Assembly: GCF_036689815.1 (NCBI RefSeq)
Contig: NZ_JBAHUR010000014.1
Location: 1-64,000, forward strand
From: Magnetovibrio sp. PR-2
GTDB taxonomy: Bacteria > Pseudomonadota > Alphaproteobacteria > Rhodospirillales > Magnetovibrionaceae
DNA length: 64,000 nucleotides
Direction of reading: 5' to 3'
The position numbers and the translations under genes were made by a program. Shown here in pieces: positions 1 to 64,000 of this stretch (the first letter of the stretch is position 1; every line of letters starts with the position of its first letter). Under the pieces are notes generated by a model, which ran no database searches, was not told the DNA's origin, and worked only from the letters and a program-made list of their open reading frames with translations.

Positions 1-1
1 C

Positions 2-3000
2 CAAGCCGAAGCGCAAACGGCGGCGCAACAAGCGCAACAAGCGCAACAGTTCAGTTCGCTTGCAAACACAGCCGCTGTTGCGCAAGAGCAGACTTTTCAA
101 GAGGTCCAACAACAATCCGGCAACGCTGACAACGCCGATAATGCCGATACGGCAGATACAGCCGATACGACAGATGAGGGCCAAGACGACGGTCAAGACG
201 ACGGCCAGGGCGATAACCAGGGCGATGGACAAGGTGACGGCCAGGGCGACGGCTTAGGAGACGGCCTCGGAGATGGTCAGGGCGACGGCCTCGGAGATGG
301 CCAGGGCGATGGCCTCGGTGATGGCCAAGGTGACGGCCTCGGAGATGGCCAGGGCGATGGCCTCGGTGATGGCCCCGGAGATGGCCAAGGCGAGGGTGAT
401 TTCGAATTTGACACAGGATTTGGCACGGACACCGATTACGGTCCGGACACTGGAACCGGCACGGATACTGGGGCAGACACGGGTACCGACACCGACACCG
501 ACACAGGTGGTGATGACGACGGTGGCGGAACCGACGATGACGATGGTGATGCACCGAACCAAGCGCCGACGGTGAATAGCGAAATCTTGTCTGATATTTT
601 GGAAGATGCAGCGGCTTTCACGGGGACCGTGACGGGGTCGGACCCGGATAATAGTCCACAAGCTCTGACCTATGCCTTGGGGACTGTCACCGGCGGCAGT
701 GTCACGTTGGATACAACAACGGGCGATTACACCTTTACCCCGACAGCAAACTACAACGGTTCAGCAGGGTTTTCATATACGGCATCGGATGGTGCAGCAA
801 CGTCTGATGAGGGCGATGTCAGCTTCAACATCACGGCCGTCAACGATGCACCGGACGTGGCGATGTCTTTTGTAGCGCCCTCGCCAGCCCCGCCCGGCAG
901 TAGCGGGTTGGCCTTTGACGGGTCGAACGATTACGTTGAAATCTCTGACACCAACTACAACAATTTATCTTCCGGTACTGTCGAGGCCTGGGTTTATCTT
1001 GATGATTTCGACACCGCCAACATCGTCATGGCGAAGCAAGATGATAACGTCAATACCATGGGTGTGTTGGGTGTTGGCGGGACAGCCGGCAGTTCGTTTT
1101 CAAGCACGAGCCAAGGCGCAGTTACTTGGCATGGGCACAATACTGTTGCGGTGGCGGAAAGCACGACAGCCTTGACGGCGGGGCAATGGCATCACATTGC
1201 CGTGGTGTACAGCAATACAGAAGCTAGTTTCTATGTCGATGGTTCATGGTCGAACACGGTGAACGGCGACTATTCCATACCCGACGATACGAGCGCCAGC
1301 GTGACGACAGCCTTTGGCGGCATTATCGAAAGCGGAAACACACAGCGCGGCACCGAAGCCTTTAAGGGCTGGATGGCCGATGTGCGCATGTGGGATGTGG
1401 CACGCACAGCTGCGGAAATCTCCACCAATTACAGCTCGGCTTTAACGGGAAGCGAAAGCGGACTGATCGGCTATTGGAAGATGGACAGTGTGTCCAATGG
1501 TTTGATCACGGATTCCAGCACCAACGCCGACGATGGTGTCTTGGGCGGCGCGACGGTGGGCGACAGCGCGGAACCTTCGACGGACGGCATCTATAACGAT
1601 AGCGTCAGCGAATCGGGCTCATTTACGTTTAATGGTGGGGTGACACATCTGAGTGCGACGGATGTGGATAGTACGGGCACCATAACTTATACGCTTACAG
1701 CGACCCCCTCATACGGAACCTTGACCCTCAATAACGTTACATTGAATGTGAGCGATACGTTCACACAGTCGGATTTGGGTTCTAATCTCGTCGCGTATGC
1801 TCACTCCGGTGGTTCAACGGCAGATGATTCGTTTAGCTTCACGGCCTCAGACTCAGAAGCCTCTCCGGCAACAAGCGGCACGTATACATTTACCATTGAC
1901 GTCAATTCATTGGGGACGGGCACATATACGATTGCTTCGGGCGAGGTGTTGAGTATTGCGGGGAATATTACGCCGACAACTGTTGTTAATAACGGAACCT
2001 TTGAAGTAACAGCTGGCACAATCACGACACCTTCAACCGTAACCAACAATTCAACGTTGAATATAACGGGCGGGAATTTGAACTCGGCTATCACGAACAG
2101 TTCCGGTGGTGTTATCAACATTGATGCTGGTGCTCAATTTGGTTTATTCGGCACGAACATTTCCAATAGCGGCATTATCTATGCAACTGGGGCGGGGCAG
2201 GTCACATCACAAAATATTGCCAACAATTCTGGTGGTATCATTGATGTTGCTTCCGGTACGACGTGGCGCGTTGGAAATAACCTTGACCCAATCTTTAGCA
2301 CAGGCAGCATTGTTCAAGGTCATGGGACCTTTTCCTTGGCAACGTTCAATGGTGCATCCACGACCTATAATGGGATTTGGAATCCGGGAACGGATGGAAC
2401 CGTTGGCACGCTCAGCATGAGTTCTGTGGATACCTGGAATAACCGTGGCTTTCTCATGAGTTCCAGCACGGTTCTCAATATTGATGTTACCAGTGCTGAT
2501 AGTGTGGCAGGGACTCAAGGAGGGGGTAACTACGATATCTTGGACTTTACAGTTAGTAATCCTGTTGTCGTAGATGGCACCTTAAATCTCAAGTCTGTTG
2601 GGTATACCCCAACCGCGGGAGATACTTTCCATGTCGTGGAATTTCCTACAAATGGTTACGGTAGCGGCACCTTTAGTTCGATCACCCACGATTTCACGAC
2701 GGGTTATGGATTGGTCGCGACATACAATACAAATAACGTCATGTTGACCGTAGCCACTTCAATCGGCACAGCTGCCAATGATTCATTACATTCGTTTGCA
2801 GGCAACGACACCATTGATGGCGGTGCGGGCACGGATAACCTGACGGTTTTGGGGGCTGAGGCCAACTATACATACGGCTTTGATGCCGACGGGGTTTTGA
2901 CCCTGACGAACTCAGGCGATTCCGACGGTGTGGATACGGTTTCGAATGTGGAAAGCTTGACCTTCACCGATGGCGGTGTCTCCATCACCACTGAAAACGA

Positions 3001-5335
3001 TGAGTTTACCGTCAGCACCAACAACACGGGCCAGCAAGGCGGTTCGGCGATTGCGTTCTTGAATAACGGTGGTCATGTTGTGGTTTGGTATTCCAACCAT
3101 ATGGGGTCCAACGAAATTTACGGACAGCTCTACGATGCTGGCGGTGACACTGTCGGTTCTGAATTCCAAATCAACACAGCCGCCACCGGCAATCAGTTTA
3201 TGGACGTGCCGAAGGTTCTGGGGCTGCATGATGGCGGGTTTGTCGTGTCTTGGAACGATGACACGATTGATGGCAGCGGCTGGGGCGTTGTGTCCCGGGT
3301 ATATGATGAGACGGGGATGGGAGGCACCCAATATGTGGTGAACTCCACCACGACGGGGTCTCAGGAACATCCCGCCGTTGCACAAGTCGGCACGAATGAA
3401 CTGGTTTACGTTTGGGCGGATGGCAACACGGCAACCGATGGCAGCGGTTCGGCAATTGTGGCCCAGCGTTACGATTTATCCGGCAATAAAACCGGCGGTG
3501 AGTACGTCATCAATAACGATGTAACAAGCTCTCAAGGCGCGCCGGAAATCACGGATTTGGACAATGGCGGTTATGTCGTGACTTGGCATGACGATAATGC
3601 TCTAGACGGCGATTCCTATTCTATCAGAGGGCGGATTTACGACAATTCCCACAACCCCTTGAACACAGGCTTCCAGGTCAACACCCACAGCACTCTGGAT
3701 CAAACTTATCCCGATGTGGTGGAGCTGGAAAACGGCAACTTCGTGATTGCGTATACCTCCAATAACGTGGATGGAGCTGGGTCCGGGACTTACGGCATCG
3801 GCGCGCAAATCTTCACCAATGCCGGAGCGACGGTCGGCTCTGAACTCATTCTCAATTCTACAACGGCAGGAAACCAAGCCACACCGCGCCTTGCTGCGTT
3901 GGAAGGCGGCGGGTTCGTCGCCACGTGGGAAGACGGGACGTCCGGCAACGTTTATGCACGCATCTTTGATGCTGCGGGTGCTGGGCAAGGCAACGATTTC
4001 CAAGTCAACACCACGACCACCAACACGCAATCGCGCCCCAACGTTGCAGAAACGGCGGACGGTGGCTTTATCGTCACATGGCACACCGGAACCGATGGCG
4101 ATGTTATGGCGCAGCGTTATGACGAAACGGGCAATAAGGTCGGTCATGCCACATTGACCGGCGATGCGGGTGACAACACGTTCCACATTGCTGCAGGGCA
4201 GCTCGGCCTGTCGGTGATTGGCAATGGCGGCAATGACGTTGTGAGCCTGAGCGGGACAGCTGCGGATACGAACATGGTCAAAGTGACGGATGCTGTTGTT
4301 TCAGGCGGTGACGCAGACGACATCGTTCTGTTTGGTTCCGCGCTCAGCACCGCGAACACAGATCTGGGCGCTGGCAAGGATACGGTCAAGTTAGGCGACT
4401 TCGCCAACACCGAAACCTTCCACAATGTCGAAGAGATCATTGGCGGTACGGCAAGCGATACCATCACCACTGCGACGGCGTGGGCCGTCGGGGACAACGC
4501 TGAAGTCGATGGCGGCTCGGGCGTAGATAGTCTCACCATGTCCACCGCGTCCGACAACACCGTTAAGGTCAGGGGTATGGAGTCCATCACCGGCGGCAGC
4601 GGCACGGATACGGTTACGTTGGAAGATGGCTCGGACACATTGTCATTGACCAATGTCGAAAATGTTTCAACCAGTGACGGTGATGACAGTCTGACGATCA
4701 CCAATGCACAATCGGGCCTGTCCATCGATACGAAATTGGGCACCGACAGCGTGACCTTGGGCGATGGCGGGAACACCGTCACCATATCCAATGCCGAAAG
4801 CATTACGGGTGGCACCGGGGCCGACAACGTGACTTTGGGTGCTGCGATGAACGGCACGGTCGATTTAGGGGATGGGGCCGATACGTTGAACCTCTTTTCT
4901 GCGACCAACAGCATCACGATCACCAGTGTTGAAACCGTCAACGGTGCGGCTGGGCAAGACACGATTGTTGGCGATGCAAATGCCAACGTCATTTCGACCA
5001 ATGCAGGCAACGACACCATTACCGGCGGTGGCGGTGCGGATAGTTTGACAGGTGGTATTGGGGCGGATGTGTTTAGGTATACAGCGGTTTCAGATTCCGT
5101 TGTTGGCAGCGGTGACAGCATTACGGATTTTGCCACGACCGAGGATAAAATTGATATTTCCTCGATTTCTAGCGGTTCGTTTACCCTTGGTACGATCACC
5201 AACGCAAGTGGGTTTACCGTTCAGGCGCAACAGACTGGATCTGTAGTCCAATTTGACATTGACGACGATGGTGTTGCTGACATGGAAGTTGATGTTGGCG
5301 CCACCACGCTCGCCGTTGGTGACTTCGTGGCTTAA
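2..5335 (+). CDS. Giant RTX-type secreted adhesin, 5' end outside window
   Basis: The frame is open from the first bases to TAA at 5335, so this is the C-terminal ~1,777 residues of a larger protein. Visible in order: a Gln/Ala coiled-coil tail (aa 1-40), an Asp/Thr spacer, a Gly-Asp tandem repeat (about aa 60-130), a cadherin/VCBS-like domain from NQAPTVN to NDAPDV (about 186-286), a LamG-type jelly roll (about 297-500, with WHHIAVVY), a second cadherin-like domain (about 534-637), an Asn/Thr/Ser-rich beta-helix-like stretch (638-920), four or more repeats of the RYD...G...EFQVNT kind (1000-1380), then RTX-like GGxGxD repeats (GNDTITGGGGADSLTGG) and a hydrophobic C-terminal tail. Such proteins leave by type I secretion and mediate attachment. 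The same architecture in the next gene and a complete exporter downstream support this. It probably begins, like its neighbour, with a FecR-type domain; that is inference. Confidence 0.85.
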   Translation, partial: QAEAQTAAQQAQQAQQFSSLANTAAVAQEQTFQEVQQQSGNADNADNADTADTADTTDEGQDDGQDDGQGDNQGDGQGDGQGDGLGDGLGDGQGDGLGDGQGDGLGDGQGDGLGDGQGDGLGDGPGDGQGEGDFEFDTGFGTDTDYGPDTGTGTDTGADTGTDTDTDTGGDDDGGGTDDDDGDAPNQAPTVNSEILSDILEDAAAFTGTVTGSDPDNSPQALTYALGTVTGGSVTLDTTTGDYTFTPTANYNGSAGFSYTASDGAATSDEGDVSFNITAVNDAPDVAMSFVAPSPAPPGSSGLAFDGSNDYVEISDTNYNNLSSGTVEAWVYLDDFDTANIVMAKQDDNVNTMGVLGVGGTAGSSFSSTSQGAVTWHGHNTVAVAESTTALTAGQWHHIAVVYSNTEASFYVDGSWSNTVNGDYSIPDDTSASVTTAFGGIIESGNTQRGTEAFKGWMADVRMWDVARTAAEISTNYSSALTGSESGLIGYWKMDSVSNGLITDSSTNADDGVLGGATVGDSAEPSTDGIYNDSVSESGSFTFNGGVTHLSATDVDSTGTITYTLTATPSYGTLTLNNVTLNVSDTFTQSDLGSNLVAYAHSGGSTADDSFSFTASDSEASPATSGTYTFTIDVNSLGTGTYTIASGEVLSIAGNITPTTVVNNGTFEVTAGTITTPSTVTNNSTLNITGGNLNSAITNSSGGVINIDAGAQFGLFGTNISNSGIIYATGAGQVTSQNIANNSGGIIDVASGTTWRVGNNLDPIFSTGSIVQGHGTFSLATFNGASTTYNGIWNPGTDGTVGTLSMSSVDTWNNRGFLMSSSTVLNIDVTSADSVAGTQGGGNYDILDFTVSNPVVVDGTLNLKSVGYTPTAGDTFHVVEFPTNGYGSGTFSSITHDFTTGYGLVATYNTNNVMLTVATSIGTAANDSLHSFAGNDTIDGGAGTDNLTVLGAEANYTYGFDADGVLTLTNSGDSDGVDTVSNVESLTFTDGGVSITTENDEFTVSTNNTGQQGGSAIAFLNNGGHVVVWYSNHMGSNEIYGQLYDAGGDTVGSEFQINTAATGNQFMDVPKVLGLHDGGFVVSWNDDTIDGSGWGVVSRVYDETGMGGTQYVVNSTTTGSQEHPAVAQVGTNELVYVWADGNTATDGSGSAIVAQRYDLSGNKTGGEYVINNDVTSSQGAPEITDLDNGGYVVTWHDDNALDGDSYSIRGRIYDNSHNPLNTGFQVNTHSTLDQTYPDVVELENGNFVIAYTSNNVDGAGSGTYGIGAQIFTNAGATVGSELILNSTTAGNQATPRLAALEGGGFVATWEDGTSGNVYARIFDAAGAGQGNDFQVNTTTTNTQSRPNVAETADGGFIVTWHTGTDGDVMAQRYDETGNKVGHATLTGDAGDNTFHIAAGQLGLSVIGNGGNDVVSLSGTAADTNMVKVTDAVVSGGDADDIVLFGSALSTANTDLGAGKDTVKLGDFANTETFHNVEEIIGGTASDTITTATAWAVGDNAEVDGGSGVDSLTMSTASDNTVKVRGMESITGGSGTDTVTLEDGSDTLSLTNVENVSTSDGDDSLTITNAQSGLSIDTKLGTDSVTLGDGGNTVTISNAESITGGTGADNVTLGAAMNGTVDLGDGADTLNLFSATNSITITSVETVNGAAGQDTIVGDANANVISTNAGNDTITGGGGADSLTGGIGADVFRYTAVSDSVVGSGDSITDFATTEDKIDISSISSGSFTLGTITNASGFTVQAQQTGSVVQFDIDDDGVADMEVDVGATTLAVGDFVA
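197..390 (+). repeat. In-frame Gly-Asp tandem repeat inside the adhesin
   Basis: Nucleotide repeats with units of 9, 18 and 27 bp encode (G-Q/L-G-D) runs such as GQGDGLGDG. Units differ mainly at third positions. The repeat stays in frame and forms a flexible acidic, perhaps Ca2+-binding, linker between the coiled coil and the folded domains. Copy number is likely to vary by slippage. Confidence 0.85.
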
Positions 5336-5510
5336 TCTTGGGTTGTCCCAAGAATGCTCGTGATTGTATTTCCATTGAGAAATCTTTCATTTCCTTTAAA
5401 ATCTCCGCAATATGTGATGAAAATCACTTCGTGGTGGGGATGTGCTGCGTATGATCGAAAACATCGCAAGAGAAGCGATACGGTAGAACGCAGACGAATG
5501 GAGATGAGTT

Positions 5511-8500
5511 ATGGACGGTTTAACGGATCAGAAAAATCTGGACGCCCGCCTAGAGGGTCATTTGGACACAAGTGTCGAAAACTTGAAATTGGTCAAGCTC
5601 GACGATGCCCAGGACGGTCAACTGGTTTTGCCCGGTGACGAAGCGTTTCTGGCGGCTGACTTCGTGCGCGATGGCTATGACTTGATTTTGGACGGCGGTT
5701 CCGACGTTGGCCTCATCTTTATCCCCGAATACTTTTCCAGCGATACACCCCCGGCCCTAAATTTGGGCGATGCGGGCATGATTTCTGCGGATTTGGCCGG
5801 AAAACTGGCCGGTCCCATGGCGCCTGCGCAAACCGCTCAGATCGGGATTGGGGCTCAACCGACGGTCACAACGGACACCATTGGTGAATCAATCGGCTCC
5901 GTCAACGATATTACCGGGACGGTCAACGCCACCCGCGTCGACGGCACCCAAGTGACCTTGGGCCAGGGCGATCCGATTTTTCAAGGCGATGTCATCGAAA
6001 CGGCGGATGCCAGCAACGTCGGTATTGTGTTTGCGGATGACACGCTGTTCTCGCTCGAAGCGGGCGGACGCATGGTCATGGATGAAATGGTCTATGACCC
6101 GGACACGCAAACGGGGGTGTTTGAAACCACCGTGGTCAAGGGCGTGTTCTCGTTTGTCAGCGGCCAATCGGCTAAGGTCGACCCCGACGCTATGGTCATC
6201 AACACCCCAAAAACCACCATCGGTATTCGCGGCACGTCCGGCATCGGCAAAACCGGTGTCGAAGAAGAAACGGCCGACGCCGAAGGTCTTGCCGTTTTTG
6301 CCGCCGGTACGACGACAGGTGATGGGGCTGAACTGGCCCAAGCGCCCGGCCCGGTGGACTCGTTCGTTTTGATGCCCGATCCCGGCTCCAAATTCGTTGG
6401 TGAAGTGGTTATTGGCGGCAAAACTGTGAACACGCCGTTTGGCTCTGTGAACATCGGTGACGGCTTTGTGAGTGATCCTGTGCCGTTGAGCCCGGCGGAA
6501 GTGTTGAGCACCTTCGGCGGTGCCATGGTGAACCTGACCAACATTGCAACCAAGCATGCCGAAAACAAAACGCAGCAAGCTGAAAACGAAGCCCGCGAAG
6601 CTCAAGACCAAGCCGAGCAACAAAAACAAGAAGCCGAACAAGTCGAAGAACAAGCAGCTGACGCCGAAGCCGAAGCTGCCCAAGCCGAAGCAGATGCCGA
6701 GGCTGCTCAGGCCGAGGCCGAAGCCGCCCAAGCCGAAGCCGAAGCCCTAAAAGCCGCGGCAGAAGCCGAACAAGACGCCGCCGCAAAAGCTGAAGCCGAA
6801 GCCGCCGCCGCCGAAGCCGAAGCCCGCGCAGCCGAAGCCGAAGTCCAAGCCCAAGCCGAAGCCGAAGCCGCGCAACAAAAGGCGCAAGAAGCCGAAGCCT
6901 TGAAAGCCGAAGCCCAGGCGAAATTCGAACAAGCTCAACTGGCTGAACAGCAGGCACAAGAAGCGTTCCAACAACAAGCCCAGGCCAAATCGTTTCAAGA
7001 AGCTGTGGTCAAAGATGCTGCACTGCAAAAGCAGATGTTTACGCAGTTTGAACAAACAGGTGAAATTGCCCCCGAACTTGAACAACAGTTTGTGGAACCC
7101 GCTGAAGCCTCAGGCGAACAAGACGGGCCAAACAACCCACAAGATGGCGGTCCCGATGCTGGCGACCAAGCCGCTCAGGGGGCATTTGAAGAGGCCATAG
7201 CGTCTGGCGGTTCTGAGGAAGATGCCTTTGAAGCCGCAGCCCGTGCCGCTATGGAGGCGGGAGGCGACGAATACGACCCCAACGACCCTGCTGTTCTGGC
7301 GGCCCGCGCGGCTTACGAAGAAGCACTAGCCAATGGCGCAACCCCGGAAGAAGCTATGCTGGCTGCGCAAAAAGCGGTTGATCAATTCGAGGTTGAACAA
7401 CAGCTTCAGGCCAACGCGACAGCTTCTGAGGCGGACAAAACATCTGAAGAGGATGAGGAAAAGACAGAAGAAGACGGTGAAAACGCGGGCCAAAATGAAG
7501 GTGATACCGGTTCTGACAGCAATTCAGATTTCTTCTCGAGCTTTGGTGAAACGGAATCTGAAACTGAAGAAAACACCTTTGCCAGCGGAACGCAATCGAG
7601 TGGAAGTAGCGCAGGGGCAAACTCCAGTTCAGCTGAGGAGGACACCACAAACAAAACCAAAGTCTCCACGGATGACGATTATGTGGAAACCGACTTCGAC
7701 CAAACCTATACGATGCCCGATGGCGGCCACTACCAAAAAGGCGGGGACGCCAACACCAACTATTATTTCCACTGGGAAGGTTATTCTGCAGGTGGCGATT
7801 ACACCATTGAAGACGATGCTGGGGGCTCAAACCAGATGTCGCTCGACACCATGGTGGATATGAAGTTTAAGATTACTGCGGACACGACAACGTCCGGTTC
7901 TATGATCGTGTGGGGAAACTATTCTGGCAGTGGGAACAGTTTTGCGGAAATTTCCTACACCGGCATTTCAAAATTCTTGTTGTCCAACGTCACCGTGAAC
8001 AGTTTCGGCACCAATACGTACGCAACTGAAGAAGGCGGAGACATTCTTAAGCTTTCTGCCCTTTCTGCGGGACAAACCGCTTATGGCATTGCTTTAACGG
8101 ATGGCGCTGAATCCTACACGATCACTGCGGGGGACCAAATCCTCTTTGCCAACGGGGGTGACGATGATCTGACGTTTGCTCAGACGGGCGATGGCGGCAA
8201 AATTTTGGGGAATGGCGGCGCGGATGACTTTTTCATCAACGAATTCACGGATGGGTGGGAGTTTTTAGGCGGATCGGATTCGTCGAATGACACGTTTACA
8301 TACTCACACGCCTCTACCAACGTGACCGATTCTCTGTATGTCTACTTCGACGATGAAGAGGTCTATGTTCGCGACAGCGGATCCACCAAGCACAATAAAC
8401 TTGAAATTGACAAGTACGACGACTTCACGGCGTCGAACCAAGCCGATCAAATCCATGTTTATGGCGGGTCCTACAACAAAATCTATGGCGGCACCGGTGA

Positions 8501-9143
8501 TGACACCTTCAAAGCTGATGCGGACATGTTTACGTCCTCTAGCTTCAGCTTGTTAGATGGGGGGGCTGGCGGCGCAGATTCCTTGTCTGTCCAAGTCGCG
8601 AGCTCGACCGCTTTTGATCTTTCGGACTACGATGCAAAATTCACCAATTTCGAAACCGTGACCATCACGGGAAGCAGTGCCACGAACAGTATTAGCGTAA
8701 CGGGTCAAACTTCAACGGCAACGACGTTTGTCGGCAGTAATTATGCCGATACCATGGTGGGTGGTTCTGCTGTGGATACGTTTGTCGGTGGGGCTGGCTT
8801 TGACACCTTAACCGGTAATGGTGGGGCCGATATCTTCAGCTACAGTGGTACAAGCCACGGCCAAGATACGATCACGGATTTCACCTCGGGAGCGGATAAG
8901 TTCAGTTTTGATAGCACCGCCTTTAGCGGATCGAATAACGCCGGCACGTTGGATAGCATTCACTTTGTATCGGGTTCGGGCGCTGTCGCTGCAGCTAGTA
9001 ACGATTATTATATCTTCGATACCTCGACCCATATTTTGTATTACGATGCCGATGGCAACGGCACCGGCGCACAAATCGGAATCGCGGATCTTTCATCGAA
9101 CGGCGGTTCCGTTGCCGCAACGGATATCGTGATGTCTGCTTAG
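5511..9143 (+). CDS. FecR-domain / coiled-coil / RTX giant secreted protein
   Basis: 1,210 aa. ATG follows a GGAG Shine-Dalgarno site. The N-terminus has no Sec signal, as expected for a type I substrate. A FecR-type domain lies at about aa 132-244 (GDVIETADASNVGIVFADDT, later TTIGIRGTSG). A very Ala/Glu/Gln-rich coiled coil follows (about 344-500; long AEAEAAQ runs), then an acidic Ser/Glu spacer (523-717), a region resembling adhesin beta domains, and RTX repeats (GGTGDDTF, GGAGFDTLTGNGGADIF; about 884-1127) with the usual T1SS tail. It is a paralogue of the upstream gene, 175 bp away, and both sit before tolC/ABC/HlyD genes, so it is very likely a substrate of that exporter. The coiled coil may keep the protein in the outer-membrane pore, as in retained adhesins; that part is inference. 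Confidence 0.85.
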   Translation: MDGLTDQKNLDARLEGHLDTSVENLKLVKLDDAQDGQLVLPGDEAFLAADFVRDGYDLILDGGSDVGLIFIPEYFSSDTPPALNLGDAGMISADLAGKLAGPMAPAQTAQIGIGAQPTVTTDTIGESIGSVNDITGTVNATRVDGTQVTLGQGDPIFQGDVIETADASNVGIVFADDTLFSLEAGGRMVMDEMVYDPDTQTGVFETTVVKGVFSFVSGQSAKVDPDAMVINTPKTTIGIRGTSGIGKTGVEEETADAEGLAVFAAGTTTGDGAELAQAPGPVDSFVLMPDPGSKFVGEVVIGGKTVNTPFGSVNIGDGFVSDPVPLSPAEVLSTFGGAMVNLTNIATKHAENKTQQAENEAREAQDQAEQQKQEAEQVEEQAADAEAEAAQAEADAEAAQAEAEAAQAEAEALKAAAEAEQDAAAKAEAEAAAAEAEARAAEAEVQAQAEAEAAQQKAQEAEALKAEAQAKFEQAQLAEQQAQEAFQQQAQAKSFQEAVVKDAALQKQMFTQFEQTGEIAPELEQQFVEPAEASGEQDGPNNPQDGGPDAGDQAAQGAFEEAIASGGSEEDAFEAAARAAMEAGGDEYDPNDPAVLAARAAYEEALANGATPEEAMLAAQKAVDQFEVEQQLQANATASEADKTSEEDEEKTEEDGENAGQNEGDTGSDSNSDFFSSFGETESETEENTFASGTQSSGSSAGANSSSAEEDTTNKTKVSTDDDYVETDFDQTYTMPDGGHYQKGGDANTNYYFHWEGYSAGGDYTIEDDAGGSNQMSLDTMVDMKFKITADTTTSGSMIVWGNYSGSGNSFAEISYTGISKFLLSNVTVNSFGTNTYATEEGGDILKLSALSAGQTAYGIALTDGAESYTITAGDQILFANGGDDDLTFAQTGDGGKILGNGGADDFFINEFTDGWEFLGGSDSSNDTFTYSHASTNVTDSLYVYFDDEEVYVRDSGSTKHNKLEIDKYDDFTASNQADQIHVYGGSYNKIYGGTGDDTFKADADMFTSSSFSLLDGGAGGADSLSVQVASSTAFDLSDYDAKFTNFETVTITGSSATNSISVTGQTSTATTFVGSNYADTMVGGSAVDTFVGGAGFDTLTGNGGADIFSYSGTSHGQDTITDFTSGADKFSFDSTAFSGSNNAGTLDSIHFVSGSGAVAAASNDYYIFDTSTHILYYDADGNGTGAQIGIADLSSNGGSVAATDIVMSA

Positions 9144-9328
9144 GCCCAGACCGTTCGCTGGTTTCTGATGCGAATCCACTCTGAAAATGCATAGCTAGGC
9201 TGCACAAAACTCAAAAAAACCGAGTTTCTATAATTAGTTACACTTTGTTAGGGATTGTTCTTTATTAACGGAAGGTAACTGAATATATTGAGGCCAAGAG
9301 TGCCTCATTGGTGTGGTTAGGGTCTGTC

Positions 9329-10636
9329 GTGAATACCTTGAAATTGTTCAAAAGAACGCTGCTGGGCAGTGTCTTCGTTCTTGGGCTATCTGCACACGCA
9401 GAAGCCGGGCCGCTTTTGGACCAAATTACGGATTTAATGGCGACGCACGAACGTATTCGTGCGGCTGAAGCCGATGTCGCACAGGCGCGCTCCAACTTGG
9501 AAGTGTCAAAGGGGGATTACTTCCCAACTTTGAGCACCACGGCCCTTTGGGGCAGCGAGAAAATCGCCACCCGCAACAAAGGCAGCACCCAAACTGAAAC
9601 ATCGATGATGGCGAAAGAAGTCGATCTGACTTTGACCCAAAAGGTGTTTGATTTCGGCGTGACCGACGCCGCTGTGAACAGCTCAAAGCTCACGGTGGAC
9701 CAAACCCTCGCGACATTGGAACAGACTCGTCAGGCATTGCTGCTTGAAGCGTTGAGTGCTCAACTCAACCTCGCCAGTGCCAAACGCGTCCTGGACCATC
9801 AGGAAAGTTCCGAAAGCTCCATCAAGCGTCAAACCGAACTGGAAGACGCGCGTGTGCAGCGCGGTTCCGGTTTTTCGACAGACGTCTTGCAAGCCAAAAC
9901 GCAATTGGCCGGTGCCCAAGCCGCCCGCGTGCGTGCCCAAGGTGCTTTGAAGCAGGCTTTCAACCGCTATCGCGCGGTCTTCGGTTTCATCCCCGATAGT
10001 GTGGATGATTTGGAAATTCCGAATTTGGCTGGATTATCGCTGCCCCAAACGGAAGGTGAGATCGTGGATTTGGCCTTGAAAAACAATCCGCAGGTGTTGG
10101 TTCAAGCCATTGCTGCCGACATCGCGGATGCTGACGTGAGCAGCAGCTTTGCCAGCGGTTATCGTCCGGCGGTTGAGGCCATTGCCGAAACCAAGAAGAA
10201 AAAAGACGTGTCCGGCACGGCAGGGAATAAAACCGAGCATATGCTTAAGCTTGAAGCGACTTTTGACTTCAACTTTGGCTGGACCGCTTCAAACACCTTG
10301 CAGGCTGCCAAACACGGCCACTCGGCTGCGGCTAGCCGTTTGAAAGATACCCGCGACACCATCGAAGAGCAGGCCCGCAACGCTTGGCAAGCATTGGAAA
10401 CGGCGATCGATAACGCTGACTTCTTGCGTAACCAAGCGAACATCGCTGGAGAATTCCTGGAATTGGCCCGTAAAGAACGCACTTTGGGCCAGCGCTCCTT
10501 GATTGACGTGCTGTCTGGCGAAACGGCTCACATCAACGCATTGGCTGCGGCGGATCGGGCGGAAACCGATGTTGCCATTGCCAAACTCACCTTGATGAAT
10601 GTGATGGGCCATTTGGACACTTCCGTGATCCAGTAA
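9329..10636 (+). CDS. TolC-family outer-membrane channel of type I secretion
   Basis: 435 aa from GTG at 9329, chosen because AGGG lies 8 bp upstream and the product then starts with a compact signal peptide ending AHAEA. TTG 9308 is a longer alternative. Repeated amphipathic helices with heptads run through the protein (the ARSNLEVSKGDYFPTLS motif near the N-terminus is typical of outer-membrane efflux proteins), and the ending ETAHINALAAADRAETDVA fits the second half-repeat. It would form the trimeric outer-membrane exit duct for the RTX proteins encoded upstream. The exporter ATPase gene starts 56 bp downstream, consistent with one operon. Confidence 0.9.
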   Translation: MNTLKLFKRTLLGSVFVLGLSAHAEAGPLLDQITDLMATHERIRAAEADVAQARSNLEVSKGDYFPTLSTTALWGSEKIATRNKGSTQTETSMMAKEVDLTLTQKVFDFGVTDAAVNSSKLTVDQTLATLEQTRQALLLEALSAQLNLASAKRVLDHQESSESSIKRQTELEDARVQRGSGFSTDVLQAKTQLAGAQAARVRAQGALKQAFNRYRAVFGFIPDSVDDLEIPNLAGLSLPQTEGEIVDLALKNNPQVLVQAIAADIADADVSSSFASGYRPAVEAIAETKKKKDVSGTAGNKTEHMLKLEATFDFNFGWTASNTLQAAKHGHSAAASRLKDTRDTIEEQARNAWQALETAIDNADFLRNQANIAGEFLELARKERTLGQRSLIDVLSGETAHINALAAADRAETDVAIAKLTLMNVMGHLDTSVIQ

Positions 10637-10692
10637 GCATGCTAAAGTATGTCCCCTAAGGCGGTTTTTTCTTTTACTTAGCGGGAGTTGTC

Positions 10693-12402
10693 GTGCGCGA
10701 ACTCTTCATCCGTTTGAAAGCTTACCCCTCCGTTACCGTTGAGTTGGCTGCGGCTTCGCTGTTCGCCAATCTGTTGGCATTGGCCTCGCCGCTGTTTGTT
10801 ATTCAAGTGCTTAACCGGTATGTCGCCCATGGGGTGGATTCCACCCTGTTTACGTTGACGGCCGGCGTGTTGATTGCCATCGCCTTCGAAGTTGCCTTTC
10901 GCCAAATCCGCCTCACCATCGCAAACGCCTTGTCGCAACCCTTCGACCGCAGCAATGCCGAAGCCGCCTATGACAGCCTGACGCAAGCCCAGGCGGATGT
11001 TATGGCGAGGATGAGCGCGGGGCAAAAGCGTCAAGCCGCGGGGGCCGTTGACGCCGTTCAACAGGCTTACAGCGCGCCCAACATGGCGGCGTACTTGGAT
11101 TTGCCGTTCTCTCTGGTCTTTTTGTTGGCCTTGGCTTTGTTAAGCCCGCCTTTGGCAGGGGTTGCGGTGATCTTCGTCATATTGGTAATTGTGCTGGGGT
11201 GGTTAAGCTTAGGGGCAATGAAATCTCCGACCGAAGCGTTGCAGGGCCAAATGAGCACGCGTCAGGGCCTGTTGGATTCAGCCATTATGGACGTCGACAC
11301 GGTGCGTGCATTTAATGGCGCAGGTTTTTTGACCAAACGCTGGCGTCAAACACAAGACGCTTTGGCTGAAATTCGCGCCACAATTGCGACGCGCCAGGGG
11401 CGCTCTCAAAACTTCACCCAAGGAATCCAGGCACTGATGTCCACGTCCATCATTGCCACGGGGGGGATGTTGGTGGTGTCGGGAAACTTGGACGTTGGTT
11501 TGTTGATCGGAGCAAATATTTTGGCGGCCAGAACGTTGGCGCCGATTATCCGTGTCACACAAACAGCCAGCGTCATGGCCACCGCGAACACGGCCCGCAC
11601 CACATTGGAAAATTTAATTAAGCTTCCGCGAGAATCTAAGCAGGGCTCGGCCCTGGGCAATTACAAAGGCGGCATGGAGTTCAAGGATGTGGCCTTCGTT
11701 TATGCGGGGCAGCCGACCCCCTTGTTTGAATCGCTCAACCTGCGATTAGAACCCGGTGCGCTGTTTGTCGTCTCGGGGACCAACGGGGCGGGGAAAACGA
11801 CCTTGTCGCGCCTGCTGGCGGGTTTGTTGATCCCATCGCGCGGGCAAATTTTGGTTGATGGCGTGGATTTGGCACAGGTCGCACCGGAATGGTGGCGCCG
11901 TCAGATCATTTATTTACCGCAAGAGCCCAGCTTTTTCTCCGGCACGGTGCGAGAAAACATCTTGGCGTTCAACCCGGATTTAAGCGAGGCAGACCTCAAT
12001 TCCGTTATCCGCGATGCGGGCTTGGAAAAGTTCTTCGCTGCGTCGCGCGAAGGTTTCGAAATGGCCTTGCGCGGTGGTGGCAAGAATCTCCCCGTGGGGA
12101 TTCGTCGGCGATTGGCCTTGGCCCGTGCCATGGCCGTTGACGGCCGTTTGGTGATTTTGGATGAGCCATTAGAGGGCCTCGATAGTGAAGGCGCCCAGCA
12201 AATTGGACAGTTGATGAGTACCCTGTCGAAAAAAGGCTGCACGATTATTGCGTTTTCACACGATCCGAACATCATCAAAGGTGCGAAGTATATTTTGGAT
12301 CTGAACTCCAAGCCTGTGCCGCGGGTGCTTCAACGCAATGAACAAAACGGCACGCCTTCCCCCACGACGAGTGCGCAACCCGCAGGGCAGGAGAGCGCTT
12401 AA
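10693..12402 (+). CDS. Type I secretion ABC transporter (permease-ATPase), altered signature motif
   Basis: 569 aa from GTG, with GGGAG 8 bp upstream. Six membrane helices occupy about aa 1-300 and the nucleotide-binding domain about 325-540. Walker A is GTNGAGKTT (about 361), Walker B is LVILDEP with the catalytic Glu, and the D-loop (EGLD) and H-loop (FSHD) are present. Where LSGGQ is expected the protein has NLPVGIRRR before LALARAM, so the ABC signature is degenerate. There is no N-terminal C39 peptidase domain, as in PrtD-like exporters of RTX proteins. It lies between a TolC-type gene and an HlyD gene that starts 2 bp after its stop. The likely substrates are the two giant proteins upstream. 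Confidence 0.88.
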   Translation: MRELFIRLKAYPSVTVELAAASLFANLLALASPLFVIQVLNRYVAHGVDSTLFTLTAGVLIAIAFEVAFRQIRLTIANALSQPFDRSNAEAAYDSLTQAQADVMARMSAGQKRQAAGAVDAVQQAYSAPNMAAYLDLPFSLVFLLALALLSPPLAGVAVIFVILVIVLGWLSLGAMKSPTEALQGQMSTRQGLLDSAIMDVDTVRAFNGAGFLTKRWRQTQDALAEIRATIATRQGRSQNFTQGIQALMSTSIIATGGMLVVSGNLDVGLLIGANILAARTLAPIIRVTQTASVMATANTARTTLENLIKLPRESKQGSALGNYKGGMEFKDVAFVYAGQPTPLFESLNLRLEPGALFVVSGTNGAGKTTLSRLLAGLLIPSRGQILVDGVDLAQVAPEWWRRQIIYLPQEPSFFSGTVRENILAFNPDLSEADLNSVIRDAGLEKFFAASREGFEMALRGGGKNLPVGIRRRLALARAMAVDGRLVILDEPLEGLDSEGAQQIGQLMSTLSKKGCTIIAFSHDPNIIKGAKYILDLNSKPVPRVLQRNEQNGTPSPTTSAQPAGQESA

Positions 12403-12403
12403 C

Positions 12404-13681
12404 ATGAAAAAACCGGAATTGGACATCAGCCGCGAAACGCACTTGTTTTTGATCACCATGATTGGTGCGTTTTTCCTGTTTTTCATATGGTCGTTTGTCG
12501 GCCGCTTGGATGTGGTCAGCTTTGCCCAAGGCGAAGTCGTGCCATCGTCCCAAGTTAAAACCGTGCAGCACTTGGAAGGTGGCATCATCGCCGATATTTT
12601 GGTGCGTGAAGGCGACCGGGTGAAGGCCGGACAGCCTTTGGTCGCCTTGGAAGCCACAGCCAGCGGTGCCGACGTGCAAGAGTTGAGCGTACGCATGACG
12701 GCTCTCATCGCCGATATTGCCCGCCTGCAGGCCGAAGTGGACAATACCGAGATTGTCTTTCCCGAAGGTTTTGAAGCCGAACATTCTATCGCCGCACGTC
12801 AAGCCGTTGCCATGTATGACAACCGCAAGCGTCAGTTTGAAAACGATCTGGCGGGTCAGGTCGCTTTGATCGAACAGCGTTTGAACGAAAGCGGTGAAAT
12901 TCAGGCGCGCCTGGCCAACACGCGCGAAAAGCTCACGTTGCTGCAAGAACAGGTCGCCATCAGTGAAGACTTGCTCAAAGACGACCTCACCAACCGCATG
13001 CTCCACCTGAACTTGCTCAAAGAAGTCGCAAACCTAGAAGGCATGATTTCTGAAGACACTTCGGCAGAAAAACGCCTGGCTGCGGCTATTGAGCAAGAGC
13101 GTCTGAGCAAGGAAGGTATCGAAAACCGTTTTCGGATTGAGGCGCGCCAGGAACTGGATGATAAAAAACGGTCTTTGGAAGAGTTCACTAACCGTGTGCG
13201 CAAGTTCGAAGACAGTTTCCAGCGCTCCGTCCTCACATCACCGGTCGAAGGTGTGGTGATGACCCTTCATGTTGTGACCAGGGGCGGTGTGATCCAGCCG
13301 GGTGGTGCCGTCGTTGATGTGGTGCCGATGGGAGACGCCATGGTGGTTGAGGCTCAGCTTCCCCCCCAAGACGTGGGCTACGTCCATGTGGGTCAGCCTG
13401 CGCGCGTGCAGCTGGCTTCGGCGGATGGTGGGCGCTTTGATCACTTGAACGGTACAGTGTCCCATATCAGTCCCGACACAGTCGAAACACAAGACGGCAG
13501 CACCTACTACAAGGTTCGCATCAAGACGGATCGTGATCACTTCCGCTCGGGTGGCGAAACCTATCGTTTGGTGCCCGGGGTCCAGGTGATGTGTTCCATC
13601 GTCACGGGCTCTCGCTCGGTGATGGACTATATGGCATCGCCTTTTATTGGGTCGTTCTCGACGGCGATGCAGGAACGCTAA
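12404..13681 (+). CDS. HlyD-family periplasmic adaptor of type I secretion
   Basis: 425 aa. The ATG at 12404 follows an AGGAG site and begins just after the ABC stop; an upstream in-frame start at 12338 would lie inside the ABC gene and is rejected. One N-terminal transmembrane helix (about aa 15-38) precedes a lipoyl/biotinyl-like half motif (VKTVQHLEGGIIADILVREG), long coiled-coil hairpins (about 85-270), the returning lipoyl half and the HlyD_3 beta domain (YVHVGQPARVQLASADG). It would bridge the ABC exporter and the TolC-type channel. The last 38 bp overlap the convergent PAP2 gene. Confidence 0.9.
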   Translation: MKKPELDISRETHLFLITMIGAFFLFFIWSFVGRLDVVSFAQGEVVPSSQVKTVQHLEGGIIADILVREGDRVKAGQPLVALEATASGADVQELSVRMTALIADIARLQAEVDNTEIVFPEGFEAEHSIAARQAVAMYDNRKRQFENDLAGQVALIEQRLNESGEIQARLANTREKLTLLQEQVAISEDLLKDDLTNRMLHLNLLKEVANLEGMISEDTSAEKRLAAAIEQERLSKEGIENRFRIEARQELDDKKRSLEEFTNRVRKFEDSFQRSVLTSPVEGVVMTLHVVTRGGVIQPGGAVVDVVPMGDAMVVEAQLPPQDVGYVHVGQPARVQLASADGGRFDHLNGTVSHISPDTVETQDGSTYYKVRIKTDRDHFRSGGETYRLVPGVQVMCSIVTGSRSVMDYMASPFIGSFSTAMQER

Positions 13682-14792
13682 AGCGCACTTTCCCCAAGGC
13701 CCACCAGAGCGCGATTGTCGAAAGGGCCGACACGTAACCGTCCAACGCATAGTGCCAACCCAAATGTACCGACCCGACGATGATCAGGCCGGCGTACCCC
13801 CAGGCCAGAAGGCCAAAGACACGGTGATAGGACTTTGCCAGCAGAGCCAACAAAACGACTTGCGCCACATGTAAGGACGGCATGGCCGACAAACCCTCAA
13901 ATTGACCGTTGATGCCCTGGAAGGCTTGTAACAGGCTTTCTTGCAGCACAATTGCGGTCAGGGGCTCTTTGGCATGGAGCGCGTAGAGACGCTCCATCAA
14001 AGGGGCGAGGCCAAAATCATCGTCGTGGATGGCTTCGACATAACAAGGCCCTGCCGAAGCCAATGCAGCGGCAAGAAATGCGCCCAAGACAATCCACAAC
14101 AAAGCATGCGCCACAATAAAACGCATGCGGCGTTCAGGGTTGGGGTCGAAATACAAGCACGCAAACGGTGCGGAGAAGATCACCACAAACCAGGTGCCGT
14201 AAACCCAGTCGATGAACGCCGTGCCCGTGTCAGAACCGAAAACTGCCCACGTGATGCGCCAAGGGTCAATGCCTCCATGAAGGGTTCTGTCCCAGGCGGC
14301 AAAAGTGCTATCCCACGAAAAGGGGTCGATAAACGGGATAATGGATTTGAACGAAACGAAGGCGGTCATGAACGGGACGAACAAAACGACAAACAGGCTT
14401 AGGCGCACGATCCGGCCGGGCTCAATCAAGGTTTTGAGCGCGCGCACCACTTGGGCGCTGAGCGGGTCTAAAGGATTGTGCCAAAACACGTTGCGCACCA
14501 CCAACCAGATCGATCCGACCATGAACGTCAACGTGAAAAAGGCACCGACCCGATGAATCAGGTAAGGCACATAATGTGCGTTCACCAAGCTGTTGAAGTT
14601 GGCGTATCCGCTGAGCATGGCTGACGGCCGGTCCGTTAACGCTTGCACGGTGATTTCCGCGATGACGATGAAACTGGGGACCAAGATCAGCAGCGGTAGA
14701 AATTCCCGCATGGTGGCCCTAAGCCTCAACACATCAAAGTGCGCAAGCCATGTTTTTGAAAGGGTTGGTGTGTGTGTTTGTGGATCAGACAT
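13644..14792 (-). CDS. PAP2-superfamily membrane phosphatase/transferase
   Basis: About 382 aa from ATG 14792; a GTG at 14825 would add 11 residues and neither start has a clear SD. Roughly nine hydrophobic segments are visible. The PAP2 motifs SAMPSLHVAQ and GSVHLGWHYALDGY lie near the C-terminus, giving the catalytic His and the second His/Asp, as in the inositol-phosphorylceramide-synthase-like branch. It probably acts on lipid phosphates or phosphodiesters at the outer face of the inner membrane; the substrate is unknown. It is followed upstream (same strand, 51 bp) by a GT-C glycosyltransferase, suggesting an envelope-glycolipid role. Its 3' end overlaps the end of the HlyD gene tail to tail. 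Confidence 0.75.
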   Translation of the reverse strand: MSDPQTHTPTLSKTWLAHFDVLRLRATMREFLPLLILVPSFIVIAEITVQALTDRPSAMLSGYANFNSLVNAHYVPYLIHRVGAFFTLTFMVGSIWLVVRNVFWHNPLDPLSAQVVRALKTLIEPGRIVRLSLFVVLFVPFMTAFVSFKSIIPFIDPFSWDSTFAAWDRTLHGGIDPWRITWAVFGSDTGTAFIDWVYGTWFVVIFSAPFACLYFDPNPERRMRFIVAHALLWIVLGAFLAAALASAGPCYVEAIHDDDFGLAPLMERLYALHAKEPLTAIVLQESLLQAFQGINGQFEGLSAMPSLHVAQVVLLALLAKSYHRVFGLLAWGYAGLIIVGSVHLGWHYALDGYVSALSTIALWWALGKVRFSVPASPSRTTQ

Positions 14793-14843
14793 ATCGCAGT
14801 TTGAATAAGGAATGGACGTCCGCACGTTAGCATTTCTGTGCGA

Positions 14844-16340
14844 TTAACGACAGCTTGGTTCTCCTGCAAGAACGCGTCGGTAGACATCCCACTTGGCACC
14901 GGCAATGCCCCAGGGCTCAAACGCGCCTAAAAGCTGGTAGAGATGCTTTGGCGGCCCGTCGGAACTGTCTAAACAATAGGATTGGCGGGGAGACGCATCT
15001 GTGCGGGTGACCCGAACAAGCCAGTTGGGCGCGTCGGTGGAGATGTGGTCGAAACGGATATATTCGAATGTATGGTCTTGGTCGTGACGGTTGAGGTAAT
15101 CCAGAACCATCTGGACACGGTAGGGATGATCGCTCGCGATGCGCACGGTGGAGGACGGCTCTGCGTTCAAAATCAGCGCATTCGCTTGGCTATATAGCCC
15201 GCGCCGTGTGTCTTGAAATTGAATGACGGACCACGCGTTTGCGCCGATGAAGGTTAAGAGAATGAGGCCGAACACCGCACTGGCCAGTGTGGACGCCCGG
15301 CGCAGTTCCGCCCCAACATCCGCACCAAACAGGCAGATGAACGCAAATTGCGGCAATACGTAACGGGCGAACGGAACGTCCGGTTGGTTGAGGGCTAAAT
15401 AAAGTGCGGAAACCCCGCCCCATAGGGACAGATAAAGCCAAACGCGCGGGTTCGCGCGTATAAACAACCACAACAGACCGCCGACGATAAAGATCAGCAA
15501 AAGTCCGGAATGCAGCCGGGCCATGTCCGTGCCGAAACCGCCTGCGGAATAACTGACGATGTTGTCCCATGCCCCAATAAAGCAGCCCTGGTCCGGACAG
15601 AACCAGGCCCGTCCACCGAACCAATCGACGCTGGCCTTTTGTTTCATGCCGTATATGACCAAGCCGAAGATCAGGCCTAAGACACCTGCGGACGGTGCGC
15701 CGAAACGCAGGGTTTGGTGCAGCGATAAAAAAAAGCCGTTGCCTGCCTGCATGCGCCCCAAGCCGAAGGCGACGGTCATGAAAAAGACGATGGGCAGAAT
15801 GGCGAAATGCGACAGGGTCCCCAGCCCCACGGCCAGGGCAAACAGCCAGCGATACGGGCTGGTTTCATGTTCGGCGCGATCGACGGCGCCAAAGGCGATG
15901 AAGCTGAACAGAACCATCAGACCGTAGCCCCGGGCTTCTGATCCAAAATGGACTAAGGGATACAGAACGGCGGCTAGCAACATGGCCGTTAACACCCGTC
16001 CAGGGCCGCCACGCGCAACCGCCCACCCGGCGGCGATGATGGATAGCGTCCCGCCCACGACCGACAACAGGCGGTACTGCCAAGGTTCGCGGTCCGGTCC
16101 CGCCAGGTAAAGATAGAGGGTGTTCAGCGGGTGATTGTTGTCGTGGATGACGGCCCAAAAGGCTTCGTGCCACGCGGACATGGTGGCGGCTAGGTTCAGG
16201 GACCAAATCTCGTCTTGCCACAAATCACCGCCGGCACTTTGCAACCGAAGGGCAAAGCCCATGAGAACGATCAGCACCGCTAAAAGAGCGTGCTTGGCCG
16301 TAAATGGGTCTTGCAGGTGTTTTGGGCGATGCGACGCCAT
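14844..16340 (-). CDS. GT-C type membrane glycosyltransferase (ArnT/PMT-like)
   Basis: 498 aa from ATG with a strong GAGAGGAAGGGA upstream. The first periplasmic loop has the acidic signature GGDLWQDEIWSLNLA, whose Asp-Glu is the catalytic/metal pair of GT-C enzymes. It is followed by about 10-11 hydrophobic helices and a small soluble C-terminal domain (about aa 390-498). Such enzymes move sugars from polyprenyl-phosphate carriers to lipids, proteins or polysaccharides outside the inner membrane. Donor and acceptor cannot be read from sequence. It lies just upstream of the PAP2 gene on the same strand. Confidence 0.75.
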   Translation of the reverse strand: MASHRPKHLQDPFTAKHALLAVLIVLMGFALRLQSAGGDLWQDEIWSLNLAATMSAWHEAFWAVIHDNNHPLNTLYLYLAGPDREPWQYRLLSVVGGTLSIIAAGWAVARGGPGRVLTAMLLAAVLYPLVHFGSEARGYGLMVLFSFIAFGAVDRAEHETSPYRWLFALAVGLGTLSHFAILPIVFFMTVAFGLGRMQAGNGFFLSLHQTLRFGAPSAGVLGLIFGLVIYGMKQKASVDWFGGRAWFCPDQGCFIGAWDNIVSYSAGGFGTDMARLHSGLLLIFIVGGLLWLFIRANPRVWLYLSLWGGVSALYLALNQPDVPFARYVLPQFAFICLFGADVGAELRRASTLASAVFGLILLTFIGANAWSVIQFQDTRRGLYSQANALILNAEPSSTVRIASDHPYRVQMVLDYLNRHDQDHTFEYIRFDHISTDAPNWLVRVTRTDASPRQSYCLDSSDGPPKHLYQLLGAFEPWGIAGAKWDVYRRVLAGEPSCR

Positions 16341-16419
16341 GTGTGTCCCTTCCTCTCCACCTTCGATAGAGAAGCGGAAGGACTACGGAATTGCAAGTGT
16401 TGATAGCTTTTGCTGCGGC

Positions 16420-17070
16420 TTAACCGACCACATCGTCTCCAACGAACGGGTTGGTCGCGCGTTCTTCGCCGAACGTACCTGCGGGACCGTGGCCGGGAAT
16501 GAACGTGATGTCGTCCCCCAGCGGCCAAAGCTTGGTGGTAATGGACGCAATCAAGTCCTGGTGGTTGGAGCGATCAAAGTCTGTGCGGCCGATGGAGCCT
16601 TTAAATAAGACATCACCAACTTGAGCGATTTTTTCGTTCTTGTGGACGAAGATAATGTGCCCCGGTGTATGGCCTGGGGTGTGGTACACGTCGAGCGTCT
16701 CAGCACCAAACGTGATTTGATCGCCTTCCGCAAGCCAGGCGTTGCCGGAGATGTTCTCCCCGTCCGTGATGCCGAACTGGGGGCCGCGCTCGGTCACGGC
16801 TGTGGTGAGGTATTCGTCGTCGTGGTGCGGGCCGATGATGGGCGCTTCGGTGTGTTCCGCCAACTTCATGGCACCACCCACATGATCGAAGTGCCCGTGG
16901 GTGAGCAAAATCTTTTCGATCTTGATGCCTAAGCCTTCCACCGCGTCTTTCAGCGCGTCGACATCCCCACCGGGATCAATGACGACGCCAACCATGGTGT
17001 CTTCGTCCCACATAACGGTGCAATTTTGTTCAAGAGGGGTCACGGGGATGACGGCGACTTTGAGGGTCAT
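16420..17070 (-). CDS. MBL-fold hydrolase, glyoxalase II-like
   Basis: 216 aa, ATG preceded by GGAG. The metallo-beta-lactamase signature LTHGHFDHVGG (HxHxDH), later HTPGHTPGH and the C-terminal FIPGHGP give the complete two-metal ligand set. The length and lack of a C-terminal helical domain match short YcbL-type glyoxalase II relatives that hydrolyse thioesters such as S-lactoylglutathione. It stands alone, 79 bp from the glycosyltransferase gene on the same strand. Exact substrate is not provable from sequence. Confidence 0.85.
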   Translation of the reverse strand: MTLKVAVIPVTPLEQNCTVMWDEDTMVGVVIDPGGDVDALKDAVEGLGIKIEKILLTHGHFDHVGGAMKLAEHTEAPIIGPHHDDEYLTTAVTERGPQFGITDGENISGNAWLAEGDQITFGAETLDVYHTPGHTPGHIIFVHKNEKIAQVGDVLFKGSIGRTDFDRSNHQDLIASITTKLWPLGDDITFIPGHGPAGTFGEERATNPFVGDDVVG

Positions 17071-17171
17071 GACAGGGAAACTCCAGATATCCGAACGACG
17101 AGCAGGTCATATTAGCCACTATATAGCGGTCTTATGGCGCGGCGGCTATTGGATTTTCATGTGAACAACGC

Positions 17172-18497
17172 TTACAAAAATTCTTTGAGCAAGTTGTCGA
17201 GATCTTTTAGGCTAAAGGGCTTTTGCAGGACTTTGGTCCCGCCGGCTTTTTTTGCCACTTCCAGATAATCATGGGTCAGTGTGCGCCCGCTCCGACCTCT
17301 TTGGTGGTGTAGAACGGATCGAAGATGTGATCAACGGTTGTTTTGCTCATGCCGACGCCTTGGTCTTGAACGGTGAGCTTGGCATAGGGTTCGGATGCTT
17401 TGAGATCAAAGATAGGGTTGCAGACCTCAGATCCATCAACATCGGACAGAGAAATCGACATTTTTCCCTTTCCATCAATCATGGCGTCGCGGGCATTTGT
17501 CGCCAAATTCATCATGACAGAAGTCATAGCCGATTCATCAATCATGGCATCGGCGCTTATGTTCGAAAAGTTGTATTCCAAGCGAAGCGTAGAGGGCAGG
17601 GCCGGGCGGACGACGTCTAGGATGCGCTCCATCATGTCTTTAACATTGACCTGCTTGCGGTTGGGTTCGGCTTCGCGCGCGAAACTGACCAGGGGTTGCA
17701 GGACATCTCGGGCGCGCTCGGCGGCTTCGATGACCTTCTCGAACCGCTTGGCTTGTCGGCTGCCTGGCTCTAAATCCTTTTGGATCACTTCAGAAAGCCC
17801 AAGCACAGGCATGAGCATGTTGTTGATGTCGTGGGCAATGCCACTGGCCAGCTGACCGATGGCGGCGACCTTTTGGGCTTGGAACAGCTGGTTTTCGATT
17901 TGTACTTTTTCTGTGATGTCGACTATCGACACAGGGATGGAGCGAAACCCTTCAATGGTTTTGGGAATTCGGTAGGTGATAATGGCGTCAATGGAGGCGC
18001 CGTCTAGGGTTTTGAAATTGGCCTGAGCTTTAAATTCATCGTCTTCATCCCAGATGGCTTGCAAAGACTGTTGAAAGACCTGAATGGCGTTGTCACCAAA
18101 CGTCTTGTGAGCGGTCGACCAGTTGTTGCTTTAACTGCTCGCGTTCTTGAGCCTCCAGAGGCATCCAGCGCCTGATGAGAATAAAGAGGACAAGGATGCC
18201 CGCCGCCACGTTTACCATTTTGGGTAAAATGATCAGTTCAGGCTGGCCCAGGAGCTCATGAATGGAGGCCGGTAAAAGACCAAATAAGGAGTTGAAAAAC
18301 AATCCGAAGTAGACGCTTTCAAATACGGTGCGAAAGGCGTCGATGGACAGAATGAACAATAGCAGAATAAGCAACTTATTGGTCGAGGGAACTTTTCTCA
18401 ACCGAATGAGGTAAATGCTCAAAATCACGAACCAAAGGATCGTGAGAACCCAGTATGACATAGGCGTAATGAGCTCAAACATGATCCCTCTCGACAA
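17172..18497 (-). pseudogene. Hybrid sensor histidine kinase broken by two internal deletions
   Basis: Three collinear pieces in different frames remain. Piece 1 (18497-18093) is a start with about four membrane helices and a short coiled coil ending EREQLKQQLVDRSQ. Piece 2 (about 18117-17276) begins in mid-PAS domain (KTFGDNAIQVFQQSL) and holds a full HisKA dimerisation helix (IGQLASGIAHDINNMLMPVL, His-Asp), the N box (NLATNARDAM) and FDPFYTTKEVGAG, then stops exactly where GTGLGLS should follow. Piece 3 (17275-17172) is the last 34 residues of a receiver domain (THDYLEVAKKAGG, then VLQKPFSLKDL with the conserved Lys-Pro). The first half of PAS, and the end of the ATPase plus most of the receiver including the phospho-Asp, are missing. 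The product cannot signal as a hybrid kinase. Confidence 0.85.
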
Positions 18498-18576
18498 TGT
18501 TTGAAAGTCGGCTGTGTGCTTCCCCTTTTCAAATGATATGATTAATTTGAGCGTTCTGCAAATTCAATCGCGGGCC

Positions 18577-19296
18577 CTAGTGCTTGAGGACCGCTGCGTT
18601 CTTGCCCTGACAGCTGAGGGAAGAAAAGTAAGTCGTGACATCATCGATGTCTTGCTCGTTCAGCTGAAAGGTTTGATTTTGCATAATCGGGTGTGTTCGT
18701 TTAGCTTCGGTCGCGTGGATTTGGTCGTTCATGGCGCTCATGCGGAACAGTTTGATCTGTTTCTTTAGGTATGTCTTATCCTGTCTGGCCAAGTTAGGGA
18801 TGTAAGCACTTGCGCTGACGCCGTCTGTTTCATGACAACCAAAACAGCGCGATGCAATTTTGGGTGCTTCTGCCTGAGTTATCTTGGATGAGCGATTGCT
18901 CTGATCAGAAGGTTGGCATGGCATCCGAGTGAGGCTGTCCACCAGCAATCCGATGTCGTCATCGCTTAACGTAACGGCAACCAAAGACATTTTGGGGTCG
19001 CGGCGTGCGGGGAACTTTTCGCGCAGGTTTGCGAACTGGGCATTCTTCAGGTGAGAGGATGCGCCTTGGAGGGTGTGCTTAAAATTGCGCAATTGACGGC
19101 GCAGATATTCGGACTTTTGTCCTGCGATGGTGGGGAAGCCTGGCTCTTTGCTGATGCCACCTGCCCCATGGCAGTGAAAACAGTCTTGAAGGATTTTTGA
19201 TATGCCCGCTTGGCCGGTTTGAAGGTCCTCTGCGTGTGCCGTCATGACGAGGCTCGAGAGGGCTAATCCAATGACAATAATGACAATTTTTCGCAT
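18577..19296 (-). CDS. Periplasmic di-haem cytochrome c (c4-like)
   Basis: 239 aa with an N-terminal signal peptide ending AHAEDL. Two c-type haem sites are present, CFHCH (about aa 39-43) and CFGCH (about 153-157), each followed by similar helices with GFPTIAGQKSEYL and YIPNLARQDKTYL, the tandem c4 pattern. Axial Met candidates are present in each half. It would carry electrons in the periplasm, probably to a terminal oxidase. No oxidase or dehydrogenase partner is adjacent, so the partner is unknown. It lies upstream of the broken sensor kinase on the same strand. Confidence 0.85.
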   Translation of the reverse strand: MRKIVIIVIGLALSSLVMTAHAEDLQTGQAGISKILQDCFHCHGAGGISKEPGFPTIAGQKSEYLRRQLRNFKHTLQGASSHLKNAQFANLREKFPARRDPKMSLVAVTLSDDDIGLLVDSLTRMPCQPSDQSNRSSKITQAEAPKIASRCFGCHETDGVSASAYIPNLARQDKTYLKKQIKLFRMSAMNDQIHATEAKRTHPIMQNQTFQLNEQDIDDVTTYFSSLSCQGKNAAVLKH

Positions 19297-19466
19297 GTGC
19301 TTCTCAACATCCTAGAGTCGAAAGGCAACGATACCTCCCCCCTTGGATTCGCGCAAATCTGTTGAAGTTTGCTGTCCGTGGAGCTTAACGCATTGATCTT
19401 AAAATACGCTATGTCTGTTTATATGATGTATGGCGATTGTGTTGGGGGGCGTTGTCGTGGCAATTC

Positions 19467-19934
19467 TTACCAGCTGGCATCTTCGACAATGGAAGAAATC
19501 AGGGCTTGGATTTCTTCGACGGCTTGCTCGGACCCTGGTTTTCCCGTGGGGATTTTATAGGTGATGTGAACCTCACCTGGGTTCTCAGGTAAGGTGTAAA
19601 CCCCGATGGTGAAGGGGCACAAAACGATGTTCGCGGGATCAATGCGGGCCAATTTTTGTGAGATGGCGGCAGAGCAGAATTCGTAAATCTCAGCTTTGTC
19701 GTACACGCCTTTCGTATAGCCAAAAGCAGGTCCGGTTCGGTTCAGCATATCGCTGGCGGGCAGGACGTGGGCAATGTTGATGCCTTTGCCAATGATGGCT
19801 TCCTTCACCGCAGAAGAGGTGTCCTCAAACGTGCCCTCAACCGTCGTCGAGACGATGGTCGTTTCACCGGCGTGGGCCATGGGAGAAACGACAAAAAGGG
19901 CGAGTGCTAAAATAATACATACGGATTTCGTCAT
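19467..19934 (-). CDS. DUF302-family exported protein
   Basis: 155 aa with a clear signal peptide ending PMAHAGE. The body matches the DUF302 pattern: repeated short beta strands, an early helix for paired residues (SSAVKEAIIGKGINIAHVL), YEFCSAAISQKL near a conserved Cys, and VLCPFTIGVYTLPENPGEVHITY. Proteins of this family often occur near cytochromes and sulfur or redox genes, and a di-haem cytochrome gene lies 170 bp away on the same strand. The biochemical role is not known. Confidence 0.7.
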   Translation of the reverse strand: MTKSVCIILALALFVVSPMAHAGETTIVSTTVEGTFEDTSSAVKEAIIGKGINIAHVLPASDMLNRTGPAFGYTKGVYDKAEIYEFCSAAISQKLARIDPANIVLCPFTIGVYTLPENPGEVHITYKIPTGKPGSEQAVEEIQALISSIVEDASW

Positions 19935-20045
19935 GACGTTTCCCAGTCAAACCATGGATTGAATGCTCGAAGGTGCTACTATCTGTGCACATGTGATAGT
20001 GTAATTCCGCTTAGAGATCTTTAGCAACATTGCAAGGCCCCAAAC

Positions 20046-20582
20046 ATGGAACTCGCCCCCTTTACGCCCTACATGAGCAAGCCCACACCCGAAAGCCGTC
20101 AGGCGCTTTCGCGCCAGCTCATGAACCCGGCCGACGACTTGACCGACCAGATTATCCAAGGTCTGGTTGAGATCATCGCCATGGAAGGCCCGACATTGTC
20201 GCTGCGCGCGTTCACGCTGTACGCCAAAAAAGGCGGCTTGAGCAAACTGAGTGGGGAAGCGGTGCGCCGCTTCATGATAGCGTTGAAAAAGGGTGTCAAA
20301 GACAAAAAGATCCTCATGGAACTCGACACCAATACGCAAAACCCGCAAGCCCTGTTGTGGCTGCCTTCTATGAAGCGCGTCGTCCTGCGCGAATACGCCA
20401 ACCGTGGGTTCGACGAGATTCCGGCATCGGAATTGGCAGAGGTCATGGTTGAAGTCGCGGCGGAAGTCGGCGAAGACAAGGCGAAGCTCTACGACGCCAT
20501 GGCAAAATTCTATGGCCTCAACCATCTGCCCAAAAGTGCGCCAGCGCGTCTGGATGTTGTTTTCAAAGAATACCTGACCTGA
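20046..20582 (+). CDS. Small winged-helix protein, DUF3320-like
   Basis: 178 aa, no signal or membrane segment. The centre (about aa 35-85) resembles the winged-helix repeat found at the C-termini of some large helicases: an EGPTLSLRAFTLYAKKGGLSKLSG stretch, here split by position, followed by a basic helix. The C-terminal part (EIPASELAEVMVEV, about 122-135) resembles the DUF3320 core IPPEELA. It could be a free-standing relative of these helicase tails; the assignment is by motif only. The gene ends 6 bp from the convergent rimO with no terminator between them. Confidence 0.6.
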   Translation: MELAPFTPYMSKPTPESRQALSRQLMNPADDLTDQIIQGLVEIIAMEGPTLSLRAFTLYAKKGGLSKLSGEAVRRFMIALKKGVKDKKILMELDTNTQNPQALLWLPSMKRVVLREYANRGFDEIPASELAEVMVEVAAEVGEDKAKLYDAMAKFYGLNHLPKSAPARLDVVFKEYLT

Positions 20583-20588
20583 TGGCCG

Positions 20589-21917
20589 TTAGGGCTTTTG
20601 GGTGACTTCAGCCCACAAATCATACGCCCCCGATTTCGTGATGGTGGCTTCGACCATGTCGCCGGGTTTGAGGTCCGTTGCGCCATCCAAAAACACTTGG
20701 CCGTCAATCTCGGGGCTATCGGCGTATGAGCGTCCGACCGCGCCGTCTTCGGTGATGTCATCAATCAAGACCTCCATGGTCTGGCCGAGGCGATCCAAAA
20801 GTTTGCGCTCCGAAATCTCTTGGCTGAGCTCCATCACGCGTTCCCAGCGGCTGAGTTTGTCGTCCGCGTCCACGTGATCGGGCAGGTCGTTGGCTTGTGC
20901 ACCTTCGACGTTTTCGTATTGGAAGCACCCAACCCGGTCCAGCTGGGCGTCTTCTAAGAAATCCAGCAGGGTTTCGACGTCTTCCTCGGTTTCGCCGGGG
21001 TAGCCGACGATGAAGGTCGAACGGATGGCGATGTCGGGGCAGATGGTGCGCCAGTCCTCAATGCGTTCTAAGACTTTTTCCGCATGCGCCGGGCGGGCCA
21101 TGGATTTTAAGACGTTGGGGCTTGCGTGTTGGAAGGGGATGTCCAGATACGGCAAGATTTTACCGTCCGCCATCAGCTCAATCACGTTGTCCACGTTGGG
21201 ATAGGGATAGACGTAGTGCAAACGCACCCACACGCCCAATTCGCCCAAAGCTTCGGCCAAGTTGAACATGTCCGCCGTCACACCGCGTCCGCGCCAATCG
21301 CTTTGGGCGTAACCCAGATCAAGGCCATAGGCGCTGGTGTCTTGGGAAATGACCAGCAGTTCTTTGACGCCGCTGTCAACCAGACGTTCAGCTTCCGCCA
21401 GGACGTCGCCCACCGGGCGGCTGACGAGCGGCCCGCGGATGTCGGGGATGATGCAGAATTTGCAGTGGTGATTGCAGCCTTCTGAAATTTTCAGATAGGA
21501 ATAATGGCGCGGCGTCAGCTTCATGCCTTCGGGCCCGACCAAGTCCACAAACGGATCGTGCAGGGGCGGCACGGCGTCGTGCACGGCTTCGACCACCTGT
21601 TCGTATTGGTGTGGGCCGGTGACCGACAAAACATTGGGGGCGACTTCGCGAATGGCGTTTTCGTTGTTGCCCAAACACCCGGTCACAATCACGCGCCCGT
21701 TTTCGGCCATGGCTTCGCGGATGGCTTCCAGGCTTTCTTCGCGGGCACTGTCGATGAAGCCGCAGGTGTTGACCAAAACCACGTTGGCGTCTTCGTAAGC
21801 CTCCGTGATTTCATAGCCTTCGGCCCCCAGCTTGGTGAGGATGCGTTCCGAATCGACCAAGGCTTTGGGGCAACCCAGCGAGATGATTCCAACTTTTGGC
21901 GGCGTTTTCTGATCCAT
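20589..21917 (-). CDS. rimO: Ribosomal protein S12 methylthiotransferase RimO
   Basis: 442 aa from ATG 21917 (the preceding TTG at 21920 is in frame but less likely). N-terminal MTTase domain with conserved Cys ([24 protein letters not shown]), central radical-SAM domain with [16 protein letters not shown] (CxxxCxxC, [4Fe-4S]-SAM) and a C-terminal TRAM domain (about aa 375-442). RimO adds a methylthio group to the conserved Asp of ribosomal protein S12, using two Fe-S clusters. Length and motifs are normal. It stands alone, divergent from the purine permease gene. Confidence 0.95.
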
Positions 21918-22088
21918 CAAGACTATATATGACCTCTGTTGAGGGCTGTAAATAGCCGCTTTTTTGGTTTTTGATTGACCGAAGCCGTGAATACGGGCGT
22001 AATTTTTCCTTCATCATAGTCCGAGTTGTGGTCCTGGGGGGATCCGGGCTGAAAAGATTTCGACATTGAGGGAAGGAGCGCCCCGAAC

Positions 22089-23384
22089 ATGCAATGGCTT
22101 GATGACTACTTTGGCGTAACCGCCAGGGGCAGCACAATTCGCACGGAAGTCCTGGCGGGTCTCGCCACGTTTTTGACCATGGCTTACATCATCGTCGTCA
22201 ATCCGGCGATTTTGTCCGACGGCGGGCTTGATTTTGGGGCGGTTTTTGTCGCCACCATCATTGCCGCCATCGTCGGCACCACCATTATGGGGGCTTGGGC
22301 CAATTGGCCGGTGGCCTTGGCGCCCGGCATGGGGCTCAACGCCTTTTTCACCTACGGCATTGTGCTGGGCATGGGACAAACTTGGTCCGTGGCTTTGGGC
22401 GCCGTGTTCGTCAGTGGTGTGCTGTTCTTGATCCTTTCGCTGACGGGGTTGCGCGAATGGGTGATCAACTCAATTCCGAAATCCTTGAAGCTCGGCATTG
22501 GGGCGGGCATCGGCATGTTCTTGGCGATTATCGGCTTGAAAAACGCCGGGGTTGTTGTGGCCAACGATGCGACCTTGGTGGGCTTGGGTGATTTTGTCAG
22601 TTATCCGGTGCAGCTGTTCTTGCTGGGCTTTGTGATCATGACGGTGTTGGATCGTCTGCGGATTCCAGGCGGCATTGTCATTGGCATCATTGTTGTGTCT
22701 GTCATCGGCTGGGTCACGGGAACGTCCGATCTGGCGGGCATTGTCGGTCCGGTGCCAAGCCTTGAGCCCACCATGTTCAAGCTCGACATCACAGGCGCGC
22801 TAACGGCAGGCATGATCGGTGTGGTCTTTGCGTTGCTGTTTGTCGACTTTTTCGACACGGCCGGAACACTGACCTCGGTCGCCAACATTGCCGGAAAAAT
22901 CGGTGAAGATGGCAAGATTGAAAACATCGGCAAAGCCGTGATCAGTGATTCCGTCGCCACCTGCGTCGGCGCGCTGTTCGGCACGTCCAACACCACGTCC
23001 TATATCGAAAGCGCTGCGGGCATCAAAGAAGGCGGGCGCACGGGGCTCACGGCCATTGTGGTCGCGATCTTCTTCTTGCTGTGCTTGGGCTTTGCGCCTC
23101 TGGCCAAAAGCATTCCGGCCTATGCGACGGGTGCGGCGTTGGTGTTTGTGGCCACGCACTTCATGCGCAACGTTTTGGACATCGATTGGGATGATGTGAC
23201 GGAATACGCACCGGCTGTTCTGGCTGCGATTTTGATGCCGCTAACGTTCTCCATCGCCAACGGCATCGCCATCGGCTTTATCGTCTACGCCATCGCCAAA
23301 ATCGCTTCGGGCCGCACGGCGGACGCCAATCCGGCGGTTTTGCTGGTCGCTGCTCTTGGTGCTGCGCACTATATCTTTGGGTAA
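22089..23384 (+). CDS. NCS2-family purine permease (AzgA/PbuG type)
   Basis: 431 aa, with AAGGAG 11 bp upstream of ATG. About 13 hydrophobic helices. The family's N-terminal region (RTEVLAGLATFLTMAYII, VNPAIL) and the VALAPGMGLNAFF motif are intact, as is LFVDFFDTAGTL with the acidic residue of the transport site. It would import adenine, guanine or hypoxanthine with protons. The next gene, a purine phosphoribosyltransferase, overlaps it by one base (TAATG), which couples uptake and salvage. No purine riboswitch is recognisable in the 168 bp upstream. Confidence 0.9.
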   Translation: MQWLDDYFGVTARGSTIRTEVLAGLATFLTMAYIIVVNPAILSDGGLDFGAVFVATIIAAIVGTTIMGAWANWPVALAPGMGLNAFFTYGIVLGMGQTWSVALGAVFVSGVLFLILSLTGLREWVINSIPKSLKLGIGAGIGMFLAIIGLKNAGVVVANDATLVGLGDFVSYPVQLFLLGFVIMTVLDRLRIPGGIVIGIIVVSVIGWVTGTSDLAGIVGPVPSLEPTMFKLDITGALTAGMIGVVFALLFVDFFDTAGTLTSVANIAGKIGEDGKIENIGKAVISDSVATCVGALFGTSNTTSYIESAAGIKEGGRTGLTAIVVAIFFLLCLGFAPLAKSIPAYATGAALVFVATHFMRNVLDIDWDDVTEYAPAVLAAILMPLTFSIANGIAIGFIVYAIAKIASGRTADANPAVLLVAALGAAHYIFG

Positions 23385-23932
23385 TGGAAATGACAGAGAA
23401 GTACTTCATTTCTGCCAATGAGCTTTTGGAAGATTCCTTCAAGCTCGGCCACCAGATTTTCGACGATGGGTTTCGGCCCGATTACATCGTCGGGATCTGG
23501 CGGGGTGGCACGCCGGTGGGCATCGCGGTGCAAGAGCTGTTGGAATATCGCGGTGCCCCGTCGGACCACATCTCCATTCGTACCTCCTCGTACACAGGCA
23601 TCGAACAGCAATCGGATGACATCCGCGTGCACGGTTTGCACTACATCATCGAAAACGCCAATGCCGAAGACAGCATGCTGATCATCGACGATGTGTTTGA
23701 CAGTGGACGCAGCATCGATGCGGTGATTAAGACCATTCACAAGCTGTCACGGGCCAACACGCCCAGCGTGATAAAGACCGCAACGGTGTACTACAAACCG
23801 ACCAAGCGCAAAGTCGATATCACGCCCGATTACTATGTGCACGAAACGGACAAGTGGTTGGTGTTTCCCCACGAGCTTGACGGTTTGACGGACGCAGAAA
23901 TCATGGCGAACAAACCAGCCGCAAAGGGCTAA
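23384..23932 (+). CDS. Purine phosphoribosyltransferase (HGPRT-like)
   Basis: 182 aa. The start ATG overlaps the permease stop; a second ATG two codons on is also possible. The PRPP loop SMLIIDDVFDSGRSI (about aa 98-112) and the early GIWRGGTPVG loop are typical of type I phosphoribosyltransferases of the hypoxanthine-guanine or xanthine group. It converts a purine base and PRPP to the nucleotide, trapping the base imported by the coupled permease. Which base is used cannot be settled from sequence. Confidence 0.88.
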   Translation: MEMTEKYFISANELLEDSFKLGHQIFDDGFRPDYIVGIWRGGTPVGIAVQELLEYRGAPSDHISIRTSSYTGIEQQSDDIRVHGLHYIIENANAEDSMLIIDDVFDSGRSIDAVIKTIHKLSRANTPSVIKTATVYYKPTKRKVDITPDYYVHETDKWLVFPHELDGLTDAEIMANKPAAKG

Positions 23933-23965
23933 TCCCCCCGCTCAGAAGTGTGCTAAAATACGCAC

Positions 23966-24496
23966 ATGGGACAGATGCTGAGCTTGCTCAAGGAAGGAGA
24001 CCGCCGCACCACGGGCCGTGTGATGGACGCCGTTCGTCTGGCCGTGGGCAAATCCGAATACGTGGATGAACTGGTGGACCTTCTGGCCCATTCCAACCCA
24101 GCCGTGCGCATGCGTGCGGCGGATGCGCTGGAAAAGTCCACGGTTCAGCATGCTGATTTGTTGGCAAAGCACAAAGACCACCTGTTGGAGGTGGCGGAAA
24201 TCGCCACCCAAAACGAAATCCGTTGGCATTTGGCGCAAATTCTCACGCGCTTGGATTTGCACGCTGAAGAAATGACGGACTTGGCAGAGGTCTTCGGTCG
24301 CTGGTATCGCCGCGCCGACAGCCGCATCGTCAAGGCCTCCGCCCTCCAGGGGCTGGTTGATTTGGCGGTGCGCGATCAGATGTTTTTGGACGAAGCGTTG
24401 CAGATGGTGGACGAAGCCTTAAAAAGCCCCATCCCTGCGTTGAGTGCCCGGGCGAGAAAGCTCATTGGCACATTGCACCGGCTCAAAGCCGATTAA
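23966..24496 (+). CDS. HEAT-repeat-like helical protein
   Basis: 176 aa, all-helical by appearance. Repeated pairs of helices with the HEAT-like pattern (DLLAHSNPAVRMRAADALEK, then EIRWHLAQILTRLDL, then RIVKASALQGLVDLA and PALSARARKLIGTL). Such solenoids bind other proteins; no catalytic residues are seen. It sits 33 bp after the phosphoribosyltransferase gene and 64 bp before hisS, all on one strand, so it may be co-transcribed. Function unknown. Confidence 0.6.
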   Translation: MGQMLSLLKEGDRRTTGRVMDAVRLAVGKSEYVDELVDLLAHSNPAVRMRAADALEKSTVQHADLLAKHKDHLLEVAEIATQNEIRWHLAQILTRLDLHAEEMTDLAEVFGRWYRRADSRIVKASALQGLVDLAVRDQMFLDEALQMVDEALKSPIPALSARARKLIGTLHRLKAD

Positions 24497-24560
24497 CCCT
24501 TGATTGGCGCGCCCTTTGGGCTACAAATAGCGCCTCAATTTCAAAAGATGGACGAACATT

Positions 24561-25892
24561 ATGAGCTCCAAAGGCGATAAAAAAAGCATCTACAAACCGC
24601 GCCCCATTTCCGGCTTCCTGGAATGGCTGCCTGAAGTGCGTCTGGTGGAGCAACGCTGGCTGGATGAAATCCGCGATGCGTTCGAAAGCTATGGGTTTAG
24701 CTCCATCGAAACCCCGTCCGTCGAAGAAGTCGAAGTTCTGGCTGCCAAAGGGGGCGACGCAGACAAAGAAATCTACGGCCTGCGCCGCTTGGCCGCCGAG
24801 CCGGGCGAAGAAGACGGTGGCCGTCTGGCCCTGCACTACGACCTGACCGTGCCCATGGCGCGTTATGTGGCCCAGCACTTCGGCGATTTGGTGTTCCCGT
24901 TCAAACGCTATCAGATGCAGCGCTGCTGGCGCGGCGAACGCCCCCAAGAAGGCCGCCTGCGTGAATTTTATCAGTGCGACATCGACGTCGTCGACATGGA
25001 CGAAGTCTCGTTGCACTTCGATGCTGAAATTCCGGAAATGACCTTGGACGTCTTGCGCCGTTTGGACGTCGGGCCGGTGCACTTGCACATCAACAACCGC
25101 AAAATCTTGCAAGGCTTATACCAAGGCCTGGGCATCGAAGACGTGGTGAACGCCATTCGCATCGCCGACAAAATGGACAAAATCGGCCCCGAAGGTGTTC
25201 TTGACGGTTTGATTGAAGAATTGGGCCTCGCCGAAGACGTTGCGCAAAAGTGCGTCGATTTGGCTGAGATCAAAACCGACGACACCAGCTTCGCCGATCA
25301 AGTCCGTGCCTTTGGCATTGATAACGAACAGTTGGAAGCGGGCCTTGAAGAGCTCACGTTTGTGATGCTTGAACTGGCTCACCTGGAAAAAGGCACGGTG
25401 ATCGCCGATATGTCCATCGCGCGCGGCTTTGATTACTACACCGGCACGGTTTACGAAGGCAAACTGGCGAACTACCCAGACTTCCCCACCGTATGTGCGG
25501 GCGGGCGGTACGACAACTTGGTGGGTTCGTATTCGCGTCAGAAATTGCCGGGCGTTGGGATTTCCATCGGCTTCTCGCGCATTTTCTCCAAGCTGGTCAA
25601 AGAAGGCCACATCGACATCGGCGCCAAGTGCCCGACCGACATCATGGTCGCGTGCTTGTCGGGAACGTCACGCACGGAACTGGGCAACACGGCACGGAAA
25701 CTCAGGGACCGCGGCTACAAGGTCGAGATGTATCACGAAGCGAAATCCTTGAAGGCACAAATGAAATACGCCTCGCGCAAAGGCATCCCGTTTGTGTGGT
25801 TCCCAGCGAATGCTGAGCAGCCCAAACACGAAGTCAAAGACATGGAAACCGGCGAACAAACCACCGCCGATATCGAGAGCTGGATTCCTTAA
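24561..25892 (+). CDS. hisS: Histidine--tRNA ligase
   Basis: 443 aa, ATG after a weak AAGATGGACG. Class II motifs are intact: motif 2 FKRYQMQRCWRGERPQEGR (about aa 114-132), the histidine-specific RGFDYYTGTVYE loop (about 290) and motif 3 GVGISIGFSRIF; the HisRS anticodon-binding domain fills about 350-443. It charges tRNA-His. The family normally has 420-450 residues, so length is normal. The stop shares the palindrome TTAA with the stop of the convergent peroxidase gene. Confidence 0.97.
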   Translation: MSSKGDKKSIYKPRPISGFLEWLPEVRLVEQRWLDEIRDAFESYGFSSIETPSVEEVEVLAAKGGDADKEIYGLRRLAAEPGEEDGGRLALHYDLTVPMARYVAQHFGDLVFPFKRYQMQRCWRGERPQEGRLREFYQCDIDVVDMDEVSLHFDAEIPEMTLDVLRRLDVGPVHLHINNRKILQGLYQGLGIEDVVNAIRIADKMDKIGPEGVLDGLIEELGLAEDVAQKCVDLAEIKTDDTSFADQVRAFGIDNEQLEAGLEELTFVMLELAHLEKGTVIADMSIARGFDYYTGTVYEGKLANYPDFPTVCAGGRYDNLVGSYSRQKLPGVGISIGFSRIFSKLVKEGHIDIGAKCPTDIMVACLSGTSRTELGNTARKLRDRGYKVEMYHEAKSLKAQMKYASRKGIPFVWFPANAEQPKHEVKDMETGEQTTADIESWIP

Positions 25893-26776
25893 ACCAAGAC
25901 AGCCTTTAAGCTTTCTTCACTGGGTGCAAACCAGTAGCTGCCCGTCTGCGGGGTTGAGAAGCTCAAAAGGTGGTCGGTGACGCCGCCGTGGTCCATGCCC
26001 CACATGCTGGCGAGCACGTTGTCAAAGCGGGACTGCTCGCAGCAAAAGGCTAAGAAATAGAGACCGTGTTCGCTGGCTGTCCCGTAGGGGAAGCTGCGGC
26101 GATACATTTTTTGGGCGATGCCGCCCACTTTTAAATCTGTGCGCGACACGTGGGAATCTTCGGGTTGGGCGTCGCCTTCGAGCTCGATGCTGTCGGGTTT
26201 GGTGCGGCCGATGACGCGTTCTTGATCCCCTACCTCCAGCGCATTGAACTTCGCTAAATCGTGTGCCCACTTTTGGGAAAAGACGATGGCACCGCCCGCG
26301 CCCGGTTCACCTTCGGGGACCAGGGCGGCTTCGCGTTTGGCCGCATCGTCTTTGGGGTTGGCGCTGCCGTCCACAAAGCCCGTCAAATCGCGGCTGTCGT
26401 GATAGACAAAGCCCGGCACGTCCAGTTCGCGGGCGGCCTCAGCGCTCAACACGGCATCGATGGCGAGCACAGCGTCCAAGACCTGATCGCGTTCTGGTGC
26501 ATGGACCCAAACGAGAATGTCGCGCTGGGTGGCAGGGGCTTGAGCCTTGGGGCCGTTTAGCGGTTGAAAGTCTGTGAAGCCAGACGGCATATGGTCGCGT
26601 CCCATTTGCGCCCACAACTGTGGCCCGAAGGCAAAGACAGCCTCGGCGTCAGCTCTCTTGGCGGCGTTGATGGCGCGGGTTAAAGTCGTTGGCGAAAGGG
26701 AGCCGCTGACAGCGTATTCCAGCGCGTGAAGATAGCGGTGGCCTTCAACAAAAATTCCGTTTTGTGGTGTGCTCAT
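25889..26776 (-). CDS. Dyp-type haem peroxidase (YfeX-like)
   Basis: 295 aa, no signal peptide. The diagnostic motif GFVDGSANP (GxxDG with the distal Asp) lies at about aa 153-161. A His in the SHVSRTDLKVGG region (about 218) is the expected proximal haem ligand, and YGTASEHGLYFLAFC fits the family. It uses H2O2 to oxidise dyes, lignin-like compounds or porphyrinogens in the cytoplasm. The stop codon overlaps that of hisS in TTAA. The truncated FAD oxidase gene lies 13 bp upstream on the same strand, so the two are probably co-transcribed. Confidence 0.9.
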   Translation of the reverse strand: MSTPQNGIFVEGHRYLHALEYAVSGSLSPTTLTRAINAAKRADAEAVFAFGPQLWAQMGRDHMPSGFTDFQPLNGPKAQAPATQRDILVWVHAPERDQVLDAVLAIDAVLSAEAARELDVPGFVYHDSRDLTGFVDGSANPKDDAAKREAALVPEGEPGAGGAIVFSQKWAHDLAKFNALEVGDQERVIGRTKPDSIELEGDAQPEDSHVSRTDLKVGGIAQKMYRRSFPYGTASEHGLYFLAFCCEQSRFDNVLASMWGMDHGGVTDHLLSFSTPQTGSYWFAPSEESLKAVLV

Positions 26777-26789
26777 ATTTTTTGGGCCC

Positions 26790-27449
26790 TTATTGACTGG
26801 GGATGATTTTTCCGGGATTGAGAATGTTGTTGGGATCCAACGCGCGTTTGATCTCGACCATCATATCGACGGCGTTTTGGCCCAGCTCTTCTTGTAAGAA
26901 TTTGGTCTTGCCCATGCCGATGCCATGCTCGCCCGTGCACGTCCCACCCAAAGCTAAGGCCTGGCGGACGATGGTCGCATTGATGTTTTGTGCTTCATCG
27001 GCTGCGGCACCGTCTTCGGGGTCGAACAGCAACAAGGTGTGGAAGTTGCCGTCACCCACGTGGCCCAAGATCAAACCTGTGATGGAGCTTGTGGACAAGG
27101 TCTCTTGCGTTTGATGAATGCAGGCGGCCAAGTTTGAAATCGGCACACACACATCGGTGGTGAGTGACGTGGCGTTGGGCACGATCTGCAGGCCTGCGTA
27201 ATACATGTTGTGGCGGGCGGTCCACAGTTTGGTGCGCTCTTCGGGCTTTTGGGCCCATTGAAATTGTGAGGCGCCTAAGTCTTCTGAAATGGATTTAAGC
27301 GTTTCAACCTGTTCTTGAACGGCTGTATGTGAGCCTTCGCCTTTGCCGTGGGTTTCTAAAACGGTTTTGTTGTCCGATAGCCTTTCACCGAACAGCTGGT
27401 CCAGCTCGGCGCGAATGTCTGTAATCGGGGAAGGGGAGGTCGTATCCAT
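26790..27449 (-). pseudogene. GlcD/DLD-type FAD-linked oxidase lacking its FAD-binding domain (in-frame deletion)
   Basis: 219 aa where about 460-470 is normal. Residues 1-38 look like the family's true N-terminus (ITDIRAELDQLFGERLSDN, HGKGE), and residues about 41-219 are the normal C-terminal cap domain (QWAQKPEERTKLWTARHN, GHVGDGNFH with the metal/substrate His pair, GTCTGEHGIGMGK, ALDPNNILNPGK). The whole PP-loop FAD-binding region between them, about 240-250 residues, is missing, yet the frame is kept. Without it the enzyme cannot bind FAD, so D-lactate or glycolate oxidation is lost. It may still yield a stable protein, and is therefore listed as a probable pseudogene. Confidence 0.8.
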
Positions 27450-27461
27450 CAGCTCAATTTC

Positions 27462-28067
27462 TCAGCGTGAAGGTGTTGCGGTCAACAGTCCGGTTAAATC
27501 TTGAATGCGCCCGTTGGCCCAGTCGTTTTTGCGTTTGAGGTCTTCGACTTGATAAGCCTGTTCGCTCAGCGTGCGCATCATGCGGTCGTATTCGTCGAAG
27601 GGAACTTCTTGTGTAGAGAAGTGTCCCCGGCTGAACACCACCGGGGCATCGGTGCGGGGGATGATGCTGATCACATAGGGGGTGTTGATAACTTGAGCAT
27701 GCATTTGGCGCACATCGGGCGGGATTTCGATGTAGGTGACCTCAACCGTCCAGTCGGTGCGCCGGATTTCAGAAATCTTCGCATGAGTTCCGGCAGAATT
27801 GTGCGTGCCCAAAAACACAGCGATGATCATATCGCGGTTGAAATCGATGTCTGCATCCCAGCTCAATTTTCTTTTGTGGGTGAATTCACGCCACTCGTGA
27901 CCTGTGCGGATCACGTACACCCCCGGGGTGCCAGGCGTGTTCAGTCGCCCTTCAACCGTTTTTGTGGGCTGAAGGGTTTGGGAGGTGTTGGTGGGCCCTG
28001 CGGCCAAAGAGGTTGTCGCGCAAGCCAGAACAAACACACTGAGAAGTGCCGAAATCAATCGCAACAA
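27462..28067 (-). CDS. Exported PrcB-C-domain-like protein
   Basis: 201 aa with a signal peptide (ALLSVFVLACATTSLAAG). The body (about aa 45-150) matches the PrcB C-terminal fold: VIRTGHEWREF, then DFNRDMIIAVFLGTHNSAGT and TYIEIPPDVRQM. In other bacteria PrcB works with a dentilisin-type protease; no such gene is here. A coiled-coil-like tail (about 160-190) follows. Function is unknown beyond the fold. It lies 12 bp from the truncated FAD oxidase on the same strand. Confidence 0.6.
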   Translation of the reverse strand: MLRLISALLSVFVLACATTSLAAGPTNTSQTLQPTKTVEGRLNTPGTPGVYVIRTGHEWREFTHKRKLSWDADIDFNRDMIIAVFLGTHNSAGTHAKISEIRRTDWTVEVTYIEIPPDVRQMHAQVINTPYVISIIPRTDAPVVFSRGHFSTQEVPFDEYDRMMRTLSEQAYQVEDLKRKNDWANGRIQDLTGLLTATPSR

Positions 28068-28082
28068 GACCAGGTTCCCCCC

Positions 28083-28256
28083 TCAATTTGGGTCGTCGCG
28101 CAGCCACCGCCGGATGACGCGTACACTTTTGTTTGGATGATCTTTGACGATGGTAGCAATCTTTTCCTTCAGCTCCAATTCTCGCTTTAGGCGTGTAGGA
28201 TGGCGTTCCAACACGTTGGACAACTTCTCGCTATTGAGTTTAGGAGGCTCGATCAT
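28083..28256 (-). CDS. Small basic helical protein (57 aa)
   Basis: ATG at 28256 to TGA at 28083. The product is short and basic: a first helix (KLSNVLERHPTRLKRELE) and a second ending IVKDHPNKSVRVIRRWL. The last motif resembles the C-terminal VIRxWL segment of flagellar FliF/FliG-interacting tails, but this is a weak likeness. The same frame stays open upstream to about 28406 without a standard start codon; a CTG or ATT start is possible. The SD is poor, so the call is tentative. Confidence 0.45.
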   Translation of the reverse strand: MIEPPKLNSEKLSNVLERHPTRLKRELELKEKIATIVKDHPNKSVRVIRRWLRDDPN

Positions 28257-28588
28257 AAATATGTATGTTTGCGTTTGGGTGATATCGTCCTTTTCACCAT
28301 CATGCAGCTTTCTAGCTTGGAGTCCAAGCGGTTGGTTCTGTTGTTTGAGAAAAAGGGCCTTTTGGCTTGTTTTGAAAGGAGTTGAGGGGGGCAGAATCTT
28401 CCGATGTTACAATCTAGTTGCATCATCTACAGGAAATGCATGTCGAAAAATCTGATAATTCAAGCAATAAAGGGTTGTAATTGTTGAGGGTTTGAACGGG
28501 GCGTATTTTTTTGAGGACAAACAGTTGGATTCACCCCTATGATTGCAAATGTTAAAGGGTACTTGTTAATCATGGAAGGTTCTTAAAA
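28257..28588. other. 332-bp intergenic region upstream of the XRE regulator
   Basis: AT-rich in its right half. On the minus strand the frame of the 57-aa ORF continues to about 28406. On the plus strand short open frames have no SD. GGAAGG lies about 10 bp before the ATG at 28589. No clear operator palindrome was recognised. Confidence 0.4.
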
Positions 28589-29050
28589 ATGAGTGCAGTC
28601 GCAAACAAAAAAGCAGCTCCGCGTAAAACTAAAGATGGACCGACACCCATTGATGCGCATGTGGGAGGTCGTATTCGTGCTCGTCGCGGTCTCTTGGGCA
28701 TGAGCCAAAAAGACCTGGGACAAAAAGTAGGTTTGACGTTTCAGCAAATTCAAAAATACGAACGTGGCGCCAACCGTATCGGTTCTGGCCGCTTGTTTGA
28801 GTTCAGCCGTATTCTGGGTGTTCCCATTTCTTATTTCTTCGACGAAATGAGCACCGAGCTCAAAGCTTACGCAGAAAAAGGTGCCAAAAAAGGCAAAGCG
28901 ATTCCTGCGAACGCTCCAGATGCTGAAATTCTGGACCGTCGCGAAACTTTGGAATTGGTGCGCACCTTCTATCAAATCGAAGACACCGTTGTGCGTCAGC
29001 GCTTCTTGGATTTGATGCGTGAAGCCGCACGCGTCTGCCGCAAAGCTTAA
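28589..29050 (+). CDS. XRE-family transcriptional regulator
   Basis: 153 aa. Helix-turn-helix at about aa 30-85 ([21 protein letters not shown], split over two helices, then [15 protein letters not shown]). The family is widespread in alphaproteobacteria, where close relatives control quorum, biofilm or surface traits. The C-terminal helix pair ([20 protein letters not shown]) is likely for dimerisation. Start supported by GGAAGG upstream. It has its own strong terminator, so it is a monocistronic unit. Targets are unknown. Confidence 0.85.
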
Positions 29051-29077
29051 ATAACGCTTCGCGTTTCTAACGATTTG

Positions 29078-29110
29078 AAGGCCGCTGGGGGAAATCCCGG
29101 CGGCCTTTGT
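29078..29110 (+). terminator. Intrinsic terminator of the XRE gene
   Basis: AAGGCCGC-T-GGG pairs with CCC-G-GCGGCCTT around a short GAAAT loop, followed by a short T-rich run (TTTGT). It lies 28 bp after the XRE stop and separates it from fhs. Confidence 0.8.
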
Positions 29111-29176
29111 CGTTTGCACTTGGGGCTCATTCGCGGTTTAATTTTGAGGTGTTAGGCCTGAGAAAAAGGACGCGCC

Positions 29177-30847
29177 ATGAACGACCTGGATATCGCCCGC
29201 AAAGCCCAGCCGAAGCCCATCGAAGATATCGCGGCCAAGCTTTCCATCCCCGATGACGCATTGCTGCGCTATGGGCGTGACAAAGCCAAAATCGATTTGG
29301 ACTGGGTTGCCCAGACCAACGGCCAACAAGACGGGCGTTTGGTGTTGGTCACGGCCATCACGCCAACGCCTGCGGGGGAGGGGAAAACCACCACCACCGT
29401 GGGGCTTGGCGATGCGTTGTCCAGGCTCGGCCACAATACAGCCATTTGCCTGCGCGAGCCCAGCCTTGGTCCATGCTTTGGCATGAAGGGCGGTGCGGCT
29501 GGTGGCGGCTATGCCCAAGTCATTCCCATGGAAGACATCAACCTGCACTTCACCGGGGATTTTCACGCCATCGCGGCCGCCAACAACTTGCTGGCCGCAA
29601 TGATCGACAATGCGGTGTATTGGCGTAAAGACTTGGGGCTGGATAACCGCCGCATCAGTTGGCGGCGATCGGTGGACATGAACGACCGCTCGCTGCGCCA
29701 AATGGTCACCAGTTTGGGCGGTGTGCCCAACGGGGCCCCGCGTGAAGGTGGCTTTGACATTACGGCGGCGTCGGAAATCATGGCGATCTTGTGTTTGGCG
29801 ACGGATTTGGCCGATTTACAGCGCAGGCTCGGCAACATCATCATCGGCCAGGATATGGAACAGCGCCGTTTTGTGCGAGCGTCCGAAATCAATGCCCAAG
29901 GGGCCATGACGGCGCTTTTGAAAGACGCGCTGAAGCCCAACCTAGTGCAAACTTTGGAAGGCACACCTGCGTTTGTGCACGGCGGCCCGTTCGCCAACAT
30001 TGCGCACGGGTGCAATTCTTTGATGGCGACCAAGACGGCACTGAAGTGTGCCGACTTCGTGGTGACGGAGGCCGGCTTTGGCGCGGACTTAGGGGCAGAG
30101 AAGTTTTTTGACATCAAATGCCGCAAAGGAAACCTCAGTCCCGATGCCGTGGTCTTGGTGGCGACGTTGCGCGCGCTGAAGATGCAAGGCGGCGCGAAAA
30201 AGGGTGCGTATGCCCAGCCCAATGAAGAGGCCTTGCTGAAAGGCTTTGAGAACCTATCGCGTCACGTGGAAAACCTGCAACACTTTGGCGTGCCCTTAGT
30301 CGTGGCGCTCAATCAGTTTGCAGAGGACGCGGACGACGAAATCGATCTGCTGCGCCAGCACTGTGCGGAGCTGAGCGTCGGGGCGGTCGCGTGCACCCAC
30401 CACGCCGACGGCGGCGCGGGGGCGGAGGCTTTAGCCAAAAGTGTTGCGGAGTTGGCGGGGTCGGATACGTCTGAGTTTCGCACCATCTATCCCGACAACA
30501 TGCCGCTGTGGGACAAAACCCGCACCATCGCGCGCATGATGTACGGTGCACAAGGCGTCATCGCGGACAAAAAAATCCGCGCCAAATTCAAGATGTTTCA
30601 AGACGACGGCTTTGGCGATTTGCCCGTGTGCATCGCCAAAACCCAATACAGCTTTTCCACCGACCCAGACCTTTTGGGCGCGCCCTCCAATCACGTGGTG
30701 CCCGTGCGCGATGTGCGTTTGTCGGCGGGGGCGGAGTTCGTCGTGGTCATCTGCGGCGACATCATGACCATGCCCGGCCTGCCCAAACGCCCGTCAGCGG
30801 AAGACATCCAGGTCAATGCGGATGGGGAGATTGAGGGGTTGTTTTAA
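29177..30847 (+). CDS. fhs: Formate--tetrahydrofolate ligase
   Basis: 556 aa, the family length. The P-loop [20 protein letters not shown] lies at about aa 57-76 and the family blocks [19 protein letters not shown] and [17 protein letters not shown] follow directly. It makes 10-formyl-THF from formate, ATP and THF, feeding purine and fMet synthesis and one-carbon assimilation. It stands alone between an XRE regulator and an AT-rich ORF. GAAAAAGGA upstream is the probable SD. Confidence 0.97.
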
Positions 30848-30989
30848 TGCATCTATATGTTGTGAGATTCGAGGGCTGTCCAAAGGCAGGCCAAACCGGG
30901 TTTTAGTCCAAAAACATCAAAATATTCGTCCCGCGCATGTTATTTACCCTTTGCTACCCTCTGTAAGAACTGACTTTTTCAGTTGAATA

Positions 30990-31028
30990 TCAATTAAGGC
31001 AAGTTGAGTTGTCTTAATTGACTTTTTT
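30990..31028 (+). terminator. Intrinsic terminator after fhs
   Basis: TCAATTAAGGCAA pairs with TTGTCTTAATTGA (12 of 13) around GTTGAG, followed by CTTTTTT. It lies about 140 bp after fhs. The rest of 30848-31134 is AT-rich with no supported gene. Confidence 0.75.
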
Positions 31029-31134
31029 GAGTAGGGGGCTCGGAGTTTTGTTGTGAGGTGTTGGTGTTTTTTTTAAGTACATCCTATAGTAGTTTTTTCT
31101 TAATGACTGGTGGGCTTTCAGAGGGTGTTGAAAA

Positions 31135-32001
31135 ATGGTTGGTAAGAAAGATGGTGGGTGGGCTGCTGTTTCAGCAGTAATTACACATGGAACCGCAAAA
31201 CAGGTGTTGAGGCCTCGTGTGGTGCCTACAGGAAAACAAGAAAAAGAAATTTTTTGGGCAGAGCAACTACTAAAGAAACTTTGCCCAGAAAAAACATCCT
31301 ATGAAATACGCGTAAACGATGATGATTCTCATGGGCAATCAGATGCCATTGTGAGGATTCGAGACCATGAGATCGGTATTCAAGTAACAGAACTTACGTC
31401 GCAGAATGTGAAACGCCTACAAGCTATCAAGGCAGGATTTATCTCAGGGGTTTACTGTTATTTGCAAAAAAATGATCTTAAAGCAGATACTCCAACACTT
31501 CTGAACTGTCATTTTAACTTGTCTCAATCTGAATTTTCGATCTTTACCCCTGGTAAGGCTGATACATTTGTTGAGGGTGTTTTAAAGCAGGCTCTAAATG
31601 ACGATCTCAGCTTTAATGAGATTGGACCCGTTAAATTGTCTAAAGTGGGCATTGGATCGGCCCCGTCTTATGTGGGGGCGGTCAACAATATTTCTGTCAG
31701 TGTTGATTTTGATAATTTGCCAATTTCAGAAGAATTAGACCGAGAGCTCATAGACGGCATTGTCGAGAAAAAGGCGAGCTCAAAGTCTGAAGTTTTGCTG
31801 GTATGGAGTGTTGAATTTTGGCGGCGTAAAAAAACATGGGACGAAGCGATTCTTGAATATATGAAAGAACGTTTTAAAACGACGGACTTCGAGTATGTCT
31901 ATTTTATTGAAAGCATGGATATCGATGGGCCTTTTGAGGTTAATTTGCATGCATCTCAATTATCCGAAAAATCTTTGGATCAAGTTATCTGTAGAAGATA
32001 A
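31135..32001 (+). CDS. Uncharacterised AT-rich protein, possible PD-(D/E)XK fold
   Basis: 288 aa, no signal or membrane helices. ATG follows GAGGGTG. Codon use is visibly AT-richer than fhs and ald on either side, a sign of transfer. A stretch SDAIVRIRDHEIGIQVTELT (about aa 63-82) has the D-x(n)-(E/Q)-x-(K/T/E) layout seen near nuclease cores and begins with a Tyr/Glu-rich strand, but the key Lys is not obvious. No methylase or other restriction gene adjoins it. Flanked by a terminator on the left and dispersed repeats on the right, it looks like a single inserted cargo gene. Not recognised with certainty. Confidence 0.6.
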   Translation: MVGKKDGGWAAVSAVITHGTAKQVLRPRVVPTGKQEKEIFWAEQLLKKLCPEKTSYEIRVNDDDSHGQSDAIVRIRDHEIGIQVTELTSQNVKRLQAIKAGFISGVYCYLQKNDLKADTPTLLNCHFNLSQSEFSIFTPGKADTFVEGVLKQALNDDLSFNEIGPVKLSKVGIGSAPSYVGAVNNISVSVDFDNLPISEELDRELIDGIVEKKASSKSEVLLVWSVEFWRRKKTWDEAILEYMKERFKTTDFEYVYFIESMDIDGPFEVNLHASQLSEKSLDQVICRR

Positions 32002-32109
32002 TGGCATCAGATAGAAATCTCTTTTGTCTTCTCTGCATTAATGAAGCTGGGGGCACTTCTAAGCGGAAAGAGAAGGCGATAGCTAAATTGTTTCTGGTTC
32101 ATGCGTTCT

Positions 32110-32243
32110 GGATTTCTTCGCTTCGCTCGCAATGATGAATAATGACTGTCATGCGCGGGCTTGACCCGCGTATCCACGTCTGACCCCCCAGAGTTTGTGG
32201 TGGGCAAAGACGTGGATGGCCGGATCAAAGTCCGGCCATGACA
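32110..32243. repeat. Dispersed palindromic repeat cluster
   Basis: GATTTCTTCGCTTCGCTCGC at 32110 is a common interspersed element. From 32148 the arm GTCATGCGCGGGCTTGACCC (continuing to TATCCACGTC) is repeated inverted at 32209-32243 as GACGTGGATGGCCGGATCAA onward, with a 28-bp loop. These are alphaproteobacterial REP-like elements, not coding. The stretch 32002-32289 contains nothing else supported. Confidence 0.7.
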
Positions 32244-32289
32244 CATTTACTTTTGTCACGAACTTCGAAATTGAGTTGATGCCGGGTGG

Positions 32290-33402
32290 TTAGAGAACGA
32301 TGTCAGCTGCGACGTAATCCACCCCCTGCGCCACCGCCACCGCTTCACACGTCACCTGCCCAGCCATAACATTCAAACCGTTCCTCAAGTGTTCATCATC
32401 GCGCATGGCTTGCTCCGCCCCCTTGTCCGCAATGTTCAGGATGAAGGGCAGGGTGGCGTTGTTGAGGGCATAGGTTGACGTGTGCGGAACCGCGCCGGGC
32501 ATATTGGTGACACAATAATGCACCACGTCGTGCAGCACATACGTGGGCTCCGCGTGGGTGGTGCCGTGGGACGTTTCGAAACAGCCGCCTTGGTCAATAG
32601 CGACATCGACGACGACCGAGCCTGGGCGCATGGCTTTGATCATGGCCTCAGATACCAGCTTCGGTGCCGCCGCACCGGGGATCAACACACCGCCCACCAC
32701 CACGTCGGCGCTGAGCACGTGCTCTTCCAAGGTTTCGCGATTGGAATAGAGCGTTTTGATGCGCGCGCCAAACCGCGCGTTGAGGGCACGTAAGGTTTCG
32801 TTGTTTTTGTCCAAGACCACGACCTCCGCACCCGTGCCGATGGCCATGAGAACCGCGTTGGCACCGACCGTGCCGCCGCCGATGACCGTGACTTTGGCTG
32901 GCGCAACCCCAGGCACGCCGCCCAAGAGCACACCGCGCCCGCCCGCTGCGCGCTCCAAAGCATGGGCGGCGACTTGGATGGACATGCGGCCCGCCACCTC
33001 ACTCATGGGGTGGAGCAGGGGCAAATCGCCGCTGGGTGCGGTGACGGTTTCGTAAGCGATGCACGTTGCGCCACTGGTGATCAGGTCGTTGGTTTGCTCA
33101 ATGTCGGGGGCCAAGTGCAGATAGGTGAACAGGGTTTGCTCAGCGCTCAACTGTTTGCGCTCGACCGCCTGGGGTTCTTTGACTTTGACGATTAGCTCCG
33201 CTTTGTCCCAGACTGTGGCCGCGTTGGGCGCAATGTCGGCGCCCGCGTCCACGTAGTTTTGATCCGATGCGCCAACGCCGAGCCCGGCGTGGGTTTCGAT
33301 CAAGACGCGGTGGCCCAAGTGTAGGGCTTCGCGCACGCTGGCGGGCGTCATGCCGACGCGGAACTCGCCCATTTTGATTTCTTTGGGGACGCCGATGAGC
33401 AT
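32290..33402 (-). CDS. ald: Alanine dehydrogenase
   Basis: 370 aa. ATG 33402 is chosen because GGGAGAG lies 7 bp upstream; the in-frame TTG at 33417 would fall inside that SD. N-terminal [16 protein letters not shown], substrate Arg/Lys region, and the NAD-binding [13 protein letters not shown] (about aa 172) with a downstream acidic VVLDKNNE are typical. Catalytic His ([11 protein letters not shown]) and Asp (DVAIDQGGC) are in place. It converts L-alanine and NAD+ to pyruvate, ammonia and NADH. It is a single gene. Confidence 0.96.
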
Positions 33403-33504
33403 GGATGTCTCTCCCAAATGTCACGGATTGCCTCTTTTAAGTATGAACTCATGTGGGGTGGTTTCAAGGACTACCGACCAAAATCCGACAACTTTGGGTC
33501 TGTC

Positions 33505-33534
33505 TTGCGCTTGTCAAATGTTCATGTTATGTTC
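33505..33534 (+). promoter_or_regulatory. SOS promoter with LexA box
   Basis: GTTC-ATGTTAT-GTTC at 33520-33534 is a perfect alphaproteobacterial LexA operator (GTTC-N7-GTTC). It overlaps a plausible sigma70 promoter, TTGCGC (33505) and TATGTT (33528) spaced 17 bp, 38 bp before the first umuD-like start. This gives DNA-damage control of the umuD/umuC unit. Confidence 0.85.
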
Positions 33535-33572
33535 TTTTTTATCGGAGCAAATCGGTTCAGAGGAAAAGTGTC

Positions 33573-34169
33573 ATGTTATCCCATCTTTTTGGTCCCAATA
33601 CGTCTCGTGCGCGCCGGGCCTATGCGCCCTCGACCTGCGGCTCAGAACGTGGCCCCAACGTCAGCTTGCAAGAGGAGCCCATGGTGGCCCCCGCAGGCGG
33701 TGAGGGGGCGCGCTGGGTGTCTTTGGGCGACGGTCAGGTGTGGCAAACCAACACGCGGACCAAGCGTGACTTGCCCATTGTCGCAAGCCCCGTACATGCG
33801 GGCTTCCCGTCCCCGGCGGAGGATTACATCGAAGGCTCGTTGGATCTGAACCGCCATTTGGTGCGCCACCCCGCAGCGACGTTCATCGTGCGGGTGCAAG
33901 GGGAATCCATGACGGGCGCAGGTATATATCCGGGCGACTTGTTGGTGGTGGATCGCAGTCTTGAGCCCCGGGACGGTCATGTGGTCATTGCCGTGGTGGA
34001 CGGCGACTTGACGGTGAAGCGCCTGAAGGGCCGTCCAGGCCTTTGGCATTTGGAGGCCGAGCATCCGGATTTCCCCACCATCCCCATGCCCACAGGCGAA
34101 GATGGGGACGGGGAGACCTCTGCCATTTGGGGCGTGGTCACCAATGCGGTACGAGACTTGGTGGCGTGA
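33573..34169 (+). CDS. umuD: UmuD-type S24 peptidase (Pol V accessory subunit)
   Basis: 198 aa from ATG 33573 (SD AGAGGA). An internal ATG at 33681 has a better SD (AAGAGGAG) and gives 162 aa, nearer the usual UmuD size; both may be used. The self-cleavage site Ala-Gly (HAGFPSPAEDYIEG), catalytic Ser in VQGESMTGAGIYPGD and catalytic Lys in DGDLTVKRLKG are all present. RecA-stimulated self-cleavage would yield UmuD', which joins UmuC for translesion synthesis. A LexA box lies upstream, and umuC follows after 387 bp of unusual repeats. Confidence 0.9.
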   Translation: MLSHLFGPNTSRARRAYAPSTCGSERGPNVSLQEEPMVAPAGGEGARWVSLGDGQVWQTNTRTKRDLPIVASPVHAGFPSPAEDYIEGSLDLNRHLVRHPAATFIVRVQGESMTGAGIYPGDLLVVDRSLEPRDGHVVIAVVDGDLTVKRLKGRPGLWHLEAEHPDFPTIPMPTGEDGDGETSAIWGVVTNAVRDLVA

Positions 34170-34204
34170 GGAAAAGGTTCTGACGTGTGTATTGAGCAGA
34201 TGCC

Positions 34205-34330
34205 CCCCTCACCCCGACCCTCTCCCCCCTATGGGTGGAGAGGGGGATATGGCTGGGGTGCGAACAAAGACCCTCTCCCAGCGGGAGAGGGAGGGACCCG
34301 ACGTGTTAACGGCGGGAGGGTGAGGGAGAG
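34205..34330. repeat. CT/GA-rich inverted dispersed repeat
   Basis: Alternating blocks of the CCCTCACCCCGACCCTCTCC type and their inverted counterparts (GGAGAGGGGG; GAGGGTGAGGGAGAG) form nested hairpins in the umuD-umuC gap. Such elements are common interspersed repeats in proteobacteria. Noncoding; could attenuate or stabilise the mRNA. Confidence 0.65.
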
Positions 34331-34336
34331 TTGGAT

Positions 34337-34556
34337 ATGACAAAGCTCTTCGCCTTAATCGACTGCAACAACTTCTATGCGTCCTGTGCCTTAGCGAAGC
34401 GGCGTAGCCGCGTGCGTTTTTTTATGCGTGAGCAGGGGAACAGGCCATGACCAAGCTGTTTGCCCTCATTGACTGCAACAACTTCTATGCGTCCTGTGCC
34501 TTAGCGAAGCGGCGTAGCCGCGTGCGTTTTTTTATGCGTGAGCAGGGGAACAGGCC
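34337..34556 (+). repeat. Two 110-bp tandem copies of the umuC 5' end with mini-ORFs
   Basis: Units start at 34337 and 34447, and umuC itself starts at 34557: exact 110-bp spacing. Each unit begins with the first ~50 bp of umuC (MTKLFALIDCNNFYASC), then departs into a palindrome-bearing 60-bp tail (GCGGC-GTA-GCCGC, followed by seven T) and ends GGGGAACAGGCC before the next ATG. Each makes a 37-codon ORF whose TGA overlaps the next ATG (ATGA). Units 2 and 3 are identical over the first 50 bp; unit 1 differs at synonymous positions. The three starts are thus arranged for translational coupling. Confidence 0.9.
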
Positions 34557-35867
34557 ATGACCAAGCTGTTTGCCCTCATTGACTGCAACAACTTCTATGC
34601 GTCCTGCGAACGCGTATTTCGCCCCGACCTGGAAGGCAAACCCGTGGCCGTGCTGTCCAACAACGACGGCTGCGTGGTGGCGCGTTCGGCGGAGATCAAA
34701 ACCATCGGCATTCCCATGGGGGCGCCGTATTTTAAAGTGCGCCGGGTTTTAGACGACCACAAGGCGTTCGTGTTTTCGTCGAACTATGAGCTTTACGGCG
34801 ATATGTCGTCGCGTGTCATGTCGGTGCTCAGCCGCTTTAGCCCAGACGTGGAAATCTATTCCATCGATGAAGCGTTTTTGGGTCTCGACGGGTTCGAAGA
34901 TTGGGACTTGGAAACGTATGCCCGCGAACTGCGCGAAAAGGTGAAAAAATGGACCGGCATTCCCGTGTCCGTCGGCATCGCACCCACCAAGACGCTGGCC
35001 AAGATTGCCGCCGAGCGGGTGAAGAAGGACAAACTGCCCGGCGGCGTCAATGTCTTGCGCACCCGCGATACGATTGTAGACGCACTGGCCAATACGCCCG
35101 TGGGCGACATTTGGGGTGTCGGGCGGCGCTGGGGCAAGCGCTTCCCGTCGTTGGGGGTATACACGGCACTCGATTTCGCCAACCAGTCCGAACACTGGGT
35201 GCGCAAAAAAATGGGTGTGACCGGCGCACGCACGCAGCTGGAGCTGCAAGGCCAGGTGTGTTTCGATATCGACAATCAACCGACGGACAGAAAATCGTGT
35301 GTGTCGTCCCGGTCGTTCGCCAAAACGGTGGAGGATTTGGATCAGTTGAAAGACGCGGTGGCGACTTTTGCAGCGCGCGCGGGTGAACGCTTGCGCCAAG
35401 GCGGTTTGGTGGCGGCGCAACTGAACGCGTTTGCGGTCACCGACAGGCACAACCCCCACGCCGCCCAATATCACGCCAGCGCGACAGTGGCGCTGCCCAA
35501 TCCGTCGAACCTGACACTCGATTTGACCCGGGCGGCGTTGCAGGCCTTTGTGAAGGCTTACCGTCCGGGCTTTCGTTATAAAAAAGCGGGGGTGATGTTG
35601 CTCGAGCTCGCACCTGCAGGGGAAATGCAGCCGACTTTGTTTGCGCGCTCAGAAATGGATCAGGAAAAGGCCCTGCGCCTGCAAGATGCGCTGGACCATC
35701 TGAACGGCGCGCAAAGGGGTGGGCGCGATCTGGTGCGCGTCGGCGCGGGCGGCATTGAGCCTGAAACCAAAACTGGGGCGAAAAAAGGCTGGCATTTGCG
35801 CCGCAATTACAAATCGCCGCGCTACACCACCCAGTGGAGCGAGCTGGCAACCGTTCAAGCTTGTTAA
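34557..35867 (+). CDS. umuC: DNA polymerase V catalytic subunit UmuC
   Basis: 436 aa. Y-family palm motifs LFALIDCNNFYASC (catalytic Asp) and YSIDEAFLGLDG (Asp-Glu) are intact, as is the SNNDGCVVARS loop. The helix-hairpin-helix region is at about aa 180-215, the little finger at about 235-345, and the UmuC-type C-terminal tail (NYKSPRYTTQWSEL) is complete. With UmuD' it carries out error-prone lesion bypass. Start chosen at the third ATG, where the full frame begins; two truncated copies of its 5' end precede it. SOS control comes from the LexA box before umuD. Confidence 0.95.
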   Translation: MTKLFALIDCNNFYASCERVFRPDLEGKPVAVLSNNDGCVVARSAEIKTIGIPMGAPYFKVRRVLDDHKAFVFSSNYELYGDMSSRVMSVLSRFSPDVEIYSIDEAFLGLDGFEDWDLETYARELREKVKKWTGIPVSVGIAPTKTLAKIAAERVKKDKLPGGVNVLRTRDTIVDALANTPVGDIWGVGRRWGKRFPSLGVYTALDFANQSEHWVRKKMGVTGARTQLELQGQVCFDIDNQPTDRKSCVSSRSFAKTVEDLDQLKDAVATFAARAGERLRQGGLVAAQLNAFAVTDRHNPHAAQYHASATVALPNPSNLTLDLTRAALQAFVKAYRPGFRYKKAGVMLLELAPAGEMQPTLFARSEMDQEKALRLQDALDHLNGAQRGGRDLVRVGAGGIEPETKTGAKKGWHLRRNYKSPRYTTQWSELATVQAC

Positions 35868-35873
35868 ATGGAA

Positions 35874-36143
35874 TTAGCGACCAACATTGGTCTTGTAGAT
35901 CTTGGTCATGGTGATGGCCAGGTGATCTTCGACCACGACCACTTCGCCGCGTGCGATCAGGTTGCCATTGGCTTTGATTTCAATGTCTTCGCCGACGGTG
36001 CGTTCCAGTTGCACCACAGCGCCACGACCCATCTTCAACAGCTGGCTTACCTTCATATTGGTGGTGCCCAAAACTGCTGTGACTTCGAGAGGCACATCTA
36101 AAAGTGCCTTATCTTCGTCTTCTTCGTTGATGCCGTCTGCCAT
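35874..36143 (-). CDS. fliN: Flagellar motor switch protein FliN
   Basis: 89 aa, the short alphaproteobacterial form. The SpoA/FliN domain (LLDVPLEVTAVLGTTNMKVS, VVQLERTVGEDIEIKANG, IARGEVVVVEDHLAITMTKI) fills it. It forms the lower C-ring and affects rotation direction and export. It is an orphan here: no fliM, fliG or other flagellar gene adjoins it. It ends 6 bp from umuC in convergent orientation. Confidence 0.92.
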   Translation of the reverse strand: MADGINEEDEDKALLDVPLEVTAVLGTTNMKVSQLLKMGRGAVVQLERTVGEDIEIKANGNLIARGEVVVVEDHLAITMTKIYKTNVGR

Positions 36144-36238
36144 AGTCCGCGAACCTGCGAATCGTTTCCAAGAGCCTCAGTATAGCTCCAGAAGTCTTAA
36201 ACGACCATGAATCGGGTGAAAGAGGTGGTTTGGTGCGA

Positions 36239-36925
36239 TCACGCTTTGGTGAACAAGTTGACGCGCATGGGCTGATCGAAGGTCGAGCCCTTGTCCGTCG
36301 GCTCACCTAAACGTTCGAAATTACTGCGCAGTTGAGCATCAAAATCTTGAACAGCTTGTTCGTGTTCGGGATTGATGCGCAGCATGCGTTCGACGAAGCT
36401 GTCGTAATCTTTGTGAAAGGCGGGATGAATGTAAGTGAATTCATCGTCTTGGCTCAGCGCAAAGGTTTCCGACTTTTGCAGAGTCTCATAGGCTTTTGCG
36501 CGCACCACGGTTTCATCGTGGACAGGTTGCATCAGTTCAAAGTGCGGGCCGTCGGCGACAGGCTCGCAGACATAGAGCTTGCCGGACGATTTCAGCACCC
36601 GCGCAGCCTCGCTCAAAGCTTGGTCCATGCTGTCCATGGGCACGTGGTGAAGCGAGTTAAAAAACACTACAATGTCGATGGAGCCGTCCGAAAACGGCAA
36701 GTCTTCGGCACGCCCGTCATGAAACACTTCATCGCCCACGGGTTTTTCTGCGTGCGCTTTTTCCAGCATTTCTGAACTGCATTCGACACCAATGACTTTG
36801 GCGCCATGACGCGTCATCAAACGCACCAAATGGCCTTCACCACAACCGATGTCGATGATTTTCTGACCTTGAAGTTCAAGGGTTGCGGTCAAAGCTTCAG
36901 AGTTTGAACGGCGGTGAGCGGTCAT
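36239..36925 (-). CDS. Class I SAM-dependent methyltransferase
   Basis: 228 aa. SAM-binding motif I is IIDIGCGEGHLVRL (about aa 23-36), motif II VIGVECS with an acidic residue, and a DIVVFFNSLHHV strand follows. The Methyltransf_11 pattern is complete; the C-terminal cap (about 150-228) would decide the substrate, which is unknown. It is 95 bp upstream of fliN on the same strand. Confidence 0.8.
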   Translation of the reverse strand: MTAHRRSNSEALTATLELQGQKIIDIGCGEGHLVRLMTRHGAKVIGVECSSEMLEKAHAEKPVGDEVFHDGRAEDLPFSDGSIDIVVFFNSLHHVPMDSMDQALSEAARVLKSSGKLYVCEPVADGPHFELMQPVHDETVVRAKAYETLQKSETFALSQDDEFTYIHPAFHKDYDSFVERMLRINPEHEQAVQDFDAQLRSNFERLGEPTDKGSTFDQPMRVNLFTKA

Positions 36926-37049
36926 GGGGAGTTGGTCCGTAGGGATAAAGATGTCTGGAAAATATGGGGCCTAGATGCCCGAGCGCAATAGGCCATAGGT
37001 AGGAGGCGAAATATTTAGCGAGGATGTGAGCCAAAAGCAACGTAGATCG

Positions 37050-37991
37050 TCAATTGACACCGTTTTTCGCGTGGCGCAAACGCCAGGAGGCCAATTGCTC
37101 TTGGCGGCGCTGGGCAAACAGCTCTTCGCGGCTTTGCCCCTGAGGCTGCATCAGGTGCGCGCCGGGTTTCAAAGCGTTAAGACGGTTGGCGATTTCTTGG
37201 CCCGGGCGCATGCCATTGCGGCGGATTTTGAACGAGCGGTTGATGCGCTTGCTGGCGTCAAGCTGAGGTTTGCCAGACGCCGTGACGATGCTGTCCAGCG
37301 TGCCGGGTTCGGGTGCACGAACAGGTGCAGGTTCAACGGTTTTAGGTTCGGCGATGGCGGTGCGAAATTCTGCCGATGTGGTTTTGTGCCACAGGGCCGT
37401 GACCTTTTTGATGTATTTTTGATTGAGTTCCGGCGTGAACGAATGGTAATCCCCTGCGGCCTGCATCCAAGAATGAGATAGCGCCTTGCGCTCGCTGAGG
37501 AACTTGGCCGCGTAGGCGGCGTTTTTGCGGGCGTCAAAGGCTTGTTCGACACTGCCGAACGCCTTGGGGTGATATTTCAGGTTGATCTGCATACAGCCGA
37601 CATCAATGTTTTCGACTCCGTCGGCCTGCAATGATTTCACGAACGCAATAGCGTCCAAGCGATTGGGCAGAAAATACCCCTTGCCCCCGGTCGTAACCGT
37701 CCACGGCCAGGCAATATTTTCCCCCTGTCCGGTGGTTGGGTTTTTCATCCAACGGCCACTTTCCGCTAAGGAAATGGCGTGCAGCAGACCTGTTGGAATA
37801 TCTTGCTTGCGCTCTTGGCTTTGCACCACGATAGAACATGTTTTACTGTATTTATCAAAGGTCTGCGGGGCATCCGTCAAAGGTGCGGAAAAGGCCTGAT
37901 CCGCCAACAGCAAGACCATGCCAGCAACCAAACCGGCCTGAATGGGGCGGTTCAGCGCGAACGAAAAGAGGGGTGTAGCTTTGATCATCAT
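37050..37991 (-). CDS. Lytic murein transglycosylase (SLT fold), exported
   Basis: 313 aa from ATG 37991 (TTG 37997 also in frame). A signal peptide ends at about AFSAP. The SLT domain shows LLHAISLAESG with the catalytic Glu, GCMQINLKYHP, and NAAYAAKFL, then a C-terminal basic tail rich in Arg/Gln (about 200-313). It would cut peptidoglycan glycan strands with 1,6-anhydro ends. The W-P-W-TVTTGGKGYF insert is typical of flagellum- or secretion-linked members. Not in an operon. Confidence 0.82.
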   Translation of the reverse strand: MMIKATPLFSFALNRPIQAGLVAGMVLLLADQAFSAPLTDAPQTFDKYSKTCSIVVQSQERKQDIPTGLLHAISLAESGRWMKNPTTGQGENIAWPWTVTTGGKGYFLPNRLDAIAFVKSLQADGVENIDVGCMQINLKYHPKAFGSVEQAFDARKNAAYAAKFLSERKALSHSWMQAAGDYHSFTPELNQKYIKKVTALWHKTTSAEFRTAIAEPKTVEPAPVRAPEPGTLDSIVTASGKPQLDASKRINRSFKIRRNGMRPGQEIANRLNALKPGAHLMQPQGQSREELFAQRRQEQLASWRLRHAKNGVN

Positions 37992-38041
37992 ACCCAAAAT
38001 ACTGCAATGGGCATGCCAGCTTCAGGCAACCTTTGAGGGGC

Positions 38042-38587
38042 CTATTCGGTGGGGCCGCTGTTGTCGGGCAGGGTGTCGCTGCCAAAGCCCAAGGGGCGCT
38101 GCATGATAATGGTGTCAACCCAGTCGCCGAACTTGAAGCCGGTGGATTTTAAGTGTCCGACTTCTTCAAAGCCTTGGCGTTTGTGCAGGTTGATGGATGC
38201 GAGATTATCTGCGCCACCAATCACCGCGACCATTTGGCGATAGCCCAACTGGGTGCAGCGCTCGATCAAGCCGCTCAACAAGGCCGAGCCAATGCCTTTG
38301 CCGGTGGCGGCAGGATCGACATAGATGGAATCTTCCACCGTATGGCGATAGGCCGAACGGGGGCGGAAGCTTCCGGCATAGGCAAAGCCGTGAACTGTGC
38401 CGTTCCATTCCGCCACAATGTAGGGCGCGCCGGCGTTGATGATTTTTTGGCGGCGTTCCGTAATCTCTTCGACGCTGGGGGCCATTTCTTCGAAGCTGGC
38501 TTTACCGGTTTCAACGTGGTGGGCATAAATGCGGTGAACGGCTTTGGCGTCTTCGGGTCGGGCGTTGCGGATGGTGATGTTGCTCAT
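38042..38587 (-). CDS. GNAT acetyltransferase, phosphinothricin-acetyltransferase-like
   Basis: 181 aa, SD GAGG before ATG. Family order is intact: IRNARPEDAKAVHRIYAHHV at the N-terminus, VEDSIYVDPAATGKGIGSAL (acetyl-CoA loop GKGIG) at about aa 85-105, and VAVIGGADNLASINLH then GF(E)EVGHL. It acetylates a small amine such as methionine derivatives; the substrate is not known. It starts 7 bp after the N-formylglutamate amidohydrolase stop, so the two probably share an mRNA. Confidence 0.85.
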   Translation of the reverse strand: MSNITIRNARPEDAKAVHRIYAHHVETGKASFEEMAPSVEEITERRQKIINAGAPYIVAEWNGTVHGFAYAGSFRPRSAYRHTVEDSIYVDPAATGKGIGSALLSGLIERCTQLGYRQMVAVIGGADNLASINLHKRQGFEEVGHLKSTGFKFGDWVDTIIMQRPLGFGSDTLPDNSGPTE

Positions 38588-38594
38588 CTGGGCC

Positions 38595-39488
38595 TCACCG
38601 GGTCAACGTTGCAGGGTCAACGCTACACAGAGCTTCGACCATATGGGTGAGGTTGTCGGCCAGTTGTTCGAAGCCCTGGCTGCGCGAAATGGTGAGTTCG
38701 TCCATATACAAGGCCCGATTGACCTCGATTTGCAATGTGTGGTGGTTGTCTACGGGACGGCCATAGTGGCGCGTGGTGTAGCCCCCGGCATACGGTGTGT
38801 TCAACACCACCCGATAGCCCATATCGCGCAGGACTTGATGGGCCAAGCTGGTGACGCGCGGGCTGCACGACACGCCGTTGGCGTCGCCCAGCACCATGTC
38901 GACGCGGTTGTTGCCGTGGTCGCGATCCATCGGCCCGCCAATGGACGGCATGGAATGACAGTCGATCAACAAATAGGTGCCAAACTTCTCATAGGTGCGG
39001 TCCAGCAAACCTTGCAAGGCTGTGTGGTAGGGCTTGTAGCAATGCTCAACCCGGCTTTGAGCCTCGGCAAAGGGGATCTTGTTTTTGTAAATTTCCGTCC
39101 CGTCCGTCACCACTTTCGCAACCGTGCCCAGCCCGGCGTAGACGCGGGGGCTTGAGGTGTTGATGTAGTTGGGCAGTTCTCCATCGAACATGGCGGGGTC
39201 CAGTTCCCACGGTTCGCGGTTTGGGTCTGCATAGGCACGCGGAAAATGGGCACGCAGCAAAGGCGCGCCAAAGTTCGGGGCTTTTTCGTAAAGCTCATCC
39301 ACAAACGCGTCTTCAGAGCGGCGCAGAGACACCGGGTCCAACTGGCTAGCCGCGACAAAGGAGGCAGGGTAGTCTCGGCCGCTATGGGGCGAGGCGAACA
39401 CCACCGGGCAGGTCTGGGCTGCCGGTTCGATGATGTCAAAAGGCGTTTCGACCTCTTTTTCCATCAATTGGGCGCTGTTGGGTACCAT
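38595..39488 (-). CDS. N-formylglutamate amidohydrolase
   Basis: 297 aa from ATG 39488; the in-frame start at 39638 would add 50 low-quality residues and is rejected. Family motifs: VFASPHSGRDYP (Zn ligands), EDAFVDELYE, LLIDCHSMPS, and QIEVNRALYMDE. It hydrolyses N-formyl-L-glutamate to formate and glutamate, the last step of one histidine degradation route. No hut genes are adjacent. It is the first gene of a two-gene unit with the GNAT. Confidence 0.88.
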   Translation of the reverse strand: MVPNSAQLMEKEVETPFDIIEPAAQTCPVVFASPHSGRDYPASFVAASQLDPVSLRRSEDAFVDELYEKAPNFGAPLLRAHFPRAYADPNREPWELDPAMFDGELPNYINTSSPRVYAGLGTVAKVVTDGTEIYKNKIPFAEAQSRVEHCYKPYHTALQGLLDRTYEKFGTYLLIDCHSMPSIGGPMDRDHGNNRVDMVLGDANGVSCSPRVTSLAHQVLRDMGYRVVLNTPYAGGYTTRHYGRPVDNHHTLQIEVNRALYMDELTISRSQGFEQLADNLTHMVEALCSVDPATLTR

Positions 39489-39701
39489 GAAAGTCCAAAA
39501 CGTAGCGTTTGCGAGGGTGGGAGCGAGGCTCCAATCGTTTGTTTTATTGGTGTTACAGGCTGCTTTACCCCGTGGCAATGCTAAATTGAGCGAAGATTTC
39601 ACAAACGCGTCATAAAGTCGGGATTTGGGGGTTGCCAAGCGGCCATGTTCGGTTTAAAAACCCGCGTCCGCCGCACTTTGCGGTGCTACCGATTAATAAT
39701 C

Positions 39702-39776
39702 GGGCGCGTAGCTCAGCGGGAGAGCACCTCGTTGACATCGAGGGGGTCACTGGTTCAATCCCAGTCGTGCCCACCA
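39702..39776 (+). tRNA. tRNA-Val (anticodon GAC)
   Basis: 75 nt including an encoded CCA. Acceptor GGGCGCG/CGTGCCC (one G-U), D arm GCTC/GAGC, anticodon stem CCTCG/CGAGG with loop TTGACAT (anticodon GAC), T arm ACTGG-TTCAATC-CCAGT. The 5-base variable loop is normal. The accessory region starts just downstream, so the 3' end is a candidate integration site. Confidence 0.97.
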
Positions 39777-39778
39777 TG

Positions 39779-39812
39779 AAAACCCCTAGGGAAACCTAGG
39801 GGTTTTCTTTTT
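39779..39812 (+). terminator. Intrinsic terminator after tRNA-Val
   Basis: AAAACCCCTAGG and CCTAGGGGTTTT form a perfect 12-bp stem with a GAAA loop, followed by CTTTTT. It lies 3 bp after the tRNA CCA end. Confidence 0.92.
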
Positions 39813-39908
39813 GCGCTTATGTCTGGGTAGCTATTGGGTAGCAAAATAATCTGAAAAACGCGCAGCAAAGGCACACCAGATAACCATTTGGGGTACGGGC
39901 GCGATGAT

Positions 39909-40976
39909 TTACGGTTCCCAAAAGTCAGCTTCTTCCTCAAAGTCTCTATTTGGGTCGTCTAGAGGCCGGAGTGTCATCTTCACTGTGCTGATTGGTCCCT
40001 CAGGCCATTCGGGGATATCTCCTTCGGGGATATGGTCTCCCCCACCTCCGCCATCGCTGGAAAGATGCTGGGCAGTGTCAGGTATGAAGCCAACAAAGTT
40101 ATCATTCCCTCGTAGGATCTTGGGCTTCGATTTTAGGATTGCTTTTTTGGCTGTTACTCTTAAAAGTTCATCTACCGTAAATGACCAATCGTCTGAACCA
40201 TGAATGATAGCCTTACGAGCATAACTGCTATCACCTACTGCCATTCCAGCTAAATAGGCAGAGAGATCAACCTGAGAAACAAATTGATGGTTGGTTTTGA
40301 CTGGCAACCAATGCCACCAGCCTTTTGAGGCCGATTTTAGTTCGATGCCACCGTATTCGGCTGTAAGTCTGGGATTTCCGGCTATAGGGGTTCCTGCCAA
40401 GTCACGTGCCCTAGGGTCGTAACCACTATCAACGAATGTGAAACTCGGCAACCATGCAAGTAGCTCATGTTGAATCCATTCATTTCTATACGGCTTAAGT
40501 TTGCCGCGCTTAAGCATTTTGGCTTGGACGAGCACTGCTCGCCGTTCACGTTGCCGGGCATGAGTGTCCACATAATCTATCACTATGAGGAGGTCTGCGA
40601 GTTCGCACCGGCCATCAGGGGGCGGCGGACTAGGCGCAAATGGTGATGGGACTCGCTTGAACGACACATGCGGCCTAGAGTGACAGAAGACTGATGTGAG
40701 ATTAATACGATAGCCATGCGCCTTGAGTGTAGGCGACCAAGCAGCGGCAATTTCATCGAAACCATCCAGTGTCATGGTACGCACTGCACTGACCTCACCT
40801 TTTGGTGCAGAAGATCGAGCACCTCCAGAAGTAAGTACCTTGTTGATTGTGGAAGCTGCTGTTGTTGCCAAGGGGAAAAACAAAGAAGAAGGAAGCACAA
40901 TATCTCCAGAAATTATCTCAATTAATTTGGGAATGGCCGACAAAGTCTGTCGATCATTTCTTCTGTCCTGTCGCAT
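39909..40976 (-). CDS. Putative PD-(D/E)XK-type effector of the cyclase operon
   Basis: 355 aa from ATG 40976, which would overlap the cyclase gene by 55 bp; GTG 40898 with GGAG upstream gives 329 aa and avoids the overlap. No signal peptide. A core CELADLLIVIDYV (about aa 127-139) then RRAVLVQAKMLKRG (about 145-160) gives Asp...Gln-x-Lys, the Mrr-like variant of the PD-(D/E)XK nuclease motif. A Gly/Pro-rich acidic tail follows (about 295-355). It is last in a three-gene operon after a nucleotide-cyclase-like protein. Its role as a nuclease triggered by a cyclic nucleotide is inference; no known family name is claimed. Confidence 0.6.
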   Translation of the reverse strand: MRQDRRNDRQTLSAIPKLIEIISGDIVLPSSLFFPLATTAASTINKVLTSGGARSSAPKGEVSAVRTMTLDGFDEIAAAWSPTLKAHGYRINLTSVFCHSRPHVSFKRVPSPFAPSPPPPDGRCELADLLIVIDYVDTHARQRERRAVLVQAKMLKRGKLKPYRNEWIQHELLAWLPSFTFVDSGYDPRARDLAGTPIAGNPRLTAEYGGIELKSASKGWWHWLPVKTNHQFVSQVDLSAYLAGMAVGDSSYARKAIIHGSDDWSFTVDELLRVTAKKAILKSKPKILRGNDNFVGFIPDTAQHLSSDGGGGGDHIPEGDIPEWPEGPISTVKMTLRPLDDPNRDFEEEADFWEP

Positions 40977-41770
40977 ACGACAAGTTGATCATCAAGCACA
41001 CGAAGGTAGTGGTGGCTTTTGCGGACAGCATCAGCATTATCCTTGTCGATATGCCGCTCGACCTGCTCTTTCAATCGATGGATTATTCCCCTGACAACGT
41101 CCACTTGCATTTTCTCTTTGTTTGGGTCGAACTGGACACCAAAACCACCGATTGCGAATGAGTGATTCAGCCTCTCGAAAGGGAAGATTGCGTACAGTTC
41201 GCCGTCGTTCTTCACCTGACTATCAAAGATCTTCTTCACACAATCGTCGCTTTGTGAGTTTACGTAAGCAACTACCGAAGAGTCGATTTCGATGAAGGGG
41301 GTGCCTCGATCATCAGCATTTTGTTGAAAGACAGCCACATGCTTCTCACGCGAGGCGGCAGTATTTAAACCAGTGCCAATTTGGTGATCGTTGGTATGGA
41401 GGATTTTGCCACGGGTGATATAGCCCCGAATCATCAATCCCTTGGTGAGAAGTGCTAAACAGGCTGTAGCACAATGAGCAAGCAGGTTAATGACACCGGC
41501 AGATGAAATTTCCGCTGATATGATGGCACAATCGGATGCTTGAGTTACTCGAAAATCAATATTGTGTTGCTGCCGCGGTGCCTCTGGGCATGTCGTCGGT
41601 CCATACCTTTCAAAATGGGCCTGATCGTCCGATGTGCCTAAGGTGTCCACGGCTTCCTGAAGCTCAGACATAGACGGCCCATTACCAGTCTCTGACCTCT
41701 CAACATGTGACTGGAAGCCAACGATATCTAGGTATGCAATGAATTTGTCCTTAGACGTTTCATCAGCCAT
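40922..41770 (-). CDS. Class III / Pycsar-like nucleotide cyclase
   Basis: 282 aa, soluble. The fold signs are FIAYLDIVGFQ (about aa 11-21) with the first metal Asp, VTQASDCAIISAE (about 75-87) with the second Asp, then LMIRGYITRGKILHTND and IGTGLNTAASREK (about 110-138), the order seen in class III cyclases and the stand-alone PycC group. No sensor or membrane domain is attached. ATG overlaps the stop of the small upstream gene by 8 bp, and the putative nuclease follows. By analogy with Pycsar it could make a cyclic nucleotide on phage infection; activity and product are untested. A non-signalling relative of the same fold is the alternative. Confidence 0.65.
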   Translation of the reverse strand: MADETSKDKFIAYLDIVGFQSHVERSETGNGPSMSELQEAVDTLGTSDDQAHFERYGPTTCPEAPRQQHNIDFRVTQASDCAIISAEISSAGVINLLAHCATACLALLTKGLMIRGYITRGKILHTNDHQIGTGLNTAASREKHVAVFQQNADDRGTPFIEIDSSVVAYVNSQSDDCVKKIFDSQVKNDGELYAIFPFERLNHSFAIGGFGVQFDPNKEKMQVDVVRGIIHRLKEQVERHIDKDNADAVRKSHHYLRVLDDQLVVCDRTEEMIDRLCRPFPN

Positions 41771-41975
41771 TCAATACAAACACCGGAATAGTTGGGTTAA
41801 ACCAGTGTGGCGAATTTTCCCATTCGTCGAGTAAATAACGGGCTAGGGAATCCTGATCATCAAAGGTCAGAGCTTGGCCTAATTGATCACCGAGTTCCGC
41901 TAGTGCTTCGTTACGATCCTTTGCTACAGCAAACAAGACCTTTCCCGGCTCAACCTGAAGACTATAATTTGGCAT
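41763..41975 (-). CDS. Small acidic protein at the head of the cyclase operon
   Basis: 70 aa from ATG 41975 (in-frame start at 42116 adds an unlikely Arg/Cys-rich leader). No membrane segment. Pattern: two short strands (YSLQVEPGKVLFAVAKD), a helix (RNEALAELGDQLGQ) and an acidic Trp/Pro-rich end (DEWENSPHWFNPTIPVFVL). The last codons overlap the cyclase start, so translation is coupled. Not recognised; may regulate or bind the cyclase. Confidence 0.6.
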   Translation of the reverse strand: MPNYSLQVEPGKVLFAVAKDRNEALAELGDQLGQALTFDDQDSLARYLLDEWENSPHWFNPTIPVFVLNG

Positions 41976-42111
41976 AGCACTCACTTGACTAGATTTACGA
42001 TGAGTGGATTTCATTTCGCAGCAAACAACCAAGAATGGCATGATTCTGTAACTATGCGCAATCCGTGAACATCGAAAAAATAAAGCTGCAATGTATCGTT
42101 TTAATCTGGCA

Positions 42112-42148
42112 TGCAAAAGAAAGCCCCCAACCAGTTGGTGGGGGCTTT
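42112..42148 (-). terminator. Intrinsic terminator closing the minus-strand operon
   Basis: On the minus strand AAAGCCCCCACCA and TGGTTGGGGGCTTT form a hairpin, followed by CTTTTG. It separates the AAA+/phosphoesterase unit from the cyclase unit, so the cyclase operon needs its own promoter between here and 41975. Confidence 0.85.
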
Positions 42149-42196
42149 AGCGTATTGAGGTTCTAGTCCAGAGTGATTTTATTGTCGCTAGGCAAG

Positions 42197-42304
42197 TCAT
42201 TTTGCCACCAAATGACTAAACCAATGGTAACTGTGTACGACAACAACGGCGGGACCAGCAAGGTAGTAGGCTGCTTCGAGAAAGTTAAAGAAGGTGATGT
42301 TCAT
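42197..42304 (-). CDS. 35-aa hydrophobic peptide
   Basis: ATG 42304 has GGAG 8 bp upstream and TGA lies at 42197. The peptide has one helix (FNFLEAAYYLAGPAVVVVHS) that could span a membrane, and a short His-rich end. It is the last gene before the terminator, 10 bp after the 93-aa gene. Small size and a good SD make it plausible; function unknown. Confidence 0.55.
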   Translation of the reverse strand: MNITFFNFLEAAYYLAGPAVVVVHSYHWFSHLVAK

Positions 42305-42314
42305 GGTACGTCTC

Positions 42315-42596
42315 CTAGTCTGTACCGCCACCTCCCTTGACCTGTTTCAGGGCTTCCCGGATGGGACGGTTTTTAAATCCACGTTTGCTCAGATGTTGAG
42401 CGGTTCGTTCTTCAATTTGCTCTATGAGAGCTATGTCTTCGATTTCCGGCATTATCTCGATCACCGACCGTCCGTATGCGAAGACGACTTGATCGCGTGA
42501 TGGAATGCCCATCTCTTTGGCTTTGGCCCGTTGGCGGCGCTTGCGTTCTGCCGCAGTCATGGGCTTTGTGCCTATTGATTTTCGTCCTGCAGTCAT
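42315..42596 (-). CDS. Small basic protein (93 aa) under an operator-controlled promoter
   Basis: ATG follows AGGAGAGGA. Basic N-terminus (MTAAERKRRQRAKAKEMG) of a kind common on plasmids and phages, then an acidic helix (EIEDIALIEQIEERT) and a basic end. No catalytic motif. Its promoter, at 42624-42652, carries a palindromic operator, so it is regulated separately from the phosphoesterase genes upstream. Could be a DNA- or RNA-binding accessory protein; not recognised. Confidence 0.6.
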   Translation of the reverse strand: MTAGRKSIGTKPMTAAERKRRQRAKAKEMGIPSRDQVVFAYGRSVIEIMPEIEDIALIEQIEERTAQHLSKRGFKNRPIREALKQVKGGGGTD

Positions 42597-42623
42597 CTTG
42601 TCCTCTCCTGAGTTGATAAAAAT

Positions 42624-42672
42624 ACTATACGTGACATTGTCACGATAAGCAAGAAAAAAGTGACCGTGTCAC
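42624..42672 (-). promoter_or_regulatory. Sigma70 promoter with operator in its spacer
   Basis: On the minus strand TTGCTT (42652-42647), a 17-bp spacer and TATAGT (42629-42624). The spacer holds the perfect palindrome CGTGACA-A-TGTCACG (42630-42644), and a second, GTGAC-ACG-GTCAC, lies at 42660-42672. A repressor binding both would shut off the 93-aa gene. The local XRE regulators are candidates. Confidence 0.8.
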
Positions 42673-42680
42673 GAAAAAAG

Positions 42681-43379
42681 TTACGACAAGCCGTGATTGG
42701 ATTTAAATTGATCTGCGTTCAGGCGATAAAGGCCGCGCAGCCCAACACCACGCACTTGGATGCCTCCAGACAAGGTGTCCTCGTAATCGAAGTGATGATG
42801 GCCATGCACGATGTGTTTCGCGTACAGACACCCCGCCAAAGTGCCGATTGCACGAGATCCATATTTGTGGCTTTCAGGCGCTTCGTGCGTGACGAGAATA
42901 TCGGCCTGTTTTCCAAGAAGGTTCGCATACTCTGACGGAAAAATGCTTGAGCGGTGACGTAACGGCAATCCACCACGCCACAGGTGATGTTTGGGGAGTG
43001 TCGAGACCATCTCATCACCTGAAAAATACCATACACCTTGATTGGGATTGTCTGGGTCCCACACCTTGCCCCGAAAGACCCCGCCTAGCCCTGCGATCTT
43101 AATGTCACAGATTTCCAACACGCGGCCATGGGCGTTTATGTCTGCCAATCCGGAATGAAACAGGTTGTCATGTGCACCCGGTTGATCCGTGTCATGGTTG
43201 CCGGGAATCCAGTGCACCGGAATGCCACGGTCCAAAATGGGTGCGAGCTCTTCGTCCAAAGGTTTGTGTGCTTCCATATCCCCCAACAGGACAATTGCAC
43301 CCGGCGGCTTTCGTGCGACGGTGTCGATGAGCGGTTGGAATTTTGAATGGGGATCACCGTAAAAAAGGATATCTGTCAT
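42681..43379 (-). CDS. Calcineurin-like metallophosphoesterase (first of two)
   Basis: 232 aa. The five metal motifs are present: GDPHS, GDMEAH, GNHDTD, VTHEAP and HGHHHF. They bind two metals and cleave phosphoesters or phosphodiesters. Its ATG overlaps the preceding stop (ATGA), so it is coupled to the 127-aa gene. GGACGGAG supplies the SD. Substrate unknown; the neighbour with the same fold is only distantly related. Confidence 0.8.
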   Translation of the reverse strand: MTDILFYGDPHSKFQPLIDTVARKPPGAIVLLGDMEAHKPLDEELAPILDRGIPVHWIPGNHDTDQPGAHDNLFHSGLADINAHGRVLEICDIKIAGLGGVFRGKVWDPDNPNQGVWYFSGDEMVSTLPKHHLWRGGLPLRHRSSIFPSEYANLLGKQADILVTHEAPESHKYGSRAIGTLAGCLYAKHIVHGHHHFDYEDTLSGGIQVRGVGLRGLYRLNADQFKSNHGLS

Positions 43380-43759
43380 TTCTCCGTCCTCCGGTCTGTT
43401 TTGTTATTGTTTTGGCGTCGGGCAATCGTCTTGAGAACGGACTTGATTTCCAAAAGCCGATGAAAACCCGGCGCAGGATATTTGGAAAGTGCCAGTTCCT
43501 GTGCCGCAGCAATCCACCAATCCAAATTGTCGACTGTGAGCCAATGAGAGAGGCTGGCTTTTGCTTGCTGCAGAAAACCCGGTACATGCGCCGTATAAAG
43601 TTCAGCGCCGTCGTAAGGGCCGACCTGACCGGGTTTGCCTTCATCTATATGTGGTGGGGACATTGCGTCAGCCCAAGCAGCATCCACAGCACGATCAACG
43701 TCAGACTTCGTCTCGGGCTTTGTGCCTTGCGTATAATGTTCAAGTGCGTCCTGTGTCAT
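43376..43759 (-). CDS. Uncharacterised 127-aa protein between two phosphoesterases
   Basis: No signal or helices in membrane. Acidic-polar N-terminus, then a Trp-rich centre (SHWLTVDNLDWWIAAAQELA, about aa 70-90) and a basic end. Its ATG follows a GGAGGTG inside the end of the second phosphoesterase gene, 1 bp after that stop, and its TGA overlaps the next ATG. Tight packing argues that it works with the phosphoesterases. Not recognised. Confidence 0.6.
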   Translation of the reverse strand: MTQDALEHYTQGTKPETKSDVDRAVDAAWADAMSPPHIDEGKPGQVGPYDGAELYTAHVPGFLQQAKASLSHWLTVDNLDWWIAAAQELALSKYPAPGFHRLLEIKSVLKTIARRQNNNKTDRRTEK

Positions 43760-43760
43760 C

Positions 43761-44594
43761 TCACACCTCCACCAGCATCAATGGGTCAAAGTGATCGTTG
43801 GGCTCGTAGCCCTCGTATCCACGGGGATTACAGACAACACGCGTGCCGCCAACTTCATAATCAAATGACACATGCGTGTGTCCATGAACCCAAAGTGAAA
43901 TCTCATGTTCCGTCAGCATCTCAGTCAGATCTGAAGCGTACGCAGGTGTCACGGCATCACTTCTGTAGCGTCCCGGGACACTATTCGGATGTGGACTGTG
44001 ATGCGTCATCACGATCGTTGTTCCGTCAAATGGCTTTGACAATTCGTCGTTCAGCCATATGCGACTTAGAAAATGCCGCTTTTGGGCGTGATCAGGTCTG
44101 AACTTCGTGTAAATGCCTGCTTTGCCACCGACGTCTTCGGTAATTTTACGAAAGTCGTTCATCATGTCGCTGGCGGCAGCCTTTGCCTGTGCAGGGTTTC
44201 CATAAAGAGCGAAGTCAGTCCAAAGCGTCGTGCCCAACACGCGCAGTTTGCGGTCGTGCACTTCTAACTCAACGGCATCTTTTTCCAGATAATCAACCCG
44301 TCGGGATTTTTGACACGTTGACCGGAAGGCTTTGATCGTCTTTTCGATTTTGTGCGAATAGAATTCATGATTGCCAGCGACCCAAGCCACACGCACGTTG
44401 AGGCGTTCAGCCCATTCACAGATCCAAGTTGCTGTTTTGGGGCCAGCCCAAGTATCGCCAGCGAGCAGAACAAGATCGATCTCGTTCAGTGTCGATGTAA
44501 ATTTGGGGCCAACGGGAGATTGTGTCCGCTCAAATTCGAGATGCAGATCGGACACCACAAGGATTTTGATGGTTTTCGATTTGAATGTAGACAT
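43761..44594 (-). CDS. Calcineurin-like metallophosphoesterase (second)
   Basis: 277 aa, ATG after GAGAGG. Motifs in order: SDLHLEF, LAGDTWAG, GNHEFYS, MTHHSPHP and VHGHTHVSFDY. The binuclear-metal set is complete; the closing CNPRGYEGYEPN is typical of the YkuE/MPP_PAE1-like phosphoesterases. It could act on nucleotides or nucleic-acid ends. It follows a 36-codon ORF and the AAA+ ATPase gene. Confidence 0.82.
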   Translation of the reverse strand: MSTFKSKTIKILVVSDLHLEFERTQSPVGPKFTSTLNEIDLVLLAGDTWAGPKTATWICEWAERLNVRVAWVAGNHEFYSHKIEKTIKAFRSTCQKSRRVDYLEKDAVELEVHDRKLRVLGTTLWTDFALYGNPAQAKAAASDMMNDFRKITEDVGGKAGIYTKFRPDHAQKRHFLSRIWLNDELSKPFDGTTIVMTHHSPHPNSVPGRYRSDAVTPAYASDLTEMLTEHEISLWVHGHTHVSFDYEVGGTRVVCNPRGYEGYEPNDHFDPLMLVEV

Positions 44595-44632
44595 GACAGA
44601 CCTCTCAGTGAGCAGACCGTCATGCTTTTAGG

Positions 44633-44743
44633 TCATGAGTAGCGACTGCTCAGAAAAAATAAAACGTTGGGGTTACGAGCTGATATCCGCTCGACTTTGG
44701 GTCGGGCCGGTATTCGACCATCGTGATAATCAGTCGTCGGCAT
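44633..44743 (-). CDS. 36-aa basic peptide
   Basis: ATG 44743 has a near-perfect SD (AGAAGGAG, 7-14 bp upstream); TGA at 44633. The product is basic and short (PTTDYHDGRIPARPKVERIS) with a hydrophobic end. It sits between the AAA+ gene and the second phosphoesterase. The strong SD is the main support; may serve as a coupling peptide. Confidence 0.5.
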   Translation of the reverse strand: MPTTDYHDGRIPARPKVERISARNPNVLFFLSSRYS

Positions 44744-44908
44744 GATCAATTCTCCTTCTAGGAACCAATGTCGTTGTTTAATGTTGATGTCATTGCTTCT
44801 CGCCACGCGGTCTCAAATGCCTAATCGACTTCAGGTTTATCAACTGAAGGCATGTGGCGCTCTGGACGGCGCAAGCGCATAGTCGACCTCTGCCAACACG
44901 TCATCAAT

Positions 44909-46672
44909 TTAATTGGGTTGTTCACGCTGCATGCGTTCTCGTCGCCCCAAAAGTTTTTGGACCATACGAATGACGGTGCGAACGTTTCCATACTTAGCAA
45001 AGATGCCTTCCAAAAACATCACCTCAGCTTCACTGAGATCAGGGATGAACCTATGATCAACACCGACTTCATCTGCAAAATCAGACCTAACCCCACCGAT
45101 GATGGCGCGAAGATGTTCGGCTTCGGGTTTCGGCGTTTCGATCACGCGAAAGCGGTTCAGGAACGGCAGCGGCAAATGCGCAATGTCGTTGGCCGTGGCG
45201 ACGAAATTGACGTAGGACAAATTGACGCCTGCCATCAGACATTCGTCAAAGTATCCGGCTGCATTCTCCCGTTCCGTCATCATCAGCAATGTGGCGACCG
45301 GGTCGCCGTTGCGGCCATCGGCCTTGGTTTTATCTACTTCGTCAAAGACAAGAATGGGATTAGCGACTTTTGTCTCTGCGATTTTGTTGACGGGATAGCT
45401 TGGATTGGCAGACGACCAACCAAAACCTGTCCCCCTCAACATCCGGTCGTCAGCCGCACCGGAAAGACTAAGCATGTCGGACGGGATGCCAAGAACCTTA
45501 GCCAGTCTTTGGACGAAACGTGTCTTACCTGTTCCCGGCGCGCCATGGATGAGCAAGGGCGGCAGACTGTATTCCCGCTGGCCGTACGATTGGCGAAGCA
45601 CAAGGTCTTTACAGATGAGATCAATTGGTTGCTCCATCCAAGGAAACTCAGCCAACAACCGGTTACGTAGTTCGTCAACGGACACTTGCGGTTCCAGCAA
45701 TTTCAAGGGTTCACGCATGACTGCAAAATCTTTCAGAATACGTCGGCGCTCCCCAGACATGGCATCCGCAGAGGGCATGTTAGGTGCCAAGATCACATGG
45801 CCGTCCGGTACATATTGATCGTCGTTGGCAGGCGTCATTTCGGTTGCATCAAGGCCGTCCAGCCGTGTGTGCAGATATTCATCGAGTGTGGAAGTATCCA
45901 CCTCATTCAATTCAGCCTGTGCACCAGCGCGAAATGCACGCACGAGCAACCGGGCTGCTCCACAGTCTGTGTCACGAGCGACCAGACCCGCCAAACGCGC
46001 CAGTACGGCGGAGCTCAATTTGTCATGAACAAGATACGAGAGCGCGCAGAACTGATCCGCATCGCCTGCAAGAGCTTTGTCCAAATCAGGGCTGTTATCA
46101 TCACCGTCAAAAGCCCAGCCGTCACCGGCCTTTCGGTCTGCGTCGAGAATCTTGACGATCTGTTCCAAATCGTCCTCGTGCAAACTGTGTTCGAGCTCAG
46201 GAAGAATTTGGTTCGGCTCAGCACCTTCACGGAAAGCGTCACCCCACGGGTTCGCGTAAACTCGAATGACTGCCATCAGGTCATCGATGGATGGTCCGTT
46301 TAGTGTGCCAAACAGACGTACCAAAATAGCTTTGTGTGTGGCTTGTAGGTATGCGAGTTCATGTTTCGATAACTGCAGTTTTTTGTGCAGAGCGTAGGCC
46401 AGCATCAGGGCCGCGAGACGGATGTGCCTTTCCTCGACAGCGCACGACACCCAAAAAAACCAGCGGACGTGCTTGGCATCTTCGATGTTGGCTCGTGCGT
46501 ATTCCCCACCGGCTTCTTTGAGAGCATCCTTCAAACGCCCCGTCGGCATGGATCGCACATGGGTTTGGGTTGCGGGTTCTGCGAACAGTCGAATGATCTC
46601 AATGCAGTCATCATCCGACATTGTTTCGAGCGCCAGCGCTACGGCTGACGCGATTTCGTTGGGTGTCATCAT
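44909..46672 (-). CDS. Lon-type AAA+ ATPase without protease domain
   Basis: 587 aa; ATG 46672 follows GGAGTGTGAGAC. Residues 1-310 are a helical unknown region. The AAA+ module (about 330-560) has Walker A HGAPGTGKTRFVQRLAK, Walker B NPILVFDEVDKT, sensor-1 VATANDIAHLP and an arginine finger NRFRVIE, closest to the Lon branch. There is no Ser-Lys protease part. The protein stops at REQPN-TAA; the same frame then continues 22 codons (DDVLAEVDYALAPSRAP) to another stop, a hint of lost C-terminus. It would be an ATP-driven remodeller acting with the two phosphoesterases that follow; this is inference. Confidence 0.75.
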   Translation of the reverse strand: MMTPNEIASAVALALETMSDDDCIEIIRLFAEPATQTHVRSMPTGRLKDALKEAGGEYARANIEDAKHVRWFFWVSCAVEERHIRLAALMLAYALHKKLQLSKHELAYLQATHKAILVRLFGTLNGPSIDDLMAVIRVYANPWGDAFREGAEPNQILPELEHSLHEDDLEQIVKILDADRKAGDGWAFDGDDNSPDLDKALAGDADQFCALSYLVHDKLSSAVLARLAGLVARDTDCGAARLLVRAFRAGAQAELNEVDTSTLDEYLHTRLDGLDATEMTPANDDQYVPDGHVILAPNMPSADAMSGERRRILKDFAVMREPLKLLEPQVSVDELRNRLLAEFPWMEQPIDLICKDLVLRQSYGQREYSLPPLLIHGAPGTGKTRFVQRLAKVLGIPSDMLSLSGAADDRMLRGTGFGWSSANPSYPVNKIAETKVANPILVFDEVDKTKADGRNGDPVATLLMMTERENAAGYFDECLMAGVNLSYVNFVATANDIAHLPLPFLNRFRVIETPKPEAEHLRAIIGGVRSDFADEVGVDHRFIPDLSEAEVMFLEGIFAKYGNVRTVIRMVQKLLGRRERMQREQPN

Positions 46673-46853
46673 GTCTCACACTCCACTTAGCCTTCACAAA
46701 CGCGAACACCCGCTGGAAGCGGGGGCGGACGTCATATGCGAAGGGTACGGAACGTGATCATGAATGAAGTGTGCCTGTGCCAGATTTTCGGAGGGGCTCA
46801 AAACGGCGCCATTTTGGATATAGAAAACGGCGTAGTTTTGAAACTGTTGGAAC

Positions 46854-46907
46854 CATCATAAAGGAACTAATTAAATCTTTCAAGAGATAATTAGTTCCTT
46901 TATGGTG
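46854..46907. promoter_or_regulatory. Long inverted repeat between divergent operon and XRE gene
   Basis: CATAAAGGAACTAATTA (46857-46873) and its exact inverse (46888-46904) flank a 14-bp loop; arms extend to 20 bp with one mismatch. It lies between the AAA+ start (46672) and the XRE gene (46937), so it is a likely operator, or a cruciform. AT-rich and unlike the TGACA operators nearby. Confidence 0.75.
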
Positions 46908-46936
46908 GGGTGCTCAACGTGACTGGAGAATATCGT

Positions 46937-47170
46937 ATGCTCACCGCCCCCCAAATCCGCGCCGCCCGAGCGCTTCTGGACTGGACGCAGCATGAACTCG
47001 CTGAACGATCATCTGTGTCCATATCTGTCGTGAAAAGAATGGAAGTCGAGGGGCACGACCCGCGCACCAGCACTGTGCAGGCAATTCAGTCCGCACTGGA
47101 AAAAGGTGGTGTCGTCTTTGTTCCATCAGACGATCATGCAGGCGAAGGCGTGCGCATGAAGACGCCATAA
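46937..47170 (+). CDS. Small XRE-family regulator
   Basis: 77 aa. ATG 46937 with TGGAG upstream; an in-frame start at 46910 is less likely. HTH: MLTAPQIRAARALLDWTQHE, then LAERSSVSISVVKRMEVEG. The C-terminal part (STVQAIQSALEKGGVVFVPS, then GVRMKTP) is typical of short phage/island regulators. It may bind the inverted repeat just upstream and control the divergent AAA+ operon. A decayed copy of its C-terminus occurs at 48839-48970. Confidence 0.8.
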   Translation: MLTAPQIRAARALLDWTQHELAERSSVSISVVKRMEVEGHDPRTSTVQAIQSALEKGGVVFVPSDDHAGEGVRMKTP

Positions 47171-47180
47171 AACGAAGCAA

Positions 47181-47534
47181 CTATTTGCTTTTTTTCGAGG
47201 CTTTCGTCTTGCACGTTTTGGCGATTGCATCCACGGCAGGTGCAACAAGCTCCAAAGCTTCTATGGGCATAGCCGAAATTGCCGAATTGATTTTGTCGAT
47301 CTGCTTTTGCTTCGACTTCGGGGCTTTGTATTCCTCATACCCGAGCAGGATGTTTGGCGAGGTTTTCAGCACACCGCATATGCGCAACAGAGTCTGGTAG
47401 TCCGGCTCACGGATATTGTTGACGTAATTGCTATAGCGCGTTTGGGATAGCTCAAGACGTCGCGCGACTTCCGCATCTGAAAGCCCCAAGTCCTGCGCCC
47501 TAGCGCGCAATCTATTACCAAAATCAACAGCCAT
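47181..47534 (-). CDS. XRE-family regulator (117 aa)
   Basis: ATG 47534 chosen with AAAGGGG near it; an in-frame start at 47612 would cross the operator palindrome. HTH at about aa 1-60: FGNRLRARAQDLGLSDAEVA, then RRLELSQTRYSNYVNNIREP. The C-terminus is basic (KTKASKKSK). The TAACAC palindrome at 47591-47607 lies 57 bp upstream, fit for autoregulation. Target genes unknown. Confidence 0.8.
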   Translation of the reverse strand: MAVDFGNRLRARAQDLGLSDAEVARRLELSQTRYSNYVNNIREPDYQTLLRICGVLKTSPNILLGYEEYKAPKSKQKQIDKINSAISAMPIEALELVAPAVDAIAKTCKTKASKKSK

Positions 47535-47590
47535 ACCCCTTTGTCGCCGGATGATGGCCTTATTTCCAGCCACTAATCGTGTTGTTAATA

Positions 47591-47607
47591 TAACACGTAA
47601 TGTGTTA
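47591..47607. promoter_or_regulatory. TAACAC-N5-GTGTTA operator
   Basis: A perfect 6-bp-arm palindrome, with a second GTGTT...AACAC overlapping on its left (47580-47597). It lies between the divergent genes at 47534 and 47680, so one regulator could control both. Confidence 0.65.
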
Positions 47608-47679
47608 CACATGTTTCGCTTTCCAATGGTCAGCCTCCCCGATACAGGAACAAACGTTTAACAATATGGAGTTTGATTT

Positions 47680-48285
47680 ATGACAATTCAGACACAGGTT
47701 TTAGCAGAGCCGACAAAGTTCAGCCTTGGCGGATTCACTCCTTTATTGCCTGCAGTTTATTTATTGCTTGTATTCTCAGTGTTGGGAATCCCGCTCATTT
47801 TGGTCATTTTGATTGCACTCAAATTCTTGGAGAAGAAGCAAATCAGGGAAGTTCAAGAAAATGGCCTGCGGGCTTTTAAGAGCTTTGTTGGCGATCAAGC
47901 AAAATACATGGATGTAACTGAGGCAATCAGCAAAAAGAAAAACAGATGCCTTTCGCCGGCCGGTCTTGCCACTGATGGCAATAACATTTTTGTTTTGGAT
48001 GATGGGGTCGGAGCGAAGATTCCGTGGGACCACGTTCGCAACTGGGGCTGGACCACGAGTGATGCGCCTGTGCGGTATGGGCGAACGGGATTCGGTGGTG
48101 TTGAAGATGTCGCTGTTAATCAACAAGAGGCTGTAAAAGCAATCCAAAGCAGCGGCTTCTTCGTATCCGTCTCTGATGTGGAAAAACCTCGATGGCAGTT
48201 TATGACGAAAGATGAAGACCTTCTCAACAAATGGATGGAAATCTTTACCCAAATTGATGAAGAGGCTCAGGCGAAGACAGCATAG
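47680..48285 (+). CDS. Membrane-anchored protein of unknown function
   Basis: 201 aa, ATG after TGGAG. One or two hydrophobic helices (about aa 24-50) form an anchor, followed by a soluble domain with FKSFVGDQAKYM and a beta-rich part (GNNIFVLDDGVGAKIPWDHV, then RNWGW). The layout resembles DUF4755-like proteins of mobile regions; this is a weak match. It diverges from an XRE gene and shares its operator region. Confidence 0.6.
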   Translation: MTIQTQVLAEPTKFSLGGFTPLLPAVYLLLVFSVLGIPLILVILIALKFLEKKQIREVQENGLRAFKSFVGDQAKYMDVTEAISKKKNRCLSPAGLATDGNNIFVLDDGVGAKIPWDHVRNWGWTTSDAPVRYGRTGFGGVEDVAVNQQEAVKAIQSSGFFVSVSDVEKPRWQFMTKDEDLLNKWMEIFTQIDEEAQAKTA

Positions 48286-48312
48286 AAATATCCTTAGACC
48301 TCTCTTTTGATA

Positions 48313-48341
48313 TTGACTTTTATCCTCGCGCTAGGTATATA
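48313..48341 (+). promoter_or_regulatory. Strong sigma70-type promoter without an ORF
   Basis: TTGACT (48313-48318), a 17-bp spacer and TATATA (48336-48341). No coding sequence with an SD begins in the next 150 bp; a stem-loop does. Confidence 0.7.
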
Positions 48342-48349
48342 TACTTATT

Positions 48350-48480
48350 CGGTTTGAGTAGGCCTTTGTATTCCGTAGCCCTGCTTGTGCATTTCCTCAG
48401 GTCGATTGGGAATGCATCAAAGGCGAGCAGGGCAAGGTTGAGACCGAGCAAAGGATAACTCCAATCTAGATTGGTTCACA
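48350..48480 (+). ncRNA. Candidate structured small RNA
   Basis: Downstream of the promoter, GCCCTGCT (48378-48385) pairs with AGCAGGGC (48426-48433), and TGCATTTCC with GGGAATGCA inside it (one G-U). A 14-bp palindrome, CCAATCTAGATTGG, follows at 48461-48474. No RNA family was recognised, and there is no reverse transcriptase nearby that would suggest a retron. Confidence 0.35.
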
Positions 48481-48970
48481 AAAACTGATCGACAGTACAG
48501 ACACCAAGGCCGCTAAGCGTGCAGCGCTTGATGAAATCTCGGACCGTCGTGCTGAAACTGATGAGACGAAAGTGGTGCTGGTTATACCCGGCGGTGAAAC
48601 GGAACGGACGTTGACTTGCATGCCACCGTATTCTTTGCACCAGCGGTAATAACTCTGTTCGGAAATGCCCAGTCGGCGACCGGGTCGTGACAAAAGACGG
48701 TACGATGGTCGTCAATTCCATCACATCAGAAAATGCCGCCCCTTCAACGCCGCTGTACAATTTCAAACTTACAGGCAATAAGCCCCACTATGTTGAATGT
48801 GAAGGAACATATTGGGACGATGGTTATGATCCGTACATGAGCACTTAAAGGCGATACAATCCGTGCTGGAAAAAGGCGGTGCCGAGTTTCTGCCGCCCTC
48901 ACCTGAAATGGGGGAAGGTGTTAGATTCGCGCGCCCCCCCTTCAACAACTCAATAATTTTTTTCATATAG
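48470..48970. pseudogene. Graveyard of four gene fragments
   Basis: (a) 48470-48652, +, a frame reading KLIDSTDTKAAKRAALDEIS and DETKVVLVIPGGETERTL, without start. (b) 48616-48690, -, an IS3-family orfA piece (GRRLGISEQSYYRWCKEYGG). (c) 48684-48848, +, MVVNSITSENAAPSTPLYNF and ECEGTYWDDGYDPYMST. (d) 48839-48970, +, the C-terminal half of a small XRE regulator (LKAIQSVLEKGGAEFLPPSP, MGEGVRF), similar to the intact gene at 46937. No piece is a complete gene. This is recombined debris before the recombinase gene. Confidence 0.75.
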
Positions 48971-49031
48971 CCTTGTCCCTTGCCAGAGCCCGGGCCACCC
49001 TAACCAAATGGAAACTAGGAAAGGGCGCGAG

Positions 49032-50033
49032 ATGAGCAATTTTCCAAAACAGACCAGGACCACACAAACGGAAGAAGACTACTACAAGACTTGTGAAACA
49101 TTGTTTCTGCGTCACATGCGAGAGTGCCATCCTGAGAGCGAGCGCTTCGACCCTATTGCATTTGTTGAATGGCTTATTTCTTTGAAGCCAACACTCAAAG
49201 AGGCATCCTTTCGCAATTACAAGGCTTCGGTTTTGTTCGGGCTCAAGAATTTTGATGATGGGTCATCTTGTTTGGAGGAAGCAATTACAATCCTTCAACG
49301 CGAACCGCAGACAGGATGCCTGAAGGGGAAGTCGTATAAAACATCCAACAAGAAGGAAAAGAAATACCCGCCGAAGATTTTGGATCGCGTGCTGGATGAG
49401 TTGCTTCGCGATATTGGGAAATACAAATACAACCCTCAGCTAGTCTGCATTTTGATCGCTACCATTGCGGTAGGACTGCGCCCCGTTGAATGGGGAAAGA
49501 CAGATATCCAGCAAAACGAAGAGACAGGGGAAAGGCTGCTCATCGTCAAAAACGCAAAGGCCACGAATGGTCGAGGAAATGGCGAAGATAGAGAAATCAA
49601 CATCACCAATTTGCCGCCAGAAATCCATAAAGCCATCGAATATATTGTCGAGTTTGCAACAAACAGTGAAAACTGGGGACTGGAATATGATCGGATCTCC
49701 TGCCTACATGCCCGTCTACAAAAAAAGATTCGTCCGCGTGCAAGGACGAGCTACACGATCTATTCGGCACGCCACCAGTACATCGCAAACCTGAAACACT
49801 TAGGCGTCTTTGACGATATAGCCGATCTGGTTGGTCACAAAGGAAAACGAACGGCAACTGAACATTATGGCCGTAAGCAAGCAGGTAAACTCAAAATCAG
49901 CAAACGACTTGATTATGAGTTATCGGTCGAGACGCGACCTCGCCCGGCAATGGGAAAGGCTAGAAAATCGGGGATGGAGGATGTTTATAAAAGACAGGCC
50001 ACCCGTGAAAGCCGCCTTTTTGAACCACGATAG
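49032..50033 (+). CDS. Tyrosine recombinase / integrase
   Basis: 333 aa from ATG 49032 (SD AGGAAAGGG); the ATG at 49008 lacks an SD. The N-terminal part (about aa 1-115) is a SAM-like arm- or core-binding domain. The catalytic part shows IATIAVGLRPVEW (first Arg), SARHQYIANLKHLG (His-x-x-like box, here RHQ), VADLV-like DIADLVGHKGKRTATEHYG (His and Tyr). It lacks the usual second Arg in canonical HxxR form, as in a divergent subgroup. It is the likely mover of the accessory region that begins at tRNA-Val. Confidence 0.75.
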   Translation: MSNFPKQTRTTQTEEDYYKTCETLFLRHMRECHPESERFDPIAFVEWLISLKPTLKEASFRNYKASVLFGLKNFDDGSSCLEEAITILQREPQTGCLKGKSYKTSNKKEKKYPPKILDRVLDELLRDIGKYKYNPQLVCILIATIAVGLRPVEWGKTDIQQNEETGERLLIVKNAKATNGRGNGEDREINITNLPPEIHKAIEYIVEFATNSENWGLEYDRISCLHARLQKKIRPRARTSYTIYSARHQYIANLKHLGVFDDIADLVGHKGKRTATEHYGRKQAGKLKISKRLDYELSVETRPRPAMGKARKSGMEDVYKRQATRESRLFEPR

Positions 50034-50154
50034 ACATTACGCCATTTCAAGATTACGCGAAGTACAACCTATCATTTTTGTCAGACTTGTCATGCTCACT
50101 TACGTGCGTTACCGTTCTTAACTTCGGTGGACAGCGCAAATAGGGGGCAGTCAA

Positions 50155-51129
50155 ATGCATTGGGGAAGCGGTTTCAGCGCACTTTTTCTTATGGCTATAG
50201 CTTGGTCATTCTCGCCTGTTTCAGATGCACATGCGACAGACTTAAATGACGTACTCCGTGAAGACGCACCCGGTATAGGCGGCTCTCAGGCATCGGTTTC
50301 CACTCAAAATCCCGATGCTGCTTTGGCCGTGGTTGCGCAAAAATATCAAGGCGCTGTTGGCCTCGTAACGGGAATTGGCGCGAAAGGAAAACGCATCCCG
50401 ATCGGCACCGCCTGGGCCGTGGGGCCGAGCCGCTTTGTAACCAACGCGCACGTTACGGAATCCGTCAAGAAAATCCTAGAGGCTGGCATTGATGTTTATG
50501 TCTTGCTGAATCGTTCGCGAACAGCAAAATTAAAAGTTATCTCTTTTTCTCAACATCCCAAATATGACGAAATACGTGTCAAAAAAACGGGGGCGAAGGC
50601 ATTCGGCAACACTTACGATGTTGCGTTCATAGAGGTGGCTGGCAAAACCGACACCTATTTCCCCGTAGCCCATGAAAAGGAATTGCGTAGCATAACACCG
50701 GGATACCGCGTGGCCTATTTGGGCTTTCCAATGGAGGGTCTGGCCAACGGAAATGTAGACGTCTCGAACCCTTTGGCCACCATGCAGTCTGGCATTGTTT
50801 CATCTATGAGTGATTATTATTTTGGTGACAGTGGTTTTAAGAACAATGTCATCATTCGCCACAACCTTCCCCTTTCTGGCGGGGCGAGCGGAAGTCCACT
50901 GTTCAACGTACGTGGAGAAGTCATCGGCGTGATCTCAGCAGGGAATATGTCACGTTCTATTGAAATCGACGCCAAAACCAAGGATGTCCGGCTAGGCCGC
51001 ACACCAAGCGCTGCCATGGTGAACTTTGCGCAACGCATCGATTTGGTGCATGAAATTCCGGGATTTAGGGCTCCTCAAAGTCGACCCGCCACCTCAAAAG
51101 GCGCTGGAGATAAAGGTTTCAAGTGGTAA
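50155..51129 (+). CDS. Exported trypsin-like serine protease
   Basis: 324 aa with a signal peptide ending at about DAHAT. The triad is complete: His in RFVTNAHVTES (about aa 100), Asp in TYDVAFIEV (about 159) and Ser in LSGGASGSPLF (about 245). It has no PDZ domain, so it is not a full HtrA/DegP. It would act in the periplasm or outside. It lies 129 bp before the first caspase gene on the same strand and may be part of the same proteolytic set. Confidence 0.85.
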   Translation: MHWGSGFSALFLMAIAWSFSPVSDAHATDLNDVLREDAPGIGGSQASVSTQNPDAALAVVAQKYQGAVGLVTGIGAKGKRIPIGTAWAVGPSRFVTNAHVTESVKKILEAGIDVYVLLNRSRTAKLKVISFSQHPKYDEIRVKKTGAKAFGNTYDVAFIEVAGKTDTYFPVAHEKELRSITPGYRVAYLGFPMEGLANGNVDVSNPLATMQSGIVSSMSDYYFGDSGFKNNVIIRHNLPLSGGASGSPLFNVRGEVIGVISAGNMSRSIEIDAKTKDVRLGRTPSAAMVNFAQRIDLVHEIPGFRAPQSRPATSKGAGDKGFKW

Positions 51130-51258
51130 AACACCGTACAATCCATCATTTCTATCAGTCTTCACACGTTTTTTACTAGTTGATATAGTGGCAGCAGTTT
51201 GTCTAGGTGAGATTTCACTAGAACGCTGGAGGGTGACATACGTACAATTCTTCAAAAT

Positions 51259-52827
51259 GTGGTTCTTGGCATTGTGGCATTCGCGTTGTTGGCGCCGTTG
51301 AGTGCCATTGCTGAAACGGGCCGTGGTCTTGAAATCCGTTTAAAAGCTTCAGAGAAGAAAAACGCCCCTTATTCGGGGACTATGCAGCTTTATGGGGACT
51401 CGCACGCACTTGTCATTGGGATTGATCGGTACGTTGGAGGCTGGCCTCGCCTAAAGAATGCTGTCTCAGACGCACGTGCCGTCGCAGCTGCACTAAAAAA
51501 TCAGGGGTTTAACGTAACGCTTAAGACTGATCTAAAGTCAGATGAATTGAGCAAAATATTAAAAGAATTTTTTGCCATCAAAGGTGCAGATCCAGAAGCT
51601 CGCCTGTTCTTTTGGTATGCAGGCCACGGACATACCATTAATAATGAAGGTTACTTGGTTCCTGCCGATGCCCCTGCAGATACGAGTCCTGCTTTTAAAG
51701 TTGCAGCTCTACCCATGCGAGATTTCGGATCATTAATGCGTTTATCGGAATCTAAACACGTATTATCTGTTTTTGATTCCTGTTTTTCTGGAACCATTTT
51801 CCAAGCTCGCTCAGGCGCGGCGCCAAAAGCTATTACCCAGAAAACTTCCCGACCTGTCCGGCAATTTATTACCGCAGGGGATGCCGGTCAGTATGTGCGG
51901 GACGATGGTAGTTTTCGTGAATATTTTATCCGTGCAATAACTGGGGATGAGGATTCCGATTTTAATAATGACGGCTATGTCACAGGTGAAGAACTCGGCC
52001 TGTTTTTGAACCAACAAATCACCTCCCTGACGACAGCGGCACAAACCCCGCAAGTCGGCAAACTTCATGACGTGCGTTTTAACCAAGGTGATTTTGTTTT
52101 TGCTTTGCCAGAAGAAAAAAGCTCTGCGCACCTGCAATCTGTTCCAGCGCAATTCAATCCTGAAGTTGTTTTCTGGCAATCGATCCAGAACAGTAAAACT
52201 GGTGAGGACTACTGTGCTTATCTGAGCACCTATAAGGACGGTAGTTTTGCGGCACTTGCTAAAGCACGTGCCAAACAGTTCTACGGGACTTGTTTGACCG
52301 GGGAAAAAAAACAAACGGCTTCATTATCACCGTCAATTCCTGTCGAACGTCCTCCTGCTATTCCCTCTAACTCCACCTTTCAAAGTTTAAACCAGACCAT
52401 GTATACGGCGAAGAATTCACGTGTTCGTGAGACCCCTTCAGGTAAGCAGATAAGCACTTTGCTTGCAGGTAACAAAACTAAAGTTATAGGTAAAACTGAA
52501 CATCGGGGAGAGGATTGGTACAAAGTCCGTTTGCAGAATGGGACTGAGGGTTTCATCTATGGGTCTTTATTGACGGAAAGCTATCAGGCCCCGCGAAGTA
52601 ATGATCGTCAAGAAATCGGTCGTGTAACTGAAACTTATCCTAAATACGGGTATCTAGTCTTTAGAGATATGACAGGTCGTGCAAATGGGATGAGCAAAAT
52701 TTATGCGCAGATATCAGCGGGTAATGTTGTAGAGCTTTCCATTGAAAAGCGGGTGGGTAACTTGGTGTCAGCCATTCCGAAAAAAGGGATGGATGGAATT
52801 CGCGTTGGAACGAAAATTGTAAAATAG
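51259..52827 (+). CDS. Exported caspase-fold protease with SH3 domain
   Basis: 522 aa from GTG 51259, but the better start is probably ATA at 51238: GGAGGGTGA ends 1 bp before it and it adds RTILQNV, giving a full signal peptide (to SAIAE). The frame has a stop at 51208, and no ATG lies between. The caspase p20 has HALVIGIDRYVGGWPRLKNA, catalytic His in FWYAGHGHT and Cys in VFDSCFSGT. DFNNDGYVTGEELG (about aa 234) is an EF-hand-like loop. A bacterial SH3 domain (about 380-440) may bind peptidoglycan. First of three caspase paralogues here. Confidence 0.82.
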   Translation: MVLGIVAFALLAPLSAIAETGRGLEIRLKASEKKNAPYSGTMQLYGDSHALVIGIDRYVGGWPRLKNAVSDARAVAAALKNQGFNVTLKTDLKSDELSKILKEFFAIKGADPEARLFFWYAGHGHTINNEGYLVPADAPADTSPAFKVAALPMRDFGSLMRLSESKHVLSVFDSCFSGTIFQARSGAAPKAITQKTSRPVRQFITAGDAGQYVRDDGSFREYFIRAITGDEDSDFNNDGYVTGEELGLFLNQQITSLTTAAQTPQVGKLHDVRFNQGDFVFALPEEKSSAHLQSVPAQFNPEVVFWQSIQNSKTGEDYCAYLSTYKDGSFAALAKARAKQFYGTCLTGEKKQTASLSPSIPVERPPAIPSNSTFQSLNQTMYTAKNSRVRETPSGKQISTLLAGNKTKVIGKTEHRGEDWYKVRLQNGTEGFIYGSLLTESYQAPRSNDRQEIGRVTETYPKYGYLVFRDMTGRANGMSKIYAQISAGNVVELSIEKRVGNLVSAIPKKGMDGIRVGTKIVK

Positions 52828-52905
52828 TAGCTTGCCAAAGTCTGATAGTTCGTGAGGTTTTGCCAGAGACTAACAGTCATCAGACACAACATTGAAACGT
52901 AGAAG

Positions 52906-53031
52906 ATGGACCCAGAAGCCATCAACAAAACTGTTGCAAAGATGCCTGAAAGTGGGGTGAGTCTATTTAAGGCCGCTTTTAAATCCATTGGCGGGAAGCA
53001 CAGTGATCATCGAGAATTGCACCGTAAATAA
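52906..53031 (+). CDS. 41-aa ORF, possibly a remnant
   Basis: ATG 52906 (AGAAG upstream) to TAA 53031. Product: DPEAINKTVAKMPESGVSLF, then a basic end KHSDHRELHRK. No match recognised. The 387-bp gap 52828-53214 also has an overlapping hydrophobic frame from 53112 that runs into the lipoprotein gene; both look like leftovers. Confidence 0.35.
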   Translation: MDPEAINKTVAKMPESGVSLFKAAFKSIGGKHSDHRELHRK

Positions 53032-53214
53032 GGGGATGATCAACGCGCTCACTGCTCCCCCTCTGGCTCCGATGATTGTTGTTGGATACAAACCAGAAAC
53101 CACTTTATACAATGAGCGTCATCTTCCTCCTGCTATTTATGATAGGTTGTATTATCTTTTATGTTCCGTATTGTATTGTTTCTATACTGATTAAGTTTGA
53201 ATTGCGGGGGCATT

Positions 53215-53760
53215 ATGAGTGGAAAAAGTTTTTTAAAGTTAATTGCTTTGGGTTTAGCCGGGGGTGGTTTGGTTGCATGTCAGACAGTTGCGCCAGTTCA
53301 AATCGACTTAGAGCGTGTTGAATTAATGCCTCATAGTGTTGCCAAAAAAATATTAGTAGACGCAAGAAAAGACCCTCTTTGGCGGGAGCGCGTATCTAAG
53401 GATCAAAATCGCCCATCAGGCGCTTGCTATTTTTTTGAAGAGGGTGTTATGGGCATCCTCCATGACGAAGGGAAAGGCAATTTTATTAATAATGATAAAC
53501 GCCCATACTCTGAACTAAGTGCTGTAATTGGACAATTTGAAGAAATAATGATTACTGACCTGAGGTATGGGCAGCAGATGCCATGCCGAGTTTCTGTGTG
53601 GAATCCCAAAAACCCTGACAGCAAGCGCCTTGTTGAAGAAATGGTGTCTGCAATGAAATCTCTAGGGGTAAGGATTAATCAAAAATCCACTTACTGCGGA
53701 TCCTATGTAAAATTTCATAGTACTGGTAATTACTTCATTGTGAATGAATGTAGTGATTAA
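53215..53760 (+). CDS. Lipoprotein, first of a pair
   Basis: 181 aa from ATG 53215 with GGGGG upstream; an earlier in-frame TTG at 53197 is rejected. Signal peptide II with lipobox GGLVAC (Cys 22). The start of the mature part (QIDLERVELMPHSVAKKIL) matches that of the next gene (KIDINRSQLMPVDVAKDVL), so the two are paralogues. A pair of Cys near the end (STYCGSY, VNECSD). Function unknown; location between caspase genes suggests an envelope partner. Confidence 0.7.
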   Translation: MSGKSFLKLIALGLAGGGLVACQTVAPVQIDLERVELMPHSVAKKILVDARKDPLWRERVSKDQNRPSGACYFFEEGVMGILHDEGKGNFINNDKRPYSELSAVIGQFEEIMITDLRYGQQMPCRVSVWNPKNPDSKRLVEEMVSAMKSLGVRINQKSTYCGSYVKFHSTGNYFIVNECSD

Positions 53761-53822
53761 GTGTGGCTGCTGCTTTGTGACTTACAGAAATTGAGAATTT
53801 TGAAGTATCTATGGAGGACGGA

Positions 53823-54236
53823 ATGCGCTTAAAAACTTTCTTAATCTTATCGAGTGTTTTATTGACTTTAACAGCATGTGGCACCCAAAAAATTGATATT
53901 AACAGAAGCCAGTTGATGCCTGTTGATGTCGCTAAAGACGTATTGACTCAATACTATGGTTCAGAGTGGGTAAAGTCTCCAACGCTTGAAAGTGATGGTC
54001 CAAGATGGTGCGAAAAAGGGAAGAAAAAATCGATATCCTATAGTGATATTAATGATGCCGTCTATGTGTATGGATACGGTTTTTCCATTTCGGATGCGGG
54101 AGAGGGATCAATTAAAATGGGCCTAAATTGCATTTATATGCACAAAGTAAATGTTAACGGAAAGCGTTTCCCGGATGTTGCGGCAGCTTTGACATCACTT
54201 GGTGCAAATATCCAAAGTGTGTATTGGGCTCGCTAG
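53823..54236 (+). CDS. Lipoprotein, second of the pair
   Basis: 137 aa from ATG 53823 (SD GGAGG). Lipobox LLTLTAC (Cys 19). Mature start KIDINRSQLMPVDVAKDVL resembles the gene before it. Shares a Trp-Cys motif (GPRWCEKGKK) and one later Cys (GLNCIYMHK). No known family recognised. It is 62 bp after the first lipoprotein and very probably arose by duplication. Confidence 0.7.
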   Translation: MRLKTFLILSSVLLTLTACGTQKIDINRSQLMPVDVAKDVLTQYYGSEWVKSPTLESDGPRWCEKGKKKSISYSDINDAVYVYGYGFSISDAGEGSIKMGLNCIYMHKVNVNGKRFPDVAAALTSLGANIQSVYWAR

Positions 54237-54339
54237 TAGCAATAGAATTTCATTTAGGGTCCTGATTCTCTTAAATCTTATAGCCGATCAAGGTCGAGGA
54301 ATGGAGTGCGGCAAGAAAGTTGTTCTCTTTTGCTAATTC

Positions 54340-54558
54340 GTGGCCCAACCCATCCAGATTTATCCGGGCAGTCCATGGGAAAATGGATTCAACGGAACGC
54401 TGCGGCGCGAAGTGCTGAATAGGGAATGGTTCTCAACCATCAAACAGGTCCAAGTGGTCATCAATACGTGGCTAAAACAGTACAATCACATACGCCCACA
54501 TCAGGCACTCAACATGAGACAGCCAGTACCGGAAATTCTTTTACAAGCTGGTACATAA
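54340..54558 (+). pseudogene. IS3-family orfB (integrase core) C-terminal remnant
   Basis: 72 codons matching the end of an IS3 transposase: PGSPWENGFNGTLRREVLN, NREWFSTIKQVQVVINTW, YNHIRPHQALNM. Residues of the usual ENGxxESFNG are lost in frame (ENGFNG), so the DDE Glu is missing. No orfA or terminal inverted repeat is attached. The orfA-like fragment at 48.6 kb lies in the opposite orientation. Confidence 0.8.
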
Positions 54559-54577
54559 GATGTGGGCTTTACAAGCT

Positions 54578-54607
54578 GATGATCTCTGCATGGTTACAGA
54601 GATCATC
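54578..54607. repeat. Perfect 11-bp hairpin after the IS3 remnant
   Basis: GATGATCTCTG, an 8-bp loop and CAGAGATCATC. It may terminate upstream transcription, though no T run follows. Confidence 0.55.
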
Positions 54608-54667
54608 ATCCCCTTTCAATTTTAACAGGCTTTTCGGATGATAACACCTCATGTTATGGTTGCGTTC

Positions 54668-54687
54668 TTCACGTTTTAAAACGTGAA
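54668..54687. promoter_or_regulatory. 20-bp perfect palindrome before the second caspase gene
   Basis: TTCACGTTTTAAAACGTGAA, 17 bp before the ATG at 54704 and just ahead of its GGGGGG SD. Position and symmetry fit an operator in the leader. Confidence 0.55.
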
Positions 54688-54703
54688 ATGCTCAGGGGGG
54701 CGT

Positions 54704-56686
54704 ATGCACCGATTTGTTGTTTTATGTGTAACGATTTTGTTGGTTTCGCTAACCGTCACAGCTCTGGCAACGGACTCTCGTGGTCTGTCGATAGAACTCC
54801 GTGCCTCGACGGCTGCCAATGCCCCCATTGCCCAAACTGTGCAGCTCTATTCCAAATCCTATGCCTTGGTTATCGGTAACGATGACTACACCAACGGTTG
54901 GCCACGTTTGTCCAATGCGGTGAAGGATGCGCGTTTGGTAGCAGAGGCTTTGGAAAAGCGCGGTTTCCTTGTTCAGTTTGAACAGGACTTGGATGCCCAG
55001 GCCTTGAAACGGGTGATGGAGGACTTTTTCATCGACCGCGGTGCAGACCCGAACGCACGTCTGTTCGTCTGGTATGCCGGGCATGGACACACGGAACGGG
55101 GCAATGGCTATTTGGTGCCTGCTGACGGACCATTGCCTCAGGCCAATACCAAGGGTTTCCGGCGCAAGGCCGTATCCATGCGCGAAATCGGGGCCATGGT
55201 GCGTGAAGCCGACGCCAAGCATGTCATGGCGGTGTTTGACAGTTGCTTTGCCGGCACCGTGTTCGAAGCCGCCCGCGCCGCGCCACCGCCCGCCATCACG
55301 CGGGTGACGACTGAGCCCGTGCGTCAATTTTTGACATCGGGCGACGCCGGACAAACGGTATCGGACGACGGCAAGTTCCGCCGTCTGTTTATTGAGGCCT
55401 TGGAAGGCAAACGCGCTGCCGACGCCAACGGCGACGGTTATTTGACCGCCAGTGAATTGGGCCTGCACCTCACCGACAGCGTGTCCAACTACACCTACAA
55501 CAAACAAACGCCCCGCTACGGCAAACTGCGGGACCCCGACTATGACCGGGGGGATTTTGTATTTCGTTTCGCATCCGTCTCGCCGTCCGCTCCAAAGGTG
55601 GCCTTGCCTGCGTCACCAACAGGAGGTGGGTTGAGTTTCGATGATTTGAATCAACAAGCCGACAAGCTAGAAGCCTCCAAACGAGAATGGGGCGCTTGGC
55701 AAAAGAAGATGAACAAGGATTACGACAAAGTCGTCGCCTATCTTGGTCGTGATGTGACGTTTGATTTAAAAAAGGCTGCGTTGGAACGGTTCGTGAAGGG
55801 GTATGAGACGGATAACCCTTACAGCGACAGCGACGAATCCCTGCGCCAAAATGCCAAGCGCCAACTGGCGGCCCTAGTTCCACCGAAGCGTCCCAAACCG
55901 ACCTCTCCGGTTCGCAAAACCGGGGGCGGTAACAACGCTGGCGAGGTTTTTCAGGACTGCCCAGACTGTCCTGAAATGGTGATTGTTCCTGCTGGCAGTT
56001 TCCGTATGGGTGATTTGAATGGTGATGGCGAAAGCAATGAAAGTCCCGTGCACACGGTAAACATTGGTTACAGTTTTGCGGTTGGGAAGTACGAAGTGAC
56101 GTTTGGCGAGTGGGACGCTTGTGTGAGGGACGGCGGTTGTGAAGGTGGCGGAGACGCAAAGAACAAGCGCCCCGCGCATGATGAAGGCTGGGGCCGAGGT
56201 TCCCGTCCGGTAACTAATGTGAGTTGGAACGATGCGCAGAAGTATGTGAAGTGGTTAAGCCGGAAGACAGGCAAGCGTTACCGTCTTCTCTCTGAATCGG
56301 AATGGGAATATGTTGCTCGAGCTGGAACGCATACCAAATATCATTGGGGCAACGTCATTGGTAAAAACAATGCTAATTGTGACGGTTGCGGCAGCCGCTG
56401 GGACAATGCCAGAACAGCTCCTGTTGGTAGTTTTCAACCTAATGCGTTTGGCCTACACGACACTTTGGGAAATGTCTGGGAATGGATTCAGGACTGCTAC
56501 GTTGACAATTATAGAAGTGTACCAACTGATGGTAGAGCTATGGAGAAAAAAGGATCGTGTGATCGTGTTGGTCGTGGGGGTGGGTGGAGTATCTCTCCAT
56601 CGGAATTTAATTCGGCCTATCGTGGTTGGCTTAACCCTAAAACACGGTTTAGCGGCATAGGCATCCGTCTCGCCAGAGACCTATGA
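54704..56686 (+). CDS. Exported caspase fused to formylglycine-generating-enzyme-like domain
   Basis: 660 aa from ATG 54704 (SD GGGGGG); ATG 54683 is in frame but lacks an SD. Signal peptide ends about TALATD. Caspase p20: YALVIGNDDYTNGWPRLSNA, His in VWYAGHGHT, Cys in VFDSCFAGT; an EF-hand-like DANGDGYLTASELG lies at about aa 245. A helical linker (about 310-400) almost matches that of the third caspase. The C-terminal FGE-sulfatase domain (about 425-660) runs from VIVPAGSFRMGDLNGDGE to VGRGGGWSISPSEFNSAYRG and GIGIRLARDL. In such fusions this domain usually serves binding or sensing. Second of three caspases. Confidence 0.85.
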   Translation: MHRFVVLCVTILLVSLTVTALATDSRGLSIELRASTAANAPIAQTVQLYSKSYALVIGNDDYTNGWPRLSNAVKDARLVAEALEKRGFLVQFEQDLDAQALKRVMEDFFIDRGADPNARLFVWYAGHGHTERGNGYLVPADGPLPQANTKGFRRKAVSMREIGAMVREADAKHVMAVFDSCFAGTVFEAARAAPPPAITRVTTEPVRQFLTSGDAGQTVSDDGKFRRLFIEALEGKRAADANGDGYLTASELGLHLTDSVSNYTYNKQTPRYGKLRDPDYDRGDFVFRFASVSPSAPKVALPASPTGGGLSFDDLNQQADKLEASKREWGAWQKKMNKDYDKVVAYLGRDVTFDLKKAALERFVKGYETDNPYSDSDESLRQNAKRQLAALVPPKRPKPTSPVRKTGGGNNAGEVFQDCPDCPEMVIVPAGSFRMGDLNGDGESNESPVHTVNIGYSFAVGKYEVTFGEWDACVRDGGCEGGGDAKNKRPAHDEGWGRGSRPVTNVSWNDAQKYVKWLSRKTGKRYRLLSESEWEYVARAGTHTKYHWGNVIGKNNANCDGCGSRWDNARTAPVGSFQPNAFGLHDTLGNVWEWIQDCYVDNYRSVPTDGRAMEKKGSCDRVGRGGGWSISPSEFNSAYRGWLNPKTRFSGIGIRLARDL

Positions 56687-56859
56687 ACCTGATCTTATCT
56701 GGCTCTGCATTATTCTGGACCATGAGGTCCACGCAAGCCAAATCATCACGCCCTATTGTGATTTAGTCATTAGAGGTTGTCTGAGAGATATCCAAAAACG
56801 TGTTTACGTTCTCCATATCCACTGCAGTCAAACACCGAGATATGAAGAGGGAAGTTAGC

Positions 56860-57771
56860 ATGCGTCCCGTACTTGCCGCCTTTTTAATGTTATTCACTGC
56901 CGCGTGCGCCAACTCGCACGGAGCCTCTACGTCTTCGGCTTCGGGAGACGGTTGGGCGAACGGGCCCACGGGCCGTGCCGGGCCGAACATTTTGATTTTG
57001 GGTCAAGACGGCGATCCACAATCGGTGGCGCGCAATAATTCCGCGTTTGGCCGGGTGTTGAATGCCGTGTCCAACGAATTGCATGACGAAGGTTTTCGCG
57101 TTTACGACGAAACCACTTTGACCATCGATACACATATGCAGCATCGCATGCGGCGTATGGATGCCGAGGTGATTGGCATCGCCCGGTCCATCAAACACAC
57201 GCCCATTGACGTTGCGGTTTTGTACACCCTCTATGCCCATGGTCAGGACCGGGCCTATGCTCAAAAAATGGACGTGCGTGTGATGGGGCGTTTGATTGCG
57301 GTGCGAACCGGTGAACGGATCGGCAATTTCGAAGCTGCCCTGCCCACACCCATCGCCATTTCCCCCGATTGTGACGGTGCCTGTATGGATGAAGCCCTAG
57401 GCGATCATGCCCATGAACTGGCTCAAGAGCTAGGTGCAGTGTTGGCCGCGCGCATTCGGGCGCATGTGAGCGGAAGTCCTCGCGTTTCGGCTGAGCAATC
57501 GCCGAAAATAGGCTTGCCCACTTCGTATACTCTGACGTTTGAAGGCTTTAGCGCACAAGATATCGACCGAATTGAGCACGATTTGACGCAATTGGAGGGC
57601 TATGCTCACCACCGGTTGCTGCGTTCGGGCTATCAACTCGTGGTGTATTGGTACGAAACGGCGGGCAAAGAGGCCTATCTGACCCGTGCCCTACAGCAGG
57701 TGGTTGAGGACACTGACAATTCTGCTAGGTTGACTTTCAACGGTTCTGCCTTTCATATTGTCAATTATTGA
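56860..57771 (+). CDS. Exported protein, CsgG-like-fold candidate, first paralogue
   Basis: 303 aa from ATG 56860, with AGAGGGAAG upstream; ATG 56842 is an alternative. Signal peptide with LFTAACA, possibly a lipobox. After a Gly/Ser spacer come NILILGQDGDPQSVARNNSA, LNAVSNELHDEGFRVYDE, DVAVLYTLYAH and RLIAVRTGERIGNF. The layout (a strand, then a Ser/Asn-rich helix, then a 'DEGFxVYDE' strand) recalls CsgG/LPP20-type proteins, but this is weak. A clear paralogue follows. It may assist an envelope pore or curli-like system. Confidence 0.65.
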   Translation: MRPVLAAFLMLFTAACANSHGASTSSASGDGWANGPTGRAGPNILILGQDGDPQSVARNNSAFGRVLNAVSNELHDEGFRVYDETTLTIDTHMQHRMRRMDAEVIGIARSIKHTPIDVAVLYTLYAHGQDRAYAQKMDVRVMGRLIAVRTGERIGNFEAALPTPIAISPDCDGACMDEALGDHAHELAQELGAVLAARIRAHVSGSPRVSAEQSPKIGLPTSYTLTFEGFSAQDIDRIEHDLTQLEGYAHHRLLRSGYQLVVYWYETAGKEAYLTRALQQVVEDTDNSARLTFNGSAFHIVNY

Positions 57772-57932
57772 GGTTCGGGAAGGTGTTACGGGGCAGAATC
57801 CAGGGGATTTGTCACAGATACAAATACAATTATTGGCTGCCTGAAGGGGATGTCGGAAAAAAGCCAGCTTGTCTCCTCCATTCCCATATTGAATGATGAC
57901 ACAACAGCTTTGCTGAGAAGAGGAACAATACC

Positions 57933-58832
57933 ATGCAATCGATTAAAGCAATTATGACGGCAGGCGCCATCGCCATGGGGATTTCGTCGTTTGCGGCCAT
58001 TCCGGCAGCTTTTGCCGGTGAACAGCCCAACGTTATGATCATGGGCGAAGACGCCGACAAAGATACCGTGCCGCGCAATTCGCGGGTGTTCAAACGCGTT
58101 GTTGATGCCTTGGCGAACGAGCTGCACAACGAAGGTTTCGATGTCTATGACGAAGTCTCGTTGACCATGGACGATTTCGCCCAAGGCCGCACCCGGCGCA
58201 CGGATGTGGAAATCATCGATATTGCGCGCTCGGTGAAAACCGCGCCCATCGATGTCGCAACCATTTTTGCGATTTATCCGAAAATTAAGAAAACGGCTTA
58301 CACCACCAAAGTGGAAGCGCGCATCACGGGACGTTTGCTGAACGTTAAATCCGGCCAGCGCCTGGGCAACTTCGAGGTCATGTCTGCCATGCCGGACAAT
58401 GCCCCTGTGGAATGTGATCGCGAATGCATCTTGGAAGTCTTCGGGGACAACGCCAAAATTCTGGCTCAAGATTTGGGTGTCGTTCTGGCGACCAAGCTGG
58501 ATGCGCAGTCCCCGGTTTCGGGTGGAGCTGCGATGGGGACCGGTGAAGGCGGCATGTCGATGGCCTATAGCCTGACGTTCTCTGGTTTTTCACCGGATGA
58601 AATCACATCCATTGAAGAATACATTGTGGCGTTCAGCGGCTATCACCACCATCGCCCTTTGTCGAGCTCCATGCGCACCAATGAATACTGGTATGAAACC
58701 AACAGCGAAAGTGCGCGTTTGAACCGCAACCTGCGCCGTATGATGGATCATTTAGGTGTACAAGGTCGTGTGGTGTTCGCCGGCAATAAATTTAGCGTCG
58801 AAAAAATCGCCACGGTCCGCAAACAACGCTAA
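57933..58832 (+). CDS. Exported protein, second paralogue of the pair
   Basis: 299 aa, ATG with AGAGGAACA upstream. Signal peptide ends AAFAGEQ. The core matches the previous gene: NVMIMGEDADKDTVPRNSR, VDALANELHNEGFDVYDEVS, IDVATIFAIYPKIKK, RLLNVKSGQRLGNFEVMSA. Two Cys (ECDRECILE) align with the CDGACM of its paralogue. A strong terminator follows, so the pair ends a transcript. Function unknown. Confidence 0.65.
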   Translation: MQSIKAIMTAGAIAMGISSFAAIPAAFAGEQPNVMIMGEDADKDTVPRNSRVFKRVVDALANELHNEGFDVYDEVSLTMDDFAQGRTRRTDVEIIDIARSVKTAPIDVATIFAIYPKIKKTAYTTKVEARITGRLLNVKSGQRLGNFEVMSAMPDNAPVECDRECILEVFGDNAKILAQDLGVVLATKLDAQSPVSGGAAMGTGEGGMSMAYSLTFSGFSPDEITSIEEYIVAFSGYHHHRPLSSSMRTNEYWYETNSESARLNRNLRRMMDHLGVQGRVVFAGNKFSVEKIATVRKQR

Positions 58833-58865
58833 CGGTTTTGCCGATAGGCGAGAACCGAGACAAAG

Positions 58866-58914
58866 AATGCCGGGATCGTGATGGGCTTCGCCAATCTGAC
58901 CCCGGCATTTTTTT
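58866..58914 (+). terminator. Intrinsic terminator
   Basis: AATGCCGGG pairs with CCCGGCATT, followed by TTTTT. It lies 34 bp after the second paralogue and separates it from the OmpA gene. Confidence 0.85.
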
Positions 58915-58934
58915 GAAATTCAAGAGAGAGTGTT

Positions 58935-59528
58935 ATGCGTAATTTTTACACTGGAATAACAGCAGCCTTGGTGTTGGGTGTTTTGGCCTTTGGACAGGCC
59001 GTCCCCGTACTTGCGTCGGATGAGATGGAACCGCAAGCACGTGTGAAAAGCTTCAACGACATTGTACGTTCTCTCGCTCCCATCGCCGGTCAAACGGAAG
59101 CCAATGGATCTGTTGATTTGGAAATTCCGTTTGCTTTAAACAGCGCAGAGCTTTTGCCCGGTGCCTTGGCGCAGTTGGAGGCGCTGGCCGCAGCACTGGA
59201 AACGGGTGAATTGGCGGCGCATCGTTTTCAAATCATTGGTCATACGGACGCCAGTGGGGCTGCTGAATACAATCGTCAACTCTCCGCCAAACGCGCCGAT
59301 GCGGTTAAGGCCTTCCTCACGGGCGAACATAAAATCGCCGAAGATCGCTTGAGCACAAAAGGCATGGGTGAGGATCAATTGAAAAACGCATTGAGCCCGG
59401 AAGCGGCTGACAATCGTCGGGTAGAGGTTATCCTTATCCCCTTAACCGGAGAAGACGTCGATAAAACGCCCCTTCCGTCCGACGGCGTAGAAGTCCGTTC
59501 GGATGGGACCGTGAAGGTTCAGTGGTGA
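58935..59528 (+). CDS. OmpA-family periplasmic/outer-membrane protein
   Basis: 197 aa, SD GAGAGAG. Signal peptide ends PVLASDE. The OmpA C-terminal domain (about aa 55-170) shows VDLEIPFALNSAELLPGALA, FQIIGHTDASGAAEYNRQLS, RADAVKAFL, and NRRVEVIL. It binds diaminopimelate in peptidoglycan; there is no N-terminal beta barrel. The third caspase gene begins about 12 bp later, so the two are co-transcribed. Confidence 0.85.
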   Translation: MRNFYTGITAALVLGVLAFGQAVPVLASDEMEPQARVKSFNDIVRSLAPIAGQTEANGSVDLEIPFALNSAELLPGALAQLEALAAALETGELAAHRFQIIGHTDASGAAEYNRQLSAKRADAVKAFLTGEHKIAEDRLSTKGMGEDQLKNALSPEAADNRRVEVILIPLTGEDVDKTPLPSDGVEVRSDGTVKVQW

Positions 59529-59540
59529 GGTTGATAGTTG

Positions 59541-60875
59541 ATGATGCGCATCGGGGTAATCTTACTGGTTGGTTTGTTGGCGTTTCCTATCGCTGTGCAG
59601 GCCAGATCGCGCGGCTTGTCCGTTGAGCTTCGCACATCCGAAACAGCAAACGCGCCTCTCGCAAAAACCGTCAAACTGTACCAACGTTCATACGCCTTGG
59701 TGATCGGCAACGATGACTACACCAACGGCTGGCCCCGCTTATCCAATGCCGTAAAAGATGCCCAGGATGTGGCGGAGGCTTTGGGTAATATGGGCTTTGA
59801 CGTCACCCTCAAAACGGATTTGAATAGCCGTCAGTTGGTGACCGTGTTGGAAGATTTCATCTATTCCAAAGGCGCCGATAAAGAGGCCCGATTGTTTTTA
59901 TGGTATGCGGGCCACGGCCATACTTTAAACGGAGAAGGCTATCTCGTCCCCACCGACGCCCCTCGCCCAAAGGCCGGGGCTAAATTTAAACGCAAAGCTT
60001 TATCCATCCGCCGATTTGGCGAGTACATGCGTGATGCCGAATCAAAACACGTGTTCACAATCTTTGATTCATGTTTTGCCGGAACCGTATTCGACAGCGC
60101 CCGCGCCATGCCGCCGGAAGCTATCACACGCGCGACGACTTTCCCGGTGCGACAATTTTTAACGTCCGGTGATGCTGACCAGGAAGTTTCCGACAATGGT
60201 GACTTTGCAGAACTTTTTATTCGTGCGGTGAAGGGGGATGAGCGCGCAGATGCAAACGGCGATGGGTATGTCACCGCCAGCGAGTTGGGTTTATTTTTGA
60301 CGGACCGGGTCACCAACCTGACACGGTCCCGCCAAACACCCAAATACGGCAAGTTGTTAGATAAGGATTATGACCGGGGGGATTTCGTCTTTCGGTTAGC
60401 TTCGGCTTCACCGTCTGCACCAAAAGTTTCCCTACCGTCGTCGCCAACAGGCGGTGGAGTGAATTTTGATGATTTGGAACAACAGGCAGATAAGCTTGAG
60501 GAATCAAAACGCGAGTGGTCAGCCTGGCAGAAAAAGATGAACAAAGATTATGACAAAGTCATTGCCTACCTTGATCGTGACGTACCGTTTGATTTGAAAA
60601 AAGCAGCGTTAGAACGGTTTGTAAAGGGGTACGATACTGACAACCCCTATAGTGATCAGGATGACATTATTCGATCAAAACTGAAGCACCAACTCAGCCA
60701 GATATACCAAAACAACAAGTTCGTAAATGCTGATAGTACACCCAAAAAAATGGGCGATAAAAGGTGTTACGATGTTGTTGAAGTCGCTGAAATAAACGGT
60801 AAAGAGATAAGGCAAGAATCCACATTTTGCCAACAACCAGATGGATCTATGGTTAAGGTGAAGAATATTAAATAG
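59541..60875 (+). CDS. Exported caspase-fold protease with short unique tail
   Basis: 444 aa from ATG 59541; TTG 59538 and ATG 59544 are alternatives. Signal peptide ends AVQARS. Caspase: YALVIGNDDYTNGWPRLSNA, His in LWYAGHGHT, Cys in IFDSCFAGT, and EF-hand-like DANGDGYVTASELG. The linker (SPSAPKVSLPSSPTGGG, WQKKMNKDYDKVIAYLDRDV) nearly repeats that of the second caspase, showing recent duplication. The tail (DKRCYDVVEVAEINGKEIRQ, with one more Cys) is short and unlike the FGE domain. Third caspase; sits behind an OmpA-type protein. Confidence 0.85.
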   Translation: MMRIGVILLVGLLAFPIAVQARSRGLSVELRTSETANAPLAKTVKLYQRSYALVIGNDDYTNGWPRLSNAVKDAQDVAEALGNMGFDVTLKTDLNSRQLVTVLEDFIYSKGADKEARLFLWYAGHGHTLNGEGYLVPTDAPRPKAGAKFKRKALSIRRFGEYMRDAESKHVFTIFDSCFAGTVFDSARAMPPEAITRATTFPVRQFLTSGDADQEVSDNGDFAELFIRAVKGDERADANGDGYVTASELGLFLTDRVTNLTRSRQTPKYGKLLDKDYDRGDFVFRLASASPSAPKVSLPSSPTGGGVNFDDLEQQADKLEESKREWSAWQKKMNKDYDKVIAYLDRDVPFDLKKAALERFVKGYDTDNPYSDQDDIIRSKLKHQLSQIYQNNKFVNADSTPKKMGDKRCYDVVEVAEINGKEIRQESTFCQQPDGSMVKVKNIK

Positions 60876-60937
60876 TACGCTCTACACCCTACATACCCAT
60901 TGATGAATTTTACAATATCATCAATGGAGAGATAGCT

Positions 60938-61152
60938 ATGTCCCATACCGTCCCAAACTGAATATGGAAGAAATTCTCAGTTCCATCCGGCGATTTTTGT
61001 TGATGATGAGACACCTTCCTCAACAAATGAAAATGCCTATAACATTGACGGTCAGTTCCTGAGAGCAAAGAACAGGAAATGCCTCTCTGCTGTCATAACA
61101 TCATTAAATTCAAACATGCTGCAGTTGATGGATTTAGATGGGCAGACCTAAC
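60938..61152 (+). pseudogene. PopZ (DUF2497)-like remnant with frameshifts
   Basis: ATG 60938 reads SHTVPN then stops. One frame on, NMEEILSSIRRF follows (the PopZ MEEILxSIRRI motif), and another frame gives IFVDDETPSSTNENAYNIDG and ends DLDGQT at TAA 61152. At least two frameshifts and a missing body make it inactive. PopZ organises the cell pole; an intact copy must lie elsewhere. Confidence 0.7.
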
Positions 61153-61268
61153 AATAGCTTCCTAAATACATGAAGCCAGATCTTATCTCCAATAATTTTA
61201 TAGCCGATGCCTAAATTGCATTTGCGTCCTCCATACCCGTTATAGAACAAAGTTATGTGGGGTGAATT

Positions 61269-61811
61269 ATGGGAATGCAGATAAGAGAACTTACAAAGCA
61301 ATTGCACCGAGCGGAAGTAATTGAGCAATGCTGGAATATATTGGCAAAAGCTTGCACGAGGGAGGGATTATTGTTCGCCAACATGTTCTGGCGCGGCAGG
61401 GTATATACACAGTATCCACCGAATTTTCAGACCAGCTTAACTCACCCTCACCAGCACACGGTTTTCACATTTGGGCACGGCACTAAAGATGTTTTGAATG
61501 TCACCATTGGTGATGGACGTCAGCGCAATTATTCAGCATTAAATCTCGATTTTGATGTTTGGAACGAAGTTGTTGAGGCCTTGTATCATCGTCTCGTTGA
61601 GATTGGTGAAACACAAGATTTAACACCGCGTGAACTGCAATGCTTGCACCTGATTGCTCAAGGCAACACCAGCAAAGACATTTCCGAAATCATCGGCATC
61701 TCTTTACCTGGTGTGAATTTTCACGTCCGCAATGCAACCCATAAACTCAATGCAAAAAGCCGAACACATGCTGTGGCACTTGCTATGGCCGCAGGGATTA
61801 TTGGACTTTAG
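61269..61811 (+). CDS. LuxR-type HTH transcriptional regulator
   Basis: 180 aa, SD GGGGTG. The N-terminal part (about aa 1-110) has no known autoinducer-binding motif. The GerE/LuxR HTH is at about 115-178: LTPRELQCLHLIAQGNTSKD, ISEIIGISLPGVNFHVRNAT, KLNAKSRTHAVALAM. It follows the caspase cluster on the same strand and could regulate it; there is no direct evidence. Confidence 0.85.
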   Translation: MGMQIRELTKQLHRAEVIEQCWNILAKACTREGLLFANMFWRGRVYTQYPPNFQTSLTHPHQHTVFTFGHGTKDVLNVTIGDGRQRNYSALNLDFDVWNEVVEALYHRLVEIGETQDLTPRELQCLHLIAQGNTSKDISEIIGISLPGVNFHVRNATHKLNAKSRTHAVALAMAAGIIGL

Positions 61812-61941
61812 CGATTTTTCTGTGGGCGGCGTGCTAAAAGTCGTCCCGTTTCCTCCATACCTCAACATAACCGGAACAGTTATTGATCGTTTACGCGATG
61901 TATGAATGAAAAGGGCATGGAGCCCAGAAGGAGTGAAGATA

Positions 61942-62751
61942 ATGAAACAGGTTTTGTCCGTTAAAGCTTTTCTTGTCGGAGCCGCTCTTTGTATAGGCAT
62001 GTCGTTGATGACCTCTGGAGAGGCATTTGCAGCGACACGTTCAGAGATCAAGCAGATGGTGATTGAAGAGGCTAAAGAGAGCCGCGTCCCTCCTGCTTTG
62101 GCCTTGGCCGTCGCCAAGATTGAATCCGACTTCCAGGAACGTGCATTGTCGACCGCTGGCGCACGTGGCGTCATGCAGATTATGCCTCAAACAGCACAGG
62201 GTGTGTTTGGCGTCCACAAAGACGACCTTTGGGACCCGCGCCTAAACATTCAATTGGGGATCGAGTATCTCGAACAACTTTACGATCAATACGGCGGCCG
62301 CTGGGATTTAGCCTTGTCGCATTATAACGGTGGAACGCTCAAAGGCGGCAAAGGCGCACATGCAACACCGCACAGCTATACTCGAAAGTACGTCGCCAGC
62401 GTCATGAAATGGCACCAGCGTTATGACGAACAAGCCCAAGTCTGGCAGGTTGCATCTGCATACCCCGCGCAGGATGACTGGGAACTGTCACAAACACAAA
62501 CACGTATGGAGGAGTTAGAGCAAACCCGCAAGGTTATCGTACGTGAGTTGGCCGACCGTGAATTCGACAACCGCTACAAACCTTGGCGTGCTGCTCAAAA
62601 TGGTACTCTGCATCGTCCCTGGCGTAAACAGAGTGCCTGGACAGATAATCGCACAGATTTTGACAGATCTGATTTCAACAAACGCTTGAGAGCTGTTCGC
62701 GGCACGTTAGACGACTTTACGCCGAAGGAGATTTGGACGGAGGGTAGTTAG
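61942..62751 (+). CDS. Exported lytic transglycosylase (SLT fold)
   Basis: 269 aa from ATG 61942 (SD AGAAGGAG); an in-frame ATG at 61906 is less likely. Signal peptide ends EAFAATR. SLT domain (about aa 30-150): LALAVAKIESDFQERALS with catalytic Glu, GARGVMQIMPQTAQGVFG, LALSHYNGG. A basic, Trp-rich tail (about 180-269) may bind the wall. It would open the peptidoglycan for envelope machinery; close to the caspase and OmpA genes. Confidence 0.88.
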   Translation: MKQVLSVKAFLVGAALCIGMSLMTSGEAFAATRSEIKQMVIEEAKESRVPPALALAVAKIESDFQERALSTAGARGVMQIMPQTAQGVFGVHKDDLWDPRLNIQLGIEYLEQLYDQYGGRWDLALSHYNGGTLKGGKGAHATPHSYTRKYVASVMKWHQRYDEQAQVWQVASAYPAQDDWELSQTQTRMEELEQTRKVIVRELADREFDNRYKPWRAAQNGTLHRPWRKQSAWTDNRTDFDRSDFNKRLRAVRGTLDDFTPKEIWTEGS

Positions 62752-62841
62752 TTATATTGGGCTAGACATCTGGACACTTGCCTAGAGCCGATCGAATAAG
62801 CAATACTGATGGTTGTTGAATGCCTGATCTATGTGTGTGAA

Positions 62842-64000
62842 ATGATTTATTGTAATCGTTATAAAAAAATACTTCTAGTAGCCTTTATTGCCTTTTCCAT
62901 TTCAATGAGCTTTGTAATGGGGGGCGTGCAGGCAAATCAGAACGGTGACTCAAATGAGGGAACAGCAAATTCTATATGGGATGGCAATACCTCATTTTAC
63001 ATCTCTGGACACAATATATTTAGATTTAACTATCCCTTCATAGAAAAATGGCATTGGCACAGTGGGCAATGGAGGAGTTCCAGATATGATTTGAGCTCCG
63101 TTATCAGCCCGCATTTTGAGGAACCTGAAAAATGCGAGCTTCCAGGCAAGAGTAATGGCTCCCAACTGTATTTACTTTGTCAAACAGACACACAAAAACT
63201 TATTTTTTATATTAATGACTATTCGATGGAGGTGCAGGAAAAAGTTAACCTTGATAGGTATTGCGCTGGCTACTATCAGATGTGGTTTAGGGTTGTTAAA
63301 AGCCACCCAGTCTTAAAATGCATGTCAGGAAAAGCTTCGGATAAGCTTATTCTTTTTACCAGATATCTCGAACTCATGAACGAGTATAGTGCACCAATAT
63401 CATGGTTGTTTACACTGGATGAAAACCTCACGAAATTTATATCCGGCTGGTTTTCAAATCAAATCATGTATGAGCATAAAAATGATGCTTTGCTTCAGAC
63501 TTGGTTGGGGGGGCGTGCCTTCGGTGGTGGCTTGGCAATTTATCTAAACAACGACCTTGTTATTGAAGAAGGGCGTTTTAGGTTTTTTGTGCGCGATATT
63601 CATCAACCGATCCGGGTTCCAATCTCACCCATATTTGGAAAAGTGTTGGGAGCTGAATTCTTAGGCAGACATCTCGTTTTTAAGGAGGATGATGTCAGAA
63701 ATAAATATAGGGTGGTGATGTATGATGTCACGACAAAAGAAGAAAGCGTCGTTTATTCTTCCTATGTCAGGAAGCGCGGTAATCTTTACGTGGACGGTAT
63801 CTATCATTTTGCGTCTGACAGTTTGATTGTCACTCCTGACCGCCCCGGGTCTGGAAGCGACTTTTCAGTATATAAGCTGGGGCACACAACCCCGCTACTC
63901 AAGGTGATTGGCTCAGATGTTTTTGTGGGAGCAAAAGTAGACAAAAACATACGTAAGTTAACTTATTTACAGCTCTTCAATTTATATGAACAACATCAAT
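62842..64000 (+). CDS. Exported protein, 3' end outside window
   Basis: ATG 62842 (weak SD GTGTGA) opens 386 codons with no stop before the edge. N-terminus is basic then hydrophobic (RYKKILLVAFIAFSISMSF), a signal peptide or anchor. The rest is AT-rich and shows repeated strand-rich blocks with Trp/Tyr and paired Cys (EEPEKCELPG, YLLCQTD, RYCAGYY, LKCMSG), then YVDGIYHFASDSLIVTPDRP. Such spacing suggests a beta-propeller, but no family is recognised. AT bias suggests transfer. Confidence 0.65.
   Translation, partial: MIYCNRYKKILLVAFIAFSISMSFVMGGVQANQNGDSNEGTANSIWDGNTSFYISGHNIFRFNYPFIEKWHWHSGQWRSSRYDLSSVISPHFEEPEKCELPGKSNGSQLYLLCQTDTQKLIFYINDYSMEVQEKVNLDRYCAGYYQMWFRVVKSHPVLKCMSGKASDKLILFTRYLELMNEYSAPISWLFTLDENLTKFISGWFSNQIMYEHKNDALLQTWLGGRAFGGGLAIYLNNDLVIEEGRFRFFVRDIHQPIRVPISPIFGKVLGAEFLGRHLVFKEDDVRNKYRVVMYDVTTKEESVVYSSYVRKRGNLYVDGIYHFASDSLIVTPDRPGSGSDFSVYKLGHTTPLLKVIGSDVFVGAKVDKNIRKLTYLQLFNLYEQHQ

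Follow-up and report, generated by a model that had tools for sequence, protein, structure and literature searches.

The umuC gene of Magnetovibrio sp. PR-2 is preceded by two tandem 110-bp units, each beginning with a copy of the gene's own 5' end. This array appears to have been left by a process that repeatedly duplicates gene ends or inserts at them, and not to have been shaped for the control of umuC. It is probably one case of a recurring type of mutational or insertional scar, here called a hairpin-tagged gene-end repeat, of which umuC supplies a protein-gene example. That example combines two alleles that have diverged with an exactly placed breakpoint, and it has its hairpin and its polarity in common with cases at tRNA genes of relatives. 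The analysis covered a window of 64,000 nucleotides (positions 1 to 64,000 of contig NZ_JBAHUR010000014.1), in which the following features define the locus; the basis of each assignment is given in brackets.

33520..33534, minus strand: LexA-box-like GAACN7GAAC (GTTCATGTTATGTTC on the plus strand), upstream of umuD (exact pattern match)
33681..34169, plus strand: umuD (S24 peptidase), start codon uncertain (Pfam PF00717, E 4e-25; ORF)
34202..34333, no strand assigned: dispersed repeat of about 130 bp with inverted ends, between umuD and copy 1 (repeat comparison)
34337..34360, plus strand: A segment, the first 24 nt of copy 1, differing from copies 2 and 3 at six synonymous sites (copy alignment)
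34337..34450, plus strand: 37-codon mini-ORF 1, ending in an ATGA overlap (ORF list)
34361..34386, plus strand: 26-nt core GACTGCAACAACTTCTATGCGTCCTG, the same in all three copies and the putative recombination zone (copy comparison)
34387..34446, plus strand: 60-nt tail of unit 1, with palindrome, T7 and RBS-like AGGGGA (sequence)
34394..34416, plus strand: P palindrome GCGAAGCGGCGTAGCCGCGTGCG of unit 1 (dispersed family)
34447..34556, plus strand: unit 2, made of B segment, core and tail (repeat analysis)
34447..34560, plus strand: 37-codon mini-ORF 2, ending in an ATGA overlap (ORF list)
34504..34526, plus strand: P palindrome of unit 2 (dispersed family)
34557..35867, plus strand: umuC, intact, 436 aa with IMS, IMS_C and DUF4113 (ORF and Pfam domains)

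Three umuC starts, at 34337, 34447 and 34557, follow one another at an exact 110-bp spacing (TRF score 498) and each encodes MTKLFALIDCNNFYASC, as the original prediction had described; its range stopped at 34606, and umuC extends to 35867. The two 37-codon ORFs that it placed ahead of umuC, with palindrome-containing tails and ATGA overlaps, are likewise present in the sequence. There is no difference between copies 2 and 3 in the 50 nt that they share before copy 3 continues into umuC, and both 60-nt tails are identical. Copy 1 departs from copy 2 at unit positions 6, 12, 15, 19, 21 and 24 only. All six differences thus lie in the opening 24 nt of the 110-nt unit, a placement with a chance of 6e-5, and all are synonymous, an outcome with a frequency of 2.5e-5 among random sets of six substitutions. 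These differences bear out the view of copy 1 as something other than a simple assembly repeat.

Only one umuC occurs in the whole genome. The bodies of umuD and umuC show a similar degree of divergence from relatives, so that nothing marks the whole of umuC as foreign, and a foreign umuC body was rejected as a candidate. The case for the LexA-box-like site upstream of umuD is made by its position and not by match count, as LexA-type patterns with at most one mismatch occur 56 times in the window, which is chance level. The palindromic repeat of about 130 bp at 34202-34333 is present in 4 copies in this genome (3 besides this one). Short-period tandem repeats also occur elsewhere in the window, at 199-393 (12/24/36-nt) and at 6652-6875 (6/21/27-nt).

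The array was seen at no other umuC locus examined. A second umuC start was found in none of the four genomes of the same genus in which umuC was located, where umuC mostly directly follows umuD, and in no fetched umuC locus besides the window among GTDB genomes and IMG/VR (160 through umuC searches). A degenerate pattern for tandem umuC starts at short range gave 0 hits in 84,980 species genomes, a set that may omit the genome studied here. Phage and plasmid collections did not contain the array and show just the conserved umuC start; the exact core had two matches in IMG/VR, one of which (L039) is an ordinary umuC, and the tail sequence had no match there. Many of the IMG/VR contigs at loci L180-L225 start or stop near a umuC gene. 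Rfam returned nothing convincing across the locus.

On the assembled sequence, the structure of the array is A and core, tail and B, core, tail and B, core and the remainder of umuC, with its breakpoint at the 26-nt core. This layout follows from the confinement of all six differences to the first 24 nt while core and tail are identical, and it points to a recombination between two diverged umuC alleles inside the core. A and B differ at 6 of 24 positions, and umuC differs from the umuC of the nearest relative at 3-10 positions per 30 nt. Because the divergence is about that seen between species of the genus, A and B most likely derive from two functional umuC alleles. The second identical unit would then be due to unequal crossing-over between cores. 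The expansion that the original prediction had offered as an alternative therefore stands to this extent, with two identical units that fit unequal crossing-over or template switching, whereas the proposed regulatory tuning lacks support (see below). The number of the two identical units is as assembled, and the junctions from A-core to tail and from tail to B-core imply at least one real unit.

Dispersal of the tail as a whole was not observed and is limited to its palindrome. The P pattern GCGAAGC[GA]GCNNAGC[CT]GCGTGCG has one further occurrence in the same genome and occurs in several relatives; P is also found in a few genomes outside the family but is largely limited to it. The stem changes on both sides with pairing kept, G-C being replaced by A-T in 4 copies, C-G by T-A in one copy and G-C by C-G in one copy. 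The copies at umuC may be old or atypical members, given that most of the outer stem and the usual flanks have been lost. In L013, of the same genus, what reads by eye as a P copy lacking 16 nt from its interior lies 24 nt ahead of umuC. P sites are also found without an adjacent gene-end duplication (L002, L234, L243, L253), and at L238 and L246, near position 1500, P sits within another dispersed repeat (CGTCATTGCGAG...GAAGCAATCCAG). No IMG/VR contig contains P, and no recombinase was linked to it.

The same anatomy recurs at tRNA genes. At four other loci, a complete tRNA gene and a truncated copy of its 3' end stand on either side of P, with the same polarity and at a spacing of 90-129 bp.

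L237: tRNA-Ala(CGC), P and truncated 3' end, 93 bp
L249: tRNA-Ala(CGC), P and truncated 3' end, 94 bp
L229: tRNA-Ala(CGC), P and truncated 3' end, 129 bp
L244: tRNA-Val(GAC), P and truncated 3' end, 90 bp

Read outward from the gene, the order is gene end, leader, P, truncated gene end and flank, and umuC is arranged likewise. The sequence beyond P was compared by script with that on the other side of P; cross-site controls gave a median of 6, a 95% value of 9 and a maximum of 60, the few high values arising because some of the compared windows are homologous. At 5/5 sites (the umuC array and L229, L237, L249 and L244), the copy begins 6-7 nt past the P core, is 19-54 nt long and stands 90-129 bp from its counterpart across P. 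A pattern for repeated tRNA-Ala 3' ends yielded two more genomes, from another family of the order, with units of 89 and 83 bp, in which a different GC-rich hairpin precedes each truncated end and a diverged copy closes the array. In these arrays (L292:1369-1700 and L293:1430-1742), tRNA-Ala(CGC) is followed by repeated truncated 3' ends, leader and GC-rich hairpin, and the leaders contain AACCCCTGA, the reverse complement of the tRNA T-stem strand TCAGGGGTT.

Further sites are less complete. P adjoins apparent truncated tRNA ends at L233 and L235, with no full gene nearby. In L282:5136-13540, P precedes a copied tRNA-Met 3' end with its terminator, 8.2 kb from the intact tRNA-Met, and ordinary metabolic genes occupy the interval. 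In L283:3990-4200, P lies inside a broken tRNA-Met, adjoining island-like DNA with a 790-aa ORF. No integrase that would indicate a full-length element behind P at tRNA ends was recognised in L282-L285, where ORFs were inspected by eye. Repeats of part of a tRNA 3' end have been described before, and to our knowledge their origin is not settled.

We infer both the order of events and the part played by the hairpin in making the duplication. The unit would join the hairpin P and a short leader (I) to a gene-end copy. Placed against the end of a gene, it would leave that gene complete, and the original end, now displaced, would survive as a truncated copy beyond P. At umuC, the targeted end would be the 5' end. 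Copy 1, and with it A, would be the displaced start of another umuC allele, and A is accordingly read, by eye, as the putative earlier start; it would have been joined to a B-type unit by allelic recombination in the 26-nt core, and the 110-bp unit would have been doubled by unequal crossing-over between identical cores. Insertion, allele exchange and unequal crossing-over together would account for the synonymous A segment and, in most arrays, for the terminal copy and the foreign flank. In a broader and more tentative reading, the varied short hairpins would take part in an undescribed process by which tRNA genes and protein genes alike gain, at their ends, units of hairpin and copied end and yet stay intact, the units behaving like gene-less elements of 80-130 bp.

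Plain tandem duplication, by slippage or template switching at the hairpin and with no mobile or inserted unit, is possible though somewhat doubtful as the origin of the array. Polymerase would stall at P and restart about 80 nt back in umuC, and A would have been altered later. The identity of the two units agrees with this, as does the presence of a hairpin at every junction, even where the hairpin sequences differ (G120, G127), and L237 has exactly the predicted form, with P at each unit's end. However, such duplication predicts hairpin and native flank at the end of an array, whereas the arrays at umuC, L249, L229, L292 and L293 end in a gene-end copy and another flank, and the synonymous-only differences in A require an outside allele. 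Pure template switching therefore accounts well for L237 and for the differing hairpins and less well for the terminal copies.

A remnant of a tyrosine-recombinase integrative element targeting umuC is unlikely. The gene is a known target of islands with XerC/XerD-type recombinases (PMC4458695) and of integrase-bearing resistance units (PMC9769766), the 19-26-nt direct repeats with the gene kept intact resemble attL/attR, and in L283 P adjoins a truncated tRNA-Met end with island-like DNA close by. Nonetheless, the ICEPan insertions in umuC lie at residues 37 and 88 (PMC4458695) and the one here at 17, while core and hairpin vary between targets with no common core. No integrase was recognised among the neighbouring ORFs at 32.0-37.5 kb or among the listed ORFs of L282-L285, and P is absent from IMG/VR. 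The sole listed Phage_integrase match on the contig lies at 87.6 kb. An integrase-borne element is thus the less likely source. An assembly artefact is most improbable: copies 2 and 3 are indeed identical and no close strain is available for comparison, but copy 1 differs at six sites, reads must contain the core-tail and tail-B junctions, and the same architecture appears at tRNA genes in independent assemblies.

A regulatory role has little in its favour either. The original prediction had suggested that the two units could tune the output of error-prone Pol V, which in its explicit form means a regulatory leader in which two coupled, translated 37-codon ORFs and an attenuator-like hairpin with T7 set the level of UmuC. 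Both ORFs are open and overlapped by the next start through ATGA, terminator-like matches occur at both tails, and A retains coding sequence. However, the same open frame to an ATGA overlap arises in 34% of shuffled tails, and the overlap itself follows from a period of 110 bp, equal to 2 modulo 3, together with the ATGA start. The tail folds no better than its shuffles (z -0.27), terminator-like matches are no more frequent than by chance, 5 nt separate the terminator-like hairpin from its T-run, and the arrangement is conserved in no relative. On these grounds the tuning proposal was not upheld, and we regard the leader as very unlikely. A leader-peptide attenuator needs a conserved leader and an alternative fold, and the umuC array has neither, as judged from relatives and from the z of -0.27. 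That the changes in A are synonymous only could mean that mini-ORF 1 is still translated, which would count against the view of the array as a scar. Under that preferred view, the effect of the array on Pol V is probably small, because the last copy keeps the RBS-like sequence and the full umuC. Coupled mini-ORFs ahead of a gene therefore need not mean regulation. The junction of hairpin, 6-7 nt and gene-end copy is concrete enough to support counts across genomes as well as laboratory tests.

Several known systems share part of this anatomy. The rtT repeats at E. coli tyrT are tandem units bearing part of the tRNA-Tyr 3' end. Like the umuC array, they are placed at a gene end, each with a truncated copy of that end. 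RtT RNA is mentioned in PMC4986893, and Rfam gave no RtT match at our locus. In contrast to those repeats, the umuC array occupies the 5' end of a protein gene rather than a tRNA 3' end (the tRNA cases being those in relatives), and it has a dispersed hairpin within a unit that, at 110 bp, is the shorter of the two. REP and BIME palindromic elements are mobilised by RAYT (Y1) transposases. P resembles them as a short, intergenic, imperfect hairpin with compensatory changes, low copy number and sometimes tandem placement, but by eye it has no GTAG/GGAG foot. A RAYT link appears inconsistent. In the genomes compared, Y1 transposases do not seem to track P: two are present in the genome studied here and none in the P-bearing draft genomes G003 and G009, the latter 85% complete. 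We know of no link between REP or BIME elements and gene-end duplication. Rickettsia palindromic elements, of about 100-150 bp, extend proteins in frame. Like P, they are palindromes in genes and tRNA genes of Alphaproteobacteria, whereas at the umuC array the truncated copy remains separate from the complete gene. Finally, the ICEPan umuDC island and the tmexCD-toprJ integrative units resemble the array in their umuC target and in their partial 5' umuC fragments. The umuC-targeted islands are kilobase-sized and carry recombinases (PMC4458695), while the unit of the array is 110 bp long, has no genes and lies at codon 17; a trait of umuC-targeted integrative elements that the array does share is the 26-nt core as a direct repeat on both sides, with umuC intact.
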